Shown piece after piece: positions 1 through 64,000 of a DNA stretch of 64,000 nucleotides (position 1 is its first letter; the number at the start of each line of letters is the position of its first letter). A program made the position numbers and the translations under genes. The notes beneath the pieces are model-generated. The model was not told where the DNA came from and made no database searches. It saw only the letters and a list, made by a program, of their open reading frames with translations. The DNA is from Acidobacteria bacterium Mor1 (GTDB lineage Bacteria > Acidobacteriota > Polarisedimenticolia > Polarisedimenticolales > Polarisedimenticolaceae): contig CP011806.1 in the NCBI GenBank assembly GCA_001664505.1, positions 5,606,590 to 5,670,589 on the forward strand. Reading direction: 5' to 3'.

Positions 1-1464
1 GTAGGTCGGCTGCCGGGCCGACGAACCGGTCCGGTTCGAGATCGGGACCAGACCGTCGAGGTCCATGCTGACCCCGGTCTGCTGGTACCAGCTCACCGGA
101 ACCGCGACTACCGGGTGGAACTGGAAGGTGCGGGCGAGCCCGGAGAGCTGCCCGTCGGTGGCGCTTCCGTCATGGAATGCCAGCAGCGCTTCCTTGTAGG
201 TGCTCTGCATGTCTTCGAGCCAGTAGAGACCCGAAGGGGACATGCCGGCGTCGTCGGCGGGGCAGTTGCCCGGCGTACGGGAGCCGCCGCCGCACTCGGC
301 GTACCACTGGGCGCTCCACTCGGGGAACAGCTCGACCTGCAGCCGGTTGTTGCCGTCGATGGAAAGGCCGTTGGGCCAGGTCTGCCAGAAGTTGCGGATC
401 GCGGCGAAGGTGCCGCGACTGCCTTCGGAGACGTCGAGAAAGCCGCTGGACTCACTTCCCGCCGCGATCGAGCTGCCGCCGCTGTTGCGCACGTTGAAGG
501 AGTCGTGGAAGTCCTGCTCGAGGGAGATGCCGCCGCCCCGGGTGGTGCTGTGCACGGCGGCGCCGTCGCGGCCCGCTCGCACCGTCGCTCCGGAGCTGTA
601 GCCGTCGAGCCCGAAGTCGAGGGTCAGCTGGTCGAAGTACATGCCCCGGCCCTGACGAGCCAGGATGCCGTTCTGGAGCTGGTAGTCCACTTTGATGTAG
701 GGCTTATCGGCATAGAAATAGAGCCGCACCTTGTAGCCGTGGCGGATGTCGAAGCCGCTCTGGTGCTGGGTCAGCAGCGACGCGGCGATTACCGCGCGGG
801 TCGGCCCGGACTCTTCGATCTCGATGGTCGGACTGGCGATCGTCGCATCGGCCTGGAGCGACGGGTTGGGGTTCGACGGGTTGCTGACCCCGTAGTAGCG
901 CCCGCCGTTCTGATTGCTCGGCGCAATGCGCAGCTGCGAGTTGGTGAAGTTGCAGTTGCCGCCGGCATCGAAGCGCAGCTCGTCGATGATGTTGAACTGC
1001 CCCTTGCGGATCTTGGCGCAGAGCGGCCCGGTCTTGACCTCGATGTGGGTGCCGGTGTCATTGACGCTGAGCGGGGTGGAGGGAGTGAATCCGCAGCTCG
1101 TGTCGGTCAGGCTGTAGGCGCTGCTGTCGCCGAAGGCGCCGACGCTGGCCTGGAAGTGCACCAGCAAATGGCGGATGCTGTTGTCCCGGGCCCACCAGCG
1201 GTTGAGCACCTCGAACTGGGCGGGGATCGTGCTCCCGCTCTGCTTGATGCAGAAGCCGTTGGCGTTCTGCGCTTCGCCGTAGGGCAGGGGAACCACCACG
1301 CTCACCGGGTAGCTCGAGCCGCCGAGGACGTTGGACGTCCCGACGTTGGCCGCTTCCTTCACGGTGAGGGGGACCGTCAACGCATGTGCAGAGGGGACGG
1401 CGAGAAGCAGCGCGAGCCCGAAGATCAGGCCGGCGGCCGCTCGCTTGGTACGACCGAGGTGCAT
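1..1464 (-). CDS. Secreted RIFT-barrel protein, PcRGLX/YetA-like (3' end outside window)
   Basis: Reading from an ATG at 1464, the frame stays open for 488 codons to the window edge, so the C-terminus is missing. A signal peptide (residues about 10-28, hydrophobic GLIFGLALLLAV then SAHA) marks it as exported. Next come LPYGEAQNANGF, PAQFEVLNRWW and RHLLVHFQA, which resemble the N-terminal RIFT-barrel of the exo-rhamnogalacturonan lyase (PcRGLX/YetA) family, followed by a beta-rich middle region. A role in polysaccharide breakdown is inferred from family only; catalytic residues were not assigned. A GAGGA ribosome site lies 7-11 nt before the ATG. Confidence 0.75.
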   Translation of the reverse strand, partial: MHLGRTKRAAAGLIFGLALLLAVPSAHALTVPLTVKEAANVGTSNVLGGSSYPVSVVVPLPYGEAQNANGFCIKQSGSTIPAQFEVLNRWWARDNSIRHLLVHFQASVGAFGDSSAYSLTDTSCGFTPSTPLSVNDTGTHIEVKTGPLCAKIRKGQFNIIDELRFDAGGNCNFTNSQLRIAPSNQNGGRYYGVSNPSNPNPSLQADATIASPTIEIEESGPTRAVIAASLLTQHQSGFDIRHGYKVRLYFYADKPYIKVDYQLQNGILARQGRGMYFDQLTLDFGLDGYSSGATVRAGRDGAAVHSTTRGGGISLEQDFHDSFNVRNSGGSSIAAGSESSGFLDVSEGSRGTFAAIRNFWQTWPNGLSIDGNNRLQVELFPEWSAQWYAECGGGSRTPGNCPADDAGMSPSGLYWLEDMQSTYKEALLAFHDGSATDGQLSGLARTFQFHPVVAVPVSWYQQTGVSMDLDGLVPISNRTGSSARQPTY

Positions 1465-1784
1465 GTAGATTCGTCCTCAATGACTCGCGGGCAGCGGACT
1501 GCCCGGTTCCAGGGGGCCGATGAGTTCATCGGTCCCGGCCTCCCAGACCCTAAACAACGGGCACAAATCTGCAAGTTTCGTTCCCGCAGGCCCTGAGGGC
1601 TCCGGAAAACCGGCCGGGTCGTCGAATCCCGCGAGGATTGGGGGCTTGGCGGGCAGGCCGCCCCGAAGAGACTGGAAACAGGGTGGATAGCGCGGCCCTG
1701 CCGATGACGAGGCTGTAATCGGGATCACGCAATTCTGACCCGCGAGGGGCGGGAAGATCGCGTGTTTTTTTCCGCCGGACCGGC
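1465..1784. other. Intergenic region upstream of the RIFT-barrel gene
   Basis: No convincing gene is seen: the short open frames here have no ribosome site and no recognisable protein character. It should hold the promoter of the leftward gene and the 3' end of the TonB-receptor transcript. Apart from the dyad at 1513-1536 and a T7 run near 1765, nothing stands out. Confidence 0.6.
1513..1536. repeat. Perfect dyad in the upstream region of the RIFT-barrel gene
   Basis: CCGATGA and TCATCGG face each other across a 2-nt centre (1517-1532). A G-T pair and three G-C pairs extend the stem to 11 bp. It lies 49 bp upstream of the leftward start codon, so it could be a repressor operator or a 5'-UTR hairpin. 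No T-run follows, so it does not look like a terminator. Confidence 0.4.
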
Positions 1785-4151
1785 CTAGAAATTGACGGTG
1801 GTCGACGCGTAGAACGAGCGGGGCATCCGCGGCCCGTAGATGTAGTCCGAGTCCCGGAAGGCGCCCTGCTCGATGTCCGGCTGGAACTCGTCGGTCAGGT
1901 TGCGCACGCCGACCTGGACTCCGAGAGACATCTTGCCGGATCCGAGGCTAACGGTGCGGCGCCAGCTGGCGTCGACCACGACGAAGGAGCCGGTCCGGAT
2001 CAGATCCCGTTCAATCTCCGCACCGGTGTCGTCGAAGCGGAAGCGGGGCACGTCCATGGGACCGGTGTAGCGCACCGAGAAGAAGGCGTTGCCGGCGCGC
2101 CCGCCCCGCAGGGTCAGGTTCAGCACGCCGCTCTGATCCGGCGTGCGGAAGAAGCGGTCGCTGCCGAAGTCCGCCTCGGGCGTACCGAATGTCGAACGCT
2201 GCACGACCCAGCCGAACTCAACGGTGAAGAGCCGGGGGAGGTCGTAACCGAGCCCCAGTTCCAGCCCGCTGACCCGGGCCGAGCCCAGGTTGCGCTTCTC
2301 GAACAGGTCGGGAGCGATCAGCTCTTCCTCGAAGATGTCGTCGATCTCGGTGTGGAAGGCGTTCGCTTCGACGAGCCAGAACGCTTCACCCCGCTTCGGC
2401 ACCCATTCGAATCCCTGCATCGCGGTCCAGGAGCGCTCTTCACGCAACCCCTCGGCGAGTACGACGCTGCGTGTGCTGCCGCCTGCCAGGTCGATGTGGA
2501 GATCCTCGTCGAATACCGCGGGCGGGCGGAACCCGCTGGAGAGCGAGCTGCGGAGGGTCATCGATTCAGCCGGGTCGAAGCGCAGCGCGACCCTCGGGGA
2601 GACGATCACGTCATCCAGTTCCGAGTGCTTGTCCGCCCGGGCGCCGAGGATGAGCGACACCCGTTCGTTGACGGTCCAGTCGTCCTGGACGAACAGGCCG
2701 GTGTTGCGGAACGTCCGGTCCAGGCGCCGGTCGATGGAAGGCTGGACATCGATCACGCCGTCTGCCTGGTGCTGGAGGCCCCAGGTCAACGTGTGATCGT
2801 CCCGCCGATGATCCACCTGGGCGTCGAGCAGCCACAACGGGTTTTCCGAGAAGCCAAAGGCGTTCGGATCCCTGCCGGCCCCGTAGTAGGTATCGCGATC
2901 GGTACGGACATGAGTCGTGCTGATCTGGTACGAAAGCGATTGGCTCGGAGCATGGAACCAGCGCAGGCTGGCGCTGCGGCGATCGGTCTCGATCTCTTCG
3001 GCCAGCTCCGCCTGATCCGGCGGCAGGTCCAGGCGGTCTCCGCCACGGCGGAATGCCCGGTAGCTTCCGAGGTCCAGGGTCACCCGTGCCTTGCCTGCGA
3101 GCAGGCTGTGTTCTCCGCGCAGGCCGAAGGTGGTCAGGTCGCGCCGGCTGATCTCGCTGAAACCGTCTCCCGAAAGGTCCAGGCCCGGCATGCCGTCGTC
3201 CTGAGCCATCAGGCTGAGGTAGGAGTCTCCGTCGTCGGAGACCAGGTCCAACGCGGCGCTGGCTGAATGCGCCGGCTCGCCGTCGACGCTCTCGTAGCGC
3301 AACTCGACGGTCCCTCCGTCACGGCGGGGGCGGCGGGGGAGGACGTTGATCACGCCACCGACGGCGCCGGGCCCGTAGATGGCCGAGCCACCCCCCTTGA
3401 CCACTTCCAGCCGTTCGATCATGCGGCCGGGAATCTGTTCGATGCCGTAGACCATGCTCAGCGGCGACCATTGGGCAACGCCGTCGATCAGGATCTGGCT
3501 GTAGGCGCCCTCGAGGCCGAGCATGCGCACCTGGGAGAAGTTGCAGTTCTGGCAGTTGCTCTCGACCCGGATCCCGGGGGTGTAGGCCACGGCGTCGGCG
3601 AGGGTGCGGGATGAAGCGTCCTCGATCCGTTCGCGGGTCACCACCTCGGTGCGTACCGCGGCCTCGTCGATCAACTTCGCCGTGCGGGTCGCGGTCACCA
3701 CGACCTGCTCACGACGTCCGGCGAGCGCGACCAGCCGATCCAGTTCGTCGATGGCGAGGCGCCCACTGCGTCGCCCGGTCTCCCGGCCGTCGGGGGAGAG
3801 CAGGATCAAGGTCGGATAGCTGTGTACCCGGTACTGCCGCGCCAGCTCCGGGCGGATCTCGGCGTCCACGGCGATCCGTTCCAGGGTGCTCAACGATGCC
3901 TGCCAGCGAGGCCGGCCCAGCATCGATTCCAGTTCGCGGCAAACCTCACACCATGTCGTCGAGAACAGCAGCAGGCTGGAGCGGCCCTCGGCCCGGGCGT
4001 CGGCCATGGCCATGGCCGGATCGTTGCGCCAACCGTCCACCGCCGGCCCTTCCGCGGAGTAGGCAGGGAGCAGGGCGGCCAGGGTCAGGAGCAGGATCAG
4101 CAGCCTGGGGAACCAGGGGTTTTGACGGTCCTGTGAATTATTTTTTGGCAC
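1785..4151 (-). CDS. TonB-dependent receptor with N-terminal thioredoxin-like domain
   Basis: This is a 788-residue outer-membrane receptor from a GTG at 4151. The signal peptide is at residues about 16-33 (LLILLLTLAALLPAYSA). A thioredoxin-like domain follows (about 40-145) with W-C68-E-V-C71 and a cis-Pro-like SYPTL at 111-115. The TonB plug begins at VVTATRT, holds CQNC at 200-203 and includes QILIDG and GGSAIYGPGAVGGVINV. The rest is a beta-barrel ending in Phe, as outer-membrane proteins do. A GTG at 4232 in the same frame would add 27 unlikely residues ahead of the signal peptide. The substrate is unknown; the two CxxC pairs suggest a metal or redox-linked ligand (inference). The gene is divergent from the DM13 gene. 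Confidence 0.88.
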   Translation of the reverse strand: MPKNNSQDRQNPWFPRLLILLLTLAALLPAYSAEGPAVDGWRNDPAMAMADARAEGRSSLLLFSTTWCEVCRELESMLGRPRWQASLSTLERIAVDAEIRPELARQYRVHSYPTLILLSPDGRETGRRSGRLAIDELDRLVALAGRREQVVVTATRTAKLIDEAAVRTEVVTRERIEDASSRTLADAVAYTPGIRVESNCQNCNFSQVRMLGLEGAYSQILIDGVAQWSPLSMVYGIEQIPGRMIERLEVVKGGGSAIYGPGAVGGVINVLPRRPRRDGGTVELRYESVDGEPAHSASAALDLVSDDGDSYLSLMAQDDGMPGLDLSGDGFSEISRRDLTTFGLRGEHSLLAGKARVTLDLGSYRAFRRGGDRLDLPPDQAELAEEIETDRRSASLRWFHAPSQSLSYQISTTHVRTDRDTYYGAGRDPNAFGFSENPLWLLDAQVDHRRDDHTLTWGLQHQADGVIDVQPSIDRRLDRTFRNTGLFVQDDWTVNERVSLILGARADKHSELDDVIVSPRVALRFDPAESMTLRSSLSSGFRPPAVFDEDLHIDLAGGSTRSVVLAEGLREERSWTAMQGFEWVPKRGEAFWLVEANAFHTEIDDIFEEELIAPDLFEKRNLGSARVSGLELGLGYDLPRLFTVEFGWVVQRSTFGTPEADFGSDRFFRTPDQSGVLNLTLRGGRAGNAFFSVRYTGPMDVPRFRFDDTGAEIERDLIRTGSFVVVDASWRRTVSLGSGKMSLGVQVGVRNLTDEFQPDIEQGAFRDSDYIYGPRMPRSFYASTTVNF

Positions 4152-4211
4152 ATCAAAAAAATAGATAAGGGCGGCGGAAACGTCAAGGGCGAAATATCGG
4201 CGCCGCCCGGA

Positions 4212-4251
4212 GGGTTCTTGAGACCGTCCCACGGCGATCGCTCAAGAATCC
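4212..4251. repeat. Inverted repeat between divergent TonB-receptor and DM13 genes
   Basis: TTCTTGAG (4215-4222) and CTCAAGAA (4241-4248) form a perfect 8-bp inverted repeat. A G-T and two G-C pairs extend it to 11 bp. It ends 25 bp before the DM13 start codon and may be an operator or a 5'-UTR hairpin. There is no T-run. Confidence 0.4.
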
Positions 4252-4276
4252 GTTCGAATCCCAGGAGATCGAGAAC

Positions 4277-4684
4277 ATGAGTCGCAAGATGTTCGTAGCC
4301 GCAGTCACGGCACTCTGTCTGCTCATCGGAGGTCTGACCGGAGTCGCCGCCGGCGAACTTGCGGGCACCTGGACCAAAAAGAGCTTCGCGGTCAAGGGGG
4401 GCTTCAAGTTCATCGAGGAGGGTGGAAAGACCTTTCTCGTGCTGGACGAGAAGTTCTCGACCCGGAACGCCCCGGACCTGAAGCTGTTCCTGACCAACCG
4501 CCCGCTGGCCGACGCCACCGGCCGCAATGCCGCCAAGGACGCGGTGCTGATCGCCAAGCTGCAGAAGAACAAGGGAGCCCAACGCTATCCCTTGCCCGAC
4601 GGCGTGTCGTTGTCGGATTACACGACACTGCTGCTCCACTGCGAGCAGTACTCCAAGCTGTGGGCGGGTTCCTCGCTCCGTTGA
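4277..4684 (+). CDS. Exported DM13-domain protein
   Basis: The 135-residue product has a signal peptide (MSRKMFVAAVTALCLLIGGLTGVAAGE). A DM13 domain fills the rest: GTWTKKSFAVKGGFKFIEEGGKTFLVL, then FSTRNAPDLKLFLTNRPL, and near the end TTLLLHCEQYSKLW, with the single conserved cysteine. DM13 domains are proposed electron-transfer or redox modules in extracytoplasmic proteins. AGGAGATCG lies about 9 nt before the ATG. Its divergent neighbour carries a thioredoxin-like domain, so the two may share a redox or metal-uptake task; that is inference. Confidence 0.8.
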   Translation: MSRKMFVAAVTALCLLIGGLTGVAAGELAGTWTKKSFAVKGGFKFIEEGGKTFLVLDEKFSTRNAPDLKLFLTNRPLADATGRNAAKDAVLIAKLQKNKGAQRYPLPDGVSLSDYTTLLLHCEQYSKLWAGSSLR

Positions 4685-4694
4685 CCTGCCGGTT

Positions 4695-4727
4695 CCGGGC
4701 GCTTCCGCGAGACCGCGAAGCGCCCGG
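4695..4727 (+). terminator. Strong hairpin after the DM13 gene
   Basis: CCGGGCGCTTC (4695-4705) and GAAGCGCCCGG (4717-4727) form a perfect 11-bp stem starting 11 nt past the DM13 stop codon. No T-run follows, so it is either a non-canonical terminator or an mRNA 3'-end stabiliser. Confidence 0.55.
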
Positions 4728-4965
4728 ACACCGTGTCGCCATGCGCGACACCCGGCGCATGTTCCCTGATTTCAAACGCTTGCGTTAGGTACTTCCCTGT
4801 TTCGGACGCGGCGACGTGTCGCGATTCCCATCATCGCCTTCGCTTCCGTTTTCGTCATACCGCGAGATGGCGACCCTTTTCCCTCGGCACAGCCCTTGCT
4901 CTAGAGGGGGGCAGTCCGCGGTGTCGCGGATGCGGGTTCGAGCCAGGCCCGCCGGAGGATGAACG

Positions 4966-6873
4966 ATGGAATCGAAACGAGACCTGATGCGCGTCGCCGC
5001 CACCGCCATGCTGCTGGTCATGGTCGGCGTACCCACCTTCGCCGCCGGCATACGAGGCGCTTCAGGAATGCCCGCCGCAACCTCCGGAGGGAGCAGCTCG
5101 GGGAGCTCTTCCGCTTCGTCGTCGGCCGCAACGGCGCCCGAGACGACGATGGCGTTGTTCGACGACGAGCGGGTCAGCGACGGTGTCGAGGAGGCGATCG
5201 ACTACCTCGACGATCCCGAGTTCATCGACCTGATCCTGATCTACGACCGTCCGCCCAGCTCTCACGATCGTTTCGTGCTGCAGGAAGCCGGCGGCACGAT
5301 CCTCAAGGTCTACCGCGGGCTGGACGGTTTCGCCGTGCGCCTGCCGGTGGAAGCCCTCGAAATCGCTCTCGCGCCGCGGCCGATGACCGAGCCCCAGTTG
5401 ATCGGCATCGACTGGGACTCGCCGGTGTCGCTCTCGCTGAACGTGGCCCGTGAAGCCGCCTTCAAGGAGGCCTCCCAGAACCCCGAGGGCGGCGAGGCTC
5501 CGGTGTCGGCTCAGATCGCGGCGGGTGTGGTCGGACACATGAACTTCGGCGAGGGCCAGGCCGCGACCGAGAGCGAAACGACTCCTCTCCCGGACGGTAG
5601 CGGCATCACCGTGGCCGTGATCGACTCAGGCGTCGTCGCTCACCCGGACCTCGGGCGGCGCCTGCTGGGCTGCGTGGACATCGTCGGCAACGAGGCCGCC
5701 TTCATCGCCGGACACACCATCGACACGGTGTCCTTCTATGGTTCTGTGCTGCCGATCGACAACCCGGTCAAGAGCACCGACCTGATGCAGATCGAGCCCT
5801 GCGGGGTCGACTCCGACCCCTTCGGTCACGGTACCCACGTCGCGGGGATCGTGGCCGGTGACGGTTACTCCTCCGAGGGCGCCTACGCAGGGATCGCCCC
5901 CGGCGCAGAGGTCATCTCGCTGCGGGTGCTCGACGGTGAGGGCGCCGGCCAGATCGACGACCTCATCGCGGCCCTCGACTGGGTCGCGATCTATCACGAA
6001 TCGCTGAACATCAAGGTCGTCAACATGTCGCTGGGCAGCCCGTTCTTCCTGCCCGCCGACAAGGATCCGGTCAACCAGGCGGTACAGAAGCTGATCGACA
6101 AGGGCATCGTCGTCGCAGCCTCCGCCGGCAACTTCGGCAAGTACGGTCCGTTCCTCGTGACCCGCCCGGGCAACGGCCCCGAGGTCATCACCGTCGGTTC
6201 GTTGACCGACGGCAACCACATGGTGACCGGCGCCCACTACGTCTCGACCTATTCCTCCCGCGGCCCGACCTTCCTCGACCACTACCTCAAGCCGGATCTG
6301 GTGGCTCCGGGCAACCGCATCATCTCCCTGCGCTCTCCCGGCTCGGTGCTGGCTCAGGCGCTGGATGACGGCACGCTGCCTCATCGTTACCTCGAGATGT
6401 CCGGTACCAGCATGGCGACCCCGATCGTCGCCGGTACCGCGGCGCTAATGATGTCGGTGCCCGAGGACAAGCTGGACCCTGCTTCGGTCAAGGCCCGGAT
6501 CATGGCCTCGACCCGCTTCATCGAAGGCAGCCCGATCGATCGCGGCGCCGGCCGCCTCGACGTGTTGGCCGCGTTGGCTCACGACGGCTACGCCGACCGG
6601 GCGGTCTCGCCCAAGGTGGTCCGCGACGGCGACTGCTGCGGCTTCCACCTGGAAGACGTCAGCGGAGAGTGGGGCGAGGCCTGGAGCGACGGCATTCTGT
6701 GGAGCGACGGGATCCTCTGGGGAGACGGGATCCTGTGGAGTGACGGCATCCTGTGGGGCGACGGCATCCTCTGGGGTGACGGTGCGCTCTGGTCGGACTC
6801 GATCCTGTGGTCTGACGGGATCCTGTGGAGCGACGGTGCGCTCTGGTCCGACTACTTGCCCGAGGCCGACTGA
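4966..6873 (+). CDS. Secreted subtilisin-like S8 protease with WxDGIL repeat tail
   Basis: The 635-residue product begins at an ATG with GGAGG 7 nt upstream. It has a signal peptide (to about residue 28) and a Gly/Ser-rich linker. A propeptide-like region (about 75-140) precedes the catalytic domain, which carries Asp220 (VIDSGV), His288 (HGTHVAG), oxyanion Asn389 (SAGNFG) and Ser482 (GTSMATP). The last 60 residues are ten six-residue units of the form W[SG]DGIL (Trp at 573, 579 and so on to 627), ending SDYLPEAD. Such tails occur on extracellular subtilases of Acidobacteriota and Myxococcota, but their role is not known to me. The 3' end overlaps the convergent regulator by 22 bp. Confidence 0.92.
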   Translation: MESKRDLMRVAATAMLLVMVGVPTFAAGIRGASGMPAATSGGSSSGSSSASSSAATAPETTMALFDDERVSDGVEEAIDYLDDPEFIDLILIYDRPPSSHDRFVLQEAGGTILKVYRGLDGFAVRLPVEALEIALAPRPMTEPQLIGIDWDSPVSLSLNVAREAAFKEASQNPEGGEAPVSAQIAAGVVGHMNFGEGQAATESETTPLPDGSGITVAVIDSGVVAHPDLGRRLLGCVDIVGNEAAFIAGHTIDTVSFYGSVLPIDNPVKSTDLMQIEPCGVDSDPFGHGTHVAGIVAGDGYSSEGAYAGIAPGAEVISLRVLDGEGAGQIDDLIAALDWVAIYHESLNIKVVNMSLGSPFFLPADKDPVNQAVQKLIDKGIVVAASAGNFGKYGPFLVTRPGNGPEVITVGSLTDGNHMVTGAHYVSTYSSRGPTFLDHYLKPDLVAPGNRIISLRSPGSVLAQALDDGTLPHRYLEMSGTSMATPIVAGTAALMMSVPEDKLDPASVKARIMASTRFIEGSPIDRGAGRLDVLAALAHDGYADRAVSPKVVRDGDCCGFHLEDVSGEWGEAWSDGILWSDGILWGDGILWSDGILWGDGILWGDGALWSDSILWSDGILWSDGALWSDYLPEAD

Positions 6874-7175
6874 TCGTCGGAGGCATTGGCCGCTCGCTCC
6901 GCCTTCTTGACCATGTCCAGCAGGTGGCCGACGGTGCAGTGCTGCTCCAGCGGGTGGCGCAACGGGAAGTCCGAGCGGATTTCGTAGTGGTTGCGCCGCC
7001 CCTCGCGGCTCCGGGTCAGGGCCCCTTCCTGCTCGAGCTCGCCGACGATGCGGTGGGCGGCCCGTTCGGTGATCCCAACCTTCTCGGCTACCTCGCGCAA
7101 GGTCAGATCGGGGTTCGTCGCCAGCGCCAGCAGCACGTGGGCGTGATTGGTCAAAAACGTCCAGTGCGAGAGCAT
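6852..7175 (-). CDS. Winged-helix DNA-binding regulator
   Basis: The product is 107 residues from ATG 7175 (MLSHWTFLTNHAHVLL). A MarR/ArsR-like winged helix spans about residues 10-75: LTLREVAEKVGITERAAHRIVGELEQEG is helix-turn-helix, then a basic wing, REGRRNHYEI. The C-terminus is charged. The frame extends upstream to 7202, but related proteins begin at the WTFLTNHAHVLL segment. TACATT lies 6 nt before ATG 7175 and there is no Shine-Dalgarno, which fits a leaderless mRNA. Targets are unknown. The 3' end overlaps the subtilase gene tail to tail. Confidence 0.8.
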   Translation of the reverse strand: MLSHWTFLTNHAHVLLALATNPDLTLREVAEKVGITERAAHRIVGELEQEGALTRSREGRRNHYEIRSDFPLRHPLEQHCTVGHLLDMVKKAERAANASDDQSASGK

Positions 7176-7323
7176 GCCGCTAATGTACCCCAAAAACGGC
7201 ACTTCATTCTTCTTTAAAATTACATGAATTGAACTTCCGGCTTTTGCCCGCCGGGCCGCGACAATCGCCGGGCAGGGCGCGCCGGATCCCAGGAACCGGC
7301 CTCTTTTGACCCTTTTCTGGGGC

Positions 7324-7860
7324 CTACTTGGCCTTGGGGCGGAACGCGACGATGCGCTCGGGGTCGGTGGTCAGGTACGGGCCGCCGATCAGATCGACGC
7401 AGTAGGGGATCGCCGCGAAGACCGCGTCGAGGCACTCCCGGATCGCCTTGGGGCTGCCGGGCAGGTTGACGATCAGCGCCTTGCCTCGAATGCCGGCGGT
7501 CTGCCGGGAGAGGATCGCGGTGGGTACCTTCTCCAGCGAGACCTTGCGCATCAGTTCGCCGAACCCGGGCATCATCTTCTCGCTGACCGCCTCGGTGGCC
7601 TCGGGGGTCACGTCCCGGGGGGCCGGTCCGGTGCCCCCGGTGGTGATCACCAGGCAGCAGCCACGCCGGTCGATCCACTCGATCAGGGTCTCCTCGATGA
7701 CCTCTCGATCGTCGGAGATGACCCCGGCCAGCGGCTCCCAGTCAGAGGTAACGACCTCGTCCAGGTAGGCCTGGATGGCGGGGCCGCCCCGGTCCTCGTA
7801 TTCCCCCCGGCTGGCCCGGTCGGAGACCGTCAGCATCCCGATCACGGCACGTTGTTCCAT
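7324..7860 (-). CDS. mogA: Molybdopterin adenylyltransferase MogA
   Basis: MogA activates molybdopterin by adenylylation before molybdate insertion, in the cytoplasm. The 178-residue product shows the MoaB/MogA fold motifs: LTVSDRASRGEYEDRGGP, the TTGGTGPAPRDVTPEAT loop, and NLPGSPKAIRECL near the C-terminus. A GTG three codons upstream is possible. ATG 7860 is preferred because TATAGT (7868-7873) sits 7 nt before it with no ribosome site, suggesting a leaderless transcript. No other molybdenum cofactor gene is nearby, so it stands alone. Confidence 0.92.
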   Translation of the reverse strand: MEQRAVIGMLTVSDRASRGEYEDRGGPAIQAYLDEVVTSDWEPLAGVISDDREVIEETLIEWIDRRGCCLVITTGGTGPAPRDVTPEATEAVSEKMMPGFGELMRKVSLEKVPTAILSRQTAGIRGKALIVNLPGSPKAIRECLDAVFAAIPYCVDLIGGPYLTTDPERIVAFRPKAK

Positions 7861-8015
7861 GGGTGCCACTATAGCCGTGATTTCGGCGGTTTTCCGCTGC
7901 CCACAGATCCTCGGATCCGATTGAAACTCTTTGCTTCGCCAGCCCGTTAGGGAAGGCGAGGGGAGTCGCCGGTCCGGGATGGATCGGTACTCAAGGAATC
8001 GACAAGGGGGCTCCG

Positions 8016-9164
8016 TTGAACGCGTCTCGAACCATCATCTGGCCGCTACTCCTTCTGCTCGCCGCGGCCTCGCTGACCACCACGGGATGCGGCGGCGATT
8101 CCTCGGCCAAGCCGACTCCAGCCGCCGCCACGCCGGCCACCGCGACCGGCGAAGAAGAGACCGAGGCCAAGGCCGAAGAGGACGCCATCGCCGTCGAGGT
8201 CGGGGCGGTCATCCGCGACACCCTCTCGCAGCTCTACACCACGAGCGCCACGCTCCGGGCGGACAAGCAGGCGACCGTCACCGCCCGCACCCAGGGTGTG
8301 ATCCGCGAGCTCCACGTCGAGGAAGGGCAGTGGGTCGAGCGGGGGCAGGCGCTGGCGGTGCTCGAAGATGACGAGCAGCGCATCGCCTACGGTCAGGCCA
8401 AGACCACCTGGGACAACAAACAGCGCGTCTTCGAGCGCGCCTCCAAGCTCCATGGCCAGGGGTTGATGAGCGACGAGGAATACGAGACCGCCCGGCGCGA
8501 AGCGGAAGAGACCCGCCACGCCGCCGAGCTCGCCGAACTGACCCTCTCCCGCACGGTGATTCGCGCGACCTTCAGCGGCCAGGTCATGACCCGGCATCTG
8601 GACGTGGGCGCAACGGTCAACGACGGCACCGCCGTCTACGACCTCGCCGACCTCAGCCCGCTCTACGCCGACGTTCAGGTTCCCGAGCGTCAGGTGGCCA
8701 CGCTCAAGTCGGGTACCGCCGTGCGGCTCCTGACCGACCAGGGTGAGGAGTCGGGCACCGCGGTGATCGAGCGCATCGCGCCGATGGTCGATACCGCCAC
8801 CGGAACGATCAAGGTCACCGTCGCGGTGCGCAAGGCCCGGGGCCTGCGCCCCGGAAGCTTCGTGCGGCTGGCGATGGTCACCGACGTACACAGCGACACC
8901 CTGGTGGTCCCCCGCACGGCCCTGGTCGCCGAGGGCCGCCGTTGGCACCTGTTCCGGGTATCCGGTGAAGACGGCAAGACCGTCGAGCGGATCGAGGTGT
9001 CCCGCGGCTTCGAGGACACCGACCGTGTCGAGGTGCTGCTGGAAGAGGGTGCGGGTAGCGCGCTCTCGGTCGGGGACCAGGTCGTGATTCTCGGCGCCTC
9101 GTCGTTGAGCGACGGCGCCACGATCAAGCTGATGAACCAGGAGGCTCCCGGTGTCGGTGCCTGA
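8016..9164 (+). CDS. RND efflux periplasmic adaptor (membrane fusion lipoprotein)
   Basis: The TTG start has AAGGGGG 5 nt upstream. The 382-residue product has a signal sequence ending TTTGC (likely lipidated Cys25). An acidic linker follows, then the HlyD/AcrA architecture: lipoyl half (TARTQGVIRELHVEEGQWVERGQ), an alpha-hairpin (about 125-175), the second lipoyl half, a beta-barrel (YADVQVPERQVATLKSG) and a membrane-proximal domain. It would join the inner-membrane permeases encoded downstream to an outer-membrane channel. Its 3' end overlaps the first permease by 14 bp. No TolC-type gene is in the window. Confidence 0.92.
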   Translation: MNASRTIIWPLLLLLAAASLTTTGCGGDSSAKPTPAAATPATATGEEETEAKAEEDAIAVEVGAVIRDTLSQLYTTSATLRADKQATVTARTQGVIRELHVEEGQWVERGQALAVLEDDEQRIAYGQAKTTWDNKQRVFERASKLHGQGLMSDEEYETARREAEETRHAAELAELTLSRTVIRATFSGQVMTRHLDVGATVNDGTAVYDLADLSPLYADVQVPERQVATLKSGTAVRLLTDQGEESGTAVIERIAPMVDTATGTIKVTVAVRKARGLRPGSFVRLAMVTDVHSDTLVVPRTALVAEGRRWHLFRVSGEDGKTVERIEVSRGFEDTDRVEVLLEEGAGSALSVGDQVVILGASSLSDGATIKLMNQEAPGVGA

Positions 9165-12100
9165 GGCAGCCGTCCGGCGGCCTGTCGCGATCTTTGTTGC
9201 GACGCTGACCGCCGTCCTCTTCGGTTACCTGTCGTTCAAGAACATTCCCGTCGAGCTGCTGCCCGATCTGTCCTATCCGACGCTGACGGTGCAGACCAGC
9301 TATCCCGACGCGGCCCCCACCTCGGTGGAGCAGTTCGTCACCCGCCCGCTGGAAGAGGCGGTCGGAGTGATTCCCGGCGTGCGCCAGATGCGTTCGACCT
9401 CCCGCGCGGGCATGTCCGAGATCGTGCTGGAGTTCGAGTGGGACGAGTCGATGGATTTCGCGGCGATGGATGTCCGCGAGAAACTGGGCCTGGTCGACCT
9501 GCCGCTGGAAGTCGAACCACCCCGGGTGCTGCGCTTCGATCCTTCGCTGGATCCGATCGTGCGTCTGGCGTTCTCGGGCGATCGCAGCAACGACGAGTTG
9601 CGCCAGCTGGCCGACCGCTGGCTCAAGCCGCGCCTCGAGGCGATCAAGGGGGTCGCGGCGGCAAAGGTGCGCGGCGGCCTCGAACCTGAAATCCAGGTAG
9701 AAGTCGACGAAGACCGCATGGCCGCCCTGGGCTTGACTCTTGACGATCTGGCCCAGGCGCTACGGGCCGAAAACGTCAATCGCCCCGGTGGAACGCTCAA
9801 GGACCTCGGCACGGTGTATCTGGTGCGCACCCTGCACGAGTTCACCGACCTCGAGCAGCTGCGTCGCACGGTGGTCAAGGAAGAGGCCGGCGGCCGTATT
9901 CGCGTCGAGGACGTGGCCACGGTGACCCGGGGCCATCGGGACCGGCAGGAGATCACCCGCAGCCAGGGGCAGGAGGTGGTCGAGATCGCCCTCCATCGCG
10001 AAGGCTCCTCCAACACCCTCGCCGTGGCCGAGTCGATTCGCGAGGCCCTGGACGGGGACGAGACCGGACGGGGCGGGCTCGAGGCGCAGCTCGCCGACGA
10101 CCTGAAGCTTCGGGTGTTGACCGATCAGTCGATCTACATCGCCGACGCCATCGGCCAGGTGTGGAGCGCGGCGCTCATCGGCGGGTTGCTCGCCGTGTTC
10201 GTGCTGTACTTCTTCCTGCGCGACCTGCGCGCCACGGTGATCATCGGCCTGACCATCCCGATCTCGGTGGTGGCGACCTTCCTGCCGATGTACCGCACCG
10301 GAGTCAGCCTCAACATCATGTCTCTCGGTGGTCTGGCCCTGGGGGTCGGGATGCTGGTGGACAACTCCATCGTGGTGTTGGAAGCGATCGACCGCCGGCG
10401 CAAGGAGGGCCTGGCGGCGGCTCAGGCGGCGGCCCGGGGTGCCGGAGAGGTCTCGGGGGCGGTCACCGCGGCAACCCTGACGACGGTCTCGGTGTTCCTG
10501 CCGATCGTGTTCGTCCAGGGTGTTGCGGGCCAGTTGTTCTACGATCTGGCGGTCACGGTCTGCCTGGCCCTGCTCACCTCACTGGTGGTCTCGCTGACCT
10601 TCATCCCGATGCTCTCGGCTTTCACCGCGTCGGCGGCGAACCCCGGACGCCTCGAGGAACTGCTGGGAGCCCGCGAGGGCTCGAGCTACCTGGATGCCTG
10701 GAGCCAGTTCCTGCATCCGCGGAACCTGGCTACGCCGCTGACGGGTGGCGCCTCGAGTTTGCCGGGCAAGATCGCGATGGTGGTCCTGTGGCCGCTGCGC
10801 CTGGTGGTGAGCCTGCTGATCTATGTGCTGCGCGTCATCTTCTTCCTGGTGTTCTCGATCCTGCGCGCGATTGCCTACGTCCTGGCTCTCGTGCTGGGGC
10901 TGGTGTGGAAGCTCGTCGCAGGCTTGATGCAGATCGTGTTCTGGCCGTTGACCGCGATGATCGATGTCGTCGGCCGGTCCTATCCCGGGTTCCTCAGTGC
11001 ATCTCTGCGTGCGCGATGGGTCTTGTTGCCGCTGGCTTTCGCGCTTTTCGTCGTGTCGGTCGCCGCCGTGCCGCTTCTGGGCACCAACCTGGTGCCGGAT
11101 CTGTCCCAGGGTGAATTCGCTTTCCGGGCCAAGATGCCCGAGGGGACGACCCTCGAGGTCAGTTCCGAGCTGATCGAACGGGTCGAGCGGCGCCTGGTGG
11201 AAGATCCCCGTTTCGATCGGATCTTCACCGTGGTCGGCAGCTGGCCGTCGACCGCCTCGGGGCGCCAGACCCTGGGCGAGAACCTGGCCCAGGTGAACTT
11301 CGTGCTGCCCGAGGGGATCGATGCCGCCGGTGAACAGGCCGCGATCGAGCGGGTGCGGGAAGTCTTCGGCCTGTTCGACAACGTCGAAGCGGAGCTGGCA
11401 CACCCCTCGGTGCTCTCCATGCGGCCGCCCCTCGCCGTTCATCTGTTCTCGGACAACCTGGATTCGCTGGAGCTGGCGGCAAATCGCACGGCCGACATGA
11501 TGTGGAGCCTGCCGGCGGTTCAGGATGTGACGACTTCGTCGGAGCCGGGGAACCCCGAGATCAAGATCGAACTCGACCGGGCCCGGGCTTCGGACCTCAA
11601 CGTCCGCGCCGACCCGCTCTCCCGTTCACTGCAGCGTCAGATCGGTGGTGAACTCGTCGGGCAGTTCCGCGAAGAAGAAGAACGACTCGATATCCGGCTG
11701 CGCGCGTCGGAACGCTGGCGCGATCAGGCCGACGAAGTGGCCAACCTGCGCTACCGGCTGGATAGCGGCGCCGTCGTCCCGGTTTCCGCCTTCGCCGATG
11801 TGACGGTGGAACGTGGACCTGCCGCGATCCACCGGATCGGCGGCAGCCGAGTGGCCGAGGTCACGGCCAAGATCGAGTCCGGCGATCTCGGGCAGGCGAT
11901 CGCCGCCCTCCGCGGGCAGCTCGTCGAGCTCGACTTGCCCGGTGACGTGGTCGCCGAAGCGGCGGGGCAGGACCAGGACATGAAGGTCTCGCTGGACAGC
12001 CTCAAGCTGGCGCTGGCCCTGGCGGTGTTCATGGTCTTCGTGGTCATGGCGATGCAGTTCGAGTCGCTCAAGTATCCGTTCGTCATTCTGCTGTCGGTCC

Positions 12101-12534
12101 CGTTGGGCCTCGTCGGCGTGGTGTTGGCCCTGTGGGTCACGGGTACGTCGGTCGGGGTGCTGTCGTTGATCGGTGTGGTGATGCTGGCGGGCATCGTGGT
12201 CAACAACGCGATCGTGCTGGTCGATGCGGTGAATCGCCGCCGCCGGGCCGGTGAGCGTCTGGAGCTGGCCATCATCGGCGCCGGACGCGAGCGTCTGCGC
12301 CCGATTCTGATGACCACCGCGACGACGATCCTCGCGCTCCTGCCGATGGCCCTCGGCCTGGGCGCCGGGGACGAGCTGCGCCGGCCGCTGGCGATCACCG
12401 TGATCGGCGGTCTCGCGGTCGCGACCCTGCTGACCCTGGTGGTGATCCCTTGCCTCTACCGGGCGATGACCCGCTCAGACACGCCTGAGCCGGTCGTCGA
12501 GATGGAAGGCCTGGCCGGGGAGGCGGGCTCGTGA
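9151..12534 (+). CDS. RND efflux permease, AcrB/HAE1-like, with extra hydrophobic insertion
   Basis: GTG start, with GGAGG 8 nt upstream. The 1127-residue inner-membrane proton-driven pump has the N-terminal segment VRRPVAIFVATLTAVLFGYLSF and the first porter motif PDAAPTSVEQFVTRPLEEAV. The TM4 region reads GLALGVGMLVDNSIVVLEAI, and the mirrored C-terminal half has GVVMLAGIVVNNAIVLVDAV. It is about 80 residues longer than usual. The excess is at about residues 538-615, a run of hydrophobic stretches (AMVVLWPLRLVVSLLIYVL, FFLVFSILRAIAYVLALVL) just before the TM7 repeat. The substrate cannot be deduced. Middle gene of a three-gene operon. Confidence 0.93.
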   Translation: MSVPEAAVRRPVAIFVATLTAVLFGYLSFKNIPVELLPDLSYPTLTVQTSYPDAAPTSVEQFVTRPLEEAVGVIPGVRQMRSTSRAGMSEIVLEFEWDESMDFAAMDVREKLGLVDLPLEVEPPRVLRFDPSLDPIVRLAFSGDRSNDELRQLADRWLKPRLEAIKGVAAAKVRGGLEPEIQVEVDEDRMAALGLTLDDLAQALRAENVNRPGGTLKDLGTVYLVRTLHEFTDLEQLRRTVVKEEAGGRIRVEDVATVTRGHRDRQEITRSQGQEVVEIALHREGSSNTLAVAESIREALDGDETGRGGLEAQLADDLKLRVLTDQSIYIADAIGQVWSAALIGGLLAVFVLYFFLRDLRATVIIGLTIPISVVATFLPMYRTGVSLNIMSLGGLALGVGMLVDNSIVVLEAIDRRRKEGLAAAQAAARGAGEVSGAVTAATLTTVSVFLPIVFVQGVAGQLFYDLAVTVCLALLTSLVVSLTFIPMLSAFTASAANPGRLEELLGAREGSSYLDAWSQFLHPRNLATPLTGGASSLPGKIAMVVLWPLRLVVSLLIYVLRVIFFLVFSILRAIAYVLALVLGLVWKLVAGLMQIVFWPLTAMIDVVGRSYPGFLSASLRARWVLLPLAFALFVVSVAAVPLLGTNLVPDLSQGEFAFRAKMPEGTTLEVSSELIERVERRLVEDPRFDRIFTVVGSWPSTASGRQTLGENLAQVNFVLPEGIDAAGEQAAIERVREVFGLFDNVEAELAHPSVLSMRPPLAVHLFSDNLDSLELAANRTADMMWSLPAVQDVTTSSEPGNPEIKIELDRARASDLNVRADPLSRSLQRQIGGELVGQFREEEERLDIRLRASERWRDQADEVANLRYRLDSGAVVPVSAFADVTVERGPAAIHRIGGSRVAEVTAKIESGDLGQAIAALRGQLVELDLPGDVVAEAAGQDQDMKVSLDSLKLALALAVFMVFVVMAMQFESLKYPFVILLSVPLGLVGVVLALWVTGTSVGVLSLIGVVMLAGIVVNNAIVLVDAVNRRRRAGERLELAIIGAGRERLRPILMTTATTILALLPMALGLGAGDELRRPLAITVIGGLAVATLLTLVVIPCLYRAMTRSDTPEPVVEMEGLAGEAGS

Positions 12535-15500
12535 AGAAGCTGACCGACCTGCCTCTGGACCGTCCGATCGCCACGGTGATGTTGTTGATCAGTCTGACCG
12601 TGCTCGGCACGGTAGCGATCAACTTCCTGCCTCTCGGGTTCATGCCGCTGGTGGCCGAACCGGAGATCGACGTGCAGGTCAACTTCCCGGGCAGCCACCC
12701 GATGGAAGGCCTGCGGGAAGTGCTCAAGCCGATCGAGGAAGAGGTCGCCACGATCCCCGACGTCAAGCGGGTGTTCGGCTGGTCCAACAGCGGCAACGTC
12801 GGGCTCGAGGCCCAGTTCGACTGGGGCATCAACCCGGACCTGAAGATGCTCGAGGTCCGTGAGGCGGTTGAGCGGGTGCGTCCGAGCCTCCCCGCCGGGA
12901 TCGAGCAGATCACCGTCGAGGGAGATACCGACGGCCCCGGAGCCCAGATCCTGCAGGGCCGCATCTCGGCCAAGATGGATCTATCGCAGTCCTGGGACCT
13001 GCTCGATCAGCGTATCCGCCGCCCGCTGGAGCGGGTGAGAGGGGTCGCCAGTGTTTACCTCTACGGCGTCGATCCGCTGGAGGTGCGCATCGATCTGGAC
13101 CTGGCGGCGCTGCGGCAGCACGGTCTCGATGCGGGGCAGTTGATCGAGCGCATCAACCAGGCCAACTACGACATGGATCTCGGGGCGGTGCACGGGAGCG
13201 CCCTCCGTTACGACGTGCGCACCGAGGCACGCTTCCGCGACATCGAGACCGTTCGCGACCTGGTGGTTTCCGACAACGGCCTGCGGCTGCACGACGTGGC
13301 CGAGGTGGCGCTGCGGGAACCTCCCCTGAGGCGTGGACGTCACCTCAATCGCGACTTCGCCATTGGCTTCGACATCAACAAGGAAGCGTCGGCCAACACC
13401 GTGGCCACCGTGTCGCGGTTGATGGAAAAGATCGACGAGATCGGCAAGGATCCGGCGCTCGGTGGTGTCGCCGTGGTGGTCTGGGAGAACCAGGGAGAGG
13501 AAATCCTCAACTCGCTGGCCGGATTGCGCAACGCCGGCATCTTCGGCGGGTTGATGGCCGTCACGGTGCTGTTCCTGTTCTTGCGCCGTCTGCGCACGAC
13601 CCTGATCGTGGCGGTTGCGATCCCGTTCTCGCTGCTGGTCACCTGTGGGCTGATGTTCCTGCTGGGCATGGAACTGAACGTGTTGACCATGCTCGGGCTG
13701 ATGCTCGGCGTCGGCATGTTGGTCGACAACGCCGTCGTGGTGATCGAGAACATCTACCGCCTGCAGGCGAAGGGTGCGAGTCCGGCCGAGGCCGCTCGGA
13801 TGGGGCCGCGACAGGTCGGCCTGGCGGTCCTCGCGGCCACGGCAACCACGCTTATCGTCTGGTCCTGGCTGCTGATCATCGAGCCCAATCAGATCAAGAT
13901 CTATATCGGGGCCGTTGCCGGCGTGATCTGCATGTCGGTGGTCTGCTCGCTGTTCATCTCGCTGACCTTCATTCCGCTCGCTGCGGCACGTTTCTCGTCC
14001 CCCGAGCCGATCCGCCCGGGGTTCTTCGTGAACCGGCTGTTGCCCCGCTACCGCGGGGTGCTGGTCTGGACCCTTGGCAGCGCGCGCAACCGCGTCGTCA
14101 CCCTGGCGCTCCTCTTTGCGGTGGGCGCGAGCGCGGCGATTCCCTTCATGAACATCGAGAAGAGCGGCGAGCCTCGCGAACAGCCCAGTGATCTGGTGCT
14201 CGACTACCGGATCGCCGATGCGACCACCGTCGAGAACCTCGAGGGCTACGTCAACGTCGTCGAGGACTGGCTCGAGAGCCGCCGGGAGGAGCTCGGCTAC
14301 AGCAACCTGTACTCCTGGTTCTCCGAGGACGACAATTTCGCCAACACCCGGCTCTACCTGCCCGAGGGGCAGAATACCGAGGCAAACTTCAAGGCTCTCG
14401 AAGAGAAGGTGCTCGACGGTTTGCCGGTCATCCCCGGCGTTCAGTTCGCTCTGGGCAACCAGCGCGGCCGCAACCGTGGACCGTCGAAGGGGGGCGTCGT
14501 GCGGGTCTCGGTGCACGGGGAGGATCCCGAGTACCTGCAGGAGATCGCCCTGGATATCGAGTCGAAGATATTCGGCCTGCCCCACGTGAACGAGGTCTAC
14601 GGCCCGACGCTCAACGGCCGGGCGGAGGCCCGGGTTGAAGTGGATGTCGAGAAGGCACGGGCGTTGGGCCTGGAGCCCCGAGCGGTGGCGGATACGGTGG
14701 CGTTCGTCTTCAGGGGACAGCGCCTGCGGCGCTACCACGGGCCCCAGGGCGAGATCGACATGACCATCGCCTTGCCTGAAGAAGCTCAGCCCGGATTGGG
14801 GGCGTTGGAGAGTCTCCCGATCAATCTCGGCGAGGATAACTGGGTGCCGCTGGATGCGGTCGCCGACGTGGTGATCGGCAGCACACCCCGCGGCATCGAC
14901 CGGGTCGACCGCAAGACGACCGTGCGCATCACGACGCTGTTCGACGACGACGAGTTGACCACCGAGGAGATGCGCGAGAACGTCGAAACGGCACTCGCCG
15001 GCTTGAGTCTGCCCGAGGGCTACGCCTGGGACTGGGGTTCGCAACATCGCGACGGAGACGAAGCGCTCAACGTGATGTTCACCGGGATACAGATCGCGAT
15101 CGTCATCGTGCTTCTGCTGATGATCGCGCTCTTCGAATCGCTCAGCCAGCCGCTGGCGATCCTCATCACCTTGCCGCTGGCGTTGTTCGGCTCATTCTGG
15201 ACGCTTTGGTTGGCCGGTTTCGTGCTCGAGATCCTGGCCTTCATCGGGATCATCATCCTGATCGGCGTCGTCGTGAACAACGGGATCGTGATGGTGGACC
15301 ATGTCAACGCGTTGCGGCGCTCCGGCATGGGCCGGGAGGAAGCGTTGATCGAGGGCTGCGGCGACCGGCTGCGCCCGGTGCTGATGACCGTGATCACCAC
15401 GGTGGTCGGCCTGATCCCGCTGGCCATGTCCGAGTTCACCGTGGCCGGGATCTACATCCAGTCCATGGCGGTGGCGATGATCGGAGGCCTGATCTCGTCG

Positions 15501-15635
15501 ACGTTGTTCACGTTGGTGGCGCTTCCGGTGTGGTACACCACCGTCGAGGACTTCTTCGCCCTCATGCGTAGCGCGATGCCCTGGTCGCTGGCGCGCAAGG
15601 CCGGCGGCGGCCGGCGCTCGGTGCTGGCCGACTGA
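12531..15635 (+). CDS. RND efflux permease, second copy
   Basis: A GTG start shares four bases with the stop of the previous permease (GTGA), so translation is probably coupled. The 1034-residue product has the RND signatures: TM1 PIATVMLLISLTVLGTVAI, GLMLGVGMLVDNAVVVIENI, and IGIIILIGVVVNNGIVMVDH in the second half. Length is normal for the family and there is no insertion like that of its neighbour. One adaptor plus two different permeases recalls MdtABC-type pumps, in which the permeases form mixed trimers; whether that applies here is inference. Confidence 0.93.
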   Translation: MKKLTDLPLDRPIATVMLLISLTVLGTVAINFLPLGFMPLVAEPEIDVQVNFPGSHPMEGLREVLKPIEEEVATIPDVKRVFGWSNSGNVGLEAQFDWGINPDLKMLEVREAVERVRPSLPAGIEQITVEGDTDGPGAQILQGRISAKMDLSQSWDLLDQRIRRPLERVRGVASVYLYGVDPLEVRIDLDLAALRQHGLDAGQLIERINQANYDMDLGAVHGSALRYDVRTEARFRDIETVRDLVVSDNGLRLHDVAEVALREPPLRRGRHLNRDFAIGFDINKEASANTVATVSRLMEKIDEIGKDPALGGVAVVVWENQGEEILNSLAGLRNAGIFGGLMAVTVLFLFLRRLRTTLIVAVAIPFSLLVTCGLMFLLGMELNVLTMLGLMLGVGMLVDNAVVVIENIYRLQAKGASPAEAARMGPRQVGLAVLAATATTLIVWSWLLIIEPNQIKIYIGAVAGVICMSVVCSLFISLTFIPLAAARFSSPEPIRPGFFVNRLLPRYRGVLVWTLGSARNRVVTLALLFAVGASAAIPFMNIEKSGEPREQPSDLVLDYRIADATTVENLEGYVNVVEDWLESRREELGYSNLYSWFSEDDNFANTRLYLPEGQNTEANFKALEEKVLDGLPVIPGVQFALGNQRGRNRGPSKGGVVRVSVHGEDPEYLQEIALDIESKIFGLPHVNEVYGPTLNGRAEARVEVDVEKARALGLEPRAVADTVAFVFRGQRLRRYHGPQGEIDMTIALPEEAQPGLGALESLPINLGEDNWVPLDAVADVVIGSTPRGIDRVDRKTTVRITTLFDDDELTTEEMRENVETALAGLSLPEGYAWDWGSQHRDGDEALNVMFTGIQIAIVIVLLLMIALFESLSQPLAILITLPLALFGSFWTLWLAGFVLEILAFIGIIILIGVVVNNGIVMVDHVNALRRSGMGREEALIEGCGDRLRPVLMTVITTVVGLIPLAMSEFTVAGIYIQSMAVAMIGGLISSTLFTLVALPVWYTTVEDFFALMRSAMPWSLARKAGGGRRSVLAD

Positions 15636-15668
15636 ATCGAGCGGGCTTCGACCGGAACCGGCTCGTTC

Positions 15669-17426
15669 CTACGGCTCGAACTTCCGCACGTACATGTCCT
15701 GCTTGAGGTAGGTCAGCCGCGGCGACAGCGGCGGCAGGTTCGAGGGCGTGTTGAAGTCGGTGTCGTAGTGGAAGTCGCGCACCGGCGGGTTGTACTGGGG
15801 CGAGCCGACGATCAGCTGCCCGTTGACCCGGATCGGCTTGTTCAGGCTGACCAGCGATCCCCGGTAGGTCAGGGTCACGCCGCTCCAGTCCTCATGCATC
15901 CGCGGGTAGTTGTGGACACCGCCGCTGTAGCTGCCGCTGTCCTGGCCGGCGCTTCCGTCGACCCCGCCGGTGGTGTCGGTTCCCGAGAGGAACGCCGCGT
16001 TGACGGTCGTGGTCGCCGCGTTGCGGCTCGAGTGGCTCAGGGCCTGGGTGCTGTCCGAATCGGCCCAGGCGGTCGAGAGCACGTTCATCGAGTCCGAGAG
16101 GATCGAGGCCGGCTTCTTGTTGGTGCGGTTGTAGTGCCCCTGGACGTACATCGCCTGGTTGGTCACCACCGTCAGGCCCTCGATCGCCGGGGCCAGCGAC
16201 ACGTTCGACGCCAGCTCGTCGGCGTTCTGCAGCCGGACGCCGTAGCCGTTGATCGTGTCCTGGTTCGGTCCCTCGACACCGAAGTAGAACACCAGCCCAC
16301 CGTCGCTGGTGTCGTCGATATCCTTGCCCATGATCGCCGTGTTGTTGTGCAGGCAGTTCAACAGAGACTGCACGTCGACGTCGAGCATGCGGATGTTCTT
16401 GGATTCACGGTTGTTGTAGAAGCTGTTGGAGGTCGAGAGCGCTCCGCAGCCGGCCAGGGTCGCGTTCTGGGCGTGAGTCGCTCCTGCGGCGCTCTGGAGC
16501 TCGATGCCGTTGGTGGTCGCGTCCAGCATGACCCGGAGGTCCGCACGGTCCCAGTAGAGCCGTCCGGCAGAAGGATCCAGCGCGTCGGGCTGGGGCACGT
16601 CGACGATATCGGCGCCGGTCTGGATCATGCCGTTCCAGCCGGTGACATCGGACTGGGTGATCAGCCGGCGGCTGCCGCTACAGGTCGGCACCTCGGTCAG
16701 GGTCGACGGATCGGCCACCCGGAAGGGGCCGGTCCAGCAGATGTCCGCCTCCTTGCGGCCACGGTAGATGTCTCCGGCAGCGGAGACCTGCCCGTTGATG
16801 TCCACCGAGGTGTAGGCGGCCATGTACAGATCGCCGTTGGTGTGCACCGGGCCGTTGAGCGCCATGGCCGGTCCAGGCGTGATCTCGAGATCCTTGTTGA
16901 AGAACACCGCGAACTGGAACAGGGGCACCAGCCGGGTGTTGACGCGAAGCTCCAGCTCCGCCTCCTTGTTGCCGTCGGTGTTGAAGGTCGTGGAGTTGAT
17001 CATGTGCCGGTATTCCAGGGCACTGAGGTTCTGGTGCGGCTCACCCCGGGGTACGACGATGCTGCGGGGGCTGTCCGGGAGCTCGTTGATGTGGGTGGTG
17101 ATCGTGCGCCCGTCGAGCTGGTAGTCCGCGCAGGCGAAATCTCCGCTGCCCAGGTTGCTTCCTTCGCACATCGGGTCCAGGCCCGCCGGGTCCGGCGGTG
17201 TTCCCTTGGGCAGGCTGTAGTTCTGGAACACCGTGCGGACGAGATCCGAGCGGATGTTCAGACCTGCCTCGGCAGCGTAGAAGCCCCGGACGCTCTCCAT
17301 CGAAGAGTGGGTCGTGGCCGTGTCGATGGCGGTGAGCGAGAAGTATCCGAGCAGCAGCGCGGCGATCAACGCCAGCAGCAGCAGCACGGTCACCAACGCG
17401 TATCCGTCTTGTCGGGAGGTTCTCAT
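15669..17426 (-). CDS. pilX: PilX-like type IV pilus assembly protein
   Basis: The 585-residue product has an N-terminal RQDG followed by YALVTVLLLLALIAALLLGYFS, a pilin-like helix without the usual Glu5, as in PilX proteins. SMESVRGFYAAEAGLN follows, typical of PilX. The large C-terminal part contains a repetitive beta region (ALNGPVHTNGDLYMAA, GQVSAAGDIY), suggesting a beta-helical passenger. The start at 17426 has GAGG 7 nt upstream; an in-frame ATG at 17432 sits almost on that site. It is the last gene of the FimT-PilV-PilW-PilX set, whose products should prime or cap the pilus. Confidence 0.82.
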   Translation of the reverse strand: MRTSRQDGYALVTVLLLLALIAALLLGYFSLTAIDTATTHSSMESVRGFYAAEAGLNIRSDLVRTVFQNYSLPKGTPPDPAGLDPMCEGSNLGSGDFACADYQLDGRTITTHINELPDSPRSIVVPRGEPHQNLSALEYRHMINSTTFNTDGNKEAELELRVNTRLVPLFQFAVFFNKDLEITPGPAMALNGPVHTNGDLYMAAYTSVDINGQVSAAGDIYRGRKEADICWTGPFRVADPSTLTEVPTCSGSRRLITQSDVTGWNGMIQTGADIVDVPQPDALDPSAGRLYWDRADLRVMLDATTNGIELQSAAGATHAQNATLAGCGALSTSNSFYNNRESKNIRMLDVDVQSLLNCLHNNTAIMGKDIDDTSDGGLVFYFGVEGPNQDTINGYGVRLQNADELASNVSLAPAIEGLTVVTNQAMYVQGHYNRTNKKPASILSDSMNVLSTAWADSDSTQALSHSSRNAATTTVNAAFLSGTDTTGGVDGSAGQDSGSYSGGVHNYPRMHEDWSGVTLTYRGSLVSLNKPIRVNGQLIVGSPQYNPPVRDFHYDTDFNTPSNLPPLSPRLTYLKQDMYVRKFEP

Positions 17427-17445
17427 CGGCATACCTCGTGGGGCG

Positions 17446-18342
17446 CTAGAGCGAGAGCACGTTGCGCGGAAAGAAACGGCTCGACATCGTGCGCTGCACC
17501 GTGCGGCCGTCGAAGGAGGTCTCCGCGGTGAGGGTGAGTTCGACGCTGACCACGTCGGACCAATCGTCCGACGACGTCAGGCTGGTTCGCACCGAGCCGT
17601 CGGTCAGGTGCGCCTGGACCTGGAAGTCCGTGACGTAGTCCATGATGTTGACCACGTCGGCCGGGTCGTCGTTGATCCGGTATCGCAGCCGGCCGTTGAC
17701 GATCTCGTAGCGGTGCTCGGTCAGGGCGTAGGCCCGGCACTGGTCGGCCTTGCCGCAGGAGATGACCCAGTTGGTCACCCCCGCCTTGCCCGAAATGTCC
17801 AGGCGTTGATCGTCGGTGCCGTCGGCGTCGTAGGAGAGGAACTGTCCCTGTTTGGAGATCGGGCTGAAGGCGTAGACGTCCATCGCGCCGCCGTGTTTGG
17901 TGCGTTCCTGGCGCCAGGCTCCCACGTTGTCGGGCCAGCCGTCGCTGTTGTCGTCGGGGAGCTTGCCGCAGCCGGGCACCGTCGAGGCCAGTTCGGAGAT
18001 CCGCAGTTCTCCGATCGCCGCGCCGGCGACGATGTCCTGGCAGATCGGCATCACGTCGTCGGATTCGTTGGTGCGCACGATCAGGGTGTCCGGACCGGAG
18101 CCGCCGTCGACGATCATGATCGCCGGGAAGTCGCCGGGCAGGCGGGTGCCCGCCTGGCGCAGATCGATGCCGACCAGATCGATGCCGGCGCGGAGATGCT
18201 GGTTCAGGTCGGTGCGCCGCTCGTCCGCCTCGTAGATCTTGCGGCTGGAGAGGGTAATCGAGAGGGCTGCGGTCGCCAGCAGGCCGGCAACAGCCAGCGC
18301 CACCATGAGCTCGACCAGGGTCAATCCGGATTGTCGACGCAT
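17446..18342 (-). CDS. pilW: Prepilin-type minor pilin, PilW-like
   Basis: The 298-residue product has a short class III leader (MRRQSG), then LTLVELMVALAVAGLLATAAL. The prepilin peptidase site lies after Gly6, and Glu is at mature position 5. YEADERRTDLNQHLRAGIDLVGIDLRQAG matches PilW. The soluble domain has several cysteines that may form disulfides. AGGAG lies 6 nt before the ATG and overlaps the stop codon region of the preceding gene, which fits an operon with PilV and FimT. Confidence 0.88.
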   Translation of the reverse strand: MRRQSGLTLVELMVALAVAGLLATAALSITLSSRKIYEADERRTDLNQHLRAGIDLVGIDLRQAGTRLPGDFPAIMIVDGGSGPDTLIVRTNESDDVMPICQDIVAGAAIGELRISELASTVPGCGKLPDDNSDGWPDNVGAWRQERTKHGGAMDVYAFSPISKQGQFLSYDADGTDDQRLDISGKAGVTNWVISCGKADQCRAYALTEHRYEIVNGRLRYRINDDPADVVNIMDYVTDFQVQAHLTDGSVRTSLTSSDDWSDVVSVELTLTAETSFDGRTVQRTMSSRFFPRNVLSL

Positions 18343-18350
18343 GGGATCTC

Positions 18351-18734
18351 CTAGTTGAGCTGGGTGAAGACCGAAGCCACCGAGTAGATCTCGGCGCCGC
18401 CCAGGCGGACTTCGATCACCAGGTGCCGGCTGGTGGCGGTACAGAACGAGGCCTCACGGCAGTAGTGGGTCACCACTTCGTACTGGCGCGAGCCGATGGT
18501 CACGGCCTGTACGCCGGAGGAGCCGCTCGTGGGGAGCGCGGCCGGGTCGTCTCGACGCAGGGTCTCGACGACCTGCTGTGCCGCTTCAACGGCGCCGGTG
18601 CGTTGTTCGTTGCGGGTGTTCGCGTCGAAGTAGCCGATGAAGCTCGGCAGCATCGCCATCATCACCAGCGCCAGGATCGCCAGGGCGATCAGCACTTCGA
18701 CGAGGGTCATCCCGTTCTCGGAGCGCCGGCTCAT
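18351..18734 (-). CDS. pilV: Prepilin-type minor pilin, PilV-like
   Basis: The 127-residue product has leader MSRRSENG, then MTLVEVLIALAILALVMMAML with Glu at mature position 5, a classic prepilin peptidase substrate. The short globular domain has a cysteine pair (CREASFC). Its start overlaps the FimT-like stop by 4 bp (ATGA), indicating coupled translation. Size and gene order fit PilV of the minor pilin set. Confidence 0.85.
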   Translation of the reverse strand: MSRRSENGMTLVEVLIALAILALVMMAMLPSFIGYFDANTRNEQRTGAVEAAQQVVETLRRDDPAALPTSGSSGVQAVTIGSRQYEVVTHYCREASFCTATSRHLVIEVRLGGAEIYSVASVFTQLN

Positions 18735-19192
18735 CGGACGACTCCTGCGGAACCACCGAGGAGTACCTCGACCTGCTCGCTGCCGAAGTCGGGGTTCTCG
18801 AGGGTGATGATCACGTTGTTCGACGAGATGCCCCGTGAGTTGAAGCAGACGAGCCAGCTCGTGCTCGCCAGGGTCACGTCGTCGGGCAGCGTCAGGGTGC
18901 GATCGGTATCGGGTGTCCAGGTCGAGTCGGAGCAGGTGGTCGCGACCAGGGTGCGCACGGCGCCGTCGCCGTCGGGCACGACCCTGTAGGCGGACGTGGT
19001 CGCCATGGCGTGGGCTCGCGACATCCTCATGAACGCCGCAAGCTGGGTCGCGCCGGATTCGACCGGTGCTTCGAAGGGAGCCAGTGAAAGCGCGGTGGCG
19101 GCGATGGCCAGGCCCATGATGGCAAGAACCACCAACACCTCGGCCAAAGTCATTCCGCGCTGACCGTATCCCGGTTGTTTCGCTTCGTGCAT
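18731..19192 (-). CDS. fimT: Prepilin-type minor pilin, FimT/GspH-like
   Basis: The 153-residue product begins MHEAKQPGYGQRG; the mature N-terminus would be MTLAEVLVVLAIMGLAIAATAL with Glu5. The C-terminal beta domain resembles GspH/FimT. ATG 19192 is chosen because AGAGGTGAT precedes it at good spacing; a longer frame from 19243 has no ribosome site. It is the first gene of the minor pilin operon, so the promoter should lie in 19193-19290. No major pilin, PilY1 or motor ATPase is encoded nearby. Confidence 0.85.
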   Translation of the reverse strand: MHEAKQPGYGQRGMTLAEVLVVLAIMGLAIAATALSLAPFEAPVESGATQLAAFMRMSRAHAMATTSAYRVVPDGDGAVRTLVATTCSDSTWTPDTDRTLTLPDDVTLASTSWLVCFNSRGISSNNVIITLENPDFGSEQVEVLLGGSAGVVR

Positions 19193-19290
19193 TGCCGCTA
19201 TCACCTCTATGGGATGAGCTAAGGGCAATATGGGGATATGCAAGCGGAAATTCCGTATAGGAATTGACGGGCTACTGGGAAGGCTGGCTT

Positions 19291-19321
19291 CCGTAACCCT
19301 CTTTTTTGTAAACGGTTACGG
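19291..19321. repeat. Inverted repeat at the end of the unknown three-gene cassette
   Basis: CCGTAACC (19291-19298) and GGTTACGG (19314-19321) are perfect 8-bp arms around an AT-rich loop. The repeat overlaps the stop codon of the leftward gene ending at 19316. It could end that transcript, though no T-run follows on the minus strand. Confidence 0.45.
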
Positions 19322-20401
19322 TTTGGTGGTCGTTTCGGCCGCCGCGGTGCCCCCACCGCCGGCCGGGGCGGTCTCCAGGGTGGCGTCGATCAGCTCGACC
19401 CCGGTGATCTTGGACCAGCGCCCCACCGGTTCCCCATCGTCGGTCCGGACGAACAGGCCGGTGAAGCCGGCGTCGGACAGATCGGCGGCGGCGGCTTGAA
19501 TCGCCTGGGTGCGCCGCTCGGTGGGAGTGGCCTTCCAATCCCGGGCGGTCACGGTCACGAATGCGCTGGGCCAGCGGCTCTGCGCCTCGCCCAGGGCCGA
19601 CACGTGGGTCATCGACTCCGCCGAGGGATGGGCCTCGCCGGACAGCAAGCCGCCGAACCCGACGAAGCGCACGATCAGCGCGACGGCCAGGGCCGCCACC
19701 AGGATGCCCGTACGGGACCCGGGCTGCTCCACCACCGTCTGGGCAACGGGGCGGGCGGTCCGAATCGGCTGGGGCGCTCGACGCTGCCCGGGGGCACCGG
19801 TCTTGGCCGCTGCCGATGACGTTTGCGCCTGAGGTTTGGATGTCGAAGGGGCCGACTGGGGCGCATCGATCGCATCCACCAGGCTGTCGGCCTGCTGCTG
19901 CTCGTTCCCCTGCAACAGCCCGCGGACCTCGAAGGTGGTGTTGCGCAGGCGATGCAGGTACGGCGTCATCTCCTGCACGCTCTTCATGTCGCCGGCGGAC
20001 AGCAGCGCGTTGATCGCGTTCTGGGTCTTGCGCACCAGCGAGCGGCCGACCGCGGTGTCGAGCATCAACTCACCGCGGATACCGAAGGCGGCCGCCGGTT
20101 CTTCCGACTGCACTGCCTCGAGGCGCTCCAGGTCGTTGAGGATCTTGATCTGGAGGGCGATGCCCTGGCTCACCAGCCAGGAGGGGCGGTCATCGTCCTT
20201 TTGCGGGTCCTGCAGCCAGATGCCGACCTGCGACCACTCCCAGGCGCTGAGTTCCAGTTCCCGGCTTCCGATTCGAATCTCGGGGACCGTCAGCGGGTCG
20301 GGGCTGGAGCGCCAACGCTGGCGCAAACCATCGAGTTGCGGTTCGAGGGCCTTCAGCCGGGCATTGTCCTGCCCGGCGACCCGGGCTGCGGGCTGACTCA
20401 C
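19316..20401 (-). CDS. Unknown single-pass membrane protein of the pilin-adjacent cassette
   Basis: I do not recognise this 361-residue protein. Residues 1-170 are helical and charged, with a possible coiled coil (LRQRWRSS, ILNDLERLEAV). A Ser/Ala/Pro/Gln-rich linker (about 180-225) leads to one hydrophobic segment (GILVAALAVALIVRFVGFGGLL, about 230-250). A C-terminal alpha/beta domain follows (SALGEAQSRWPSAFVTVTARDW, AAAADLSDAGFTGLFVRTDDG). The topology suggests an N-terminal cytoplasmic domain. The GTG start overlaps the upstream stop codon (GTGA), so it forms one unit with the next two genes. Confidence 0.7.
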   Translation of the reverse strand: MSQPAARVAGQDNARLKALEPQLDGLRQRWRSSPDPLTVPEIRIGSRELELSAWEWSQVGIWLQDPQKDDDRPSWLVSQGIALQIKILNDLERLEAVQSEEPAAAFGIRGELMLDTAVGRSLVRKTQNAINALLSAGDMKSVQEMTPYLHRLRNTTFEVRGLLQGNEQQQADSLVDAIDAPQSAPSTSKPQAQTSSAAAKTGAPGQRRAPQPIRTARPVAQTVVEQPGSRTGILVAALAVALIVRFVGFGGLLSGEAHPSAESMTHVSALGEAQSRWPSAFVTVTARDWKATPTERRTQAIQAAAADLSDAGFTGLFVRTDDGEPVGRWSKITGVELIDATLETAPAGGGGTAAAETTTKP

Positions 20402-20895
20402 GGCAGTTTCTCCAGCTTTCCGTTGCGAATGGCGAACACGCCGTCGACCCAGACGCCGCCGGAAGCGGGGGCATTGTCGGAGCGGGCCACGAGGTAACGG
20501 ACACCGGGGTCGTCCCGCAGCGTCAGTTCCATCCAGAATTCCTGGTTGAGGCCCTGGTCGTCAGGGGATTCGTAGGCATCGACCCGCCCCTCTTCGAGGG
20601 TCGCGGAGATGTTGCCTTCGTAGTAGCCCCGCGCCGCCAGGGGGTCGAGGGTCTCGGTGTCCAGACGCGGCTCGGCGAAGCTGTTGGGGAAGCCCTGGTT
20701 CGGGCCGAAGTAGGCCGACATGGCGGCGTAGACCCGCTTGGCCTCTTTCTCCAGCAGGCGCTTGCGTGCGTCGGTCTCGGAGGAGCCCATCGCCTGGAAG
20801 CCGATGCTGACCAGCACCGCAGCGATGGCCACGACGAGCAATCCGTCGACGAAGGTGCGCCCCGGCGAGGGGTTCGCGGCTGGGGTCTTATCCAC
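20398..20895 (-). CDS. Unknown small membrane-anchored protein, pseudopilin-like size
   Basis: The 165-residue product has a short N-terminus, then one hydrophobic helix (FVDGLLVVAIAAVLVSIGFQAM). A charged helix (DARKRLLEKEAKRVYAAMSAYFGPNQGFP) and a small beta domain follow. That layout, including the PNxGFP segment, resembles type II secretion pseudopilins. There is no Gly-x-Thr-Leu-x-Glu leader, so it is not a standard prepilin. Start is GTG 20895. It sits between two unknown genes of the same cassette, next to the minor pilin operon. Confidence 0.7.
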   Translation of the reverse strand: MDKTPAANPSPGRTFVDGLLVVAIAAVLVSIGFQAMGSSETDARKRLLEKEAKRVYAAMSAYFGPNQGFPNSFAEPRLDTETLDPLAARGYYEGNISATLEEGRVDAYESPDDQGLNQEFWMELTLRDDPGVRYLVARSDNAPASGGVWVDGVFAIRNGKLEKLP

Positions 20896-20898
20896 GGA

Positions 20899-21450
20899 TC
20901 AGACCTGCGTCGTCTCGCCGGAAACCGCGGCGGTATCGACCTCGGCCTCGACGATCTCCTGGATGCCCGCGATGTAGGCGCGGTTGACCGCGACGAACGC
21001 GGCGGCGAACTGCGCGTCGGGGCCGAGCACCGATGCCGAGGTGATGGCCACGAAGGGGTGCCGTTCATAGTTGAGCCGGTCCACCGGCGTGCCCTGGGGC
21101 GGCACGTGGACCTCACCGTCGATGGTGTAGTTGCCGATGCGCACCCGGACCGGGGAAACCGAGTAGAGTGCGGCGGCCGACGGATCGCCCGACGGCGGGC
21201 GGTAGTCGGTCAGCTCCACGACGAACAGCACCGAGTCCATGGCGATCTGGAGCGACGTGTCGTCGAGGAACCAATCCTGGGAGGTCGTCAGCGGCGGCTG
21301 CAGCGGCAGAAAGCTGCGCGTCGAGTTGGTGACGTTCAGATAGTGCAGCGTCGAGGTGCTCTCGTTGGTTGCGAGCTCTCCTTCGATGTAGCCGTCCCGG
21401 GTGTGCACCCGGATCTTGCGCAGTGCTTGACCTTCGAGTTCTCTTTCCAT
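20899..21450 (-). CDS. Unknown soluble protein, first gene of the cassette
   Basis: The 183-residue product starts at ATG 21450 with GAGGGAG 6 nt upstream; a frame from 21492 lacks a ribosome site. It begins MERELEGQALRKIRVHTRDGYIEGEL, with beta-strand character resembling a short DUF6812-like or PilZ-sized module. There is no signal peptide or membrane helix. I cannot name a function. Its position upstream of two membrane-anchored proteins and close to the pilin genes suggests a cell-envelope or pilus-related role, which is inference. Confidence 0.65.
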   Translation of the reverse strand: MERELEGQALRKIRVHTRDGYIEGELATNESTSTLHYLNVTNSTRSFLPLQPPLTTSQDWFLDDTSLQIAMDSVLFVVELTDYRPPSGDPSAAALYSVSPVRVRIGNYTIDGEVHVPPQGTPVDRLNYERHPFVAITSASVLGPDAQFAAAFVAVNRAYIAGIQEIVEAEVDTAAVSGETTQV

Positions 21451-21547
21451 CCCGCTCTCCCTCGCCAGCTTCGGTGTCGAGACCGCTCCCACCCGGCGGT
21501 CTGCCGGACGGCCTCTGGCTCGAAGCTAGGTTCGGGAAAGAGGGGAG

Positions 21548-22030
21548 TCAATCGGCCCGCGGGGAGCGGGTGGGCGCCATGGCCGGAGCGGTTTCCCGGG
21601 GCCGGGCGGCCCGGAAAATCGCCGCGGTTCCGAAGAATCCGGCCACCACGATGATGGCGGCGACGAAGTCGGGAATGCTGGCGGAGATCAGGATCGTGGC
21701 GGCGCTGATGCTGATCGCCGCCCACATCAGGGCCAGGGCCGAATTGCGGGCGGCCACGGGCATGGGCTTGCTGCGATCGAGATAGGGGCGGAACGGCTGG
21801 AAAATCTTCCAGCTCAGCACTTTCTCTCGCAAAACGGGGCAGCCCCGACCGAACAGGGCGACGGCCAGGATCAGGAAGATCGTCGTGGGCAGGCCCGGGA
21901 CGTAGACCCCGGCGGTGGCCAGAGCCACGCAGAGCGCGCCGAGCACCGTACTGACCGCACGTCCCACCGGGCCTAGGGGCTTGGGCGCCGAGGCATCGGG
22001 GGCATTTCCGTGGGGACAGGCCTGTTTCAT
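21548..22030 (-). CDS. YbaN/DUF454-family inner-membrane protein
   Basis: The 160-residue product has the DUF454 signature: AGVYVPGLPTTIFLILAVALFGRGCPVLREKVL. This lies between hydrophobic helices (VSTVLGALCVALATAG, and two more at about 100-145). Function in the family is unknown. No Shine-Dalgarno precedes the ATG; TAAAAT at 22037-22042 ends 6 nt before it, as expected for a leaderless mRNA. It is divergent from oxyR, 246 bp away. Confidence 0.82.
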   Translation of the reverse strand: MKQACPHGNAPDASAPKPLGPVGRAVSTVLGALCVALATAGVYVPGLPTTIFLILAVALFGRGCPVLREKVLSWKIFQPFRPYLDRSKPMPVAARNSALALMWAAISISAATILISASIPDFVAAIIVVAGFFGTAAIFRAARPRETAPAMAPTRSPRAD

Positions 22031-22241
22031 AGAGTAATTTTAGATTCCGCGTGTCCGAAATGCGACGACCACCGCGAGAATACGACAGAGCGGCAACGCG
22101 CGAACAACCGATCCGACGGATTTCCACGCGATGGCCGGCGCAACTTCGATGCTCGGACTCCGCGGATGTGGGTTTACGCGGGCAACGACGGACCCACACA
22201 CCCGGTGCTCAGATGGTATTCAATCGGGATATAGATGGCGA

Positions 22242-22278
22242 ATACGTTATCTTTCTGCATGATATAGTTTCTGACTAT
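22242..22278 (+). promoter_or_regulatory. Predicted OxyR operator overlapping the oxyR start
   Basis: The OxyR consensus is four ATAG/CTAT elements at 11-bp spacing. Here ATAC (22242), TTCT (22253), ATAG (22264) and CTAT (22275) match 13 of 16 bases, and the last two are exact (ATAG-N7-CTAT). The site covers the oxyR ATG at 22277, which implies autoregulation. Confidence 0.65.
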
Positions 22279-23170
22279 GGAGCTGCATCAACTCCGTTAC
22301 TTCGTCGCCGTGGCGGAAACCGGCGGTTTTGTGCGGGCCGCGAAGCGGTGCCATGTGGCCCAGCCCTCCCTCAGCCAGCAGATCCGCAAACTGGAAGATG
22401 AGCTGGGAATGCCCCTTTTTGACCGGGTTCCCAGCGGCGCGGTGCTGACCGAGGCCGGGCGAGCCCTGCTGCCCCGGGCCCGGCGCATTCTCTATGAGGT
22501 GCGAGACGTCTCGTCGGAGCTCCGGCGTGATCTGGACGCAGGGCGGGGCCCACTCTCGGTCGGGGCGATCCCGACCATGGCGCCCTACCTGCTTCCGCCG
22601 GTGCTCTCCCGCTTCGTGAGGGCCAACCCGGACTGCGAGCTGACGGTACGGGAGGATCTGACCGAGCGGCTGATCGAAGCGGTGGTCGAGCACGAACTCG
22701 ATCTGGCGATCATGAGCACTCCGGTGGAGCATCCCGCCCTGAGCGTCGAGGTGATCGGGCGCGAATCGCTGATCGCGGTGGCTCCCAAGGATTACCCCTG
22801 GCCGGCCAAGCCCTCGCTGGACGACCTGCGGGACCAGCCGACGGTGGTGCTTCACGAGATTCATTGCCTCGGCAAACAGGTCGAGGACTTCTGCTCGGCC
22901 AACAGCGTGACCCGCCGGATCGTCTGCCGCAGCACCCAGCTGCCGACGGTGCTGGCCCTGGTCGGGCTGGGTTTGGGGCTATCGATCGTGCCGGAGATGG
23001 CGGCGCGGACCGACCGCACCAAGTCGAGAACCTACCGGGAGATCGCGGGCGAGCAGCCCGAGCGGGAGATCTCGGTGGTCCGGCGCACGGACCGGTCGGT
23101 CTCGATGCTCGCCGGCCGCTTCGTCGAAGAGATCTGCCAGCGCCTCACCGAGTCCGGCGCCGCCGTCTGA
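22277..23170 (+). CDS. oxyR: OxyR peroxide-sensing LysR-type regulator
   Basis: The 297-residue product has a LysR helix-turn-helix (residues 1-60, GGFVRAAKRCHVAQPSLSQQIRKLEDELG) and a substrate-binding-type sensor domain. HCLGKQVEDFC (Cys197 and Cys206, nine apart) matches the disulfide pair of E. coli OxyR (Cys199/Cys208), so it should be a true peroxide sensor. No Shine-Dalgarno is seen; TATAGT lies 8 nt before the ATG. A matching OxyR site overlaps the start. No catalase or peroxidase gene is adjacent. Confidence 0.88.
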   Translation: MELHQLRYFVAVAETGGFVRAAKRCHVAQPSLSQQIRKLEDELGMPLFDRVPSGAVLTEAGRALLPRARRILYEVRDVSSELRRDLDAGRGPLSVGAIPTMAPYLLPPVLSRFVRANPDCELTVREDLTERLIEAVVEHELDLAIMSTPVEHPALSVEVIGRESLIAVAPKDYPWPAKPSLDDLRDQPTVVLHEIHCLGKQVEDFCSANSVTRRIVCRSTQLPTVLALVGLGLGLSIVPEMAARTDRTKSRTYREIAGEQPEREISVVRRTDRSVSMLAGRFVEEICQRLTESGAAV

Positions 23171-23210
23171 CCCTGCGGCCCTGGCCGCAACCAGGCGTCC
23201 CCTAAGAACT

Positions 23211-23783
23211 CTAGCGGCGGTTGGCCGCGGCGGGAATGAACCGCTGGGACAGCTCGTGCAGCGTGTTCAACAGCTGCGGCCGATGGGCCAACACGCGAAG
23301 CTCGTCCGTCTGTGCGGCCCGCTCGAGGGTGTCGCCGTCGAAGGGGACGATACCCGCAGCCCGGGCGCTTTGAAGTTCCCGCGCGGCGGTTTCGCCGGTG
23401 ACCCGCTCGGGTAGCTCGGGGCTACCGAACCAGATCGGGGCCGCGCTTAGGTCCACGAGAGTGGGTACGAAGGCGACGACGATGCCGGCATCGTTGTAGC
23501 CGGAGACCCGCCACGCCGTGTGTCCGCCCACGTAGAGCACCGGTTCCGCCGTCTGCCGCGGCAGGATCAACTCCGGCGCGACCTCGATGACCAGCATCGT
23601 GCCCTGGCGCACCGGCACTTTTTCGGCGTGCCAGGTGAAGGGGAACGGTTCTTCCATCTCGAACTGAGCGACGTGCAGCAACCGCTGCGCCGCCGCCGGC
23701 GTCGCCGGTAGGGGCGCGTCCGCCCATGCGGGCAGGCAAGCCAGGAGCAACAGCAGGAGCGAGAGCCTTTGCAGGTGTTTCAT
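23211..23783 (-). CDS. Unknown secreted protein downstream of the alpha/beta hydrolase
   Basis: The 190-residue product has a clear signal peptide (LSLLLLLLACLPAWADA) and then about 165 residues without a family I recognise. It contains QGTMLVIEVAPELILPRQTAEPVLYVGGHTAW and an acidic C-terminal half. AAGGAG 7 nt before the ATG overlaps the stop of the preceding hydrolase gene (4-bp gap), so the two are probably cotranscribed and may act together outside the cytoplasm. Confidence 0.72.
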   Translation of the reverse strand: MKHLQRLSLLLLLLACLPAWADAPLPATPAAAQRLLHVAQFEMEEPFPFTWHAEKVPVRQGTMLVIEVAPELILPRQTAEPVLYVGGHTAWRVSGYNDAGIVVAFVPTLVDLSAAPIWFGSPELPERVTGETAARELQSARAAGIVPFDGDTLERAAQTDELRVLAHRPQLLNTLHELSQRFIPAAANRR

Positions 23784-23787
23784 CGGG

Positions 23788-26283
23788 TTACTCCTTGATC
23801 AGTTCGAGGGTGTCGAAACCGACGCGGCCCTGATCGGAGCCGTTCCCGGTGCCGAAGTCGAATCGCACGGCGCGAATGTCCTCGAGGTTCAGCGCGGTGC
23901 CGTCACGCTGGAAGTCCTCGAGGGCCAGGCGGATGATCTCGAACTCGTTCTGCCAGCCGGCGTCGTCGCCGAAGCCCTCCCGCTGGTAGGGCTCTTCGAT
24001 GCCGCCGCCGTAGCTGCCGATCTGCAGGGTGCTCTGCCCGCCGGAACCGTCGAACAGGGTTACGCTGAAATCAAGATCGGCGAGCTCCGCCATGGTCTCC
24101 GGGTGCCGGGTGCCCTGGGCGGCGCGGAACGAGAGGAAGCGCGAACTGCTCCAGTCCCGGGAGCCGGCCACCACCTCGAACTCGAGGAACGCGGTGGTGC
24201 CGAAGCTGTAGTCGAAGACCAGGCCGCGCCCGAGGTCGCCGCCGCGGCCGCGGGTCATGCCGTTCATCGGCTGGGAGCCGGTCCAGTCGAAGGAGCTGTC
24301 GACGTCGGTCTGCCGTTCTTCGGAGGCGTTGGCCACGTTGAAGGTCACGCTGCCGCCGGAGCTGCTGGTGTTGATCGAGGTCTCACTCTGGAAGTCGTCG
24401 ATGACCAGGTTGCGCAGATCCGGATGGACCCGTTCGTCGTGGACCACCGTGGTGCTCGCAGCGACACCGATCGGGCGGAGGGTTTCGTAGTGGCGCCAGA
24501 ACCACTCCTCAGGTGCGCGCCGCTGTTTGACGTGAACTTCGAGCAGGGCCAGCGTCGCCGCTTTCTGTACCTGCTGGGCTTCGGGGCGGCCGACGGCGGT
24601 GCCGGCGGGGCCGCTGAAATCGTCGAAGCCGCAGCAGTTGAAGTCGTTGTGGTCGGCGCCGTGGACGTAGGTCGACTTGCGGGCGCCGGTAGCCCGCTCG
24701 AACAGCGGGAAGGACTGGGCGATCGAGTTGTTGGGGCAGCCGCAGACGTCGCCGTCGGACGCTCCGTAGAGCAGGTGGTAAGCCACGCCCTTGGGGTCGG
24801 TCTCATCGGGCCCGAGGAAGTCGGTCGGGGCGATGCTGCTCAGCACCACCAGATCGTCGGCGCTGTAGGCCCGGGAGGGATAGGCCTCGTCGACCAGCCG
24901 GTCGTAGGCGCGGACGATGCCCTCGCCGCCACGGCTGTGGCCGATCCAGGAGATGCGGCTGGAATCGATGTGTCCGGCCAGCACGCCGCCGCCGATCTCA
25001 CCCTGTTCCTCGAGAATGCGGTCGGTGAAGATCAGGGTGGTTTCCGACGCGGTCTCGATGCCGGGAACCGTGTCGTTGTCGTGGGACATCACGATGTAGC
25101 CGTAGGAGGCCAGGTGGTTGCCCAGGAAGTCGTACCAGTCGAAGCAGTGCCCGTTGCCGTGGCTGACCACCACCAGCGGGTAGACCTCGACCGCCTGCGG
25201 GTCATCGAGCAGCGTCGGGTAGTAGATGCGCATGTCGTCGTTGCCGCCGCCGGCGCAGTGATCCGGCTCCGGGCCGATCACGTCGAAGCTCGAAACCGCC
25301 AGGGGGCCCGCTGCGGCAAGGTCGCCGAAGACGTAGAAGCCAGCGGCATCGCCGAGTCCGTCGACGCGCTCGCCGGGATCGAGCTGGCCGTCCCGGTCGC
25401 AGTCGAGGACCAGGTCGTAGCCCCGCCCCGGCTCCGTTCCGGCATCGGAGCTGAGGGTGTCCCCTCCGGTCAGCACGAACGTGTTGTCGGTCACCGAGCC
25501 GGCGCCGAAGGTGATTTCCTGAGGCGTTCCGCGGACGTCGGTCAGCGCTCCCGCGGCGCACCAGCTGCCGGCGGTCTCGTTGTCGGTGACGAACAGGTCG
25601 CAGGTCTGGCCGACCAGGTCGGCGTCGAGGCTCGGATCGAGAGCGACCTCGATGGTGTCCCCCTCGTTGAACACGTTCACGTAGTCGAAATGGGGGAACG
25701 CGCCGAGGGAGCGGCCTGCCAGGGAGCGCGCTTCGGCGACTCCGGCGGCGGGATCGACCCGATGCTCGCAGCCGGCCAGGGGATGGCAGCTGTCCAGGGT
25801 GCAGGGGTCGGCGTCGTCACAATCCAACGGCGTCGATTCACAGCCGCCGTCGGGGTTGCAGGTCTCGGCGGTGCAGACGTTCTGGTCGCCGCACAGCACC
25901 GGGTTGCCGGGTAGGCAGTTCTGCACGCCTCCGCACTGCTCGATGCCGTTGCAGTCGTCGCCGTCGTCGCAGTCCGCCTGGACGGCGCAGGGGATGAAGG
26001 CGTCGATCAGGTAGACGACCAGGTTCGGATCCTCGGTCGAGATCGGGTCGTCGTAGGTCGTTTCCTGCTGGAACGATGCCAGCCATGCGGGGCGCAGGAC
26101 ATCCGACGGAGAGGGGCTGCGGTAGACGCCGCAGAACCCGGGTGGCGCCTGCCAGCTCAAGCGGGCGACGTTGCCGACCCGGTCGACCCGCAGGGATTCG
26201 GGAACCGGCACCTCGGCAAGAGCCGGAAAGAGTGCGAAAAGCAGAACGATGGCGGCGAACAGACTGAATCTTTGGACGCGCAT
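23788..26283 (-). CDS. Large secreted alpha/beta hydrolase with cysteine-rich module
   Basis: The 831-residue product has a signal peptide (to about residue 23) and a fibronectin-like strand region (30-95). A Cys/Asp-rich module follows (100-175: DCDDGDDCNG, CGDQNVCTAETCN, DADPCTLDSC), likely calcium-binding or disulfide-linked. A beta domain leads to an alpha/beta-hydrolase core with an HGN oxyanion motif (375-377) and nucleophile elbow GHSRGG (Ser450), as in acetylhydrolase or lipase-like enzymes. The C-terminal 200 residues look like a beta-sandwich. The substrate is unknown. The start site follows a run of nine G on the coding strand. Confidence 0.8.
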   Translation of the reverse strand: MRVQRFSLFAAIVLLFALFPALAEVPVPESLRVDRVGNVARLSWQAPPGFCGVYRSPSPSDVLRPAWLASFQQETTYDDPISTEDPNLVVYLIDAFIPCAVQADCDDGDDCNGIEQCGGVQNCLPGNPVLCGDQNVCTAETCNPDGGCESTPLDCDDADPCTLDSCHPLAGCEHRVDPAAGVAEARSLAGRSLGAFPHFDYVNVFNEGDTIEVALDPSLDADLVGQTCDLFVTDNETAGSWCAAGALTDVRGTPQEITFGAGSVTDNTFVLTGGDTLSSDAGTEPGRGYDLVLDCDRDGQLDPGERVDGLGDAAGFYVFGDLAAAGPLAVSSFDVIGPEPDHCAGGGNDDMRIYYPTLLDDPQAVEVYPLVVVSHGNGHCFDWYDFLGNHLASYGYIVMSHDNDTVPGIETASETTLIFTDRILEEQGEIGGGVLAGHIDSSRISWIGHSRGGEGIVRAYDRLVDEAYPSRAYSADDLVVLSSIAPTDFLGPDETDPKGVAYHLLYGASDGDVCGCPNNSIAQSFPLFERATGARKSTYVHGADHNDFNCCGFDDFSGPAGTAVGRPEAQQVQKAATLALLEVHVKQRRAPEEWFWRHYETLRPIGVAASTTVVHDERVHPDLRNLVIDDFQSETSINTSSSGGSVTFNVANASEERQTDVDSSFDWTGSQPMNGMTRGRGGDLGRGLVFDYSFGTTAFLEFEVVAGSRDWSSSRFLSFRAAQGTRHPETMAELADLDFSVTLFDGSGGQSTLQIGSYGGGIEEPYQREGFGDDAGWQNEFEIIRLALEDFQRDGTALNLEDIRAVRFDFGTGNGSDQGRVGFDTLELIKE

Positions 26284-26284
26284 G

Positions 26285-26293
26285 CCCCCCCCC
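26285..26293 (-). repeat. G9 homopolymer at the ribosome-binding site of the hydrolase gene
   Basis: Nine consecutive C on the plus strand (G on the coding strand) end 1 nt before the hydrolase ATG and form part of its purine-rich ribosome site (AAGGGG...). Length change by slippage would alter start spacing, so this is a possible phase-variation tract. Confidence 0.45.
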
Positions 26294-26361
26294 TTGATGC
26301 GATTGCGGCAATATACGCCGATTCCGGCCGGGGGGAGCCCTGATCCCGCGCTTTTCCGGGA

Positions 26362-27015
26362 CTATTCGGCCTTGAAGCCTGCGGCCTTGTGGGCCCCGTC
26401 GCAGAACGGCTTGTTGGCCGACTTGCCGCAGCGGCAGAGCGCAGCCTTCTGGCCCTGCCAGGCAGGGCGGGAGGCGGCGTTGTACAGGGTCATGTTCCCG
26501 CTCAGCAGCAGCGGTCCGTCGGGCGCCCGTTCGATCCGGAGGGTGCCGCCCTCGTTGTCGAGGGGTGTGCCGCGATCGCCGATGGCGCCGCGGTCGACGA
26601 AGCCCGCCTTCTCGTGGGTGTTGTCACAGAACGGCTTGTTCTTCGAGTCGCCGCAGCGGCAGAGCGCGGCGCGGTAGCGAACCCCCGGCATGTCCTCGGG
26701 GGCCCCTTCGATGTCGAGGCGTCCGCTGACATAGAGCGGTCCGTTGTTGGCCACGGTGATCCGGTTCTCAGCCGGGGCCGATTCCCCCTCGCCCCCGTCC
26801 TTGCGGGTGTAGGTCAGGGCTCCGGTAGGGCAGCGGCGGACCACCTCGGCGACCTCGTCGGCAGGAGCGCGATCCGGTTCACCCCACGGCTTGCGGCCGC
26901 TCTTGAACAGTTCTCCCTTGGCGCGGGTGCACTCGCCGACATGGATGCAGGTCCGGCCGTCCCAGGTGACGTCCAGATCCTTGCCGGGGAACGGAAAGGT
27001 CTTCTTCTCGCTCAT
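26362..27015 (-). CDS. Divergent 4Fe-4S mono-cluster protein with two CDGSH domains
   Basis: The 217-residue cytoplasmic protein starts at ATG 27015 with AGGAGA 6 nt upstream. Residues 1-70 form a divergent ferredoxin-like (Fer4_19) domain: TCIHVGECTRA and RRCPTGAL. Two CDGSH-type iron-sulfur motifs follow, CRCGDSKNKPFCDNTH and CRCGKSANKPFCDGAH, each with the C-x-C-x-C-x-H pattern of 2Fe-2S binding. Such triple Fe-S proteins are common, but their electron partners are not defined. It is divergent from a small zinc-ribbon gene 54 bp away. Confidence 0.9.
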   Translation of the reverse strand: MSEKKTFPFPGKDLDVTWDGRTCIHVGECTRAKGELFKSGRKPWGEPDRAPADEVAEVVRRCPTGALTYTRKDGGEGESAPAENRITVANNGPLYVSGRLDIEGAPEDMPGVRYRAALCRCGDSKNKPFCDNTHEKAGFVDRGAIGDRGTPLDNEGGTLRIERAPDGPLLLSGNMTLYNAASRPAWQGQKAALCRCGKSANKPFCDGAHKAAGFKAE

Positions 27016-27069
27016 CGGATTCTCCTGTTCGGCGGCCCCTCGGATCCATGCGGATTCTACAATGGGGGC

Positions 27070-27318
27070 GTGCCAGAACGGAGAACGATCTCGATCTTCT
27101 GCCTGCGCTGCCGGACACTGCTCTACACCTACAAGAAGGGGGGCACCGGCGGCCTGGTGAAGTGCATCGTCGAACGGATCGTCGAGGATCACACCGCCGG
27201 CGACCTGCGCTGCCCCCGTTGCGGCCAGGAGTTCGCCCGCGAACGGATGATGGGCGGCAAGCCCGCCCACAAGATCATCCAGGGCAAGGTCTTCACCCGG
27301 GGCATGCGGCGTAAGTGA
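27070..27318 (+). CDS. Small zinc-ribbon protein
   Basis: An 82-residue protein starts at GTG 27070: VPERRTISIFCLRCRTLLYTY, then GDLRCPRCGQEFARERMM and a basic tail (KVFTRGMRRK). The CLRC and CPRC pairs form a likely zinc ribbon. It is basic and could bind nucleic acid, but that is inference. A much longer frame runs upstream in the same phase, but it is the antisense of the CDGSH gene and is not believable. The 3' end overlaps the trans-sulfuration gene by 26 bp, tail to tail. Confidence 0.7.
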   Translation: MPERRTISIFCLRCRTLLYTYKKGGTGGLVKCIVERIVEDHTAGDLRCPRCGQEFARERMMGGKPAHKIIQGKVFTRGMRRK

Positions 27319-28456
27319 CCGCTTCGGCGCGGAGTCCGCGCTCCAGATCGTCGAGCAGGTCTTGCGGGTCCTCGATGCCGACGGAGATGCGCACCAGGTC
27401 GTCGGGCAGCGGATCGACGCGGCGCTGCTCCTCGGGGATCGACGCATGGGACATGCAGCCCGGCAGCGAGATCGTCGAGCCCAGCCCGCCGAAGCTGACC
27501 GCCGTGCGCAACAGCCGGGTCTCGGCAACCAAAGCACGGGCCCGTTCACGGGAGCCGAGGCGCAGGCAGAGCACCGAGCCGGGCCCTTCCGCCTGACGGT
27601 CGTGGAGTTCCCGGCCGGGATGGTCCGGCAGGGCAAGGGATAGCACCTGTTCGACCCCCGGGTGGTCAGACAGCGCCAGGGCCAGGGTCTCGGCGTTCTG
27701 CTGCTGGCGCTCCAGGCGCAGGCTCAACGTGCGCATGCCGCGGGCCAGGAGCCAGGCCTCGAACGGCGCCAACGCATTGCCCTCGGCGTTGCGCAGGAAT
27801 GCGAGCCGGTCCCTCAGTTCGGCGTTGCGGGTCACCACGGCTCCCGCGGTCACGTCGGAGTGCCCGGCGAGGAACTTGGTCGCCGAGTGGATCACCAGGT
27901 CGGCGCCCAGGTCCAACGGCCGCTGGAGCAGCGGGGTCATCATCGTGTTGTCCACCGCGAGCAGGGCGCCGGACTCCCGGGCCAGCCGGGCCACACCACC
28001 CAGGTCGATGACCTGCAGCAGCGGGTTGGAGGGAGTCTCGAGCAACACCAGCCGGGTGTTTCCGTCGATGGCCTCCGACGCCGCGTTCAGGTCTTGCAGC
28101 GGCACTCGCCGCACCTGGATCCCCAGGGGGGCGACTAGCTCTCCCAGCAGCCGGAAGGTTCCGCCGTAAAGATCGGCGCCGGCGACGATGTTCTGTCCCG
28201 GCCGCACCAGGCGCAGGCAGGTGCTGATCGCCGCGATACCGCTGGCGAACAGCAGCGAGTCTCCGTTTTCGATCTCGCCGAGGAGTGCTTCGGCGCCATG
28301 CCGAGTCGGATTGTCGCTCCGGGAGTAGTCGAAGCGGCCGAATTGCTCCGGGTCTTCTTGGAAGAAGGTTGCGGTCTGGTAGATCGGCGTCGAGGCGGCG
28401 CCCCACGGATCTCCGCTGTCGCCGCAGGGTTGAGTCAGCCGGGTACGAAGCTTCAT
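27293..28456 (-). CDS. Trans-sulfuration PLP enzyme (cystathionine lyase/synthase family)
   Basis: The 387-residue Cys/Met-metabolism PLP enzyme has YQTATFF and DYSRSDNPTRHGAEALLGEIE near the N-terminus. LLFASGIAAIST and VLLETPSNPLLQVIDL follow, then the PLP lysine in HSATKFLAGHSDVTAGAV. As last gene of the methionine operon it may be the beta-lyase (MetC) that makes homocysteine, with the first gene acting as gamma-synthase; sequence alone does not settle which is which. The start overlaps the upstream stop by 4 bp (ATGA). Confidence 0.87.
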   Translation of the reverse strand: MKLRTRLTQPCGDSGDPWGAASTPIYQTATFFQEDPEQFGRFDYSRSDNPTRHGAEALLGEIENGDSLLFASGIAAISTCLRLVRPGQNIVAGADLYGGTFRLLGELVAPLGIQVRRVPLQDLNAASEAIDGNTRLVLLETPSNPLLQVIDLGGVARLARESGALLAVDNTMMTPLLQRPLDLGADLVIHSATKFLAGHSDVTAGAVVTRNAELRDRLAFLRNAEGNALAPFEAWLLARGMRTLSLRLERQQQNAETLALALSDHPGVEQVLSLALPDHPGRELHDRQAEGPGSVLCLRLGSRERARALVAETRLLRTAVSFGGLGSTISLPGCMSHASIPEEQRRVDPLPDDLVRISVGIEDPQDLLDDLERGLRAEAVTYAACPG

Positions 28457-30165
28457 GATGCCTTCTCCTTGCGCCGGCCGGCGCTGCGCCGCTGATGGGC
28501 TCGCGATAGCTGCAGCAGATCGGCGAAGACCGATTCGGCGGTGGGCCAGCGCCCCGCACCCTTGCCCCCGAGGGCATGCCGGGTGCCGTCGGCCAGCTCG
28601 AAGATCACCGCGTTGTCCTCGTCCTCGACCGAGGCCAACGGATGGGTGGCCGGCAAGACCCGGCGAACCACCTCCGCCTGAATGCGTCCACTTCGCCGCC
28701 AGGCCCGGGCGACGAAGCGCACCCGCTGGTTGCCCTCGGGAACCTCGGTGGTGGCGCTGAGTTCGTCACGGCGGATCGCATCGAGGGAAGGGCTCTCTCC
28801 GAAGGCCGCTTCGGCCAGGAGCGCGATCTTGCAAGCCGCATCCCGCCCACTGAGGTCGGCGCCGGGGTCCGCCTCGGCGAACCCGGCGGTCTGGGCCGCG
28901 TTCAGCGCCTCGGCGAATGAAGCTCCCTGCTCCAGCCGGCCGAGAATGAAGTTGGTCGTGCCGTTGAGCACCCCCTCGATCGAACGCACCGAACGGGACG
29001 CCAGCCGGCGGGCCCACTCGAGAGCCGGGATCGCACCGGCGACCGACGCCGAGCACACGAACCGGCCGCCATGCCGGGCGGCCAGCCGGCGGTAGCGGGC
29101 GCCCCGGACCGCGGAGATCTCCTTGTTCGCCGTGATGACCGACTTGCCTTCCCGCAGCGCAGCTTCGATCAGCGATGTGCTGTCCGGGTTGCCGTCGGTC
29201 AACTCGACGATCACGTCGCAGTCGCTGCTGACGATGCGCCACGCCTCGACGGTCAGGTCCCGCGGATCGGGAGCGTGTTGACGGGGTTTGGCCAGATCCC
29301 GCACGGCGGCACCGACCAGCTCGAATTGCTCGGGATGCCGGGTGAGGTGCCGGTAGACCCCCTGGCCGACCGTTCCGAGACCGAGTAGTCCGATGCGCAA
29401 CGGACGAACACCGGGCCGGGTGACCCGGCGGCGGGTCGGCGCGTCCCCGATACGGGTCGATGCGATCCCACCGGGCCGGGAGACCGTGAGAGGCACCCGG
29501 TGGCGCCGGGCGTAACGCAATGCCTTGGGTTGGATGGCCGGACCGCAGGCGTCAACGGCGTCGGCCCAACTCAGTCGATCGAAGGCCTGCCCCGGATCTC
29601 CGGACGACGGGCCCCGTTCGAAGATGCCGTCGACATCCTTGAGCAGTTCGCAGTCGGCACCAAGGCGCTGGGCCAGGAACACCGCGGTCAGGTCCGAGCC
29701 GCCGCGGCCCAGCAGTGTCGGTCGGCCGTGCCGGCGGTCGTGGCCGGAGTAGCCCGGTACGACCACCACCTGTCCCGCATCGAGCCGCTCCTCGACGGCA
29801 GCTCGGTCCAGGGCCACCGGATCGGCGTCCAGGGTGGGGCCGCTGGTGGTCAGGCCGATCTGCTGAGGGGTGCAGAGCGCGGCCGGGATGCCGGCCCGTT
29901 CCAGGGCCAGTCCCAGCAGCGAGGCACTGGCAAGTTCGCCGGTTGCCAGCAGGGCGGCACGGAAGCTCTCATCCCGGGCTGCCGGGAAGGCGGCGCCGCG
30001 GGCAATCAGGGACTCGGTGGTGCCACCCAGAGCCGACGCGACGGCGACCACCCGGTAGCCCGCGCGACGGCGCCGGTAGATCTCGTGGACCAGATCGGGC
30101 AGTTGGTCTTCCGAGGACAGCACCGAGCCGCCCAGTTTCAGAACGAGGGTTTCGGGTTTGCTCAT
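28453..30165 (-). CDS. Bifunctional aspartokinase-homoserine dehydrogenase lacking ACT domains
   Basis: The 570-residue fusion starts at ATG 30165 with GAGAGGAGC upstream; the frame continues upstream but overlaps the previous gene out of phase. Kinase, residues 1-245: KLGGSVLSSED, LGRGGSD (152-158), LLKDVDGIF. Homoserine dehydrogenase, about 255-570: GLLGLGTVGQG, SVITANKE, EGVLNGTTNFIL, GADLSGRDAACK. E. coli ThrA/MetL are about 810 residues with ACT domains between the parts; here the kinase runs almost directly into the Rossmann fold. Feedback inhibition by amino acids is therefore probably absent, with control left to the upstream riboswitch (inference). It is coupled by 4-bp overlaps on both sides. 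Confidence 0.92.
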   Translation of the reverse strand: MSKPETLVLKLGGSVLSSEDQLPDLVHEIYRRRRAGYRVVAVASALGGTTESLIARGAAFPAARDESFRAALLATGELASASLLGLALERAGIPAALCTPQQIGLTTSGPTLDADPVALDRAAVEERLDAGQVVVVPGYSGHDRRHGRPTLLGRGGSDLTAVFLAQRLGADCELLKDVDGIFERGPSSGDPGQAFDRLSWADAVDACGPAIQPKALRYARRHRVPLTVSRPGGIASTRIGDAPTRRRVTRPGVRPLRIGLLGLGTVGQGVYRHLTRHPEQFELVGAAVRDLAKPRQHAPDPRDLTVEAWRIVSSDCDVIVELTDGNPDSTSLIEAALREGKSVITANKEISAVRGARYRRLAARHGGRFVCSASVAGAIPALEWARRLASRSVRSIEGVLNGTTNFILGRLEQGASFAEALNAAQTAGFAEADPGADLSGRDAACKIALLAEAAFGESPSLDAIRRDELSATTEVPEGNQRVRFVARAWRRSGRIQAEVVRRVLPATHPLASVEDEDNAVIFELADGTRHALGGKGAGRWPTAESVFADLLQLSRAHQRRSAGRRKEKAS

Positions 30166-31334
30166 GATGCGCTCCTCTCGAGGGCGGTGCGGATGTCCGC
30201 CAGCAGGTCTTCCGGTTGCTCCAGGCCGACCGACAGCCGCAGCAGGCCGTCGTCTATGCCGACTGCCGCGCGCTGGGCCGCAGGCACATCCCCATGGGTC
30301 ATCGTCGCGGGGTGGGTCACCAGGCTCTCGACGGCGCCGAGGTTTTCGGCGAGGGTGCACAGTCGCAGCTCGCGAACGAAGCGGCGGGCCGCCTCTGCTC
30401 CGCCGCGAATGCGGAAGGTCAGCATTCCCCCGTGTAGGGTGTGCTGCCGCCGGGCCAGGTCGTGCTGGGGGAAGTCGACGAGGCCGGGGTAGACCACGTG
30501 CTCGACCTCGGGGAGTTGCTGCAGGCCGAGGGCCAGGGCGTGAGCGTTACTCGAGTGCCGTTCGAGGCGCAGCGGCAGCGTCTTCAACCCCTGAAGCGTC
30601 AGCCAGGCGTCATGGGGCGCCTGGATCGAGCCGACGCTCTTGCGGATGCGGCGCAGCCGGGCCAGGCGCTCCTCGTCGCGGGAGATCAGCGCGCCTCCCA
30701 CCGTGGCGTTGTGTCCGTCGATGAACTTGGTGGTCGAGTAGATCGATACCTCCGCCCCGGCATCGAGAGGGCGCTGCAGTACCGGGGTGAGGAAGGTGTT
30801 GTCCACGGCCAGCGGCACGCCGGTGCTCCGCGACAGTTCGCCCAGGGCGTCGAGATCGCAGAGGCGCAGGGTCGGGTTGCCCGGGGTTTCGACCAGGATC
30901 AAGCGGGTGCGCTCGGTGAACTCCGCGGCGACCCGGCGAGGATCCGAAGCATCCACGAACGACGCGGCGATGTCGAAATCGGCGAGGATGTCCCGGAGTA
31001 ACCGTACGGTCCCGCCGTAGACCACTTCCGAGACGACGACGTGGTCGCCGCAACGCAGAGATTCCAGCAACAGCGCGGCGATCGCCGCCATACCGCTCGA
31101 GAAGCAGACCGCCGGAGGCGCATCTTCCAGCGCTCCCAGGGCTCCTTCGAGGGCCGAGACCGTCGGGTTCGTGTCGCGGCTGTAGGTGTGCGGGCAGTCC
31201 TCGCCGACGCCCGGCTGGGCGTAGGTGGTGCTCTGGTAGATCGGCGTGAGCAGGGCGCCGGTGGCGGGATCGGGCCGGCGGCCCGCGTGAATCGCCAGGG
31301 TTGACGCAGCTTGTCGTGATTCGGTTTGTTGCAT
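30162..31334 (-). CDS. metB: Cystathionine gamma-synthase-like PLP enzyme
   Basis: The 390-residue product has STLAIHAGRRPDPATGALLTPIYQSTTY, YSRDTNPTVSALEGALGALE, FSSGMAAIAALLL and VETPGNPTLRLCDL. The PLP lysine is in YSTTKFIDGHNATVGGA. It condenses an activated homoserine with cysteine, or acts as a lyase; the first place in the operon favours MetB, but family members are hard to tell apart. GGAG lies about 7 nt before the ATG. Its leader (31335-31675) holds hairpins, a short ORF and a SAM-type riboswitch, so expression should fall when S-adenosylmethionine is plentiful. Confidence 0.88.
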   Translation of the reverse strand: MQQTESRQAASTLAIHAGRRPDPATGALLTPIYQSTTYAQPGVGEDCPHTYSRDTNPTVSALEGALGALEDAPPAVCFSSGMAAIAALLLESLRCGDHVVVSEVVYGGTVRLLRDILADFDIAASFVDASDPRRVAAEFTERTRLILVETPGNPTLRLCDLDALGELSRSTGVPLAVDNTFLTPVLQRPLDAGAEVSIYSTTKFIDGHNATVGGALISRDEERLARLRRIRKSVGSIQAPHDAWLTLQGLKTLPLRLERHSSNAHALALGLQQLPEVEHVVYPGLVDFPQHDLARRQHTLHGGMLTFRIRGGAEAARRFVRELRLCTLAENLGAVESLVTHPATMTHGDVPAAQRAAVGIDDGLLRLSVGLEQPEDLLADIRTALERSAS

Positions 31335-31375
31335 GGTCCAGCTCCGGTATCAGGGCGCACGTATCCGGTGCCGCG

Positions 31376-31434
31376 TCGCGCAACGCGCGAGCGGGGGAGC
31401 GCGGCCGTGGCCGCGCAGACAGACGGGGTCTGTC
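31376..31434 (-). other. Three tandem perfect hairpins in the metB leader
   Basis: TCGCGC/GCGCGA (31376-31390), GCGCGGCC/GGCCGCGC (31399-31416) and GACAGAC/GTCTGTC (31418-31434) are perfect short-loop inverted repeats packed in 59 bp between a 4-codon ORF and the metB start. They may take part in attenuation or act as an mRNA barrier. None is followed by a T-run. Confidence 0.45.
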
Positions 31435-31461
31435 GCCGGGTCGATTCGGGGATCGTGGGGG

Positions 31462-31476
31462 TCAGGTTGCTGTCAT
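31462..31476 (-). CDS. Possible 4-codon upstream ORF (MTAT)
   Basis: ATG-ACA-GCA-ACC-TGA follows a perfect AAAGGAG at 7-nt spacing. This is a better ribosome site than that of metB itself. It lies after the riboswitch and before three hairpins, so it could be a leader peptide that couples ribosome occupancy to metB expression. Its tiny size leaves it unproven. Confidence 0.35.
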   Translation of the reverse strand: MTAT

Positions 31477-31569
31477 GTCTTGGCTCCTTTCACCAAGATC
31501 AGGACAGCTCACGTGCGCGGGGAAGCTCGCTTCCCGTTTTGCCGCATCCGGAAGGAATCCGTCGCGGCC

Positions 31570-31675
31570 GCATCGCTTTGCCGGTGACTGCTCACCGGTG
31601 CCAGCCTCGGCACCGCGGCTTCATGGAAGAAGCTCGGTTGCCGTTCGAAGCTCTCGCTTCGACTCTCTTGATGCC
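31570..31675 (-). promoter_or_regulatory. SAM-I/SAM-IV-type riboswitch of the methionine operon
   Basis: On the minus strand, GGCATC pairs with GATGC to form P1 (31670-31674 with 31570-31574). AAGAGAG follows, then P2 TCGAAGC-GAGA-GCTTCGA, the conserved CGGCAACC, P3 GAGCTTC/GAAGC, GGTGCCGA, and P4 CCGGTGA-GCAG-TCACCGG. AAGAG, CGGCAACC and GGTGCC in this order are the SAM-I/IV core. P2 has no kink-turn, which favours SAM-IV or SAM-I/IV. GATGCGGC is repeated at 31541-31548, so the second copy could compete for the P1 5' strand. GGGAAGC/GCTTCCC (31519-31534) is a hairpin without a T-run on this strand. Confidence 0.72.
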
Positions 31676-31682
31676 AAGGCCA

Positions 31683-31710
31683 ACGATAGCAGCGAAGCCG
31701 CCGGCGTCAA
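31683..31710 (-). promoter_or_regulatory. Sigma-70 promoter of the methionine operon
   Basis: TTGACG (31705-31710) and TATCGT (31683-31688) are separated by 16 bp on the minus strand. Predicted initiation near 31676 coincides with the first base of riboswitch stem P1, which supports both calls. Confidence 0.65.
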
Positions 31711-31774
31711 GAGCGCTTGCCGAATTTTCATCTGCGTACGCTCGCTGTGCGAGCTTCGGAGGGCAGGAAAGGAA

Positions 31775-31810
31775 AAGGCCTCCTTCGTCGATGGGGACGA
31801 AGGAGGCCTT
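31775..31810 (-). terminator. Intrinsic terminator of the BNR-protein gene
   Basis: A perfect 15-bp stem (AAGGCCTCCTTCGTC with its complement, 6-nt loop) begins 24 nt past the stop codon. On the minus strand it is followed by a T-rich stretch, TTCCTTTCC. It also insulates the methionine promoter downstream. Confidence 0.85.
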
Positions 31811-31833
31811 GTTGGTTGGGCTCGTTGCTTGGA

Positions 31834-34332
31834 CTACGGACAGGCGGCAGCGGCGGTTCGCTCGGCGCCTGCGGAACTCTGTCCCAGGGTGCCGGTGCCG
31901 GCGCAGCTCGATGCGTTGACCAGGTAGTAGAGGGCGTTGCCCACGCCGGGCACTTGACCGTCGTCGGAGGTGCTGTTGCCGACGACGTCCGCCTGGAAGC
32001 AGCTCAGGTCCGAGGCGTCGGCCTGGTTACCGCGGTAGACGTCGTAGGTTTCAGCGTCGGCGTCGACGCTCCAGACCAGGTCGGCCACGGTGCCCGACGA
32101 GATCGAGAGCAGCAGGTTGGTGGTTTCACCGGGAATCGTGCCGGCGCACGCCAGGCAGTCGATGATCACCAGGTCGTCGATGGCTGCCTCGACGATGGAG
32201 CCGTCGCCGGCATCCTCGGCGATGAAGCGTAGCTGCACGTCGGCGGTCGGCGCGACGATATCCGCCACGCGGAAGATCGAGAAGATCCAGCCGCCGCCGG
32301 TCTCCGGTCCGGCCGGTCCGACCACCTCGACGTTGGTCCAGTTGCTGCCGCCGTCGTTGCTCACGTCGATGGTGAACACGTCGGTGTTGGGCGTGCTGCC
32401 TGCGTCGTTGGAGTACCAGCGCCAGTAGCCGATGTAGGGATCGGCCTGGGTGCTGACATCGAGGATCGGCGAGAACAGGGTGGTGGCTCCACCGTCGACG
32501 TCGTTTTCACCGACGCCGCCGCCGACCGAACCCTGTCCGGTGACGAAGGCCTGAACGCCGGCCACGGTGTGGTCGTCTTCGGGCTGCGCGTCGGTGCCGA
32601 TCGGATCGTCCAGCACCCAGATGCCGGTGGTGGCAGTGTCGCCCGGAGCGCCGACCGACCAGCCGGTGCCGGTCTCGAGGTCGAGGGAGATGTCGCACTC
32701 GTCGAGCAGACCGTCGCTGTTGCAGTCCTGGGCGCCGGCGGTGATGTCGCACTCGTCGGGAATCGAGTTGACGTTGCAGTCATCGCTTCCGCCGCTGTCC
32801 ACGTCGCAGCCGTCGGCGATGCCGTTGAGGTTGCAGTCCGGTTCGCACTCGTCGGGCACGCCGTTGAGGTTGCAGTCGTCGCTGGTCTGGTTGGCCACGT
32901 CCTCGGAGTCGTGGAGTCCGTTGGCGTTACAGTCGCCGACCCGCACGTAGTAGACGTCTTGCTCTCCGTTGAAGGTCGCCGAGTAGATCACTCCGGCGCC
33001 GAGCTCGTCGGAGACCATGTCGTAGTAGTCGCCGATCTTGTTCTGCTGCGGCCAGCCGACGGTGGAATCGAAGGCCGGGCTGATCGCCACACCGCCGGAC
33101 CAGCTGTCTCCGGCGTCGGTGGAGTAGGCGTAGTACAGCTCGGACATGGTGCCCGAGGCGTCGCCGCGGGTGTCGTTCCAGACCACGTCGATCCGCCCGT
33201 TGGGGGCGACGGACATGGTGCCGAACCAGTTCCAGGCGTTGCCGGTGTCATCGTTGACCCGGATCGGCGAGGTCCAGGTCGCGCCGTCGTCGGTGCTGCG
33301 GATGAAGTGCACGTCCATCGGGTCGGAGCCCGGCGGGTTGACCGACCCGAGCACGTAGACGTTGCCGTCGGTGGCGGTGCCGGAACGGTCGGCGGCGACC
33401 CAGACCTGGCCCAGCAGGCCCCCGGGGTTGGGCGTGCCGCCGCTGCTGGTGTTGCCGCCCAGGTCGATGGACTGGGCCAGTTCGAAGGTCGGCGTTTGCG
33501 AGGAGTCCCGGGCGTTGCTCGAACGCAAGATCAGATGAGAGGTCGCTGCCAGGTTGGCGCCGACCACGAAGAGCTGACCCGACGAGTTGGTGTCGAGGGT
33601 GCCCCACTTGGGTTTCTGAGGCATGGCCAGGGCGGGGCCCCAGGTCGCGCCGCCGTCGGTGGAGCGGGCGAAGTCGGTGCCCGCGGCGCAGCAGGTGAAC
33701 TGGGAGTTCCACAGCAGGTAAACGTGTCCGTCACCGATGCTGGTGGGGCTCTGGTCGATCACCATCCAGTTCTTGTCGCCCCCCGGTGAGGAGATCGGGG
33801 CGGACCAGGTGGCGCCCTTGTCGCTCGAGAGGAAGACCTCGGTGGTCGTCACGGTACTGAGGCTGTAGTAGACGAAGTCGCCGTTGTTGTCGGCGGCGAT
33901 GACCGGGTCGCTGCGGAACTGCGCCGGGTCCAGGGGGCCGTCGTTGTTCCAGGTCAGGCCGCCGTCGAGGCTGAAGGCCATGCCCGCCTGGCGGAAGTCG
34001 TTGGTGATGGTGCCGAACTCGCGCCATCCGACCACGATGTTGTTCGGATCGGTGGGGTCGATGTCGATGGAGGGCTCGTTGGCCGCGTCGCCCACGATGT
34101 TCTGGTTGAGGGCGTCGACGTTGACCTGGATGCTGCGGAAGTTGCCGCGAATCACGTCGGCCAGGGCCGACCGCTGCAGGGTGCCCTTGTCCACCGGTTT
34201 GGCAGGAGCCTTGACCTCGACCTCCTTGTGGCCGACGGTCTGGATCCTGGTCTCGGGTTTCTCCTCGGTCTCGGCCCAGGCACCCGGGGCGAGCAGGAGC
34301 GTCGCACACGCAATCGAAACGACAAATCTCAC
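31834..34332 (-). CDS. Secreted BNR/sialidase-fold protein with DCNxNG repeats
   Basis: The 832-residue product starts at GTG 34332, with AAGGGGGA about 5 nt upstream; a longer frame to 34401 would put 23 odd residues before the signal peptide (RFVVSIACATLLLAPGAWA). Residues about 70-460 contain BNR/Asp-box repeats (SLDGGLTWNNDG, SSDKGATWSAP, STDGGATWGP, STDDGATWTSP), as in beta-propeller sialidases. Next are at least four DCNxNGxxDxCD repeats (about 465-550), likely calcium-binding, then a beta-sandwich and a fibronectin-like C-terminus. Sialidase catalytic residues were not identified, so the activity is open. It is divergent from the ECF sigma gene. Confidence 0.82.
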   Translation of the reverse strand: MRFVVSIACATLLLAPGAWAETEEKPETRIQTVGHKEVEVKAPAKPVDKGTLQRSALADVIRGNFRSIQVNVDALNQNIVGDAANEPSIDIDPTDPNNIVVGWREFGTITNDFRQAGMAFSLDGGLTWNNDGPLDPAQFRSDPVIAADNNGDFVYYSLSTVTTTEVFLSSDKGATWSAPISSPGGDKNWMVIDQSPTSIGDGHVYLLWNSQFTCCAAGTDFARSTDGGATWGPALAMPQKPKWGTLDTNSSGQLFVVGANLAATSHLILRSSNARDSSQTPTFELAQSIDLGGNTSSGGTPNPGGLLGQVWVAADRSGTATDGNVYVLGSVNPPGSDPMDVHFIRSTDDGATWTSPIRVNDDTGNAWNWFGTMSVAPNGRIDVVWNDTRGDASGTMSELYYAYSTDAGDSWSGGVAISPAFDSTVGWPQQNKIGDYYDMVSDELGAGVIYSATFNGEQDVYYVRVGDCNANGLHDSEDVANQTSDDCNLNGVPDECEPDCNLNGIADGCDVDSGGSDDCNVNSIPDECDITAGAQDCNSDGLLDECDISLDLETGTGWSVGAPGDTATTGIWVLDDPIGTDAQPEDDHTVAGVQAFVTGQGSVGGGVGENDVDGGATTLFSPILDVSTQADPYIGYWRWYSNDAGSTPNTDVFTIDVSNDGGSNWTNVEVVGPAGPETGGGWIFSIFRVADIVAPTADVQLRFIAEDAGDGSIVEAAIDDLVIIDCLACAGTIPGETTNLLLSISSGTVADLVWSVDADAETYDVYRGNQADASDLSCFQADVVGNSTSDDGQVPGVGNALYYLVNASSCAGTGTLGQSSAGAERTAAAACP

Positions 34333-34475
34333 GAAATCCCCCTTTTCCGGCCACATTATGCTGTGACGGTATACGGCGAAGGGGGGAATCCAACAAGCCA
34401 TCGGGGCCGGTTGTCAGCCCGGCTCCTCAATTCCCGCCCACTTTGGGCGATACGGCTGCCGGGCCGGGCAGGGGA

Positions 34476-34503
34476 GTGAACCCGGGCCGTCGAACTCCGA
34501 CTA
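34476..34503 (+). promoter_or_regulatory. Predicted ECF promoter of the sigma-factor gene (site 1)
   Basis: GTGAACCCGG (34476-34485), a 12-bp spacer and CGACTA (34498-34503). The arrangement is identical to the element before the CHAT gene and near-identical to that before the anti-sigma gene. The distance to ATG 34540 is 36 bp. Indicates sigma autoregulation. Confidence 0.7.
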
Positions 34504-34505
34504 AG

Positions 34506-34524
34506 CCCTCGGATGATCCGAGGG
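34506..34524 (+). repeat. Hairpin in the sigma-factor 5' leader
   Basis: CCCTCGGA and TCCGAGGG pair perfectly around TGA, just after the predicted promoter and 15 bp before the chosen start. It would bury an alternative ATG at 34513, which supports the start at 34540. Confidence 0.45.
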
Positions 34525-34539
34525 GGATCGGAGAGCGGC

Positions 34540-35184
34540 ATGGACGGACTCAGGCCCAAGTCACTGCGCGAAATGCGCCGGAAGATCCGTATAATCCGAG
34601 GTCGCGTGAGCCACTCCGAGGACCAGACGCCCCAGGGGCAGATCGACGCCTACCTGCGAGGCGATGCCGATGTATTCCTGGAGGTGGACCTCTGGATCCG
34701 CACTCAGCTCCGCGCCCAGTATCCGGCCCTGCTCGACGAGGAGGAGGACCTCTGCCAGATGGTCCACCAGAAGCTGCTGGTGAACCTGCGCGAAGGCCGC
34801 TTCCGCGGCCAGTCCAACCTGCGGTCCTACGTGGGGGGGATCACCAACTACTCCTCGATCGACCGCCTGCGGGTGCGCTACCGGGATCGGGAGTTCCAGG
34901 AGGAGGCCGAGGCCGAGCTGCCACAGCAGGCCACCGACAACCCCTACCGGGACGCAGAGCAGAAGGACGAGGCCAAGCTGCTGCACCGGTTGGTGATGGC
35001 GATGCCGGCGGCCTGTCGGGAGTTGTGGCGGTTGGTCTTCGTCGAGAAGCTGTCCTACGTCCAGGTCGGCGAGGAGCTGACGATTCCGCCGGGGACGGTC
35101 AAGTCCCGGATGTGGCACTGCCGGCGCAAGGCCACGGAGATCTTGCGCCGGCTGAGAGTTGGCTTGACTGGGGAAGAGGACTAG
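34540..35184 (+). CDS. ECF RNA polymerase sigma factor of the CHAT locus
   Basis: The 214-residue product starts at ATG 34540 with GGAGAG 5 nt upstream; an in-frame ATG at 34513 lies inside a hairpin. Region sigma2 (about 35-105): YLRGDADVFLEVDLWIRTQLRAQYP, then LRSYVGGITNYSSIDRLRVRYRD. Sigma4 (about 145-205): MPAACRELWRLVFVEKLSYVQVGEELTIPPGTVKSRMWHCRRKA, a helix-turn-helix. It should direct RNA polymerase to TGAACC-N15-CGAC sites, one of which precedes it. The partner anti-sigma is probably 39409-40242. Its stop shares a CTAG with the convergent gene. Confidence 0.9.
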   Translation: MDGLRPKSLREMRRKIRIIRGRVSHSEDQTPQGQIDAYLRGDADVFLEVDLWIRTQLRAQYPALLDEEEDLCQMVHQKLLVNLREGRFRGQSNLRSYVGGITNYSSIDRLRVRYRDREFQEEAEAELPQQATDNPYRDAEQKDEAKLLHRLVMAMPAACRELWRLVFVEKLSYVQVGEELTIPPGTVKSRMWHCRRKATEILRRLRVGLTGEED

Positions 35185-36029
35185 CGACCGCCGCCGCCGC
35201 CGCCGCCGCCGTTGCTCTGGGGGCGAAGCTCAAACATGATGTCGGTGGTGATCATCGCGGGGTTTAGGAGTTCCATCCGGAAGCGCGTGATCGGGACGTA
35301 GGTCACATTGCCGTTCGAATCGGTCACCGGCATATCCTCGACGGTCAGCCCGGAAGTGTCGAGGGTGACGTTGTAGCCCGCCGTAATCAGGTCCCTCTCG
35401 ATCAGGGGGAGCATGTTGGTACCGGCGATGGTTTGAACCTTGATCTCTTGCTCGGCACCGGAGTTTGACCGGAATGCGACGATCACGTCATCGCCGGTAG
35501 CGTCCGGAACCTCTGCGAAGTGAGGGATCGACACGTACAGCCGTGTGGGGTCCTGGAACTCGTGCACCGTGATCTCGATGATGTCCAGGTCGGGGTCCGA
35601 CTCGGAAACGTTGATGCCCGGAATGATCTGAGGCCCAAAGAACGTGTCGTTGTACTGGACCCGGAAGTTGATCGGGGTCGCCGCACTGTTGTCGCCGTTC
35701 TGGAAGAACGTAAAGGCGGAGTTTTGTGGCAGCAGGAACTCGGCTTCCAGGCAGTCGAGCAGTTCATCGACTGCTGACGGAATCGAGCCCGGGTTGCCGT
35801 TGCTCACCGAGTAATCGCAGTCGACGAACGGGTTGACCGACAACCGCACCCGCGAATTTTGGTTGTTGGGCGGGGCGGGTGTGCCGCCACTGCTCGAGTC
35901 CGCCATGCCGACCGACGCGGACCGCGGCGGGATGCTGCTCAGGTCGTCAGGCACGGAGATGGACGCGCCGGCGGGGAGAAAACAAACGATTGTGAGCGTT
36001 AGGGCTACGCAGAACTTAAAATTCTTCAC
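35181..36029 (-). CDS. Unknown secreted protein with poly-glycine C-terminus
   Basis: I do not recognise a family. The 282-residue product has a signal peptide (FCVALTLTIVCFLPAGAS), a low-complexity Ser/Gly/Pro stretch (35-60) and a mostly beta domain with two cysteines (VDCDYS, LLDCLEAE). It ends in eight glycines and Arg, coded by a GCC-type trinucleotide run (about 35186-35211). GGAGGA is 5 nt before the ATG. The gene is divergent from the CHAT gene, and a candidate site for the locus sigma factor faces it, so it is probably a secreted part of the same system. Confidence 0.75.
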   Translation of the reverse strand: MKNFKFCVALTLTIVCFLPAGASISVPDDLSSIPPRSASVGMADSSSGGTPAPPNNQNSRVRLSVNPFVDCDYSVSNGNPGSIPSAVDELLDCLEAEFLLPQNSAFTFFQNGDNSAATPINFRVQYNDTFFGPQIIPGINVSESDPDLDIIEITVHEFQDPTRLYVSIPHFAEVPDATGDDVIVAFRSNSGAEQEIKVQTIAGTNMLPLIERDLITAGYNVTLDTSGLTVEDMPVTDSNGNVTYVPITRFRMELLNPAMITTDIMFELRPQSNGGGGGGGGR

Positions 36030-36045
36030 GATTCCTCCGTGGGGT

Positions 36046-36073
36046 GTGAACCCGGATATTTCTACGACGACTA
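36046..36073 (+). promoter_or_regulatory. Predicted ECF promoter of the TPR-CHAT gene (site 2)
   Basis: GTGAACCCGG (36046-36055), a 12-bp spacer and CGACTA (36068-36073): the same 16 fixed bases and spacing as site 1, while the spacer sequence differs completely. The -10-like part ends 18 bp before ATG 36092. Confidence 0.7.
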
Positions 36074-36075
36074 TC

Positions 36076-36103
36076 CTGTCGGGGGAAGGGAATGCCGGTT
36101 CAA
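36076..36103 (-). promoter_or_regulatory. Predicted ECF promoter of the secreted-protein gene (site 3)
   Basis: On the minus strand TTGAACC, 15 bp, then CGACAG: the same 28-bp frame as the other sites with a weaker ending. It is face to face with site 2 and overlaps the CHAT start, so the two promoters would compete. The -10-like part ends 46 bp before ATG 36029. Confidence 0.5.
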
Positions 36104-39100
36104 ATTCAGATGAAAAAAAGCGGTGGAAATCGAAATTTGAGAAAAACGCTAGTAATTATCCTCGTCGTGCTGGCAGCCGGCTGCTCGTCCCGGGACGATG
36201 CCGACGCCCGATCCGCCGAGCAAAACTCCGCTCTGAGAGCGATTGAATCGGAGCTGTTCGAATCGGACCGGACTACTGGCGAAGTCTGCCAACAGATGTC
36301 CGAGGTGGATCCGATTCACCCGATCCTCCTGCAGTTCGCCTTCAAGCGGCACTACTTCTCGGGCGGGTTCGAGGAGTTCGCCGAGTCCCTTTCGCGGTGC
36401 GTTGAGGATCCGTCACCGCTGTTTGATCTCGTGCAAGGTGTCGGGGCTCTAGATCGAAACGACCTAACGCGGGCCGAAGAACTCTTCGAACGCGCCCGAC
36501 AGGGATACAACGAGGCGGGGCATCCTGCTGGAGTCGGAACGGCACACTACAACCTCGCCACGGTATGCAGCTGGACCGACCGCCCCGACGAAGCTCAAGA
36601 ACACTTGGGGCACGCTGCGGAGTACCAGCATCGCGTCGGGGACGTCGCCAACGAGGCCGACGCACGGCTGCGCCGGGCCGACATCCTGTTCAGCCTGGGC
36701 CGACCTCGGGCCGCCCTGGACGAGCGGCAGGCTGTCGTGGCGCTAACCGAGGACCGCGACGTGGGTCTGTGGTGTGAAACCCGCATCGAGGTGGCTGACG
36801 GGAACAACCTGCTTGGCGACTACGAGACAGCTCACGCAGGTTTTCTTGACTTGGTCCAGGCTTGCGGTTCGACGCTCCTTCCCGAACGAGTTCTGTACGC
36901 GGAAATGATGGCGATCGATACGGCCATCAAGTTGGGGGCGCTGAGCCAAGCGAAGAGCATGATCGAGGAATGGCTCGAGCGGGCAACCCTCGAGAAGAGT
37001 CACGTTGGCCAAAGTGCCGCTCTCCAGCTTCGAGGCGAATACGGGCTCGCAACGGGTGCACCGCTACAGGCGTACGAGGACTTCCGGCAGGCCGAGGAGG
37101 CGCTCGACCCCGTGGACCCCCGCCGCCCGGCGCTAAAGGCGAGGGGTGGGCTAGCGATGCTTCGAGCTGGACAGCTCGCTGAAGCTCGGCGGGTCATCGA
37201 ATCGGCGTTGTCCTCCAACGTGCAGCCAGAAGAGATCTGGGTCGCCCATGCTCACAACGATCTGGCCGTGATCGCACGCAACGTCGGCGAGATCGCAGAG
37301 GCGGTGCTGCACCAGTCCAAGGCGCTTTCTGCCTACGAGGCCGCGGGCGATCTGCGGGGCGTGGCCAATAGCCAGCTGAACCTATCCGTGTCCTACTACG
37401 CTCTCGGCGCGTTCGACAAGTCGCTGGCCTCTTCCGAGCGTGCCGTCGAGATGAGTGCAGAGCTGCGGGACCCTACATTCGTCGGCAAAGCGCATGTCGC
37501 CCGCGCAGCGTCGATGTCGGGGCTTGGGCAATGGCGGCTTGCGGTGAAGGACTACCGGACAGCTCTCGAGTCGCTCGTTGACCCGTCGGAAGACCGGGTG
37601 CGTGTTCTGGCGAGCTTGGCTGCCGCCCTGGCTCGAGTCGACGCGCTGGAGGACGCTCAAGACGTGGCGAGGAAAGCGACGGAGCTGGCGGCCGATATCG
37701 GCGAGCCCGAGCACCTGGCGTTCGCCCGGAACGTCGCAGGGCGAGTCGCGAGCGCCCGTGGCGATTTGAATGCAGCGCTGGGGCACCACCGGAAGGCTCT
37801 TGAAGTGGCGTCGCGAGCCCGGTTGGTAGAACACATGGCGGCGGCGCGATGGTGGATGGGAGACCTGCACCGCGAAAGCAACTCAGCGGTGCAGGCCGGC
37901 CGTGAGTACGCGACCGCCCTCGACCTCCTGGAGTTGCAGCGAGGTCACATGGGAGGGCCTGAACTGCGGCGGGCGTTTCATGCCGAAAACCTGGAACTCT
38001 ACGAGAACGCGATTCAGGTTGAGCTGGCTGGTACAGCAGCCGATTCAAGGGTCTTCGAATTGATCGAGATGTCCCGTTCGCGCAGCCTCAAAGAGCTGCT
38101 GGAGGAATCGCGGCTTTCGTTGCGGGCTCGTCTCACGGAGCAACAGCAAGCCGACGAACGGGCGCTGGTCGCCGCACTGACAGAGGCTCATCGCGCGGTA
38201 CGTACCGTCGACGAGGGGCAGCGCTCGAGCGCGGTGGCGGCTCTTGAGAAGGCGCAAGCCAGCCTCGCGACTTTTCGCCTGGACCTCCGCGTCAGCAACC
38301 CGGACTACGCTGCCGTGGAGTACCCGGTAGCTGCGGATCTCGCAGAGGTACAGCGTTTGCTGGGTCCGGACGAACTCTTGCTCGAGTTTTTCGTCGGAGA
38401 GTCGCAGGCCTGGCGCATGGACATCACGCGTCAAGAGGTTTCGCTGCACGAGCTGCCGATACCGTCTCGTATTGAGCAAGAGGTGCTTTCCATCGCCAAG
38501 GTGCTCCAGGCTCCAGCGTTGGGTGGGGTCCCGGGGCACGGGGCCGGCCGACTGGCCGCGAGCATTCTTCCTGACTCAATTCCTGAGGGAATCACCAGGT
38601 TGCTCGTCGTTCCGGACGGGGCCTTGCATCGACTCCCTTTCGAAGTCATCCGGGGAGCGGATGGCTTCCTCGTGGAGAAGTATGAGATCGTCGCGCTGCC
38701 GTCGGCGACCACGTTGGTGGACCGTCGTGTGAAACCCGTTCGGAGGGCAACATCCGGTTGGATTGGCCTGGGCGCACCCGCTTCAGAGGGCGCCGATTCA
38801 GAGTTTCCGCCCTTGCGCTACGCCGGTCCGTCACTCGAGTCGATCGCCGGGTTGTTTACTACGAGCCGCGAGGTGGTCATGGAGCAACAGCTCGTTCGAG
38901 AGAGCTTCGAAGCCCAGCCGATGGCGAGTTTCCGGTACATTCACTTCGCAACCCACGCCTCTATCGATAGCGAGAACCCTTCGGCTTCGGGGCTCCTGTT
39001 CTCGGATGGTCTCGTGCGGCTTGATGAGGTGCTGCAACTCGACCTCAACGCCGAGTTGGTGACTCTGTCGGCGTGCGAGTCGGCCACGGGAGAGCTGGTC

Positions 39101-39391
39101 CGTGGAGAGGGGTTCATCGGTCTCACCCGCGCCTTCCTCTACGCAGGGTCCGACGCGGTGCTCGCCAGCCTGTGGAACGTCAACGACAAATCGACTGCCG
39201 ATTTCATGGTGCGCTTCTATTCCCATATCCGGGACGGCATGTCGGTGCCGGCTGCTCTGCGCCGAACCAAGATCGAGTTCATCCGATCCGACCTCCCCGC
39301 TCATCGGGATCCCTACCGCTGGGCACCCTTCGTCTTGATCGGCCACCCCTCTGTCGGCGAAACTGAACCCGTAGCTCGGCGAAACGACTAG
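36092..39391 (+). CDS. TPR-CHAT caspase-like protease, predicted lipoprotein
   Basis: The 1099-residue product has lipobox LAAG-Cys31 followed by Ser, so it is likely anchored to the outer membrane. Residues about 90-640 are tetratricopeptide-like helices (for example GVGTAHYNLATVCSWTDRPDEAQEHL, RGVANSQLNLSVSYYALGAFDKSL). The C-terminal CHAT domain (about 760-1090) carries the caspase-type dyad His955 (HFATHA) and Cys995 (LSACES), and ends ALRRTKIEFI...PYRWAPFVLIGHP. CHAT proteases cleave specific partner proteins; the partner here is unknown, the anti-sigma being the obvious candidate. ATG 36110 is an alternative start. The 3' end carries the promoter element of the anti-sigma gene. Confidence 0.92.
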   Translation: MPVQIQMKKSGGNRNLRKTLVIILVVLAAGCSSRDDADARSAEQNSALRAIESELFESDRTTGEVCQQMSEVDPIHPILLQFAFKRHYFSGGFEEFAESLSRCVEDPSPLFDLVQGVGALDRNDLTRAEELFERARQGYNEAGHPAGVGTAHYNLATVCSWTDRPDEAQEHLGHAAEYQHRVGDVANEADARLRRADILFSLGRPRAALDERQAVVALTEDRDVGLWCETRIEVADGNNLLGDYETAHAGFLDLVQACGSTLLPERVLYAEMMAIDTAIKLGALSQAKSMIEEWLERATLEKSHVGQSAALQLRGEYGLATGAPLQAYEDFRQAEEALDPVDPRRPALKARGGLAMLRAGQLAEARRVIESALSSNVQPEEIWVAHAHNDLAVIARNVGEIAEAVLHQSKALSAYEAAGDLRGVANSQLNLSVSYYALGAFDKSLASSERAVEMSAELRDPTFVGKAHVARAASMSGLGQWRLAVKDYRTALESLVDPSEDRVRVLASLAAALARVDALEDAQDVARKATELAADIGEPEHLAFARNVAGRVASARGDLNAALGHHRKALEVASRARLVEHMAAARWWMGDLHRESNSAVQAGREYATALDLLELQRGHMGGPELRRAFHAENLELYENAIQVELAGTAADSRVFELIEMSRSRSLKELLEESRLSLRARLTEQQQADERALVAALTEAHRAVRTVDEGQRSSAVAALEKAQASLATFRLDLRVSNPDYAAVEYPVAADLAEVQRLLGPDELLLEFFVGESQAWRMDITRQEVSLHELPIPSRIEQEVLSIAKVLQAPALGGVPGHGAGRLAASILPDSIPEGITRLLVVPDGALHRLPFEVIRGADGFLVEKYEIVALPSATTLVDRRVKPVRRATSGWIGLGAPASEGADSEFPPLRYAGPSLESIAGLFTTSREVVMEQQLVRESFEAQPMASFRYIHFATHASIDSENPSASGLLFSDGLVRLDEVLQLDLNAELVTLSACESATGELVRGEGFIGLTRAFLYAGSDAVLASLWNVNDKSTADFMVRFYSHIRDGMSVPAALRRTKIEFIRSDLPAHRDPYRWAPFVLIGHPSVGETEPVARRND
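39363..39390 (+). promoter_or_regulatory. Predicted ECF promoter of the anti-sigma gene, inside the CHAT coding end (site 4)
   Basis: CTGAACCCG (39363-39371), then spacer, then CGACTA (39385-39390): the same 28-bp layout as sites 1 and 2. It lies over the last codons of the CHAT gene, so the coding sequence also serves as a promoter. It ends 18 bp before ATG 39409. Confidence 0.62.
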
Positions 39392-39408
39392 ATGGTGTGG
39401 AGACCAAA

Positions 39409-40242
39409 ATGACGCGCGACGGGAGGATTCACGCCCTACTCCCCTGGTTCCTCAACGGAACCCTCCCAGAGCCGGAAAACCAGGCTTTTGCCGACCATCT
39501 GTCGGCCTGTGAGGGGTGCCAAAAAGAGATGAAAGTCGTCCGCAAGCTGCAACGGCAGATGGAGAAGCACGGCGAGGCTTTCGTCGAGGATCATCCGTCG
39601 GCGGAAGAGATCGTCGCAGCGTCGAGAGGGGAGCTTTCCGGTGAGCATGCCGAGCGGGTGTCCCGGCATCTCGCGCTCTGTCGAACCTGTGCGCTCGAGG
39701 ACAAGTGGGCCAGGGGAAAGGCAGTAGCAGGGCGTGAGGCCGGAGGCACGGTTGCCGAGTTCACGCGCAAGGCTCCGGCTGCCTCGCCGGCGACCGTGCG
39801 CATGGGAGCTCCGTGGTGGTTGGTCGCCGCAGCCCTGGTCGCCGGTGTCGTGTTTACCTTCTTGTTGAAACCGGTCTCGGAGTCGCAGAAACCCGACCTG
39901 GGCCTGAATATTTCAGTCCTCGTGGGGACCGAACTCTCCGACGATCCCTCCGACGCACTCGTGCCTGATATGGACGCCGGGGTGGTGCAGCTGTTGTTGT
40001 CGATCGATGCGGCCCCCTCGGACTATCCGCTCACCGTTGAGGTCGAATCGGACTCCGGGGATGTCTACCGCTTCGAGCGATCGATCGGCGGTATCGAGCA
40101 ACTGATCCAGGGGCAGTTCGTCCTGGTACCGGCTCCGCTCGAGGTCTGCTCGCCGGGTGGAAGCTGCACGGTTCGTGCGAGAACTGCCGGCGGCTCGGTT
40201 GCCGTCGAGCGGGCTTTCCGGGTCGCCCCCGCCTCAGACTAA
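39409..40242 (+). CDS. Membrane anti-sigma factor with two zinc-finger (HxxxCxxC) motifs
   Basis: The 277-residue product starts at ATG 39409; an in-frame GTG at 39397 is less likely because TGGAG fits ATG 39409 better. The N-terminus, IHALLPWFLNGTLPEPE, is typical of zf-HC2 anti-sigmas. His30-Cys34-Cys37 and His87-Cys91-Cys94 are two zinc sites. One membrane helix (about 135-153, PWWLVAAALVAGVVFTFLL) leads to an outside domain of about 120 residues with a cysteine pair (VCSPGGSC). It should hold the ECF sigma factor at the membrane. The outside domain is exposed to the CHAT lipoprotein, which could cleave it (inference). Confidence 0.85.
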   Translation: MTRDGRIHALLPWFLNGTLPEPENQAFADHLSACEGCQKEMKVVRKLQRQMEKHGEAFVEDHPSAEEIVAASRGELSGEHAERVSRHLALCRTCALEDKWARGKAVAGREAGGTVAEFTRKAPAASPATVRMGAPWWLVAAALVAGVVFTFLLKPVSESQKPDLGLNISVLVGTELSDDPSDALVPDMDAGVVQLLLSIDAAPSDYPLTVEVESDSGDVYRFERSIGGIEQLIQGQFVLVPAPLEVCSPGGSCTVRARTAGGSVAVERAFRVAPASD

Positions 40243-40330
40243 CCCTCTCCCGTTGATCCGGTGGGCTCGCCGCCGGCAGTCGAGTTCAGACCTTCCTCAT
40301 GCCTGGGCGCATGAAATGCGTTATTTTGTG

Positions 40331-40381
40331 CAATATTATGCGCAAAATGAGTCGAATGTCGACTATTGTCGCATAATATTG
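40331..40381. promoter_or_regulatory. Large dyad operator upstream of argR (putative ARG boxes)
   Basis: CAATATTATGCG (40331-40342) and CGCATAATATTG (40370-40381) are perfect 12-bp arms. Inside, AGTCGA-ATG-TCGACT (40350-40364) is a second perfect dyad on almost the same centre. The region is far more AT-rich than its surroundings and ends 25 bp before argR. Autoregulation by ArgR is the likely use; the sequence differs from the E. coli ARG box. Confidence 0.6.
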
Positions 40382-40406
40382 GCGAGACTATGCAGTGGAG
40401 GGTACT

Positions 40407-40868
40407 GTGGCTGCCGAGAAAGGACGACCGCTCCGACTCCAGCAGATCAGGGATCTCGTTCGTGAACGGGACCTCAAGAACCAGCAGGAGCTGAGGGCGG
40501 CATTGGCCGAGATGGACATCGTCGTCAACCAATCGACCCTGAGCCGTGATCTGGCAGAGCTCGCGATTCGCAAGATTGACGGGCGCTACCGCATCGCGGA
40601 TCCGCGGGAACGGCCGGAGCCCTCGCGGGCGATGGCCGACGCGGTCAAGGGTTGGCTGGCCTGCGGGCCCAACCTGATCGTGGTGCGTACCGCCATCGGT
40701 CAGGCCCAGGCTCTGGGGGTTGCCATCGATCAGGCGGACGATCCGTCGATCGCCGGCACCCTGGCCGGGGACGACACGCTGTTCCTCGCGACCACGTCCG
40801 GTCAGCAACAGTTGATTGCAATGCGCCGCCTGGAGCGGTGGTTCGGAGTGAAAGATGGCAAAGCCTAG
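40407..40868 (+). CDS. argR: Arginine repressor ArgR
   Basis: The 153-residue product starts at GTG 40407 with GGAGGG 4 nt upstream; an in-frame GTG at 40395 lacks a site. The N-terminal winged helix has the ArgR motif NQSTLSRDLAEL, and the C-terminal arginine-binding/oligomerisation domain has GTLAGDDTLFLAT. It represses arginine genes when arginine binds. The start of argG lies 14 bp inside its end, so regulator and target are cotranscribed, with the dyad operator upstream giving feedback control. Confidence 0.93.
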   Translation: MAAEKGRPLRLQQIRDLVRERDLKNQQELRAALAEMDIVVNQSTLSRDLAELAIRKIDGRYRIADPRERPEPSRAMADAVKGWLACGPNLIVVRTAIGQAQALGVAIDQADDPSIAGTLAGDDTLFLATTSGQQQLIAMRRLERWFGVKDGKA

Positions 40869-42105
40869 TTGTGTGCTCGCGTTTTCCGGCGGTCTCGATA
40901 CCTCGGCCATCGTGCCCTGGTTGCTCGACCGTGGGTACGAGGTTCATGCGCTGGCGGTCGACGTCGGCCAGCACGAGGACTGGGATGCGGTCGAGCGCCG
41001 TGCCATCGAACTGGGCGCGGCCTCGTTCACGGTGCGTCACGTGAGCGCCGAGATGGCCAGGCGCATGTTGCCGCTGGCCATCGGCCTCGGCGCGACCTAC
41101 GAGGGCAGCTACCGGCTGGGTACCGCCCTGGCGCGGCCGATCATCGCGCTGGAGCAGGTCAAGCTGGCCCGGGCCCTGGGTTGCAGCGCCGTGGCTCACG
41201 GCGCCACCGGCAAGGGCAACGACCAGATCCGCTTCGAGTTCGCCTATCGTTCGTTGGCTCCGGAGCTCGAGGTCATCGCCCCCTGGAAGATCTGGGATTT
41301 CCAGGGGCGGCAGGATCTCGTCGACTATCTGCAGGCCAAGGGCTTCCCCTTCGAGTTCGAGGTCAACAAGACCTACAGCCTCGACGAGAACCTGTGGCAC
41401 CTGAGCGTCGAGGGCGGTCCGCTGGAAGATCCCGCCTCGCCGCTGCCCCTGGGCGATGTGCTCGGCCACGTGGTCGATCAGTTCGTCGGCGAGCCATTGG
41501 AGTCGCCGGCGCCCCAGCAGCTCACCCTGACCTTCGAGCAGGGCGTTCCGACGGCGATCGACGGAGTACCGCTGGAACTCGAGGCGCTGGTCAAGCGGCT
41601 CAACGGTTGGTATCGCCACGCCGGTTGGGCCTACGACCTGGTGTTGGAGAATCGGTTCACCGGCGTGAAGTCCCGGGGGATCTACATCAACCCGGCGGCC
41701 AAGCTGCTGCACACCGCCATCGATGCCCTGGCGCGGAACTGCCTGAACAAGCCGACCTTTGAACTGCACGCTGAACTGGGCAAACGCTACGCCGACTTGC
41801 TTTACAAAGGGGAGTACTTCTCCCAGCAACGGCAGGTGATCGAGGCCGCCGGTATGGCGGCGATGCAGCCGCTGAGCGGCAAGGTCACGGTGCAGGTCGA
41901 TCCGGCGCTGTTCGTCGCCGCGGTGGACGCCGAGACGCCGCTCTTCCGCCAGGAGGTCGCGACCTTCGAGGCCAGTGATTTCTCCCATGCCGATGCCGCC
42001 GGCTTCATCGAGCTGAGTTGGTTGGGCAACGTGGGTGGAGCCCCTTCCGAGGAACTCGAGGAAGAGACGCTCGCCGGGTCGGACCATGGGCTCGCTACTC
42101 AATGA
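40855..42105 (+). CDS. argG: Argininosuccinate synthase
   Basis: The 416-residue cytoplasmic enzyme joins citrulline and aspartate with ATP in arginine synthesis. AFSGGLDTSAI near the N-terminus is the ATP-binding PP-loop. ATYEGSYRLGTALARP and HGATGKGNDQIRFE are conserved substrate-binding segments. Length is normal. It overlaps argR by 14 bp and proB by 20 bp. No argH, argF, argB or argC is in the window. Confidence 0.95.
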   Translation: MAKPSCVLAFSGGLDTSAIVPWLLDRGYEVHALAVDVGQHEDWDAVERRAIELGAASFTVRHVSAEMARRMLPLAIGLGATYEGSYRLGTALARPIIALEQVKLARALGCSAVAHGATGKGNDQIRFEFAYRSLAPELEVIAPWKIWDFQGRQDLVDYLQAKGFPFEFEVNKTYSLDENLWHLSVEGGPLEDPASPLPLGDVLGHVVDQFVGEPLESPAPQQLTLTFEQGVPTAIDGVPLELEALVKRLNGWYRHAGWAYDLVLENRFTGVKSRGIYINPAAKLLHTAIDALARNCLNKPTFELHAELGKRYADLLYKGEYFSQQRQVIEAAGMAAMQPLSGKVTVQVDPALFVAAVDAETPLFRQEVATFEASDFSHADAAGFIELSWLGNVGGAPSEELEEETLAGSDHGLATQ

Positions 42106-43279
42106 GGCGGGCCTCGCCGCAGGCCGGGCCGCTGCCGTGTCCGCCCATGTCTCGGGGGTGTCCCTAGGCACCGTTCGCCGTGCCGTGGTCAAGGTCGGTA
42201 GCGCCGTTCTGACGGAAGGGGGCTCTCTTTCATGGGATGCCCTGGCACGGCTGGTGCGGCAAACCGCATCCCTGCGCCTGCGGGGCGTGGAGACCCTGCT
42301 CGTGGTCTCCGGCGCCGTCGCGGCGGGGTACCGGGGGCTAGGTCTCGACGAACCGCCGAGGGAAGTGGTCGACCGCCAGGCGGCAGCTTCGATCGGCCAA
42401 CCCAAGCTGCTGGCCATGCTTTCCGGCCTCTTCTCCGCCCAGGGGCTCGAGATCGCCCAGCTGCTGCTCTCGGCTGAGGACATCGAGGATCGCCGCCGGT
42501 TCTTGAGCGCGAGGCACACCGTCCAGCGTCTGCTGGCCCAGGGTGTGGTGCCGGTGATCAACGAGAACGACGCGGTCTCCGACGACGAGATCAAGGTCGG
42601 GGACAACGACCACCTGGCGGCGCTTGTGGCCCAGCTATCCAGCGCCGATCTGCTGGTGATGCTCTCGACCGTCGACGGCGTGCGGCGGGACGGTGGTGAG
42701 GGACCTCGATTCGCCAGCATCTCCGCCGGCGAGAACGTCGATGAACACCTGGGCGAGAACCGTTCCAGCACGGGGGTGGGTGGGATGCAGGCCAAGGTCG
42801 CCGCGGCGCGGCTGGCCAGCCGCCACGGCACCCCGGCGTTGATCGCCCGGGGGGATGTCGCCGATGTGCTGGAGCTCGCCCTTCGGGGCGCCGATGTCGG
42901 CACCTGGTTCCCGCCGGCGGAACATGGGCTGACCGCCCGCAAGCGCTGGATCGCCGTGCGCTCCCGCTCCCGCGGGGCGCTGATCGTCGATGCCGGCGCG
43001 GCCCGGGCGCTTCGCGACCGGGGTGCCAGCCTGCTGGCCAGGGGCATCGTCGCCGTGGAAGGGGAGTTCACCCGGGGAGCGCGGGTGGAGATTCGCGATG
43101 CCGAGGGCGCCTGTTTCGCCGTCGGACTGGCCAGCTACGACGCCCGGGAAATCGAACGGGTCGCCGGGGCCTCCGCCGAGGCGTTCCACGATCTGCTCGG
43201 GTACCGCTATGTCGATGAGATCGTCCACCGGGACGATCTGGTTCTCCTGAGCGAGGCTCAGGTCAGGGAGCTGTCATGA
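42086..43279 (+). CDS. proB: Glutamate 5-kinase
   Basis: The 397-residue product phosphorylates glutamate, the first step of proline synthesis. An amino-acid kinase domain (VVKVGSAVLTEGG, VVSGAVAAGYRGLG, PVINENDAVSDDEIKVGDNDHLAALVA, GVGGMQAKVAAA) is followed by a C-terminal PUA domain (GALIVDAGAARALRDRGASLLARGIVAVEGEF). ATG 42086 overlaps the end of argG; GTG codons about 15-25 residues on are alternatives, as most ProB proteins are nearer 370 residues. It is coupled to proA by a 4-bp overlap. Confidence 0.94.
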   Translation: MGSLLNEAGLAAGRAAAVSAHVSGVSLGTVRRAVVKVGSAVLTEGGSLSWDALARLVRQTASLRLRGVETLLVVSGAVAAGYRGLGLDEPPREVVDRQAAASIGQPKLLAMLSGLFSAQGLEIAQLLLSAEDIEDRRRFLSARHTVQRLLAQGVVPVINENDAVSDDEIKVGDNDHLAALVAQLSSADLLVMLSTVDGVRRDGGEGPRFASISAGENVDEHLGENRSSTGVGGMQAKVAAARLASRHGTPALIARGDVADVLELALRGADVGTWFPPAEHGLTARKRWIAVRSRSRGALIVDAGAARALRDRGASLLARGIVAVEGEFTRGARVEIRDAEGACFAVGLASYDAREIERVAGASAEAFHDLLGYRYVDEIVHRDDLVLLSEAQVRELS

Positions 43280-44520
43280 CCACCACCACCGATGCACTGC
43301 AACAGGTCCGCAAGGCGGGCCGCCGGGTCGCGATTCTCGAGACCGAGCAGAAGAACGCCTGCCTGCGCCGGCTGGCCGAGGACCTGCGCCAGGCCTTGCC
43401 CGAGATTCTCGAAGCCAACGCGATGGATCTCGAGGCAGCGGCCGAGGCCGGGGTGAACGGGCCGAAACTCGACCGGCTGCGCCTCGACGCCGCCAAGATC
43501 GAGGCGATGGCCGCCGGCGTCGAACAGGTCGCCGGACTGCCCGACCCGGTGTTGGCCGAAACCGTCAACCGCACCCTGGACAACGGCCTGCAGGTTCGGC
43601 GGGTGCGCACGCCGATCGGCGTGATCATGATGATCTACGAGGCGCGGCCCAACGTGACCGTCGACGCCTTCGCGCTCTGCTTCAAATCGGGCAACGCCTG
43701 CATCCTCAAGGGGGGGAAGGAAGCCTCCCGCAGTAACACCAAGCTGCGGGACCTGATCGTGGCGGCGCTGACCCGCGACGGCCTGCCTGCCGAGGCGATC
43801 ACCCTGATCACCGGTTCCGACCGGGAGGAACTGAAGGAATTGCTGCGGCGCGACGACGTGATCGATCTGGTGATCCCCAGGGGAGGGGAGCCGCTGATCC
43901 GCTTCGTCCACGAGCATTCGCGGATTCCCACGGTGCAGCACTTCCACGGGGTCTGCCATCTGTTCGTCGACGCCTCGGCGGATCTCGAACAGGCGCTGGA
44001 TGTCTGCGTCAACGCCAAGACTTCTGCGCCGGCCACCTGCAATTCCGCCGAGGCGGTGCTGGTGCATCTGGAGATCGCCCCGGTGTTCATTCCGGCGCTC
44101 TGCGAACGGATGGCCGCCGCCGGTGTGGAGGTGCGCGGGGATGCCGCCACGGTGCAGCTCGCGCCGGGAACCAGGCCGGCCACCGATGCCGATTGGGGCA
44201 CGGAGTTCCTCGATCGTATCGTCGCGGTGCGGGTGGTCGACGATCTCGACGGTGCCATCGAGCACATCGAACGTTTCGGCTCCGACCACACCGAGGTGAT
44301 CCTGACCCGCGACCCGAATCACGCTGAGCGGTTCACCCGGGAGGTCCAGGCTTCCTGCACCCTGGTCAACGCCTCGACCCGCTTCAACGACGGGTTTCAG
44401 CTCGGTCTCGGCGCTGAGATCGGGATCAGCACCTCCAAGGTCCACGCCTTCGGGCCGATGGGGCTCGAGGAGCTGACCGTCCAGCGCTACGTGGTCCAGG
44501 GGAACGGCCACACCCGTTAG
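43276..44520 (+). CDS. proA: Gamma-glutamyl phosphate reductase
   Basis: The 414-residue NADPH-dependent enzyme converts glutamyl-5-phosphate to the semialdehyde, the second step of proline synthesis. The aldehyde dehydrogenase fold shows VRTPIGVIMMIYEARPNVTVD, IPRGGEPLI, the catalytic cysteine in TSAPATCNSAE and ASTRFNDGFQLGLGAEIGIST. The ATG overlaps the proB stop (ATGA). Last gene of argR-argG-proB-proA. A GGGAGCG/CGCTCCC inverted repeat (44540-44580) follows and may end the transcript, without a T-run. Confidence 0.95.
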   Translation: MTTTTDALQQVRKAGRRVAILETEQKNACLRRLAEDLRQALPEILEANAMDLEAAAEAGVNGPKLDRLRLDAAKIEAMAAGVEQVAGLPDPVLAETVNRTLDNGLQVRRVRTPIGVIMMIYEARPNVTVDAFALCFKSGNACILKGGKEASRSNTKLRDLIVAALTRDGLPAEAITLITGSDREELKELLRRDDVIDLVIPRGGEPLIRFVHEHSRIPTVQHFHGVCHLFVDASADLEQALDVCVNAKTSAPATCNSAEAVLVHLEIAPVFIPALCERMAAAGVEVRGDAATVQLAPGTRPATDADWGTEFLDRIVAVRVVDDLDGAIEHIERFGSDHTEVILTRDPNHAERFTREVQASCTLVNASTRFNDGFQLGLGAEIGISTSKVHAFGPMGLEELTVQRYVVQGNGHTR

Positions 44521-44670
44521 CGGGCTCCGGCAGGCCCATGGGAGCGCATCGCGGTTGGAGCGCTTCGCAAACCGCTCCCGAGGGGCTATGATCCGGCTCT
44601 CCCCAGATCCAGGTGACTTTGTTCCCGCCGTGAAGTCCACGGATAGGGACACATCCTGCGGAGGCCGGTC

Positions 44671-45543
44671 ATGCGCTGGAGAGGACGTCGAACGAGCAGC
44701 AACGTCGAGGATCGTCGCGGAATGCGCGGCGGCGGCGGAATGCGTATGGGGGGGCGCCCGGCGGGCGTCGGCTGCGGTGGTCTGGTCATCGCGCTGTTGG
44801 CCGCCTATTTCCTGGGGGTCGACCCTGCCGCGGTGCTGCAGATCGTGAGCGGTCTCGAGCAGGGCGGGCAGGTGGCCGCGCCGCAGAGGGAGGTATCGAC
44901 GAGCACGCCGAACGACGAACTGGGACAGTTCGCCGCCACGGTGCTGGCCGATACCGAAGATACCTGGAACCGGGTCTTCGCCGAACGCGGCCGCCGCTAC
45001 CAGGAGCCGCGGCTGGTGCTGTTCAGCGGCGCGGTGGCCTCGGCATGCGGCTACAACTCGGCGGCCGTCGGCCCGTTCTACTGTCCGGCCGACAGCAAGG
45101 TCTACCTGGACCTGTCGTTCTTCGATCAGCTCGAGCGGCGATTCGGTGCCCCCGGGGACTTCGCCCAGGCATACGTGATCGCCCACGAGGTCGGGCACCA
45201 TATCCAGAATCAACTGGGCATCAGCGAGCATGTCCATCGCCAGCGCCAGATGGTGAGCAAGGCTCAGGGGAACCAGCTCTCGGTCAAGCAGGAGCTGCAG
45301 GCGGACTGCCTGGCCGGTGTGTGGGCGTACCACGCCCAGCGGGATCGCAACCTGCTGGAGCCGGGCGATCTGGAAGAAGGATTGCGGGCGGCTTCGGCCA
45401 TCGGCGACGACACCCTGCAGAAAAAGGCCCAGGGCTACACCGTGCCCGAGAGCTGGACTCACGGCTCCTCGGAGCAGCGCATGACCTGGTTCGCCCGGGG
45501 CTTTCAGAGCGGTGACATCGACGTCTGCGACACCTTCAACTAG
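44671..45543 (+). CDS. YpfJ-type neutral zinc metallopeptidase
   Basis: The 290-residue product has a Gly/Arg-rich N-terminus (RRGMRGGGGMRMGGRPAG), one membrane anchor (GGLVIALLAAYFLGV, about 35-50) and an external peptidase domain. This has YVIAHEVGHHIQNQLG (zinc ligands HExxH) and KQELQADCLAGVWA, with the further acidic ligand, as in the YpfJ family. LVLFSGAVASACGYNSAAVGPFYCPADSKVYLDLSFF is the family's conserved core. The physiological target is unknown. Stands alone. Confidence 0.9.
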   Translation: MRWRGRRTSSNVEDRRGMRGGGGMRMGGRPAGVGCGGLVIALLAAYFLGVDPAAVLQIVSGLEQGGQVAAPQREVSTSTPNDELGQFAATVLADTEDTWNRVFAERGRRYQEPRLVLFSGAVASACGYNSAAVGPFYCPADSKVYLDLSFFDQLERRFGAPGDFAQAYVIAHEVGHHIQNQLGISEHVHRQRQMVSKAQGNQLSVKQELQADCLAGVWAYHAQRDRNLLEPGDLEEGLRAASAIGDDTLQKKAQGYTVPESWTHGSSEQRMTWFARGFQSGDIDVCDTFN

Positions 45544-45635
45544 CGGGGGAGGGGCTCGTCTCCGATTCGGCGGCAACCGATTCGGCTCCGGAGCTGTTAT
45601 CTCCACCGAGCATTGAAGCTGTGGAGGGGCCTCCC

Positions 45636-46769
45636 GTGGGTTTTCGGATCGATCGAATCGGTTTGTCTTGCGGCATTGTTCTCGTCATCGGCGTCCTGGC
45701 CCTCAGCGGGGTGTCCGGGAATGCGGTCCAGGCCGGGGAGTGGAAGGATCTCCCGTCGGAAACCTGCCGCGGGCTCTGGATCGTTCCGCTGTCCTTCGGC
45801 GACGGAGACGGCGACGATGACGTGCTGCGCCTGATCCTGGACACCGGTGCCTGGAACACCTCCGTCGACCCCGACGCCCTGGAGCGGGTCCTCGGCAAGC
45901 GGCCGCGCAAGAACCGGACGACCCTGCGCCGCGGCACCATCGGTCCGCTCCAGATCAACAAGCTGAAGGTCTACGTCCACGACATGGACCACCTGAGCCG
46001 GGCTCTCGGTGCCGAGATCGACGGGATCCTCGGGCACTCGGTTTTCACCAAGATGCTGCTGCAGCTGGACTATCCCGGCGAGCGCATCCGGATCTCCACC
46101 GACCGAAGCCTGCGCGGCCAGGGGGAGACGGTGTTGATGGACATCGGCAAGACCCGGCCGTTCTTCGCGCTGGATCTCGGCGGCGAGCAGGTTCCGGTGC
46201 TGGTCGACTCCGGCTACGCCGGAGGCCTCAAGCTGCGGACGGCGGACCCGGTCGACTGGGAGGTCGAGCCCCGGGTCGTCTCGGCCTCGGTGCGCTACAG
46301 CGAGATCGTGCTCAACCGCCAGGGGCGTTCGGCCGGCACCTATCCGCTGGGGCCCCTCGACCTGGAGCGCCCGACCGTCGCCTTGCGCAAGAAGGGGGCG
46401 CGGCTCCTGGGTGCGAAAGTGCTCTCCCGCTTCATCTGGACCTTCGACAAGCAGGCCAGGGAGATCCGGATCGAGCCTTCGGGTTCCGAGCCGATCGCTT
46501 TTCCTCCGATCCGCGGCAACGGCTACGCGGTCAAGCCGACGGACGATGGCTTCGAGATCTTTCGGGTCGAGCCCGGGTCCCCGGCCGACGAGGCCGGGCT
46601 GGAGCTCGGCGACGTGATCCTCGCTATCGACGGGACGCCGGTCTACGAGCGGGGGTGCGTCTCGGTGGCGGAGGTCCGCAAGGACAAGACCGAACCGACG
46701 GAGCTGACCGTCCGCTCGGGCCGGGAGGAACGCAAGGTGAGCCTGCTGCCGGAGGTGATCGTTCCCTGA
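45636..46769 (+). CDS. Retropepsin-like aspartic protease with PDZ domain
   Basis: The 377-residue product starts at GTG 45636 with GGAGGGG 7 nt upstream. After an N-terminal hydrophobic segment (GIVLVIGVLALSGVSG) come two pepsin-like half-domains: LDTGAWNTSVD, with the typical hydrophobic-Gly GILGHSVF, and LVDSGYAGGLKL, with GAKVLSRF. Each half therefore has an Asp-[TS]-Gly site. A PDZ domain follows (about 295-375: VEPGSPADEAGLELGDVILAIDG). Such periplasmic proteins are common and little characterised. Followed 55 bp later by a parvulin. Confidence 0.85.
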   Translation: MGFRIDRIGLSCGIVLVIGVLALSGVSGNAVQAGEWKDLPSETCRGLWIVPLSFGDGDGDDDVLRLILDTGAWNTSVDPDALERVLGKRPRKNRTTLRRGTIGPLQINKLKVYVHDMDHLSRALGAEIDGILGHSVFTKMLLQLDYPGERIRISTDRSLRGQGETVLMDIGKTRPFFALDLGGEQVPVLVDSGYAGGLKLRTADPVDWEVEPRVVSASVRYSEIVLNRQGRSAGTYPLGPLDLERPTVALRKKGARLLGAKVLSRFIWTFDKQAREIRIEPSGSEPIAFPPIRGNGYAVKPTDDGFEIFRVEPGSPADEAGLELGDVILAIDGTPVYERGCVSVAEVRKDKTEPTELTVRSGREERKVSLLPEVIVP

Positions 46770-46824
46770 TATCCTCTGGGTGCGCGAATACACGCGTCCG
46801 ACGACAGATATCGAGGAGTTCCCG

Positions 46825-47100
46825 ATGAAAGCCCAAGCCCGCCACATCCTGGTGGAAACCAGCGATGCCTGCGAGTCTCTGAAGACCCAGATCGAGGGAG
46901 GCGCCGACTTCGCCGACCTCGCCAAGCAGCACTCCAAGTGCCCCTCGGGCCAGCGCGGCGGAGATCTCGGTGAGTTCATGCCGGGGCAGATGGTCCGCGA
47001 GTTCGACGAGGTGGTGTTCAAGGAGGCGGTCGGCCAGGTCCACGGACCGGTCAAGACCCAGTTCGGTTTCCACCTGATCGAGATCACCAAGCGCGACTGA
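46825..47100 (+). CDS. ppiC: PpiC-type parvulin peptidyl-prolyl isomerase
   Basis: The 91-residue single-domain parvulin has KAQARHILVETSDACESLKTQIEGGADFADLAKQHSKCPSGQRGGDLGEF and FGFHLIEI. It catalyses proline cis-trans isomerisation, probably in the cytoplasm since there is no signal peptide. ATG 46825 has GAGGAG 6 nt upstream; a longer frame from 46780 has none. The size matches the stand-alone PpiC of E. coli. Confidence 0.93.
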   Translation: MKAQARHILVETSDACESLKTQIEGGADFADLAKQHSKCPSGQRGGDLGEFMPGQMVREFDEVVFKEAVGQVHGPVKTQFGFHLIEITKRD

Positions 47101-47112
47101 CCGATCGTCGCA

Positions 47113-48306
47113 ATGGGAGTATCGGGGCGGCCCCGGATCGGGCGTGAAGTCTTTCTGCTCGGGCTGGTCAGCCTGCTGACCGACGCGGCGTCGGAGATGG
47201 CGCTGCCCCTGCTCCCCGCTTTCCTGACCCTGACCCTCGGAGCCGGCGCTGCCACGTTGGGGCTGATCGAGGGGATCGCCGAGGCGACCGCCAGCATCCT
47301 CAAGCTGGTTTCCGGCCGCCTGGCCGACCGTAGCGGCCGCCGCCGCCCCCTGGTGCTCGCGGGCTACGGTCTCTCTTCGCTCGTGCGGCCGCTCCTCGCG
47401 CTGGCCGTCCTTCCCGTTCATGTCCTCGCCGTTCGCTTCACCGATCGCATCGGCAAGGGGCTGCGTTCCAGTCCGCGGGACGCGATGATCGCCGCGGTCA
47501 CGCCGGTAGAGCAGCGGGCGGCGGCCTTCGGGTTCCACCGGGCGATGGATCATGCCGGTGCGGTGATCGGCCCGCTGCTGGCCGTGGCGGTGCTGACCCT
47601 GTGGACCGACGATTTACGCCTGGTATTTGCGCTCAGCGCGATACCGGGAGCGCTGGCGGTCGCGGTGCTGTTGCTCGGCGTGCGCGAACCCGAGGCCGCG
47701 ATTCCCGCGGCGAAGCAACGGGCCGCAAGTGCCGACATGAATGTCGGCGAGCGTCGCGCTCTCGGCGGTTTCCTCGTTCCGCTGTCGCTGTTCACCCTGG
47801 GGAACGCCAGCGATGCGTTTCTGCTGCTGAGGGCCGGGGGAGAAACGTCGCTCTACACCTTGCCGCTGCTCTGGATGGCGATGCACGGGGTCAAGGCGGT
47901 CGCGTCTCTCTTCGGCGGACGCTTTGCCGACATCGTCGGCCGACGCAAGGTGATTGCCCTGGGTTGGTTCGTCCACGCACTGGTCTATGCCGCGTTTGCC
48001 TTCGTTTCCGACCTTTGGGCGATCTGGGGGCTGTTCCTGGTCTACGGCGCACATCGTGGTTTGACCGGCGGCGCCGAACGGGCGCTGGTGTCCACGTTGG
48101 TGTCCGCTGACCGCGCGGGGACCGGTTTCGGTTGGTACCACCTGACGGTCGGCTTGCTGACCCTCGCCGCCAACGTGTTGTTCGGTGTGTTGTGGTCGCG
48201 CTTCGATAGCCACGTCGCGTTTCTTTCGTCGTCGCTTCTCGCGCTGATTGCGACGGCAACGTTGATTGCGGTGCGTTTGCCCAAAACTTACAAGAAAGAC
48301 GATTGA
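47113..48306 (+). CDS. Major facilitator superfamily transporter
   Basis: The 397-residue protein has about 12 hydrophobic segments and the MFS A-motif region GRLADRSGRRRPLVLAGYGLSS after TM2, with a second half-motif GGRFADIVGRRKVIALGWF. DRIGKGLRSSPRDAMIA is a stretch seen in one subgroup of bacterial MFS permeases. The substrate is unknown. The start is 12 bp past the parvulin stop. The next 339 bp hold no ordinary gene but a structured region. Confidence 0.88.
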   Translation: MGVSGRPRIGREVFLLGLVSLLTDAASEMALPLLPAFLTLTLGAGAATLGLIEGIAEATASILKLVSGRLADRSGRRRPLVLAGYGLSSLVRPLLALAVLPVHVLAVRFTDRIGKGLRSSPRDAMIAAVTPVEQRAAAFGFHRAMDHAGAVIGPLLAVAVLTLWTDDLRLVFALSAIPGALAVAVLLLGVREPEAAIPAAKQRAASADMNVGERRALGGFLVPLSLFTLGNASDAFLLLRAGGETSLYTLPLLWMAMHGVKAVASLFGGRFADIVGRRKVIALGWFVHALVYAAFAFVSDLWAIWGLFLVYGAHRGLTGGAERALVSTLVSADRAGTGFGWYHLTVGLLTLAANVLFGVLWSRFDSHVAFLSSSLLALIATATLIAVRLPKTYKKDD

Positions 48307-48448
48307 CAAACGTTGCAGGTTGACACACGATTAATGGGAGTTCCGTGAGCGTCACTCACGGCGGTCGACCGGGGCTTCGGGCGGCCTCAAGGCCGGAAGG
48401 GTTGGGTCCCTTCGATGTCTTACACGCCCGGAAAGGGAGGTGATCCAA

Positions 48449-48493
48449 GTGGACAGTCATATCGTAGGTCGCGCGGAGGTGGCGTCCCGTTAG
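48449..48493 (+). CDS. Possible 14-residue ORF with an extreme ribosome site
   Basis: GTG-GAC-AGT through CGT-TAG encodes VDSHIVGRAEVASR. GGAGG ends 8 nt before the GTG and the complementarity to the 16S tail runs to 11 or more bases. The stop falls inside the long stem of the candidate RNA, so translation would disturb that fold. Size makes it uncertain. Confidence 0.35.
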   Translation: MDSHIVGRAEVASR

Positions 48494-48562
48494 GGTCCCT
48501 TCAGAGTCAGTAGCGGTTCGGACCTCAAGATACGGGGTCACCCAACGCCACTGAAACCGATC

Positions 48563-48598
48563 AAGGGCTCCGGTTCTCGCAAAGAGATCGGAGCCCTT
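48563..48598 (+). terminator. Intrinsic terminator of the candidate RNA
   Basis: AAGGGCTCCG (48563-48572) and CGGAGCCCTT (48589-48598) form a perfect 10-bp stem followed by TCCATTTC. It separates the RNA from arsC. Confidence 0.75.
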
Positions 48599-48608
48599 TC
48601 CATTTCTA

Positions 48609-48629
48609 GCGGCCGCAACCATCGGCCGC
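48609..48629. repeat. Inverted repeat before arsC
   Basis: GCGGCCG and CGGCCGC flank 7 nt, ending 16 bp before the arsC start. It may be an operator or a 5'-leader hairpin; no ArsR gene is nearby. Confidence 0.35.
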
Positions 48630-48645
48630 GACAAGGGCGAAGCTC

Positions 48646-49044
48646 ATGCGCTCGGTGTTGTTTCTCTGTGTCGCCAACTCCGCACGAAGCCAGATGGCCG
48701 AGGGGATCGCCCGCGCTCTCGCACCTGAAGGAGTGAGCGTGTACTCCGCCGGTTCATCACCGACCCAAGTCCGGCCGGAAGCGGTCGAGGTGCTGCGCGA
48801 AATCGGTATCGAGATCGACGGGCAGCACTCGAAGTCGGTCGACGACGTGCCCTTTCGGGATGTCGACCTGATCGTGACCCTTTGCGCGGAGGAGGTGTGC
48901 CCGGTGGTTCCCGGCGACGTCGCACGACAGGCTTGGGGGTTGCCCGATCCTGCCGGTGTCGAGGACCCCGGCGAACGGCTGGACGCGTTCCGCCGGGTGC
49001 GCGACACGCTGCGTGAACGCATTCCGCGATTGTGGGAATCGTGA
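48646..49044 (+). CDS. arsC: Arsenate reductase, low-molecular-weight phosphatase fold
   Basis: The 132-residue product begins MRSVLFL-Cys8-VANSARS, the phosphate loop of thioredoxin-coupled ArsC, with Cys80 and Cys85 in TLCAEEVCPVVPG as the redox relay and LPDPAG as the acid loop. These cysteines favour arsenate reductase over tyrosine phosphatase. No arsenite exporter or ArsR is adjacent, so the role in resistance is inferred. The end overlaps the DUF4262 gene. Confidence 0.88.
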   Translation: MRSVLFLCVANSARSQMAEGIARALAPEGVSVYSAGSSPTQVRPEAVEVLREIGIEIDGQHSKSVDDVPFRDVDLIVTLCAEEVCPVVPGDVARQAWGLPDPAGVEDPGERLDAFRRVRDTLRERIPRLWES

Positions 49045-49799
49045 GAGAGGCGCGGGATGCCGAGGAGCGCCAGGTCCTCGAACACATCAAGACCCATGGT
49101 TGCCACGTCGTGCAGGTCGCGGCGCAAGGGGCGCTGCCCCCGTTCTCGTTTTCAGTCGGCATCCCGGAGACGACGGGAGCGCCCGAGGTCCTGGTCATGG
49201 GGCTCCGGGACAAACTGGCTCACTATCTGGTCAATGCGTACTACGGCCGGGTCAAGGCCGAGGGCGCGCTGAATCACGATGCTCCTTACGCCGATTTCTT
49301 GGAAGGCTTCGACGTCGTGTTCCGGCCCGTGGGCAAGGAGCACTATCGCGAGCATCTGGGTTGGGCACACTGGTTTCATGGTGGGGATGGCTTCGATGCG
49401 GTTCAGCTGATCGTTCCGAGCACCGCCGGCGTCTGGCCGTGGGACCCCGGCGCGCCCCAGGATTTTCTCGACGTGCAGCCTCTGCTCCAGGCCGGCGTTC
49501 CCTGCTACAGAGAGCGACTCGAACGAGAGACAGCCGCGTACGTGTGTGAGCACGTCGCGGGCGGAACCCATCCGGTGCTTCAGGTGACTCTCGAAAACGG
49601 AGATTGGTTTTTTACCTGCGGTGACGATGAAAGCGATGAGTCCGGCGGGTTCAAGACCGCCCACCGCCGGCATCTGTTCGAGCAGGATCCGACCCTCGAG
49701 CGAACCGCCTCACTCGAGATGAACCACTACCTCGAGCGTGACCGTGTGGGTGGAGTCTGGGAGAAGGGCGAAGTCGACGTTTCCGGCGATGCAGACTAG
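49041..49799 (+). CDS. DUF4262-domain protein
   Basis: The product is 252 residues from GTG 49041, which overlaps the arsC stop (GTGA); GTG 49032 in frame is possible. EHIKTHGCHVVQVAAQGALPPFSFSVGI and PEVLVMGLRDKLAHYLVN are the DUF4262 signature. The C-terminal part (about 110-250), with GDWFFTCGDDESDE and a histidine-rich stretch, is not recognised. Function is unknown. Probably cotranscribed with arsC. Confidence 0.8.
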   Translation: MREARDAEERQVLEHIKTHGCHVVQVAAQGALPPFSFSVGIPETTGAPEVLVMGLRDKLAHYLVNAYYGRVKAEGALNHDAPYADFLEGFDVVFRPVGKEHYREHLGWAHWFHGGDGFDAVQLIVPSTAGVWPWDPGAPQDFLDVQPLLQAGVPCYRERLERETAAYVCEHVAGGTHPVLQVTLENGDWFFTCGDDESDESGGFKTAHRRHLFEQDPTLERTASLEMNHYLERDRVGGVWEKGEVDVSGDAD

Positions 49800-49805
49800 C
49801 AGCGA

Positions 49806-50768
49806 CTAGAGCAAGACCCGCTGCCCGCTGTCGGCGGAGCGCTGGGCTGCATCCACCAGGCGGATCGTTGCCAGCCCGTCTTCGGCTCCCACCAGAAACG
49901 GCGTCTGGCGCTCAACGCACTCGACGAAGTGCCGCAACGCCTCGACGATGGTCGGAGAGGCGGGCACCGGCCCGTGATCCTCGAGGTGGCGTCCGTCGAG
50001 CCGGAACAGGGTGCGATGGATGTGGTCGCCGACCCACTGGCCCCGTTCGCCGACGATTTCCATCCGCCCCGAGCGGCCGGAGGTGGCCCGTGTGTTGTCC
50101 AGAGTCGCCAGCAGGTTGCCCGGCTGGAGGCGCATCACCGCGGCGAACTGGTCGTCGGTGTCGCGGGTGTGATGATGCCCGAGCTCGGCGACGATCGACT
50201 CCGGCTCGGCATCGGTGAGGAAGCGGATCAGATCGAAACCGTGAACCCCGGTGTTGAGCAGGATGCCGCCGGGCCCCCGACGGTCGAGCCAGGCGCGGGG
50301 TGAGGGTTCGAAACGCTGATTGATCGCCACGGTGCGTAGCGGTCCGAGGTCCTCGATGCGTTTGCGCAGGGCCCGCACCACCCCGTCGAAGCGCAGGGTC
50401 TGGCCGACCATCAGCGGAACACCGCTTTGCTCGACCGCCGCGACCATCCGCTCCGCCGAGGCCACGTCGCAGGCCATCGGCTTTTCCACCAGCACCGGTT
50501 TGCCCACTGCGAGGGCCGCCTCGGCGGCCGGGGCGTGGAGGTCGGGGCGCAGCACCAGGATCAAGGCGTCGATCTCGCCGGAGGCCGCCAACTCCAGGGG
50601 ATCGGCGATGAAGCGCAGGCCGTGCTCGGCGGCAAAGGCCTCGCCCTTGCCTGCGTCGGCCCGGCTGATCGCGGTCAGCTTGGCCCCGGGGACATCGCCG
50701 GCCAACAAGTGGTTGGCGTAGCGCGCGCCATGCACGCCGAGTCCGGCCAGGCCGATCCTGAGGCTCAT
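49806..50768 (-). CDS. Gfo/Idh/MocA-family oxidoreductase
   Basis: The 320-residue NAD(P)-dependent dehydrogenase has an N-terminal Rossmann motif GLAGLGVHGARYA, then the hallmark VLVEKPMACDVASAE, and a C-terminal alpha/beta domain with GGILLNTGVHGFDLIRFL carrying the conserved histidine. ATG 50768 has GGAGGGGG upstream. The substrate is likely a sugar or polyol derivative but cannot be set from sequence. It lies 15 bp downstream of the rhomboid gene, on the same strand. Confidence 0.88.
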   Translation of the reverse strand: MSLRIGLAGLGVHGARYANHLLAGDVPGAKLTAISRADAGKGEAFAAEHGLRFIADPLELAASGEIDALILVLRPDLHAPAAEAALAVGKPVLVEKPMACDVASAERMVAAVEQSGVPLMVGQTLRFDGVVRALRKRIEDLGPLRTVAINQRFEPSPRAWLDRRGPGGILLNTGVHGFDLIRFLTDAEPESIVAELGHHHTRDTDDQFAAVMRLQPGNLLATLDNTRATSGRSGRMEIVGERGQWVGDHIHRTLFRLDGRHLEDHGPVPASPTIVEALRHFVECVERQTPFLVGAEDGLATIRLVDAAQRSADSGQRVLL

Positions 50769-50783
50769 GGGCACCCCCTCCGG

Positions 50784-51797
50784 TCAGATGCCGTAGCGCT
50801 CGAACACATCGGCGCCGTGGACGCTGATCTCGTAGAAGCAGTAGAGCACCAGGATCACCCCGGCCAGGGAGACCAGCTGCCAGAAGGTCGCCTGGGCCTT
50901 GCTGCGGAACTGCCCGTTGGGCACGATCCAGCCGAGCAGGTAGCCGCAGGCGAATCCGCCGAAGTGCGCCTTCCAGCTGACCCCGGGAATCAGGCTGATC
51001 ACCACCATGATGAAGGCGAAGCGGATCATCGCCGACTTGAGGTGGGCGGTCGCCTGGGTGCGCACCCGGGTGCCGAACGCGATCAGCAGTCCGATCAGGC
51101 CGCAAAGGGCGCCCGAAGCGCCGACCACTCCGGGCCCCGACGTCGCCATGTGGGCCAGGTTGCCCACGATGCCCGACGCTAGGTACACGACCCAGAAGCG
51201 TTCGGTGCCGTACTCGGACTCCATGATCGGCCCGAGGCTCAACAGCGCCATCGAGTTGAAGCCGAAATGAACCAGGCCGCCGTGGAGGAACATCGCGGTG
51301 ATGACCCTCCACCACTCCCCGTCGGCGAAGGCCAGCAGGCCGCTGCCCGAGCCGTAGCGGACGCTGACCTCCCAGGGGAAGCTGAACAGCAGCGACATCC
51401 CGCCGCCGGAGCCCGACGTGATCGCGTTCATCGTCATCAGGACGAACAGCACGCAGTTGACCAGCAGCAGCAGCGAGGTGGTGCCGGTCACCCCGGGAAA
51501 GATGTTGGACAAGAGCCTCCCGGCACTCGGCGCCCGCACCGTGCTCATGTCCGCATCGCACTCGGGGCAGGTGGTGGCGTCCCGGGGCATCAGCGCCCGG
51601 CAAGACCGGCACATCTTGTGCTTGGCCTTGGCCGAGCGCATCATCACCGAGTTGCGGACCCTGGCCTCGTTCCATTCACGGCGCTTGCGGCGCCACTGCC
51701 AGCGCAGCCGGCCTCCGTTCAGCCCCAGCGCGTCCAGCGCCTTGGCAATCCCGTCGACCAACCCGTCGAGCAGGTCCGGTTTGGGCTCTTCGGACAA
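50784..51797 (-). CDS. Rhomboid intramembrane serine protease with zinc ribbon
   Basis: The 337-residue product has a basic cytoplasmic N-terminus with a zinc ribbon (Cys63, Cys66, Cys77, Cys80: CRSC, CPEC). Six or so membrane helices follow with rhomboid motifs: EWWRVITAMFLHGGLVHFGFNSMAL, catalytic Ser228 in GASGALCG, and catalytic His278 in AHFGGFACGYLLG. It cleaves membrane helices within the bilayer; substrates are unknown. The 3' end is 15 bp from the oxidoreductase gene and the start is 2 bp from the stop of the upstream beta-oxidation gene. Confidence 0.92.
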   Translation of the reverse strand: MSEEPKPDLLDGLVDGIAKALDALGLNGGRLRWQWRRKRREWNEARVRNSVMMRSAKAKHKMCRSCRALMPRDATTCPECDADMSTVRAPSAGRLLSNIFPGVTGTTSLLLLVNCVLFVLMTMNAITSGSGGGMSLLFSFPWEVSVRYGSGSGLLAFADGEWWRVITAMFLHGGLVHFGFNSMALLSLGPIMESEYGTERFWVVYLASGIVGNLAHMATSGPGVVGASGALCGLIGLLIAFGTRVRTQATAHLKSAMIRFAFIMVVISLIPGVSWKAHFGGFACGYLLGWIVPNGQFRSKAQATFWQLVSLAGVILVLYCFYEISVHGADVFERYGI

Positions 51798-51799
51798 AC

Positions 51800-53839
51800 T
51801 CAGCGCCCGTGGAACTCAGGCCGCCGGCGTCCCAGGCTCGAGAGCCCTTCGTAGGCGTCTTCGGTGGCGAAGATCTCGGTCAGTTTGCCGAGCTCCATCG
51901 CCAGACCGTCGTCCAGGGAGCCCTTGGCCCCCTCTTCGATCATCTCGCCGGCCAGCCGCAGGGCGATCGGCGCCTTGTGGGCGACCTTGCCGACGGTCTT
52001 CTGCAGCTTGGCGTCGCCGCCGGTCTCGACCCGGCCTTCGCGCAGGGCGTCGGCGGGATTCTTCTCGAAGAGCTCCGACAGCGGCACGAAGTCCGCCGGC
52101 GGCACCTGGGCGGTGCGCTCGGTCACCGGGCCCTGGTCGATGCACTCCAGGACCGCAGCGTCGATCTGGTCGGCGCTGACGGTCTTGTCCACCAGGCCGA
52201 TCGCTTCTGCCTGCTTGGCCGAGATCATTTGGCCGGTGAAGACCATCCACTTGGTCAGGCCGACGCCGATGCGGCGGCTGGGGCGTTGGGTACCGCCCAG
52301 GCCGGGGTAGATGCCGATGCCGGTCTCGGGGAAGGCCATCACCGCCTTGTCCGAGGCGACGATGTAGTCGCAGGCCAGTGCCAACTCGAGGCCGCCGCCG
52401 AGGGCCAGGCCGTGCATCCGGGCCACCACCGGCTTCGAGCAGTTGTCCATCTCCCGCAGCATCTGTTGTCCCTGCTCGGTGAAACGGACGATGCGGTCGA
52501 GGTCCTTGGCCTCGATGTTCTTGACGAAGAAGCGAATGTCGGCGCCGGCGATGAAGCCCTTGCCCGCGCCGCCGATCACGATGCCCTTGACCGCGTCGTC
52601 GGCCGCCGCGATCTTGAAGGCGTCGTGGAGCTGGCCGACCACCGTTTCGTTCAACGCGTTCATCGCGTCGGGACGGTTGATCGTCAGGTACGCCACACCG
52701 TCGCGCACTTCGCTCTTGACCAGCTCGAAGTGGAACGGCCCACCCTTGGCGGCCTGGTCGGCCAGGGTCGCCGGCATCTTCATGTCCCAGCGGTCGCAGA
52801 CCGCGTTGACCGCGCTGCGGGCCTTGTCCACGCCGTAGCGGTTGATCATCTCGAAGGGGCCCTTGGGCCAGCGCAAGCCGACCCGGGCACCGATGTCGGT
52901 ATCCTCGATGGTCCCGACCTTCTCGTCGCAGAGCGCGGCTGCGACATAGAAGATCACGCCGAGCATGCGCTCCTCGACCGCGGCGAATTTGCTCTCGTCG
53001 GCTTCACCGTCGAGGGACCAGTTCTCCTTGCTCGCCACCTGTTCGGCCAGCTTCTTGGCCGGGGCGTAAAACGCGCCGAGCTCCTTGCCCAGAGTCTCCG
53101 CCGAATGCAGCGCGATCGGGACGCCGGTTACGTTCATCAGCTCGAAGGGACCCATGCCCACGCCGAAGGTCTTCTTGCAGGCGGCCTCGATGGTGGGGAT
53201 GTCGGCGACCCCTTCTTCCAGCAGCCGCACCGACTCGTTGAGCCAGGGCACGAAGTAACGGTTGACCACGAAACCCGGATCGTCGGTGGACCAGATCGGG
53301 GTCTTGCCGATCTGCTCCTGAAGGGTCCAGGCGGCGGCGACCAGTTCCGGGTTGGAGTTCTTGCCCGGGATGACCTCGACCAACCGGTTCTTGGCCGGGT
53401 GGTAGAAGTAGTGCAGACCGATGACCCGTTCGGGATGCTTGGTCGCGGCGGCGAGCTTCGTCACCGACAGCGAGGAGGTGTTGGTCGCCAGGATGGTGTC
53501 CGGCCGGGTGACCTCGTCGAGACGTTTGAACACGTCGAGCTTGACCTGCTCGTCTTCGAACACCGCCTCGACCACCAGGTCGACGCCGGCCAGCCGGGTC
53601 CAGTCCGCGGTGCCCTGCACGCGGCCCTTGATCGCCTCGGCCTGATCGGGCTTGAAGATCTTGCGCTCGACCCCCTCGGACAGGGTCTTTTCGATGATGC
53701 CCAGCCCGCGGGCCACCGCGTCTTCATTGAGATCGACCATCAGGACCTCGAAGCCCTCGGTGGCCATCTTCTGGGCGATGCCGCTTCCCATGTTGCCGGC
53801 CCCGATCACGGCCAGTTGCCCGAACTGCTTGGCAGCCAT
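51800..53839 (-). CDS. 3-hydroxyacyl-CoA dehydrogenase / enoyl-CoA hydratase fusion (dehydrogenase first)
   Basis: The product is 679 residues from ATG 53839, with AGGAGA upstream; a TTG at 53845 is possible. Residues 1-370 are the NAD-binding dehydrogenase: AVIGAGNMGSGIAQKMATEG, ATNTSSLSVTKLA, HYFYHP and DDPGFVVNR. From about 375 the crotonase fold follows: GVAYLTINRPDAMNAL, GAGKGFIAGADIRFF, HGLALGGGLELALACDY and PETGIGIYPGLGGTQ. This order is the reverse of E. coli FadB and matches the arrangement known in archaea and some bacteria. It performs two beta-oxidation steps in the cytoplasm. Confidence 0.92.
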   Translation of the reverse strand: MAAKQFGQLAVIGAGNMGSGIAQKMATEGFEVLMVDLNEDAVARGLGIIEKTLSEGVERKIFKPDQAEAIKGRVQGTADWTRLAGVDLVVEAVFEDEQVKLDVFKRLDEVTRPDTILATNTSSLSVTKLAAATKHPERVIGLHYFYHPAKNRLVEVIPGKNSNPELVAAAWTLQEQIGKTPIWSTDDPGFVVNRYFVPWLNESVRLLEEGVADIPTIEAACKKTFGVGMGPFELMNVTGVPIALHSAETLGKELGAFYAPAKKLAEQVASKENWSLDGEADESKFAAVEERMLGVIFYVAAALCDEKVGTIEDTDIGARVGLRWPKGPFEMINRYGVDKARSAVNAVCDRWDMKMPATLADQAAKGGPFHFELVKSEVRDGVAYLTINRPDAMNALNETVVGQLHDAFKIAAADDAVKGIVIGGAGKGFIAGADIRFFVKNIEAKDLDRIVRFTEQGQQMLREMDNCSKPVVARMHGLALGGGLELALACDYIVASDKAVMAFPETGIGIYPGLGGTQRPSRRIGVGLTKWMVFTGQMISAKQAEAIGLVDKTVSADQIDAAVLECIDQGPVTERTAQVPPADFVPLSELFEKNPADALREGRVETGGDAKLQKTVGKVAHKAPIALRLAGEMIEEGAKGSLDDGLAMELGKLTEIFATEDAYEGLSSLGRRRPEFHGR

Positions 53840-53888
53840 GCTCAAACTCTCCTGTCTGCGATTGCTCGAATTTGGTGTGTTGGACCGT

Positions 53889-54572
53889 CTAGTCTAGCAG
53901 GTGATCCCCGTTCGTATCCGGGGCCCCCGGCTCCCCCTGGAGGCCCGGCTGGGCCAGGCCCGGGTCGTTCAGAAGCCGGGCCGGCGAGAAGCGCATGGTG
54001 GTGTTCAGCAGCACCACGATCACAAGCGCCACGAAGTAGAGTCTCGCCGCCCATCGCCCCATGCTGAGGGGCTTGCGGGTCAGGGCGGCCAGCAGGGCGG
54101 CCCATCCGCAGATCAACAGGGCAGCGGCCGTGATCGACGCCGCCAGCCAGGCTTTCTCGACTGCCGCGGCGATGCCCAGGCTGAAACCCCAGGGTAGCGT
54201 GGCCGCAGCCAACCACATGCCCCCTTGGTAGCTCAATCGGCGGGCCATCTCCCGGTCGGATTCAGCCTCGAATCGGGCTGCGCGGAGCAGCGTCATGGCA
54301 CCTGCCAGGCCGAGGAGAACAACGCAGAAGGCCAGCCCGAGCCACCCGAACCAGGAGACGGCGATCAGTCCTTCGCGCCCCCAGCCGGCAATGCCGACGA
54401 TCGCGGCGCACACGAACACAGAGGCGGTGAAGAGCAGAATCCGGCGGCCGTGCCCGGCGATCTCTCGTGCCCGCTCGGGGAAGCCGTCCCAGCGGACCTC
54501 GCGGGCTCGCTGGAGGCACAACGCTCCCGCGACCAGCAGGAACATCAGGAGCAGAAGCGGAACGAACAGCAT
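53889..54572 (-). CDS. Unknown multi-pass membrane protein
   Basis: The 227-residue product has about six hydrophobic segments: MLFVPLLLLMFLLVAGALCL, ILLFTASVFVCAAIVGIAG, GWLGLAFCVVLLGLAGAM, WLAAATLPWGFSLGIAAAV, ASITAAALLICGWAALLAAL and LYFVALVIVVLLNTTM. A short hydrophilic tail follows. No family recognised. It lies between the two beta-oxidation genes, divergent from the second. Confidence 0.7.
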   Translation of the reverse strand: MLFVPLLLLMFLLVAGALCLQRAREVRWDGFPERAREIAGHGRRILLFTASVFVCAAIVGIAGWGREGLIAVSWFGWLGLAFCVVLLGLAGAMTLLRAARFEAESDREMARRLSYQGGMWLAAATLPWGFSLGIAAAVEKAWLAASITAAALLICGWAALLAALTRKPLSMGRWAARLYFVALVIVVLLNTTMRFSPARLLNDPGLAQPGLQGEPGAPDTNGDHLLD

Positions 54573-54622
54573 GGCCCGATTTTCTGCTATCGTCGCCGAT
54601 CCGGCAACGAAGGAGCCCCGGC

Positions 54623-55477
54623 ATGTCCGCCATCCAACGCATTGTGATCATCGGCGCGGGAACCATGGGCCACGGTATCGCCCAGGTCGCCGCCGCCTGC
54701 GGCATGAAGGCCGCCCTCCACGACGTCGACGAGGCCGCGATCCAGAAGGGTCTCGACGCGGTCGCCAGGAACCTGCAGAAGGGGATCGACCGGGGCAAGG
54801 TCACCGAGGAGCAGCGGGACGCCACACTGGCCAACCTCAGCGGCGCTCCCGATCTGGCCGCCGCTGCCGCCGAGGCGCAGCTGGTGGTGGAAGCGGTGCC
54901 TGAAAACCTGGAGCTCAAGCGCAAGATCTTCGGCCACCTGGCGGAGGTTTGTGGTGCCGACACGCTGCTGGCCAGCAACACTTCGTCGCTGCCGGTGGGC
55001 AAGATCGCCGAGGGCATCGCCCATCCCGAGCGGGTGGTCGGCATGCACTTCTTCAACCCGGTACACCTGATGGCCCTGATCGAGGTGGTCAAGGCGGACA
55101 CCACCTCCGACGATGCGGTCGACCGCGCCGTCGCTGCCGGCCGGGCCATGGGCAAGGATCCGATCGTCGTCCGTGACGCTCCCGGTTTCGCCTCCAGCCG
55201 GCTCGGTGTGGTGCTCGGTCTCGAGGCGATTCGCATGGTCGAGCAGCAGGTCGCGTCGCCGGAAGATATCGACAAGGCCATGACCCTGGGCTACCGCCAT
55301 CCGATGGGGCCGCTGCGGCTGACCGACCTGGTCGGTCTCGACGTGCGGTTGGCCATCGCCGAACACCTGCATCGCGAGCTCGACTCCGAGGCCTTCCGCC
55401 CGCCGGAGTTGATGCGCCGCATGGTCGCCGAGGGCAAGCTCGGCAAGAAGTCCGGTCAGGGCTTCTACAGCTGGTGA
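54623..55477 (+). CDS. hbd: 3-hydroxybutyryl-CoA dehydrogenase
   Basis: The product is 284 residues from ATG 54623, with AAGGAG upstream. The N-terminal Rossmann domain has [21 protein letters not shown], and [35 protein letters not shown] holds the catalytic histidine region. The C-terminal helical domain has [21 protein letters not shown] and [11 protein letters not shown], ending GQGFYSW as in the PaaH/Hbd family. The normal size indicates a single-function enzyme, separate from the fusion at 51.8 kb. Confidence 0.93.
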
Positions 55478-55481
55478 CCCC

Positions 55482-56543
55482 GTGGAGCATCTGATTCCCG
55501 ACGCATGGTTCGTGGGCCGCTCCCAGTTCGTGTTGGTGCTGATCTCGGCGTTCGGCATCGCCGTACTGGGCAAGGGCGCAGACTGGTTGGTCGAGGGTGC
55601 CTCGGGGATGGCCTACCGCATGGGCATCTCCAAGGTCATCGTCGGCGCGACGATCGTCTCCCTGGGCACCACCAGTCCCGAGTGCGCGGTGTCGGTGATG
55701 GCTGCCTGGGGCGGCCAGCCCGGCCTCGCGTTGGGTAACGCCGTCGGGTCCGTGATCGCCGATACCGGGTTGATCTTCGGGCTCGGCTGTTTGCTCACGG
55801 TCCTACCCGCCGACAAGTTCGTGCTGCAGCGGCAGGGATGGATTCAGTTCGGTTCCGGCGTGCTGCTGGCGGCGCTGGCCTACGGCGCCTGGATCAGCTC
55901 CGGCGATCAGGCGACCCTCGGACGCTGGGTCGGCCTGCTGCTGCTCGCGCTGCTGGGCATCTACATGTGGATCTCGATCCGCTGGAGCAAGATCCACCCC
56001 CACGGCGAGCCGTTCCAGGGGCACGACGGCGAGGAGATCGAGGAAGCCTCCCACAAGCCCTGGGCGGTGTTGGCCGTGTCGATGGTGGTCGGGCTGGCGC
56101 TGGTGCTGGTCTCCAGCCGGGTGCTGATCGCCTCGGTCACCGTGCTGGCCGAGGACCACTGGCACATTCCCCAGGTGGTGATCGCCGGCACCCTGGTGGC
56201 CTTCGGCACGTCCCTTCCCGAACTGGTGATCGGAATGGCCAGCCTGCTCAAGGGGCACAAGGAGATCCTGGTCGGCAACGTGATCGGGGCCGACATCCTC
56301 AACGTGCTGTTCGTGGTGGGCGCGGCGGCGGCGGCGGCGCCGCTACCGATCGTCGACCCGACCTCGACGCTCCCCGAGGTGGCGCTCTACGTCCACCTGC
56401 CGGCGATGCTGCTGATCCTTCTGATGTTCCGCATCTTCATCGTCGGCGCGGTTCGCCGCGGGAACTTCCAGCGCTGGCAGGGCGTGCCGCTGATCCTGGC
56501 CTACGTGGCCTACGTCGTCGTTCAGATCGTGATGACCCGCTAG
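55482..56543 (+). CDS. Calcium/sodium-type cation antiporter (CaCA family)
   Basis: The 353-residue product starts at GTG 55482, 4 bp past the dehydrogenase stop. It has about ten hydrophobic segments and the two inverted alpha-repeats: [19 protein letters not shown] and [19 protein letters not shown], each with the ion-binding acidic residue in [TS]SPE or SLPE. A hydrophilic loop (about 170-195, histidine and acid rich) separates the halves. Probably exports Ca2+ in exchange for Na+ or H+, as in the YrbG group; ion choice is not proven. Confidence 0.9.
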
Positions 56544-56595
56544 GGTCCCGCACAGGGCGCCCGGCTCCGGCGGTCGCAGTCGGGGGAAACCGTGG

Positions 56596-56919
56596 CTACG
56601 ACTTGGGCGTGAGCTTCACCGCCGTTCCGTAGGCCAGTAGTTCCGCAGCGCCGGCCAGCACCTGCGAGGTGACGAAGCGCACGTTGACGATCGCGTCGGC
56701 GCCGAGCCGCTCGGCCTCCGCCTGCATGCGCTTGACGCTCTCGTTGCGCGATTCGATCAGCATCTCGGTGTATTCCTTGATCTCGCCGCCGACGATGGTG
56801 CGCAAACCGGCCAGCAGGTCCTTGCCCAGGTGTTTGGCGCGGATCGTACTGCCGCGGACCAGACCCAGGCTCTCGGTGATTTCCCGGCCGGGAACGAATT
56901 CGGTGTTGACCACGATCAT
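56596..56919 (-). CDS. YbjQ/UPF0145-family protein
   Basis: The product is 107 residues from ATG 56919, with GGAAGGAG upstream; a longer frame from 56964 lacks one. VNTEFVPGREITESLGLVRGSTIRA, with GADAIVNVRFVTSQVLAGAAELLAYGTAVKL, is the YbjQ family pattern; these form small oligomeric rings of unknown function. It is 19 bp downstream of the twin small membrane-protein genes. Confidence 0.9.
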   Translation of the reverse strand: MIVVNTEFVPGREITESLGLVRGSTIRAKHLGKDLLAGLRTIVGGEIKEYTEMLIESRNESVKRMQAEAERLGADAIVNVRFVTSQVLAGAAELLAYGTAVKLTPKS

Positions 56920-56938
56920 CGGGCACTCCTTCCATGCT

Positions 56939-57172
56939 CTATGAATCGAGCAGTTCCTTGTCACTCTCGCGTTCCTCGATCCGTTCCCAGATCATCGAGC
57001 CCAGGATCAGGATCAACCCCAGGGCCGAGGCGCCGAGCCCCAGCTTGATCGGCCAGGGCAGCGCCAGCAGCATCGGCCACAGGGCCCGCAGCGGTTCGAA
57101 CAGGTAGGCGACCAGCACCAGGGCACCGGCGCCGATCAGGAGGAATCCGACCAGGCGTACGAGACGGATCAT
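56939..57172 (-). CDS. Small two-helix membrane protein B
   Basis: The 77-residue product has helices LVGFLLIGAGALVLVAYLF and LGLGASALGLILILGSMI, and an acidic/basic tail WERIEERESDKELLDS. It resembles its upstream neighbour, whose last helix also ends in MERIEDARREGD, so the pair looks like an old tandem duplication. Overlaps that gene by 4 bp. Function unknown. Confidence 0.7.
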   Translation of the reverse strand: MIRLVRLVGFLLIGAGALVLVAYLFEPLRALWPMLLALPWPIKLGLGASALGLILILGSMIWERIEERESDKELLDS

Positions 57173-57396
57173 CGGCTCAGGTCTCCTTCACGGCGGGCGT
57201 CCTCGATTCGCTCCATGACCAGGGAGACCAGGACCAGCAGCATGCCGGCCAGCATCAGGCCGGCGCCGACCTCCACCTGGGCCGGGAGAGCGATGACCCG
57301 GATCAGCTGCCGGGCCACCAGGAAGGCGGCCCAGGAGCCGGCGAACAGCAATCCGCCGCGCCAGAGCAGCAGTCCGATGGCCTGGATTCGGTTCAT
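57169..57396 (-). CDS. Small two-helix membrane protein A
   Basis: The 75-residue product has helices LLFAGSWAAFLVARQLI and VGAGLMLAGMLLVLVSLVM, followed by the charged tail ERIEDARREGDLSR. It has the same layout as the following gene. Cotranscribed with it and probably with the YbjQ-like gene. Function unknown; no recognisable motif beyond the shared tail. Confidence 0.7.
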   Translation of the reverse strand: MNRIQAIGLLLWRGGLLFAGSWAAFLVARQLIRVIALPAQVEVGAGLMLAGMLLVLVSLVMERIEDARREGDLSR

Positions 57397-57512
57397 GGGC
57401 GCTCCGCGGGCCGGTTCTTCGGCCCGATGGAGCTTCCCTACCCGGCGGGGGGGCCTCTATTCGTGGGTGACGGAGATTTTTTCAGACCAGGCGGATGCCG
57501 GCGTGGCGGCCC

Positions 57513-58403
57513 CTAGTCCAGGCCCAGCTTCTCGCGCCAATGGGTGTCGTCGTTGCCGTTGAGGTTCCAGTAGGGGAGTCGCTCGCTATGGGTCCGCTTG
57601 GCCGTGGTGGTCAGCTCCCGGCCGCCGTCCCGGTAGGTCTCTTTCCAGCCTTCGATCCGGTGGGGGAAGGCCGTCTCGAAGTAGATCGTGAGGCTCCGGC
57701 CCGATTCCGGGTAGTTCACGGTATAGCTGCGGAGGCCGCCGTTGTCGCCGGCCAGGGCACCCTCGGCCGGTTCGCCGGCGGGATCCCGATGCCGCAGCCG
57801 GCTCTGCATTCCGCCGGGGATCATGGTGAACTTGCCGGTGGGCAGGGAGTCGGGCGCCAGGCGCACCCGGGTCCAGACCTCTTCCTCGAGCCAGCTGCGG
57901 GGGAGCAGGTAGTCCTGGTCTCCCTCGGTCTCGAAGTAGGAGTAGCCCCGCACCCGGTAGTTTTCGTCGGCCAGATTGAGTTGGAGGAAGGTCTGGCCGC
58001 ACCACTCCTGCACGCTGGTGGTGGTCTTCAGGGTGTGGGGGTGCTTGTCCAGTTCCAGCGGCGTGAAAGTCGAGGTCATCATCGAGTAGGGGTAGAGGCC
58101 GGTGCTGAACTTCTTGGTGCTGTTCAGCTTGAGTACCGGCCACGCGCCGGTCAGCGCCCGGTTGCTGGAATCCGCCTTGACCTGCTTGTCCGGCAGGAAG
58201 TCCTCGGTGACGAAGATCAGCACCGATTCGCCGTCACGCATCTGACCGTAGCGCGCTTGCTGCAGCTCGTAGCGGCTGAGCTCCGCCTTGCCGCTGAACC
58301 AGTAGTCGTTGAACGACGGCGGGCCGGAGGCTGCGAAGTCGACGCTGCAGCCGGTCGATAGGAGGGTTAGGGTCAGAACGCTCGAGAGCAGGATTTGCTT
58401 CAT
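57513..58403 (-). CDS. Conserved lipoprotein of unknown function (often misnamed 'septum formation inhibitor Maf')
   Basis: The 296-residue product starts at ATG 58403 with GGAGG upstream. Lipobox LSTG-Cys marks a lipoprotein. YWFSGKAELSRYELQQARYGQMRDGESVLIFVTEDF, STGLYPYSMMTSTFTP and TTTSVQEWCGQTFLQLN are strongly conserved in a family found in many Bacteroidota. That family is sometimes labelled Maf, but nothing in it resembles Maf nucleotide pyrophosphatases. The role is unknown. Confidence 0.78.
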   Translation of the reverse strand: MKQILLSSVLTLTLLSTGCSVDFAASGPPSFNDYWFSGKAELSRYELQQARYGQMRDGESVLIFVTEDFLPDKQVKADSSNRALTGAWPVLKLNSTKKFSTGLYPYSMMTSTFTPLELDKHPHTLKTTTSVQEWCGQTFLQLNLADENYRVRGYSYFETEGDQDYLLPRSWLEEEVWTRVRLAPDSLPTGKFTMIPGGMQSRLRHRDPAGEPAEGALAGDNGGLRSYTVNYPESGRSLTIYFETAFPHRIEGWKETYRDGGRELTTTAKRTHSERLPYWNLNGNDDTHWREKLGLD

Positions 58404-58465
58404 CGTCGGAACCTCCACATCGAGCATAGCGTGGATGTCCCGCGACGTCCGCCTGGGGACAAAAT

Positions 58466-58496
58466 GATGCGGGCCCCCGATCCTGGAGCCCGCATC
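58466..58496 (-). terminator. Intrinsic terminator of the CHRD gene
   Basis: GATGCGGGC and GCCCGCATC form a 9-bp stem with a 13-nt loop. On the minus strand it is followed by ATTTTGTC, and it starts 30 nt past the CHRD stop codon. Confidence 0.75.
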
Positions 58497-58526
58497 TACA
58501 AGAGAGGGAACGGACTTGGGGGGCAG

Positions 58527-59030
58527 CTAGTTGGCCTCTTCGACCTGCCCGCGCACTTCACCGGCCGGGTTCCCGGCGCTGTGCACGTTGACGTAGACGC
58601 GGCCGTCCAGGATCGACTCGACGACCTCTTCCACCGTTTCGCCACACTCCGTGGGCAGGATCATGCCGCTGTCGATGGTTCCGCGCACCCGAACCTTGCC
58701 GTTGAGTCCGATCGGGAGACCCCCGGCGAGGAAGGCGACTACCGGGCCGTTGGAGCCGAACGGGGCGCAATGCAGGTGCGCGCCGGGGCCGGCAAAGATG
58801 CGCTCGGCGCGATCGATGGCGAGGTTGTAACGAATGCGGGTGCCGTCTTCGCTGACGGTGAACTCGGCGAGGCCGCGGGTGTCGGTGATCACCGGGTTGG
58901 GGACTTCCTCATCGCCGGTCAGCGGGGCGCGGAACTTGAGACGCTGTCCGTCGTCGGCGAAGGCTGACGTCGTCGCGGCGGTCAAGATCAGGACGAGTGC
59001 GAGAAATTGAGAAAAGCGAATCTGGCGCAT
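58527..59030 (-). CDS. Secreted CHRD-domain protein
   Basis: The 167-residue product starts at ATG 59030 with ACGGAG 8 nt upstream; the frame is open far upstream without a site. The signal peptide is LALVLILTAATTSAFA. A CHRD (chordin-type) domain follows: LTGDEEVPNPVITDTRGLAEFTV, GAHLHCAPFGSNGPVVAFL, and the end RVYVNVHSAGNPAGEVRGQV. CHRD proteins are exported; binding partners in bacteria are unknown. Confidence 0.88.
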   Translation of the reverse strand: MRQIRFSQFLALVLILTAATTSAFADDGQRLKFRAPLTGDEEVPNPVITDTRGLAEFTVSEDGTRIRYNLAIDRAERIFAGPGAHLHCAPFGSNGPVVAFLAGGLPIGLNGKVRVRGTIDSGMILPTECGETVEEVVESILDGRVYVNVHSAGNPAGEVRGQVEEAN

Positions 59031-59163
59031 GAGCGAAACTCCGTCGGTGAAGCGATGCGCGTTGAGTCGACCATCGACCCAATGCTTCCGTGAGTTCCGC
59101 AGTCGAGGCCGAAGGTTCAAAACCTCTGACGATTCGCGAGAGTGTGTGCGCGTCGGCGCGAGG

Positions 59164-60447
59164 CTAGCGGCGAGTGGACGAGGCGGTGGATGTCGGAAGC
59201 GCCGGGCAGGAGACGAGAGGATCGAGCTGCGCCAGTGCCAGGCAAGCGTCGATGGTGTGACTGGGCGCGCCGAAGGCATCCAGAGACTGAGTCGACGTGC
59301 TGCGCAGGAGGCGCTCCAGCTCGAGGGGAGTGCGTTGTGGAGCGCGTTCGCGCAACAGGGCGAGAACGCCCGACGCATTGGCCGCGGCGAAGGAGCTTCC
59401 GCTGACGTAGTCGAAGCTTCCGCCGGGCTGGGCGGCGAGGATTTCGGAGCCGGGAGCCCGAAGGGCATCACCTCCGTAGGGCGGGGTAGCCCCGGATCGG
59501 GTCACCGCGATCACACCCTCCACCGAGGCCGGGAAGCCGGGGGCGCTCGAGGATTCGGTGCCGGCTGCAACGACGATCGAGCCGCGCTCGACGCCCTTGC
59601 GGATCAAACGCGCCAGCAACGGGTCGTCGGGGCCGCTGAGGCTCAGGTTGATCAGATCGGCCTGTTCTTCGATGGCGAAGGAAATTGCCTTGAGCAGGGT
59701 CAACGAACTACATCGCCCTTCTCCGGACTCCTCCCAGCACCCGCGCAGCGCCAGAATCGTTGCGTCGGGTGCCACTCCCAGGGTTCCGATGCCGTTCCCC
59801 GACGAGGCGATGATGCCCGCGACGGCGGTGCCGTGTTTCTCCGCCTGGCGTAGCGGCCCCGCCCCACGCCCGACGAAATCGCGGCCGATCTCGATCCGGC
59901 CCTGAAGGTCGGGGTGCGCTACATCGACGGCGGTGTCGACGACGGCGACCCGGACGCCTCGGCCCGCGACCCAGCGGTGGGTCTCGGGCACACGCATCCT
60001 CTGGAGGCCATGCTGAAGCTCGGCGTAGGGGTCGGCGCGCTGGGTCGTGAACCCCTGCATGGGTTGAACCGATTCCACCCGGGCATCGGTACGTAGCTTG
60101 CCGATCGTTTCTTCCAGGCTTGCACCGGGCGGGATCTCGAAAGCGACGCAATAGAGATCGAGGGCGGGGATCAACCAGTCCTCCCGTTCGACCAGCGCGT
60201 AGTCGCGGCTCAGCCGACGCGCTTCCCGGCGTAGGTAGCTCCCTACGGCGTAGCGCCGCGAGCCCTGGTATGCGTCTGCGGTGCCGCCCGCCGACGGGAG
60301 TGGAACCGGGGCCGGGGCCTCGATGGTCAGCAGGATGACCGGGCGAGCGGTCACGGGCTGGGGTTCGAGCCGCGGCCCGGAGCAGCCGGAACCGCCGGCC
60401 GTGAGCAGCGCGAGCAGGCATCCCAGAAGGAGGTGCGGCGGTTTCAT
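59164..60447 (-). CDS. S8-family peptidase lipoprotein with altered oxyanion site
   Basis: The product is 427 residues from ATG 60447. Lipobox GGSG-Cys22 suggests membrane anchoring. An inhibitor-like prodomain (about 85-150, with DWLIPALDLYCVAFEI and ARVESVQPMQGF) precedes the subtilase domain: Asp171 (VVDTAVDVAHPD), His205 (KHGTAVAG) and Ser352 (GSSFAAANASG). At the usual Ala-Gly-Asn oxyanion motif the sequence reads AAGTESS, so the Asn is replaced. The second His of HGTHVAG is also changed (HGTAVAG). Activity may be reduced or altered. No repeat tail, unlike the subtilase at 4.9 kb. Confidence 0.88.
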   Translation of the reverse strand: MKPPHLLLGCLLALLTAGGSGCSGPRLEPQPVTARPVILLTIEAPAPVPLPSAGGTADAYQGSRRYAVGSYLRREARRLSRDYALVEREDWLIPALDLYCVAFEIPPGASLEETIGKLRTDARVESVQPMQGFTTQRADPYAELQHGLQRMRVPETHRWVAGRGVRVAVVDTAVDVAHPDLQGRIEIGRDFVGRGAGPLRQAEKHGTAVAGIIASSGNGIGTLGVAPDATILALRGCWEESGEGRCSSLTLLKAISFAIEEQADLINLSLSGPDDPLLARLIRKGVERGSIVVAAGTESSSAPGFPASVEGVIAVTRSGATPPYGGDALRAPGSEILAAQPGGSFDYVSGSSFAAANASGVLALLRERAPQRTPLELERLLRSTSTQSLDAFGAPSHTIDACLALAQLDPLVSCPALPTSTASSTRR

Positions 60448-60494
60448 GACGGTGAGTTCCCTGGGCGCGGTCGCAGGTTCATTCGAATTTCCCG

Positions 60495-61244
60495 TCAAAA
60501 GCGCAGGGTCAGGGTGCCGGCCCAGTGGTCGGAGACCCTGCGGCCCCAGCGAGGAATGTCGATCACGTCACTGTCGAGGTAGGTCAAACGGAGATCGAAC
60601 TGCCCGAATCGACAGCCGAGCCCCGCGTTGCGGTAGCTGTAGCTCGGCAACTCGGCGAAACCGGAAAACTCCGTCACGCCGACACCGGCGAACAGCAGCC
60701 ATCGCCGGGACAGGGGCAGGCCTCCGTAGATTTCGGCCACCGTGGCGTCGGAAAGGTCCAGTCCGAACACGTCGTCGGTATGGCTGACCAACAGGCCGAA
60801 CTGATCCCGGTATCGCAGGGTGGCCTGAATCTCGAGGTAGCTCAGATCCACCGGACCTTCGGTTTCCGGGTAGTCGTAGCTCACCACCTGGCCGTCAACG
60901 GTCCAGGCAACTCCCAGGTCGAACCCGTAGCCGAGGAGCGTCTGCAGTTCGATGTCTCTGGCGCTGGGGAAGTCCCTGTCGAAGGGGAAATCCACCGATG
61001 TGCCCTGGAAGCCGGCGAAAAAACCGTTCTGGTGGCGGACGACAACGCCCGCCTGCACGGCGGGTCCCGAGTCCGAACGGGAAAAACCCCGTACCACGTA
61101 GTCGCTCATCAGCGCGATCGCCCCATGGGCGTCCCACGGTGATTCGGCCCGAACCGGGGGCAGGCTCAGGCAAAATGAGGCAAGGACGGCAAAAAATGGA
61201 AGAAACCGTTTCAACGTGAACCTCGGCCGCGCATCAGGGAACAT
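60495..61244 (-). CDS. TorF-like outer-membrane beta-barrel protein
   Basis: The product is 249 residues if ATG 61244 is used; a TTG at 61214 with GAGG upstream is a fair alternative. The signal peptide is FFAVLASFCLSLPPVRA. HGAIALMSDYVVRGFSRSDSGPAVQAGVVVRHQNGFFAGFQGTSVDF matches the start of the TorF (TIGR02001) family. The remainder is alternating beta-strand ending in a terminal Phe (TLTLRF), as for an outer-membrane barrel. Function unknown. Divergent from the second ECF sigma gene. Confidence 0.8.
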   Translation of the reverse strand: MFPDARPRFTLKRFLPFFAVLASFCLSLPPVRAESPWDAHGAIALMSDYVVRGFSRSDSGPAVQAGVVVRHQNGFFAGFQGTSVDFPFDRDFPSARDIELQTLLGYGFDLGVAWTVDGQVVSYDYPETEGPVDLSYLEIQATLRYRDQFGLLVSHTDDVFGLDLSDATVAEIYGGLPLSRRWLLFAGVGVTEFSGFAELPSYSYRNAGLGCRFGQFDLRLTYLDSDVIDIPRWGRRVSDHWAGTLTLRF

Positions 61245-61286
61245 ACCGTCGATGAGCGCTTCCGACTGTAGCAAGAGGCGCCGGCG

Positions 61287-61886
61287 GTGAGGGGGCCCGA
61301 GCTACAGGCGTCCCGGTCGTCGGAGTCGGCTCTTTTGACCCGGGTGGCCGCCGGGGACCGGGGGGCGTTCGCTCGCCTGTACGACCAGCACGCGGTTTCC
61401 GTGCACCAGTTCGCCCGGCGGCTGACCCGGTCGCGGGAATTGGCCGATGAGGTCCTGAACGACGTGATGGTGGCTACCTGGCGCCAGGCAGCACAGTTTC
61501 GCGGCAGCTCCAGGCTGTCGACCTGGATTCTGGGCATCACCTACCGGACAGCCATGAAAGCGCTCCGCCGAACGACGCGCATCTCGGCGCAAGAGGTCGC
61601 GGAGTGCGCGGTCCTGCCGGCGGAGGACTCACCCGATCAAGGAGTACTGCGGCAGGAGTCCCAGGACGCGACCCGGAGAGCGATCGGCGAGCTCAGCCCT
61701 GAGCATCGTGCGGTCGTCGAGTTGACGTTCTTTCACGAGTTGAGTTACCGGGAAATCTCCGAGGTGCTGGGGTGTCCGGAGAACACCGTCAAGACGCGCA
61801 TGTTCCACGCGAGGAAACGCCTGCGCGACATGCTTGCAAATGCCCGAGTCGGGGGAGTCCCGGCGCAAGGAGCGAACTCGCCATGA
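61287..61886 (+). CDS. ECF RNA polymerase sigma factor (second)
   Basis: The product is 199 residues from GTG 61287, with GAGG upstream. Sigma2 (about 25-95): GAFARLYDQHAVSVHQFARRLTRSRELADEVLNDVMVATWRQA, then STWILGITYRTAMKALRR. Sigma4 (about 130-185): LSPEHRAVVELTFFHELSYREISEVLGCPENTVKTRMFHARKRL. It lacks the TGAACC-N15-CGAC element seen at the CHAT locus, so it probably serves other promoters. Overlaps its anti-sigma gene by 4 bp. Confidence 0.92.
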   Translation: MRGPELQASRSSESALLTRVAAGDRGAFARLYDQHAVSVHQFARRLTRSRELADEVLNDVMVATWRQAAQFRGSSRLSTWILGITYRTAMKALRRTTRISAQEVAECAVLPAEDSPDQGVLRQESQDATRRAIGELSPEHRAVVELTFFHELSYREISEVLGCPENTVKTRMFHARKRLRDMLANARVGGVPAQGANSP

Positions 61887-62473
61887 CCCACGAGACCTGT
61901 TGGGAGTTGCTGCCCTGGCTTGCGAACGGCCGGCTGGATGCCGAGCTGCAGGCATCGGTTTCAACCCATCTCGATGGTTGCGACGCGTGCCGGGTGGAAC
62001 TGGAGTTCGTACGTGGCATCCAGGGCGCGGTCAATGCCGGGCCCCTGGATGATGAGTCCCCGCTACCGGGTGCTGCCGGTTTTCACCGAGTGCTGGCCGA
62101 AGTGGACCCGTCTGGAGCGACGCCGGCGGTCAGGTCGGCGCCGGCAGCTCGATCGCTCTGGTGGGCTGCCGCAGCGATATTGGTCGTGACGGCGTTCACG
62201 ATCGTCTGGCAACGCCCTGCGCCGTATCGCACCCTTTCTGCCCAGGAGAGTGCGATCGTTTCGGGGGATACGGTACGGGTGCTGTTCGCCGCCGACACCT
62301 CGACAGAGGTCCTCAACGAGATTCTCGGAGGCGTTCAGGGTCGTATCGTGGACGGTCCCAACTCCGTCGGAGCGTATGTGGTCGAGCTCCCGGCGGGGGC
62401 CGATGTCTCGGCGGCGATTGAAGTTCTCCGCGCACATCGGAGCACGAGGCTGGTCGAGCCGATCGGCGACTAG
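61883..62473 (+). CDS. Zinc-finger membrane anti-sigma factor
   Basis: The product is 196 residues from ATG 61883, which overlaps the sigma stop (ATGA). CWELLPWLANGRLDAELQASVSTHLDGCDAC is a zf-HC2 anti-sigma domain (His, Cys, Cys). One membrane helix (about 95-112, WWAAAAILVVTAFTIVW) and an outside domain of about 80 residues follow. It should sequester the preceding sigma factor. Unlike the CHAT-locus anti-sigma it has a single zinc motif. Confidence 0.88.
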   Translation: MTHETCWELLPWLANGRLDAELQASVSTHLDGCDACRVELEFVRGIQGAVNAGPLDDESPLPGAAGFHRVLAEVDPSGATPAVRSAPAARSLWWAAAAILVVTAFTIVWQRPAPYRTLSAQESAIVSGDTVRVLFAADTSTEVLNEILGGVQGRIVDGPNSVGAYVVELPAGADVSAAIEVLRAHRSTRLVEPIGD

Positions 62474-62502
62474 CCGATTCGCCGGAACATGCGTCGACGG
62501 GG

Positions 62503-62991
62503 CTACTCTGCCGCCAGCGCCGGCAAGGCCTCGCCTTCCAGCCGGAAGATCTCCCAGCCCTCCATCGGGACGGCACCCAGGCGCTTGTAGAAGCCGATGG
62601 CGGGCTCGTTCCAGTCCAGGACGACCCATTCCACCCGATCGCAACCTCGCTCTACCGCAAGCTTCGCCAGGTGCACCAGCATCGCCTTGCCGTAGCCCTT
62701 GCCGCGAAACTCCGGCTTGACGAACAGATTCTCGAGATAGATTCCCGGCCGGCCGCGGAAGGTAGAGTAGTTGTGGAAGAACAGGGCAAAGGCGGCGGGT
62801 GTGTCGCCGTCGTAGCCGAACACCACCTCGGCATAGGGCCGCGGCCCGAACAGGGTTGCTCGAAGTCTGTCCTCGTCGGCGACCACGTACTCGGCGAGTT
62901 TCTCGTACTCGGCCAGTCCGACGATGAACTCGAGGATCAGCGGGACCTGCTCCTCGGTGGCGGGCTCGATACGAAGGGGCGGTCGGGACAT
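62503..62991 (-). CDS. GNAT N-acetyltransferase
   Basis: The product is 162 residues from ATG 62991, with AGGAG 6 nt upstream. VPLILEFIVGLAEYEKLAEYVVADEDRL is typical of the diamine/thialysine acetyltransferase subgroup. IYLENLFVKPEFRGKGYGKAMLVHLAKLA is the acetyl-CoA binding motif (R-G-x-G-x-G), and EWVVLDWNEPAIGFYKRLGA closes the fold. A polyamine or lysine analogue is a likely substrate by family, not proven. Confidence 0.9.
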   Translation of the reverse strand: MSRPPLRIEPATEEQVPLILEFIVGLAEYEKLAEYVVADEDRLRATLFGPRPYAEVVFGYDGDTPAAFALFFHNYSTFRGRPGIYLENLFVKPEFRGKGYGKAMLVHLAKLAVERGCDRVEWVVLDWNEPAIGFYKRLGAVPMEGWEIFRLEGEALPALAAE

Positions 62992-63105
62992 GAAAGCTCC
63001 TGTGGGCGGTCGGGTAGGGGAGCATACAAGAAAGGGTTTCGCGATGCGCCGAACGACGGAACCGGTGGCCCGAGGCGTACGTAGCATCGACAGGAGGTTT
63101 CGCCC

Positions 63106-64000
63106 TTGAAGTTTGCGCCCGCGCCGAAGCTCGCCCGAGGTCATCGCCATGTGTGTTGGCTCCTGGGGTTCGTGGCGGCGGGATTCCTGAGCCTGACCGG
63201 CTACTACATGAACCTCTTTTTCTACCTTCCGCGGGGAAACGACTGGCTGGTCGAGCTGAGCGTGCTGCTCAGGACGGAGAAGCCGCTCTGGTTTGCATTT
63301 GCGTTATGTGGAGTCGCGGCTGGACTGGCGATCTTCCTTCTTGTCTACGGCGTGTTTCGCCGGAAGGCCGAGGGAGTGACCGCGAGCTCGCGCAGAAGGT
63401 CATTGCGTCGGGCGGTCGAGAGGTTGGGAGCTTTGTCCGTCGGCTTTGGATTGAACGTTCTGTTGTTCCGGATCGCTCCGGTTCCCGCATTTGTGACCGA
63501 TGGATGGGACCGGGCGGCACCTGCGCTGCTTGACTGGCGGGATCCCGAGCGGGGTGCGGCGTGGTTGGGGCGGAGTCACCACCTGGAGTGGTTCTGTGGA
63601 CTCGGAGTGTTGGCATCCCTCGTGGTGCTGGGTCTCGGTTGGTCGGCGCTACAGGGGGATCGACGCTCGCGCCGCCAGTTCTTGGGGCTCGCCGTGACGA
63701 TGCTCTTCGTCAGTGCTCTGGTTCCCTGGTCCGGTATGCTTCGTGTCTTGCCCGGTTCGACGTACGGAGATCTCGTGAATGGGGGCATACCCGAGATCCT
63801 TGTGCAAGGCCGCTTCGACGGGGTTGCCGCCGAGTATGTCGATCGGCACCACACGACCTTCGATCGCAGCGGAGCCCGCCTGCCACTCGGTGGCTACCAC
63901 CAGGAACGGTTCCTCGAACAACACGCCGAGGATCGCGTCGTCGAGGGGCTGCGGCGGTGCGATGCGGTCGTGCTTCCCCGCGCCGCTTACTGGGACTCTC
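63106..64000 (+). CDS. Unknown multi-pass membrane protein (3' end outside window)
   Basis: From TTG 63106, with GGAGG 8 nt upstream, the frame stays open 298 codons to the window edge. Hydrophobic segments: WLLGFVAAGFLSLTGYYM, PLWFAFALCGVAAGLAIFLLVYGVF, GALSVGFGLNVLLF, WFCGLGVLASLVVLGLGW and FLGLAVTMLFVSALVPW. The final part in view (about 230-298) is hydrophilic with a histidine-rich stretch (DRHHTTFD). I do not recognise the family; an envelope or membrane-bound enzyme is possible. Confidence 0.7.
   Translation, partial: MKFAPAPKLARGHRHVCWLLGFVAAGFLSLTGYYMNLFFYLPRGNDWLVELSVLLRTEKPLWFAFALCGVAAGLAIFLLVYGVFRRKAEGVTASSRRRSLRRAVERLGALSVGFGLNVLLFRIAPVPAFVTDGWDRAAPALLDWRDPERGAAWLGRSHHLEWFCGLGVLASLVVLGLGWSALQGDRRSRRQFLGLAVTMLFVSALVPWSGMLRVLPGSTYGDLVNGGIPEILVQGRFDGVAAEYVDRHHTTFDRSGARLPLGGYHQERFLEQHAEDRVVEGLRRCDAVVLPRAAYWDS

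Follow-up and report, generated by a model that had tools for sequence, protein, structure and literature searches.

A candidate envelope-signalling regulon joining an ECF sigma factor, a membrane anti-sigma factor, an exported TPR-CHAT protein and a secreted protein in Acidobacteria bacterium Mor1

The anti-sigma factor DdvA of Myxococcus xanthus is reportedly a transmembrane protein with a periplasmic TPR-CHAT region whose active site is incomplete, and it is said to regulate a CBASS-CRISPR island. RseA/DegS/RseP and RsiW are organized around a single-pass anti-sigma factor with an outer sensor domain, and in systems of this type the signal is relayed by a periplasmic site-1 protease. In the DdvS-DdvA pair (PDB 8ROT, 8RW5 and 8RLZ), an ECF sigma factor is combined with a ZAS anti-sigma factor physically linked to a CHAT domain; DdvS is active once DdvA has been inactivated, and then drives the PddvS promoter (PMC4374960). 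Type III-E CRISPR systems (Csx29, Csx30 and CASP-sigma) comprise a TPR-CHAT protease, an ECF-like sigma factor and an inhibitor that the protease cleaves; sigma-binding motifs are present in the system's own locus (PMC10028731). A literature search covering few subscription papers turned up no account of CHAT paired with an ECF sigma factor other than in CRISPR systems.

We analyzed a stretch of 64,000 nucleotides (64 kb) of the genome of Acidobacteria bacterium Mor1, hereafter the window. It encodes an ECF sigma factor, a secreted protein, an exported TPR-CHAT protein and a membrane anti-sigma factor, with a promoter-like element before each gene (Table 1). The locus recalls each of the three described systems: DdvS-DdvA by its ECF sigma factor, ZAS anti-sigma factor and CHAT domain; type III-E by a TPR-CHAT protein, an ECF sigma factor with candidate binding motifs in its own locus and an inhibitor; and RseA and RsiW by a single-pass anti-sigma factor with a predicted outer sensor domain, where a periplasmic site-1 protease would be expected to relay the signal. 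Judged from the elements and their conservation, the four genes very probably form one regulon.

Table 1 Predicted genes and promoter-like elements of the locus (positions in the window)
Feature	Position	Strand	Details
Element before sigma gene	34477–34503	+	TGAACC-N15-CGACTA
ECF sigma factor	34540–35184	+	TIGR02937; open frame from 34513
Secreted protein, 282 aa	35181–36029	−	Signal peptide; GTG start at 36029 after GGAGG
Element before CHAT gene	36047–36073	+	TGAACC-N15-CGACTA
Element before secreted-protein gene	36076–36102	−	TGAACC-N15-CGACAG
Exported TPR-CHAT (caspase-like) protein	36092–39391	+	PF12770, E 3.1e-64; several TPRs; His955/Cys995
Element before anti-sigma gene	39364–39390	+	TGAACC-N15-CGACTA; within last codons of CHAT gene
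Membrane anti-sigma factor	39409–40242	+	Two zf-HC2/ZAS, one TM, predicted outer beta-sandwich; open frame from GTG 39397

The gene identities proposed by the sequence-only reading were borne out by family models: TIGR02937 for the sigma factor, PF12770 with TPRs for the CHAT protein and two copies of zf-HC2 for the anti-sigma factor. The sigma factor scored 63.1 bits against a TIGR02937 (sigma70-ECF) cut-off of 42.9; among solved proteins it is closest to B. subtilis SigW (5wuq, E 1.4e-06), and its relatives in the alignment (A1) share 38–48% identity. Both the sigma and the anti-sigma gene calls held, but the starts are better placed at ATG 34540, which follows a Shine-Dalgarno-like GGAG, than at 34513, and at ATG 39409 than at GTG 39397. 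The anti-sigma N-terminus carries zf-HC2 (PF13490) twice (47.8 bits) with the H-x3-C-x2-C zinc-finger helical bundle, a transmembrane helix is indicated by hydropathy at about residues 138–156, and the profile matches ChrR, DdvA and RsiW. The C-terminal outer domain is predicted to be an Ig/FN3-like beta-sandwich, with middling scores (best Z 8.3, pLDDT mostly 70–90 in this region); we recognized no conserved site of cleavage in the anti-sigma factor. The secreted protein matched no Pfam, solved or curated family, and its structure prediction was unusable (pLDDT 34).

The catalytic Cys995 named earlier in the CHAT protein is accompanied by His955, and this His and Cys are invariant in all 13 proteins examined; the dyad of the window CHAT protein appears complete, and the protein is apparently catalytic. 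Residues 21–31 of its open reading frame read VIILVVLAAGC and contain the lipobox pattern VLAAGC. The earlier description as a lipoprotein thus fits the window copy, which probably is one, but does not extend to most relatives, which have an ordinary signal peptide. CHAT proteins of the window type carry export signals wherever the N-terminus is complete, and predicted export, rather than lipoprotein nature, is their general feature.

Among solved structures, the CHAT-domain profile matches 8rot_B best (E 1.7e-11); separase (E 0.02) and the type III-E proteins (E 1e-4 to 0.02) come behind it. The anti-sigma profile matches 8rot_B as well, weakly (E 0.03), and 8rot_B is one of six hits obtained with the anti-sigma zinc finger; its own zinc finger does not differ, where the two align, from the one in 8RLZ ('Antisigma factor DdvA'). 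Because 8rot_B is matched by both CHAT and anti-sigma profiles, the solved protein fuses what the window encodes in two genes, and such a fusion is a usual sign that the separate genes act together. The statement that the set is 'not a described system' was therefore too strong: 8ROT/8RW5 is a single 991-aa protein that joins the DdvA anti-sigma zinc finger to a CHAT domain. The window is nevertheless not of the DdvA type, with ZAS, TM and TPR-CHAT in one polypeptide; its anti-sigma factor and TPR-CHAT protein are separate genes, each matching a different part of 8rot_B. Further differences from DdvA are an anti-sigma factor with two ZAS domains and a beta-sandwich where DdvA has CHAT, the apparently complete dyad of the CHAT protein, a separate sensor domain, the secreted partner proteins, and neighbors of amino-acid biosynthesis rather than defense. 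The system can be described as a split, apparently catalytic variant of a DdvA-like arrangement.

The resemblance to type III-E CRISPR noted at first reading holds as an idea but not as membership, since the curated Csx29 model gave 34.7 bits against a cut-off of 300. In line with the statement that no CRISPR is present, the 64-kb window contains no array in which 22-mers recur at regular intervals. Unlike in type III-E, the window protease is predicted to be exported and the inhibitor is a membrane zinc-finger protein. Compared with the RseA and RsiW systems, the candidate site-1 protease is a caspase-like CHAT protein with TPRs, encoded beside the anti-sigma factor. A defense island was also considered and rejected: PADLOC returned nothing beyond weak matches of TPR and CHAT-like type, and the locus is surrounded by housekeeping genes, the flanking open reading frames being argR, argG, proB, proA and other amino-acid biosynthesis genes.

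The four elements of one layout claimed before the four genes are present. TGAACC-N15-CGACWR occurs exactly four times in the window against 0.02 expected (mean of dinucleotide-preserving shuffles), and four copies were reached in none of 100 shuffles of the window. Each copy is directed at the start of one of the four genes. The spacers are unrelated, as had been stated, with a mean pairwise identity of 0.29 over 17 elements, and thus give no sign of a duplicated segment. In the genome-wide scan that had been set beforehand as a test, the motif proved rare, with nine copies in 5.985 Mb (one for the reversed control pattern), mostly at gene starts; four of the nine fall within the 5.8-kb stretch of the locus (binomial ~1e-10). 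The shape of the element agrees with the promoter consensus of SigW, TGAAAC-N16-CGTA, SigW being the nearest solved relative of the window sigma factor. The window elements are promoter-like and are candidate ECF-type two-box promoters.

The elements of the CHAT and secreted-protein genes (36047–36102) stand face to face with their −10 boxes 2 bp apart, so that the two promoters could not be occupied simultaneously and their transcripts would overlap at the start; an either/or switch is possible. Upstream, a secreted BNR-repeat protein with repeated DCNxNGxxD motifs (31834–34401, −) is divergent from the sigma gene and has no element. Elsewhere in the same genome the element precedes a secreted-protein gene, a BNR-repeat lipoprotein (2755649), a secreted subtilase and a 21-residue signal-peptide-like frame. 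At the last of these sites (2153817; L002/L180:1501), the element is followed by a Shine-Dalgarno sequence and the 21-codon frame MRWIRILAICLVVAGLTHSRS, which resembles a signal peptide standing alone or the remnant of a broken gene. Two subtilase-like proteases of the window (about 5809–6534, +; 59293–59841, −) match the secreted subtilase. Two of the five strict matches outside the locus, at 1.59 Mb and 3.10 Mb, are antisense or intragenic and were set aside as background.

Co-occurrence of the genes in relatives had likewise been set beforehand as a test, and the same anti-sigma factor was found with the same CHAT type across genera and families. The related loci compared were L042, from the same genome; L056 and L057, from G004, a genome of the same family; one locus each from G017 and G020, which belong to another family; and one from G040, of a third. 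All six contain the full-length same anti-sigma factor together with a CHAT protein of the window type, and the anti-sigma factors are orthologous across their full length (E 1e-25 to 1e-39). The anti-sigma gene lies directly behind CHAT in six of seven loci. A sigma factor is present in four of the six related loci (L042, L056, L057 and G017); none was found beside CHAT and anti-sigma in the G020 and G040 contigs, which are short. Relatives of the secreted protein are divergent from CHAT in L056, L057, L058 (G017) and L187 (G020). Of the parts of the set this protein varies most, with 18–22% identity among relatives against 28–32% for the anti-sigma factor. In the paralogous locus L042, sigma, CHAT and anti-sigma genes are accompanied by a weaker element; no element before its anti-sigma gene and no recognized partner of the large secreted protein were found there. 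The full-length anti-sigma subtype was found in 5 of the class's 41 genomes; a wider search, over 396 genomes of the phylum, added only weak partial matches. Scanning named genomes with the sigma alignment was rejected as a source of relatives: it returned mostly generic ECF factors from other phyla, and no CHAT gene in the stretches obtained except L061, which is the same place as L056 of G004. These stretches served as control.

The element accompanies the gene set and recurs before the corresponding genes in four other genomes. In seven related stretches, TGAACC-N15-CGMC occurs 12 times against 0.25 expected, and a control of 18 loci of other CHAT genes in the same genome (204 kb) contains three. 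For TGAACC-N15-CGMCTW, four of the six genome-wide copies in G004 lie within its two loci (binomial 4e-10), and the sole copy in G017 lies in its locus. A looser form has three of five copies in the locus in G017, two of five in G020 and one of two in G040; in three genomes of the class that lack the subtype, 3 to 6 copies lie scattered. Wherever a secreted-protein gene is present (five loci: window, L056, L057, L058 and L187), the element stands before it. It also stands before the anti-sigma gene in six loci, within the preceding gene or at its end. At the latter position it is kept in L056, L057, L187, L188 and L189 in different reading frames, encoding different residues, and is thus conserved as DNA; in L057 it sits in the sigma gene, not in CHAT. 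Variants of the −10 box are found in L057 (CGCC) and L042 (CGACTC), suggesting that promoter sequence has drifted slightly between paralogous sigma factors.

Among the loci compared, elements before sigma and CHAT occur only in the window. On this evidence the conserved putative targets are the secreted proteins and the anti-sigma factor, and outside the window locus the protease may not belong to the regulon. Further candidate targets are small Cys-rich secreted proteins behind the element in L042, L057 and L058. Since the element stands before secreted-protein genes both in relatives and at other sites of the same genome, a regulon made up of secreted proteins is plausible. The Cys-rich proteins at L042:3898–4320 (−) and L057:1609–2010 (+) have a common CPYxxC domain (47% identity over 74 aa) and no Pfam match. 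L042 also has a good element copy at 10232–10258 (+), upstream of the paralogous sigma gene and pointing away from it; this copy is antisense to the end of an FG-GAP gene, with no clear frame behind it. In G004, AraC-type HTH proteins of ~125 aa without a ligand domain are encoded behind the element at L056:8794–9168 (+) and L057:6624–7001 (+). The presence of such genes after the element in both G004 loci raises the alternative that a different DNA-binding regulator, such as these AraC-like proteins, binds the 28-bp element, which would then not be a sigma promoter. We consider this very improbable: the window locus showed no AraC-like gene, the element is directional, of fixed spacing, aimed at gene starts and of two-box ECF promoter form, and it tracks the sigma/anti-sigma subtype, genomes without that subtype having scattered background copies only.

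Comparison thus provides the gene set, the shared elements, their conservation, the predicted export signals and the apparently intact dyad; the sigma/anti-sigma pairing and promoter use we infer from known families. The proposal of one regulon with an envelope-side protease is well supported by the conservation across genera and families. In the full model, to which we give an even chance, the locus is a cell-envelope signalling regulon whose CHAT protease inactivates the anti-sigma factor; the direction of signalling, this cleavage, the identity of the signal and the function of the secreted protein are inferred. At rest, the two-zinc-finger membrane anti-sigma factor would keep the ECF sigma factor at the membrane. 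The periplasmic TPR-CHAT protease would sense a signal through its TPR superhelix and cut, or otherwise inactivate, the outer beta-sandwich of the anti-sigma factor, after which ordinary intramembrane proteolysis would release the sigma factor. The freed sigma factor would transcribe from TGAACC-N15-CGACTA and raise the secreted protein, the protease and the sigma factor itself; anti-sigma would rise too, closing a negative feedback loop.

Action of CHAT on the anti-sigma factor is the best reading, though one we hold at only about evens; it is drawn from the fusion in 8ROT, from adjacency and from export. CHAT might instead process the secreted protein or proteins, the matured product being the output or the ligand of the anti-sigma factor. 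We regard this as unlikely, although no target of the element is more constant than the secreted protein, its gene is divergent from CHAT, and small Cys-rich secreted proteins also stand behind the element; the low conservation of the secreted protein, the lack of a recognized processing site in it and a known fusion that unites CHAT with the anti-sigma factor all argue the other way. The element before the window CHAT gene itself suggests yet another role, that of a regulon output such as an envelope stress or death effector, with an unrelated site-1 protease cutting the anti-sigma factor. CHAT proteins elsewhere are effectors, both gasdermin-linked and CRISPR-linked, and fit such a role. We find it rather improbable, however: other loci of the window type have no clear element before CHAT, so that CHAT is not a general target, and the 8ROT fusion again speaks against it.

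CHAT action on the anti-sigma factor can also be viewed against the wider association of CHAT genes with ECF sigma genes. The own genome contains 21 CHAT genes and 99 ECF-model matches, and 17 of the 21 CHAT genes lie within 6 kb of an ECF-type sigma gene, against a random mean of 3.8 and a maximum of 13 in 20000 draws. Forty CHAT stretches were sampled from other genomes of the class, many of them cut off by contig ends; an ECF-type gene is present in 21 and a related anti-sigma factor in 13, counts made without a random control. The window system is probably the visible part of a larger family. Somewhat more tentatively than for the model itself, we suggest that exported, catalytically active TPR-CHAT proteases might be general triggers of ECF sigma factors in this class, forming a large family of split protease/anti-sigma systems of which DdvA and CASP-sigma would be special fused or recruited cases.

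The recurrence of the set and its element in related genomes suggests a protease-controlled alarm system of the cell envelope. If this is true, control of sigma factors by caspase-like proteases would be a general form of envelope-crossing signalling outside CRISPR, and the CRISPR-linked protease/sigma systems and DdvA would fall within a wider family. With its promoter code and several independent versions in nature, the system lends itself to a study of its mechanism in E. coli.
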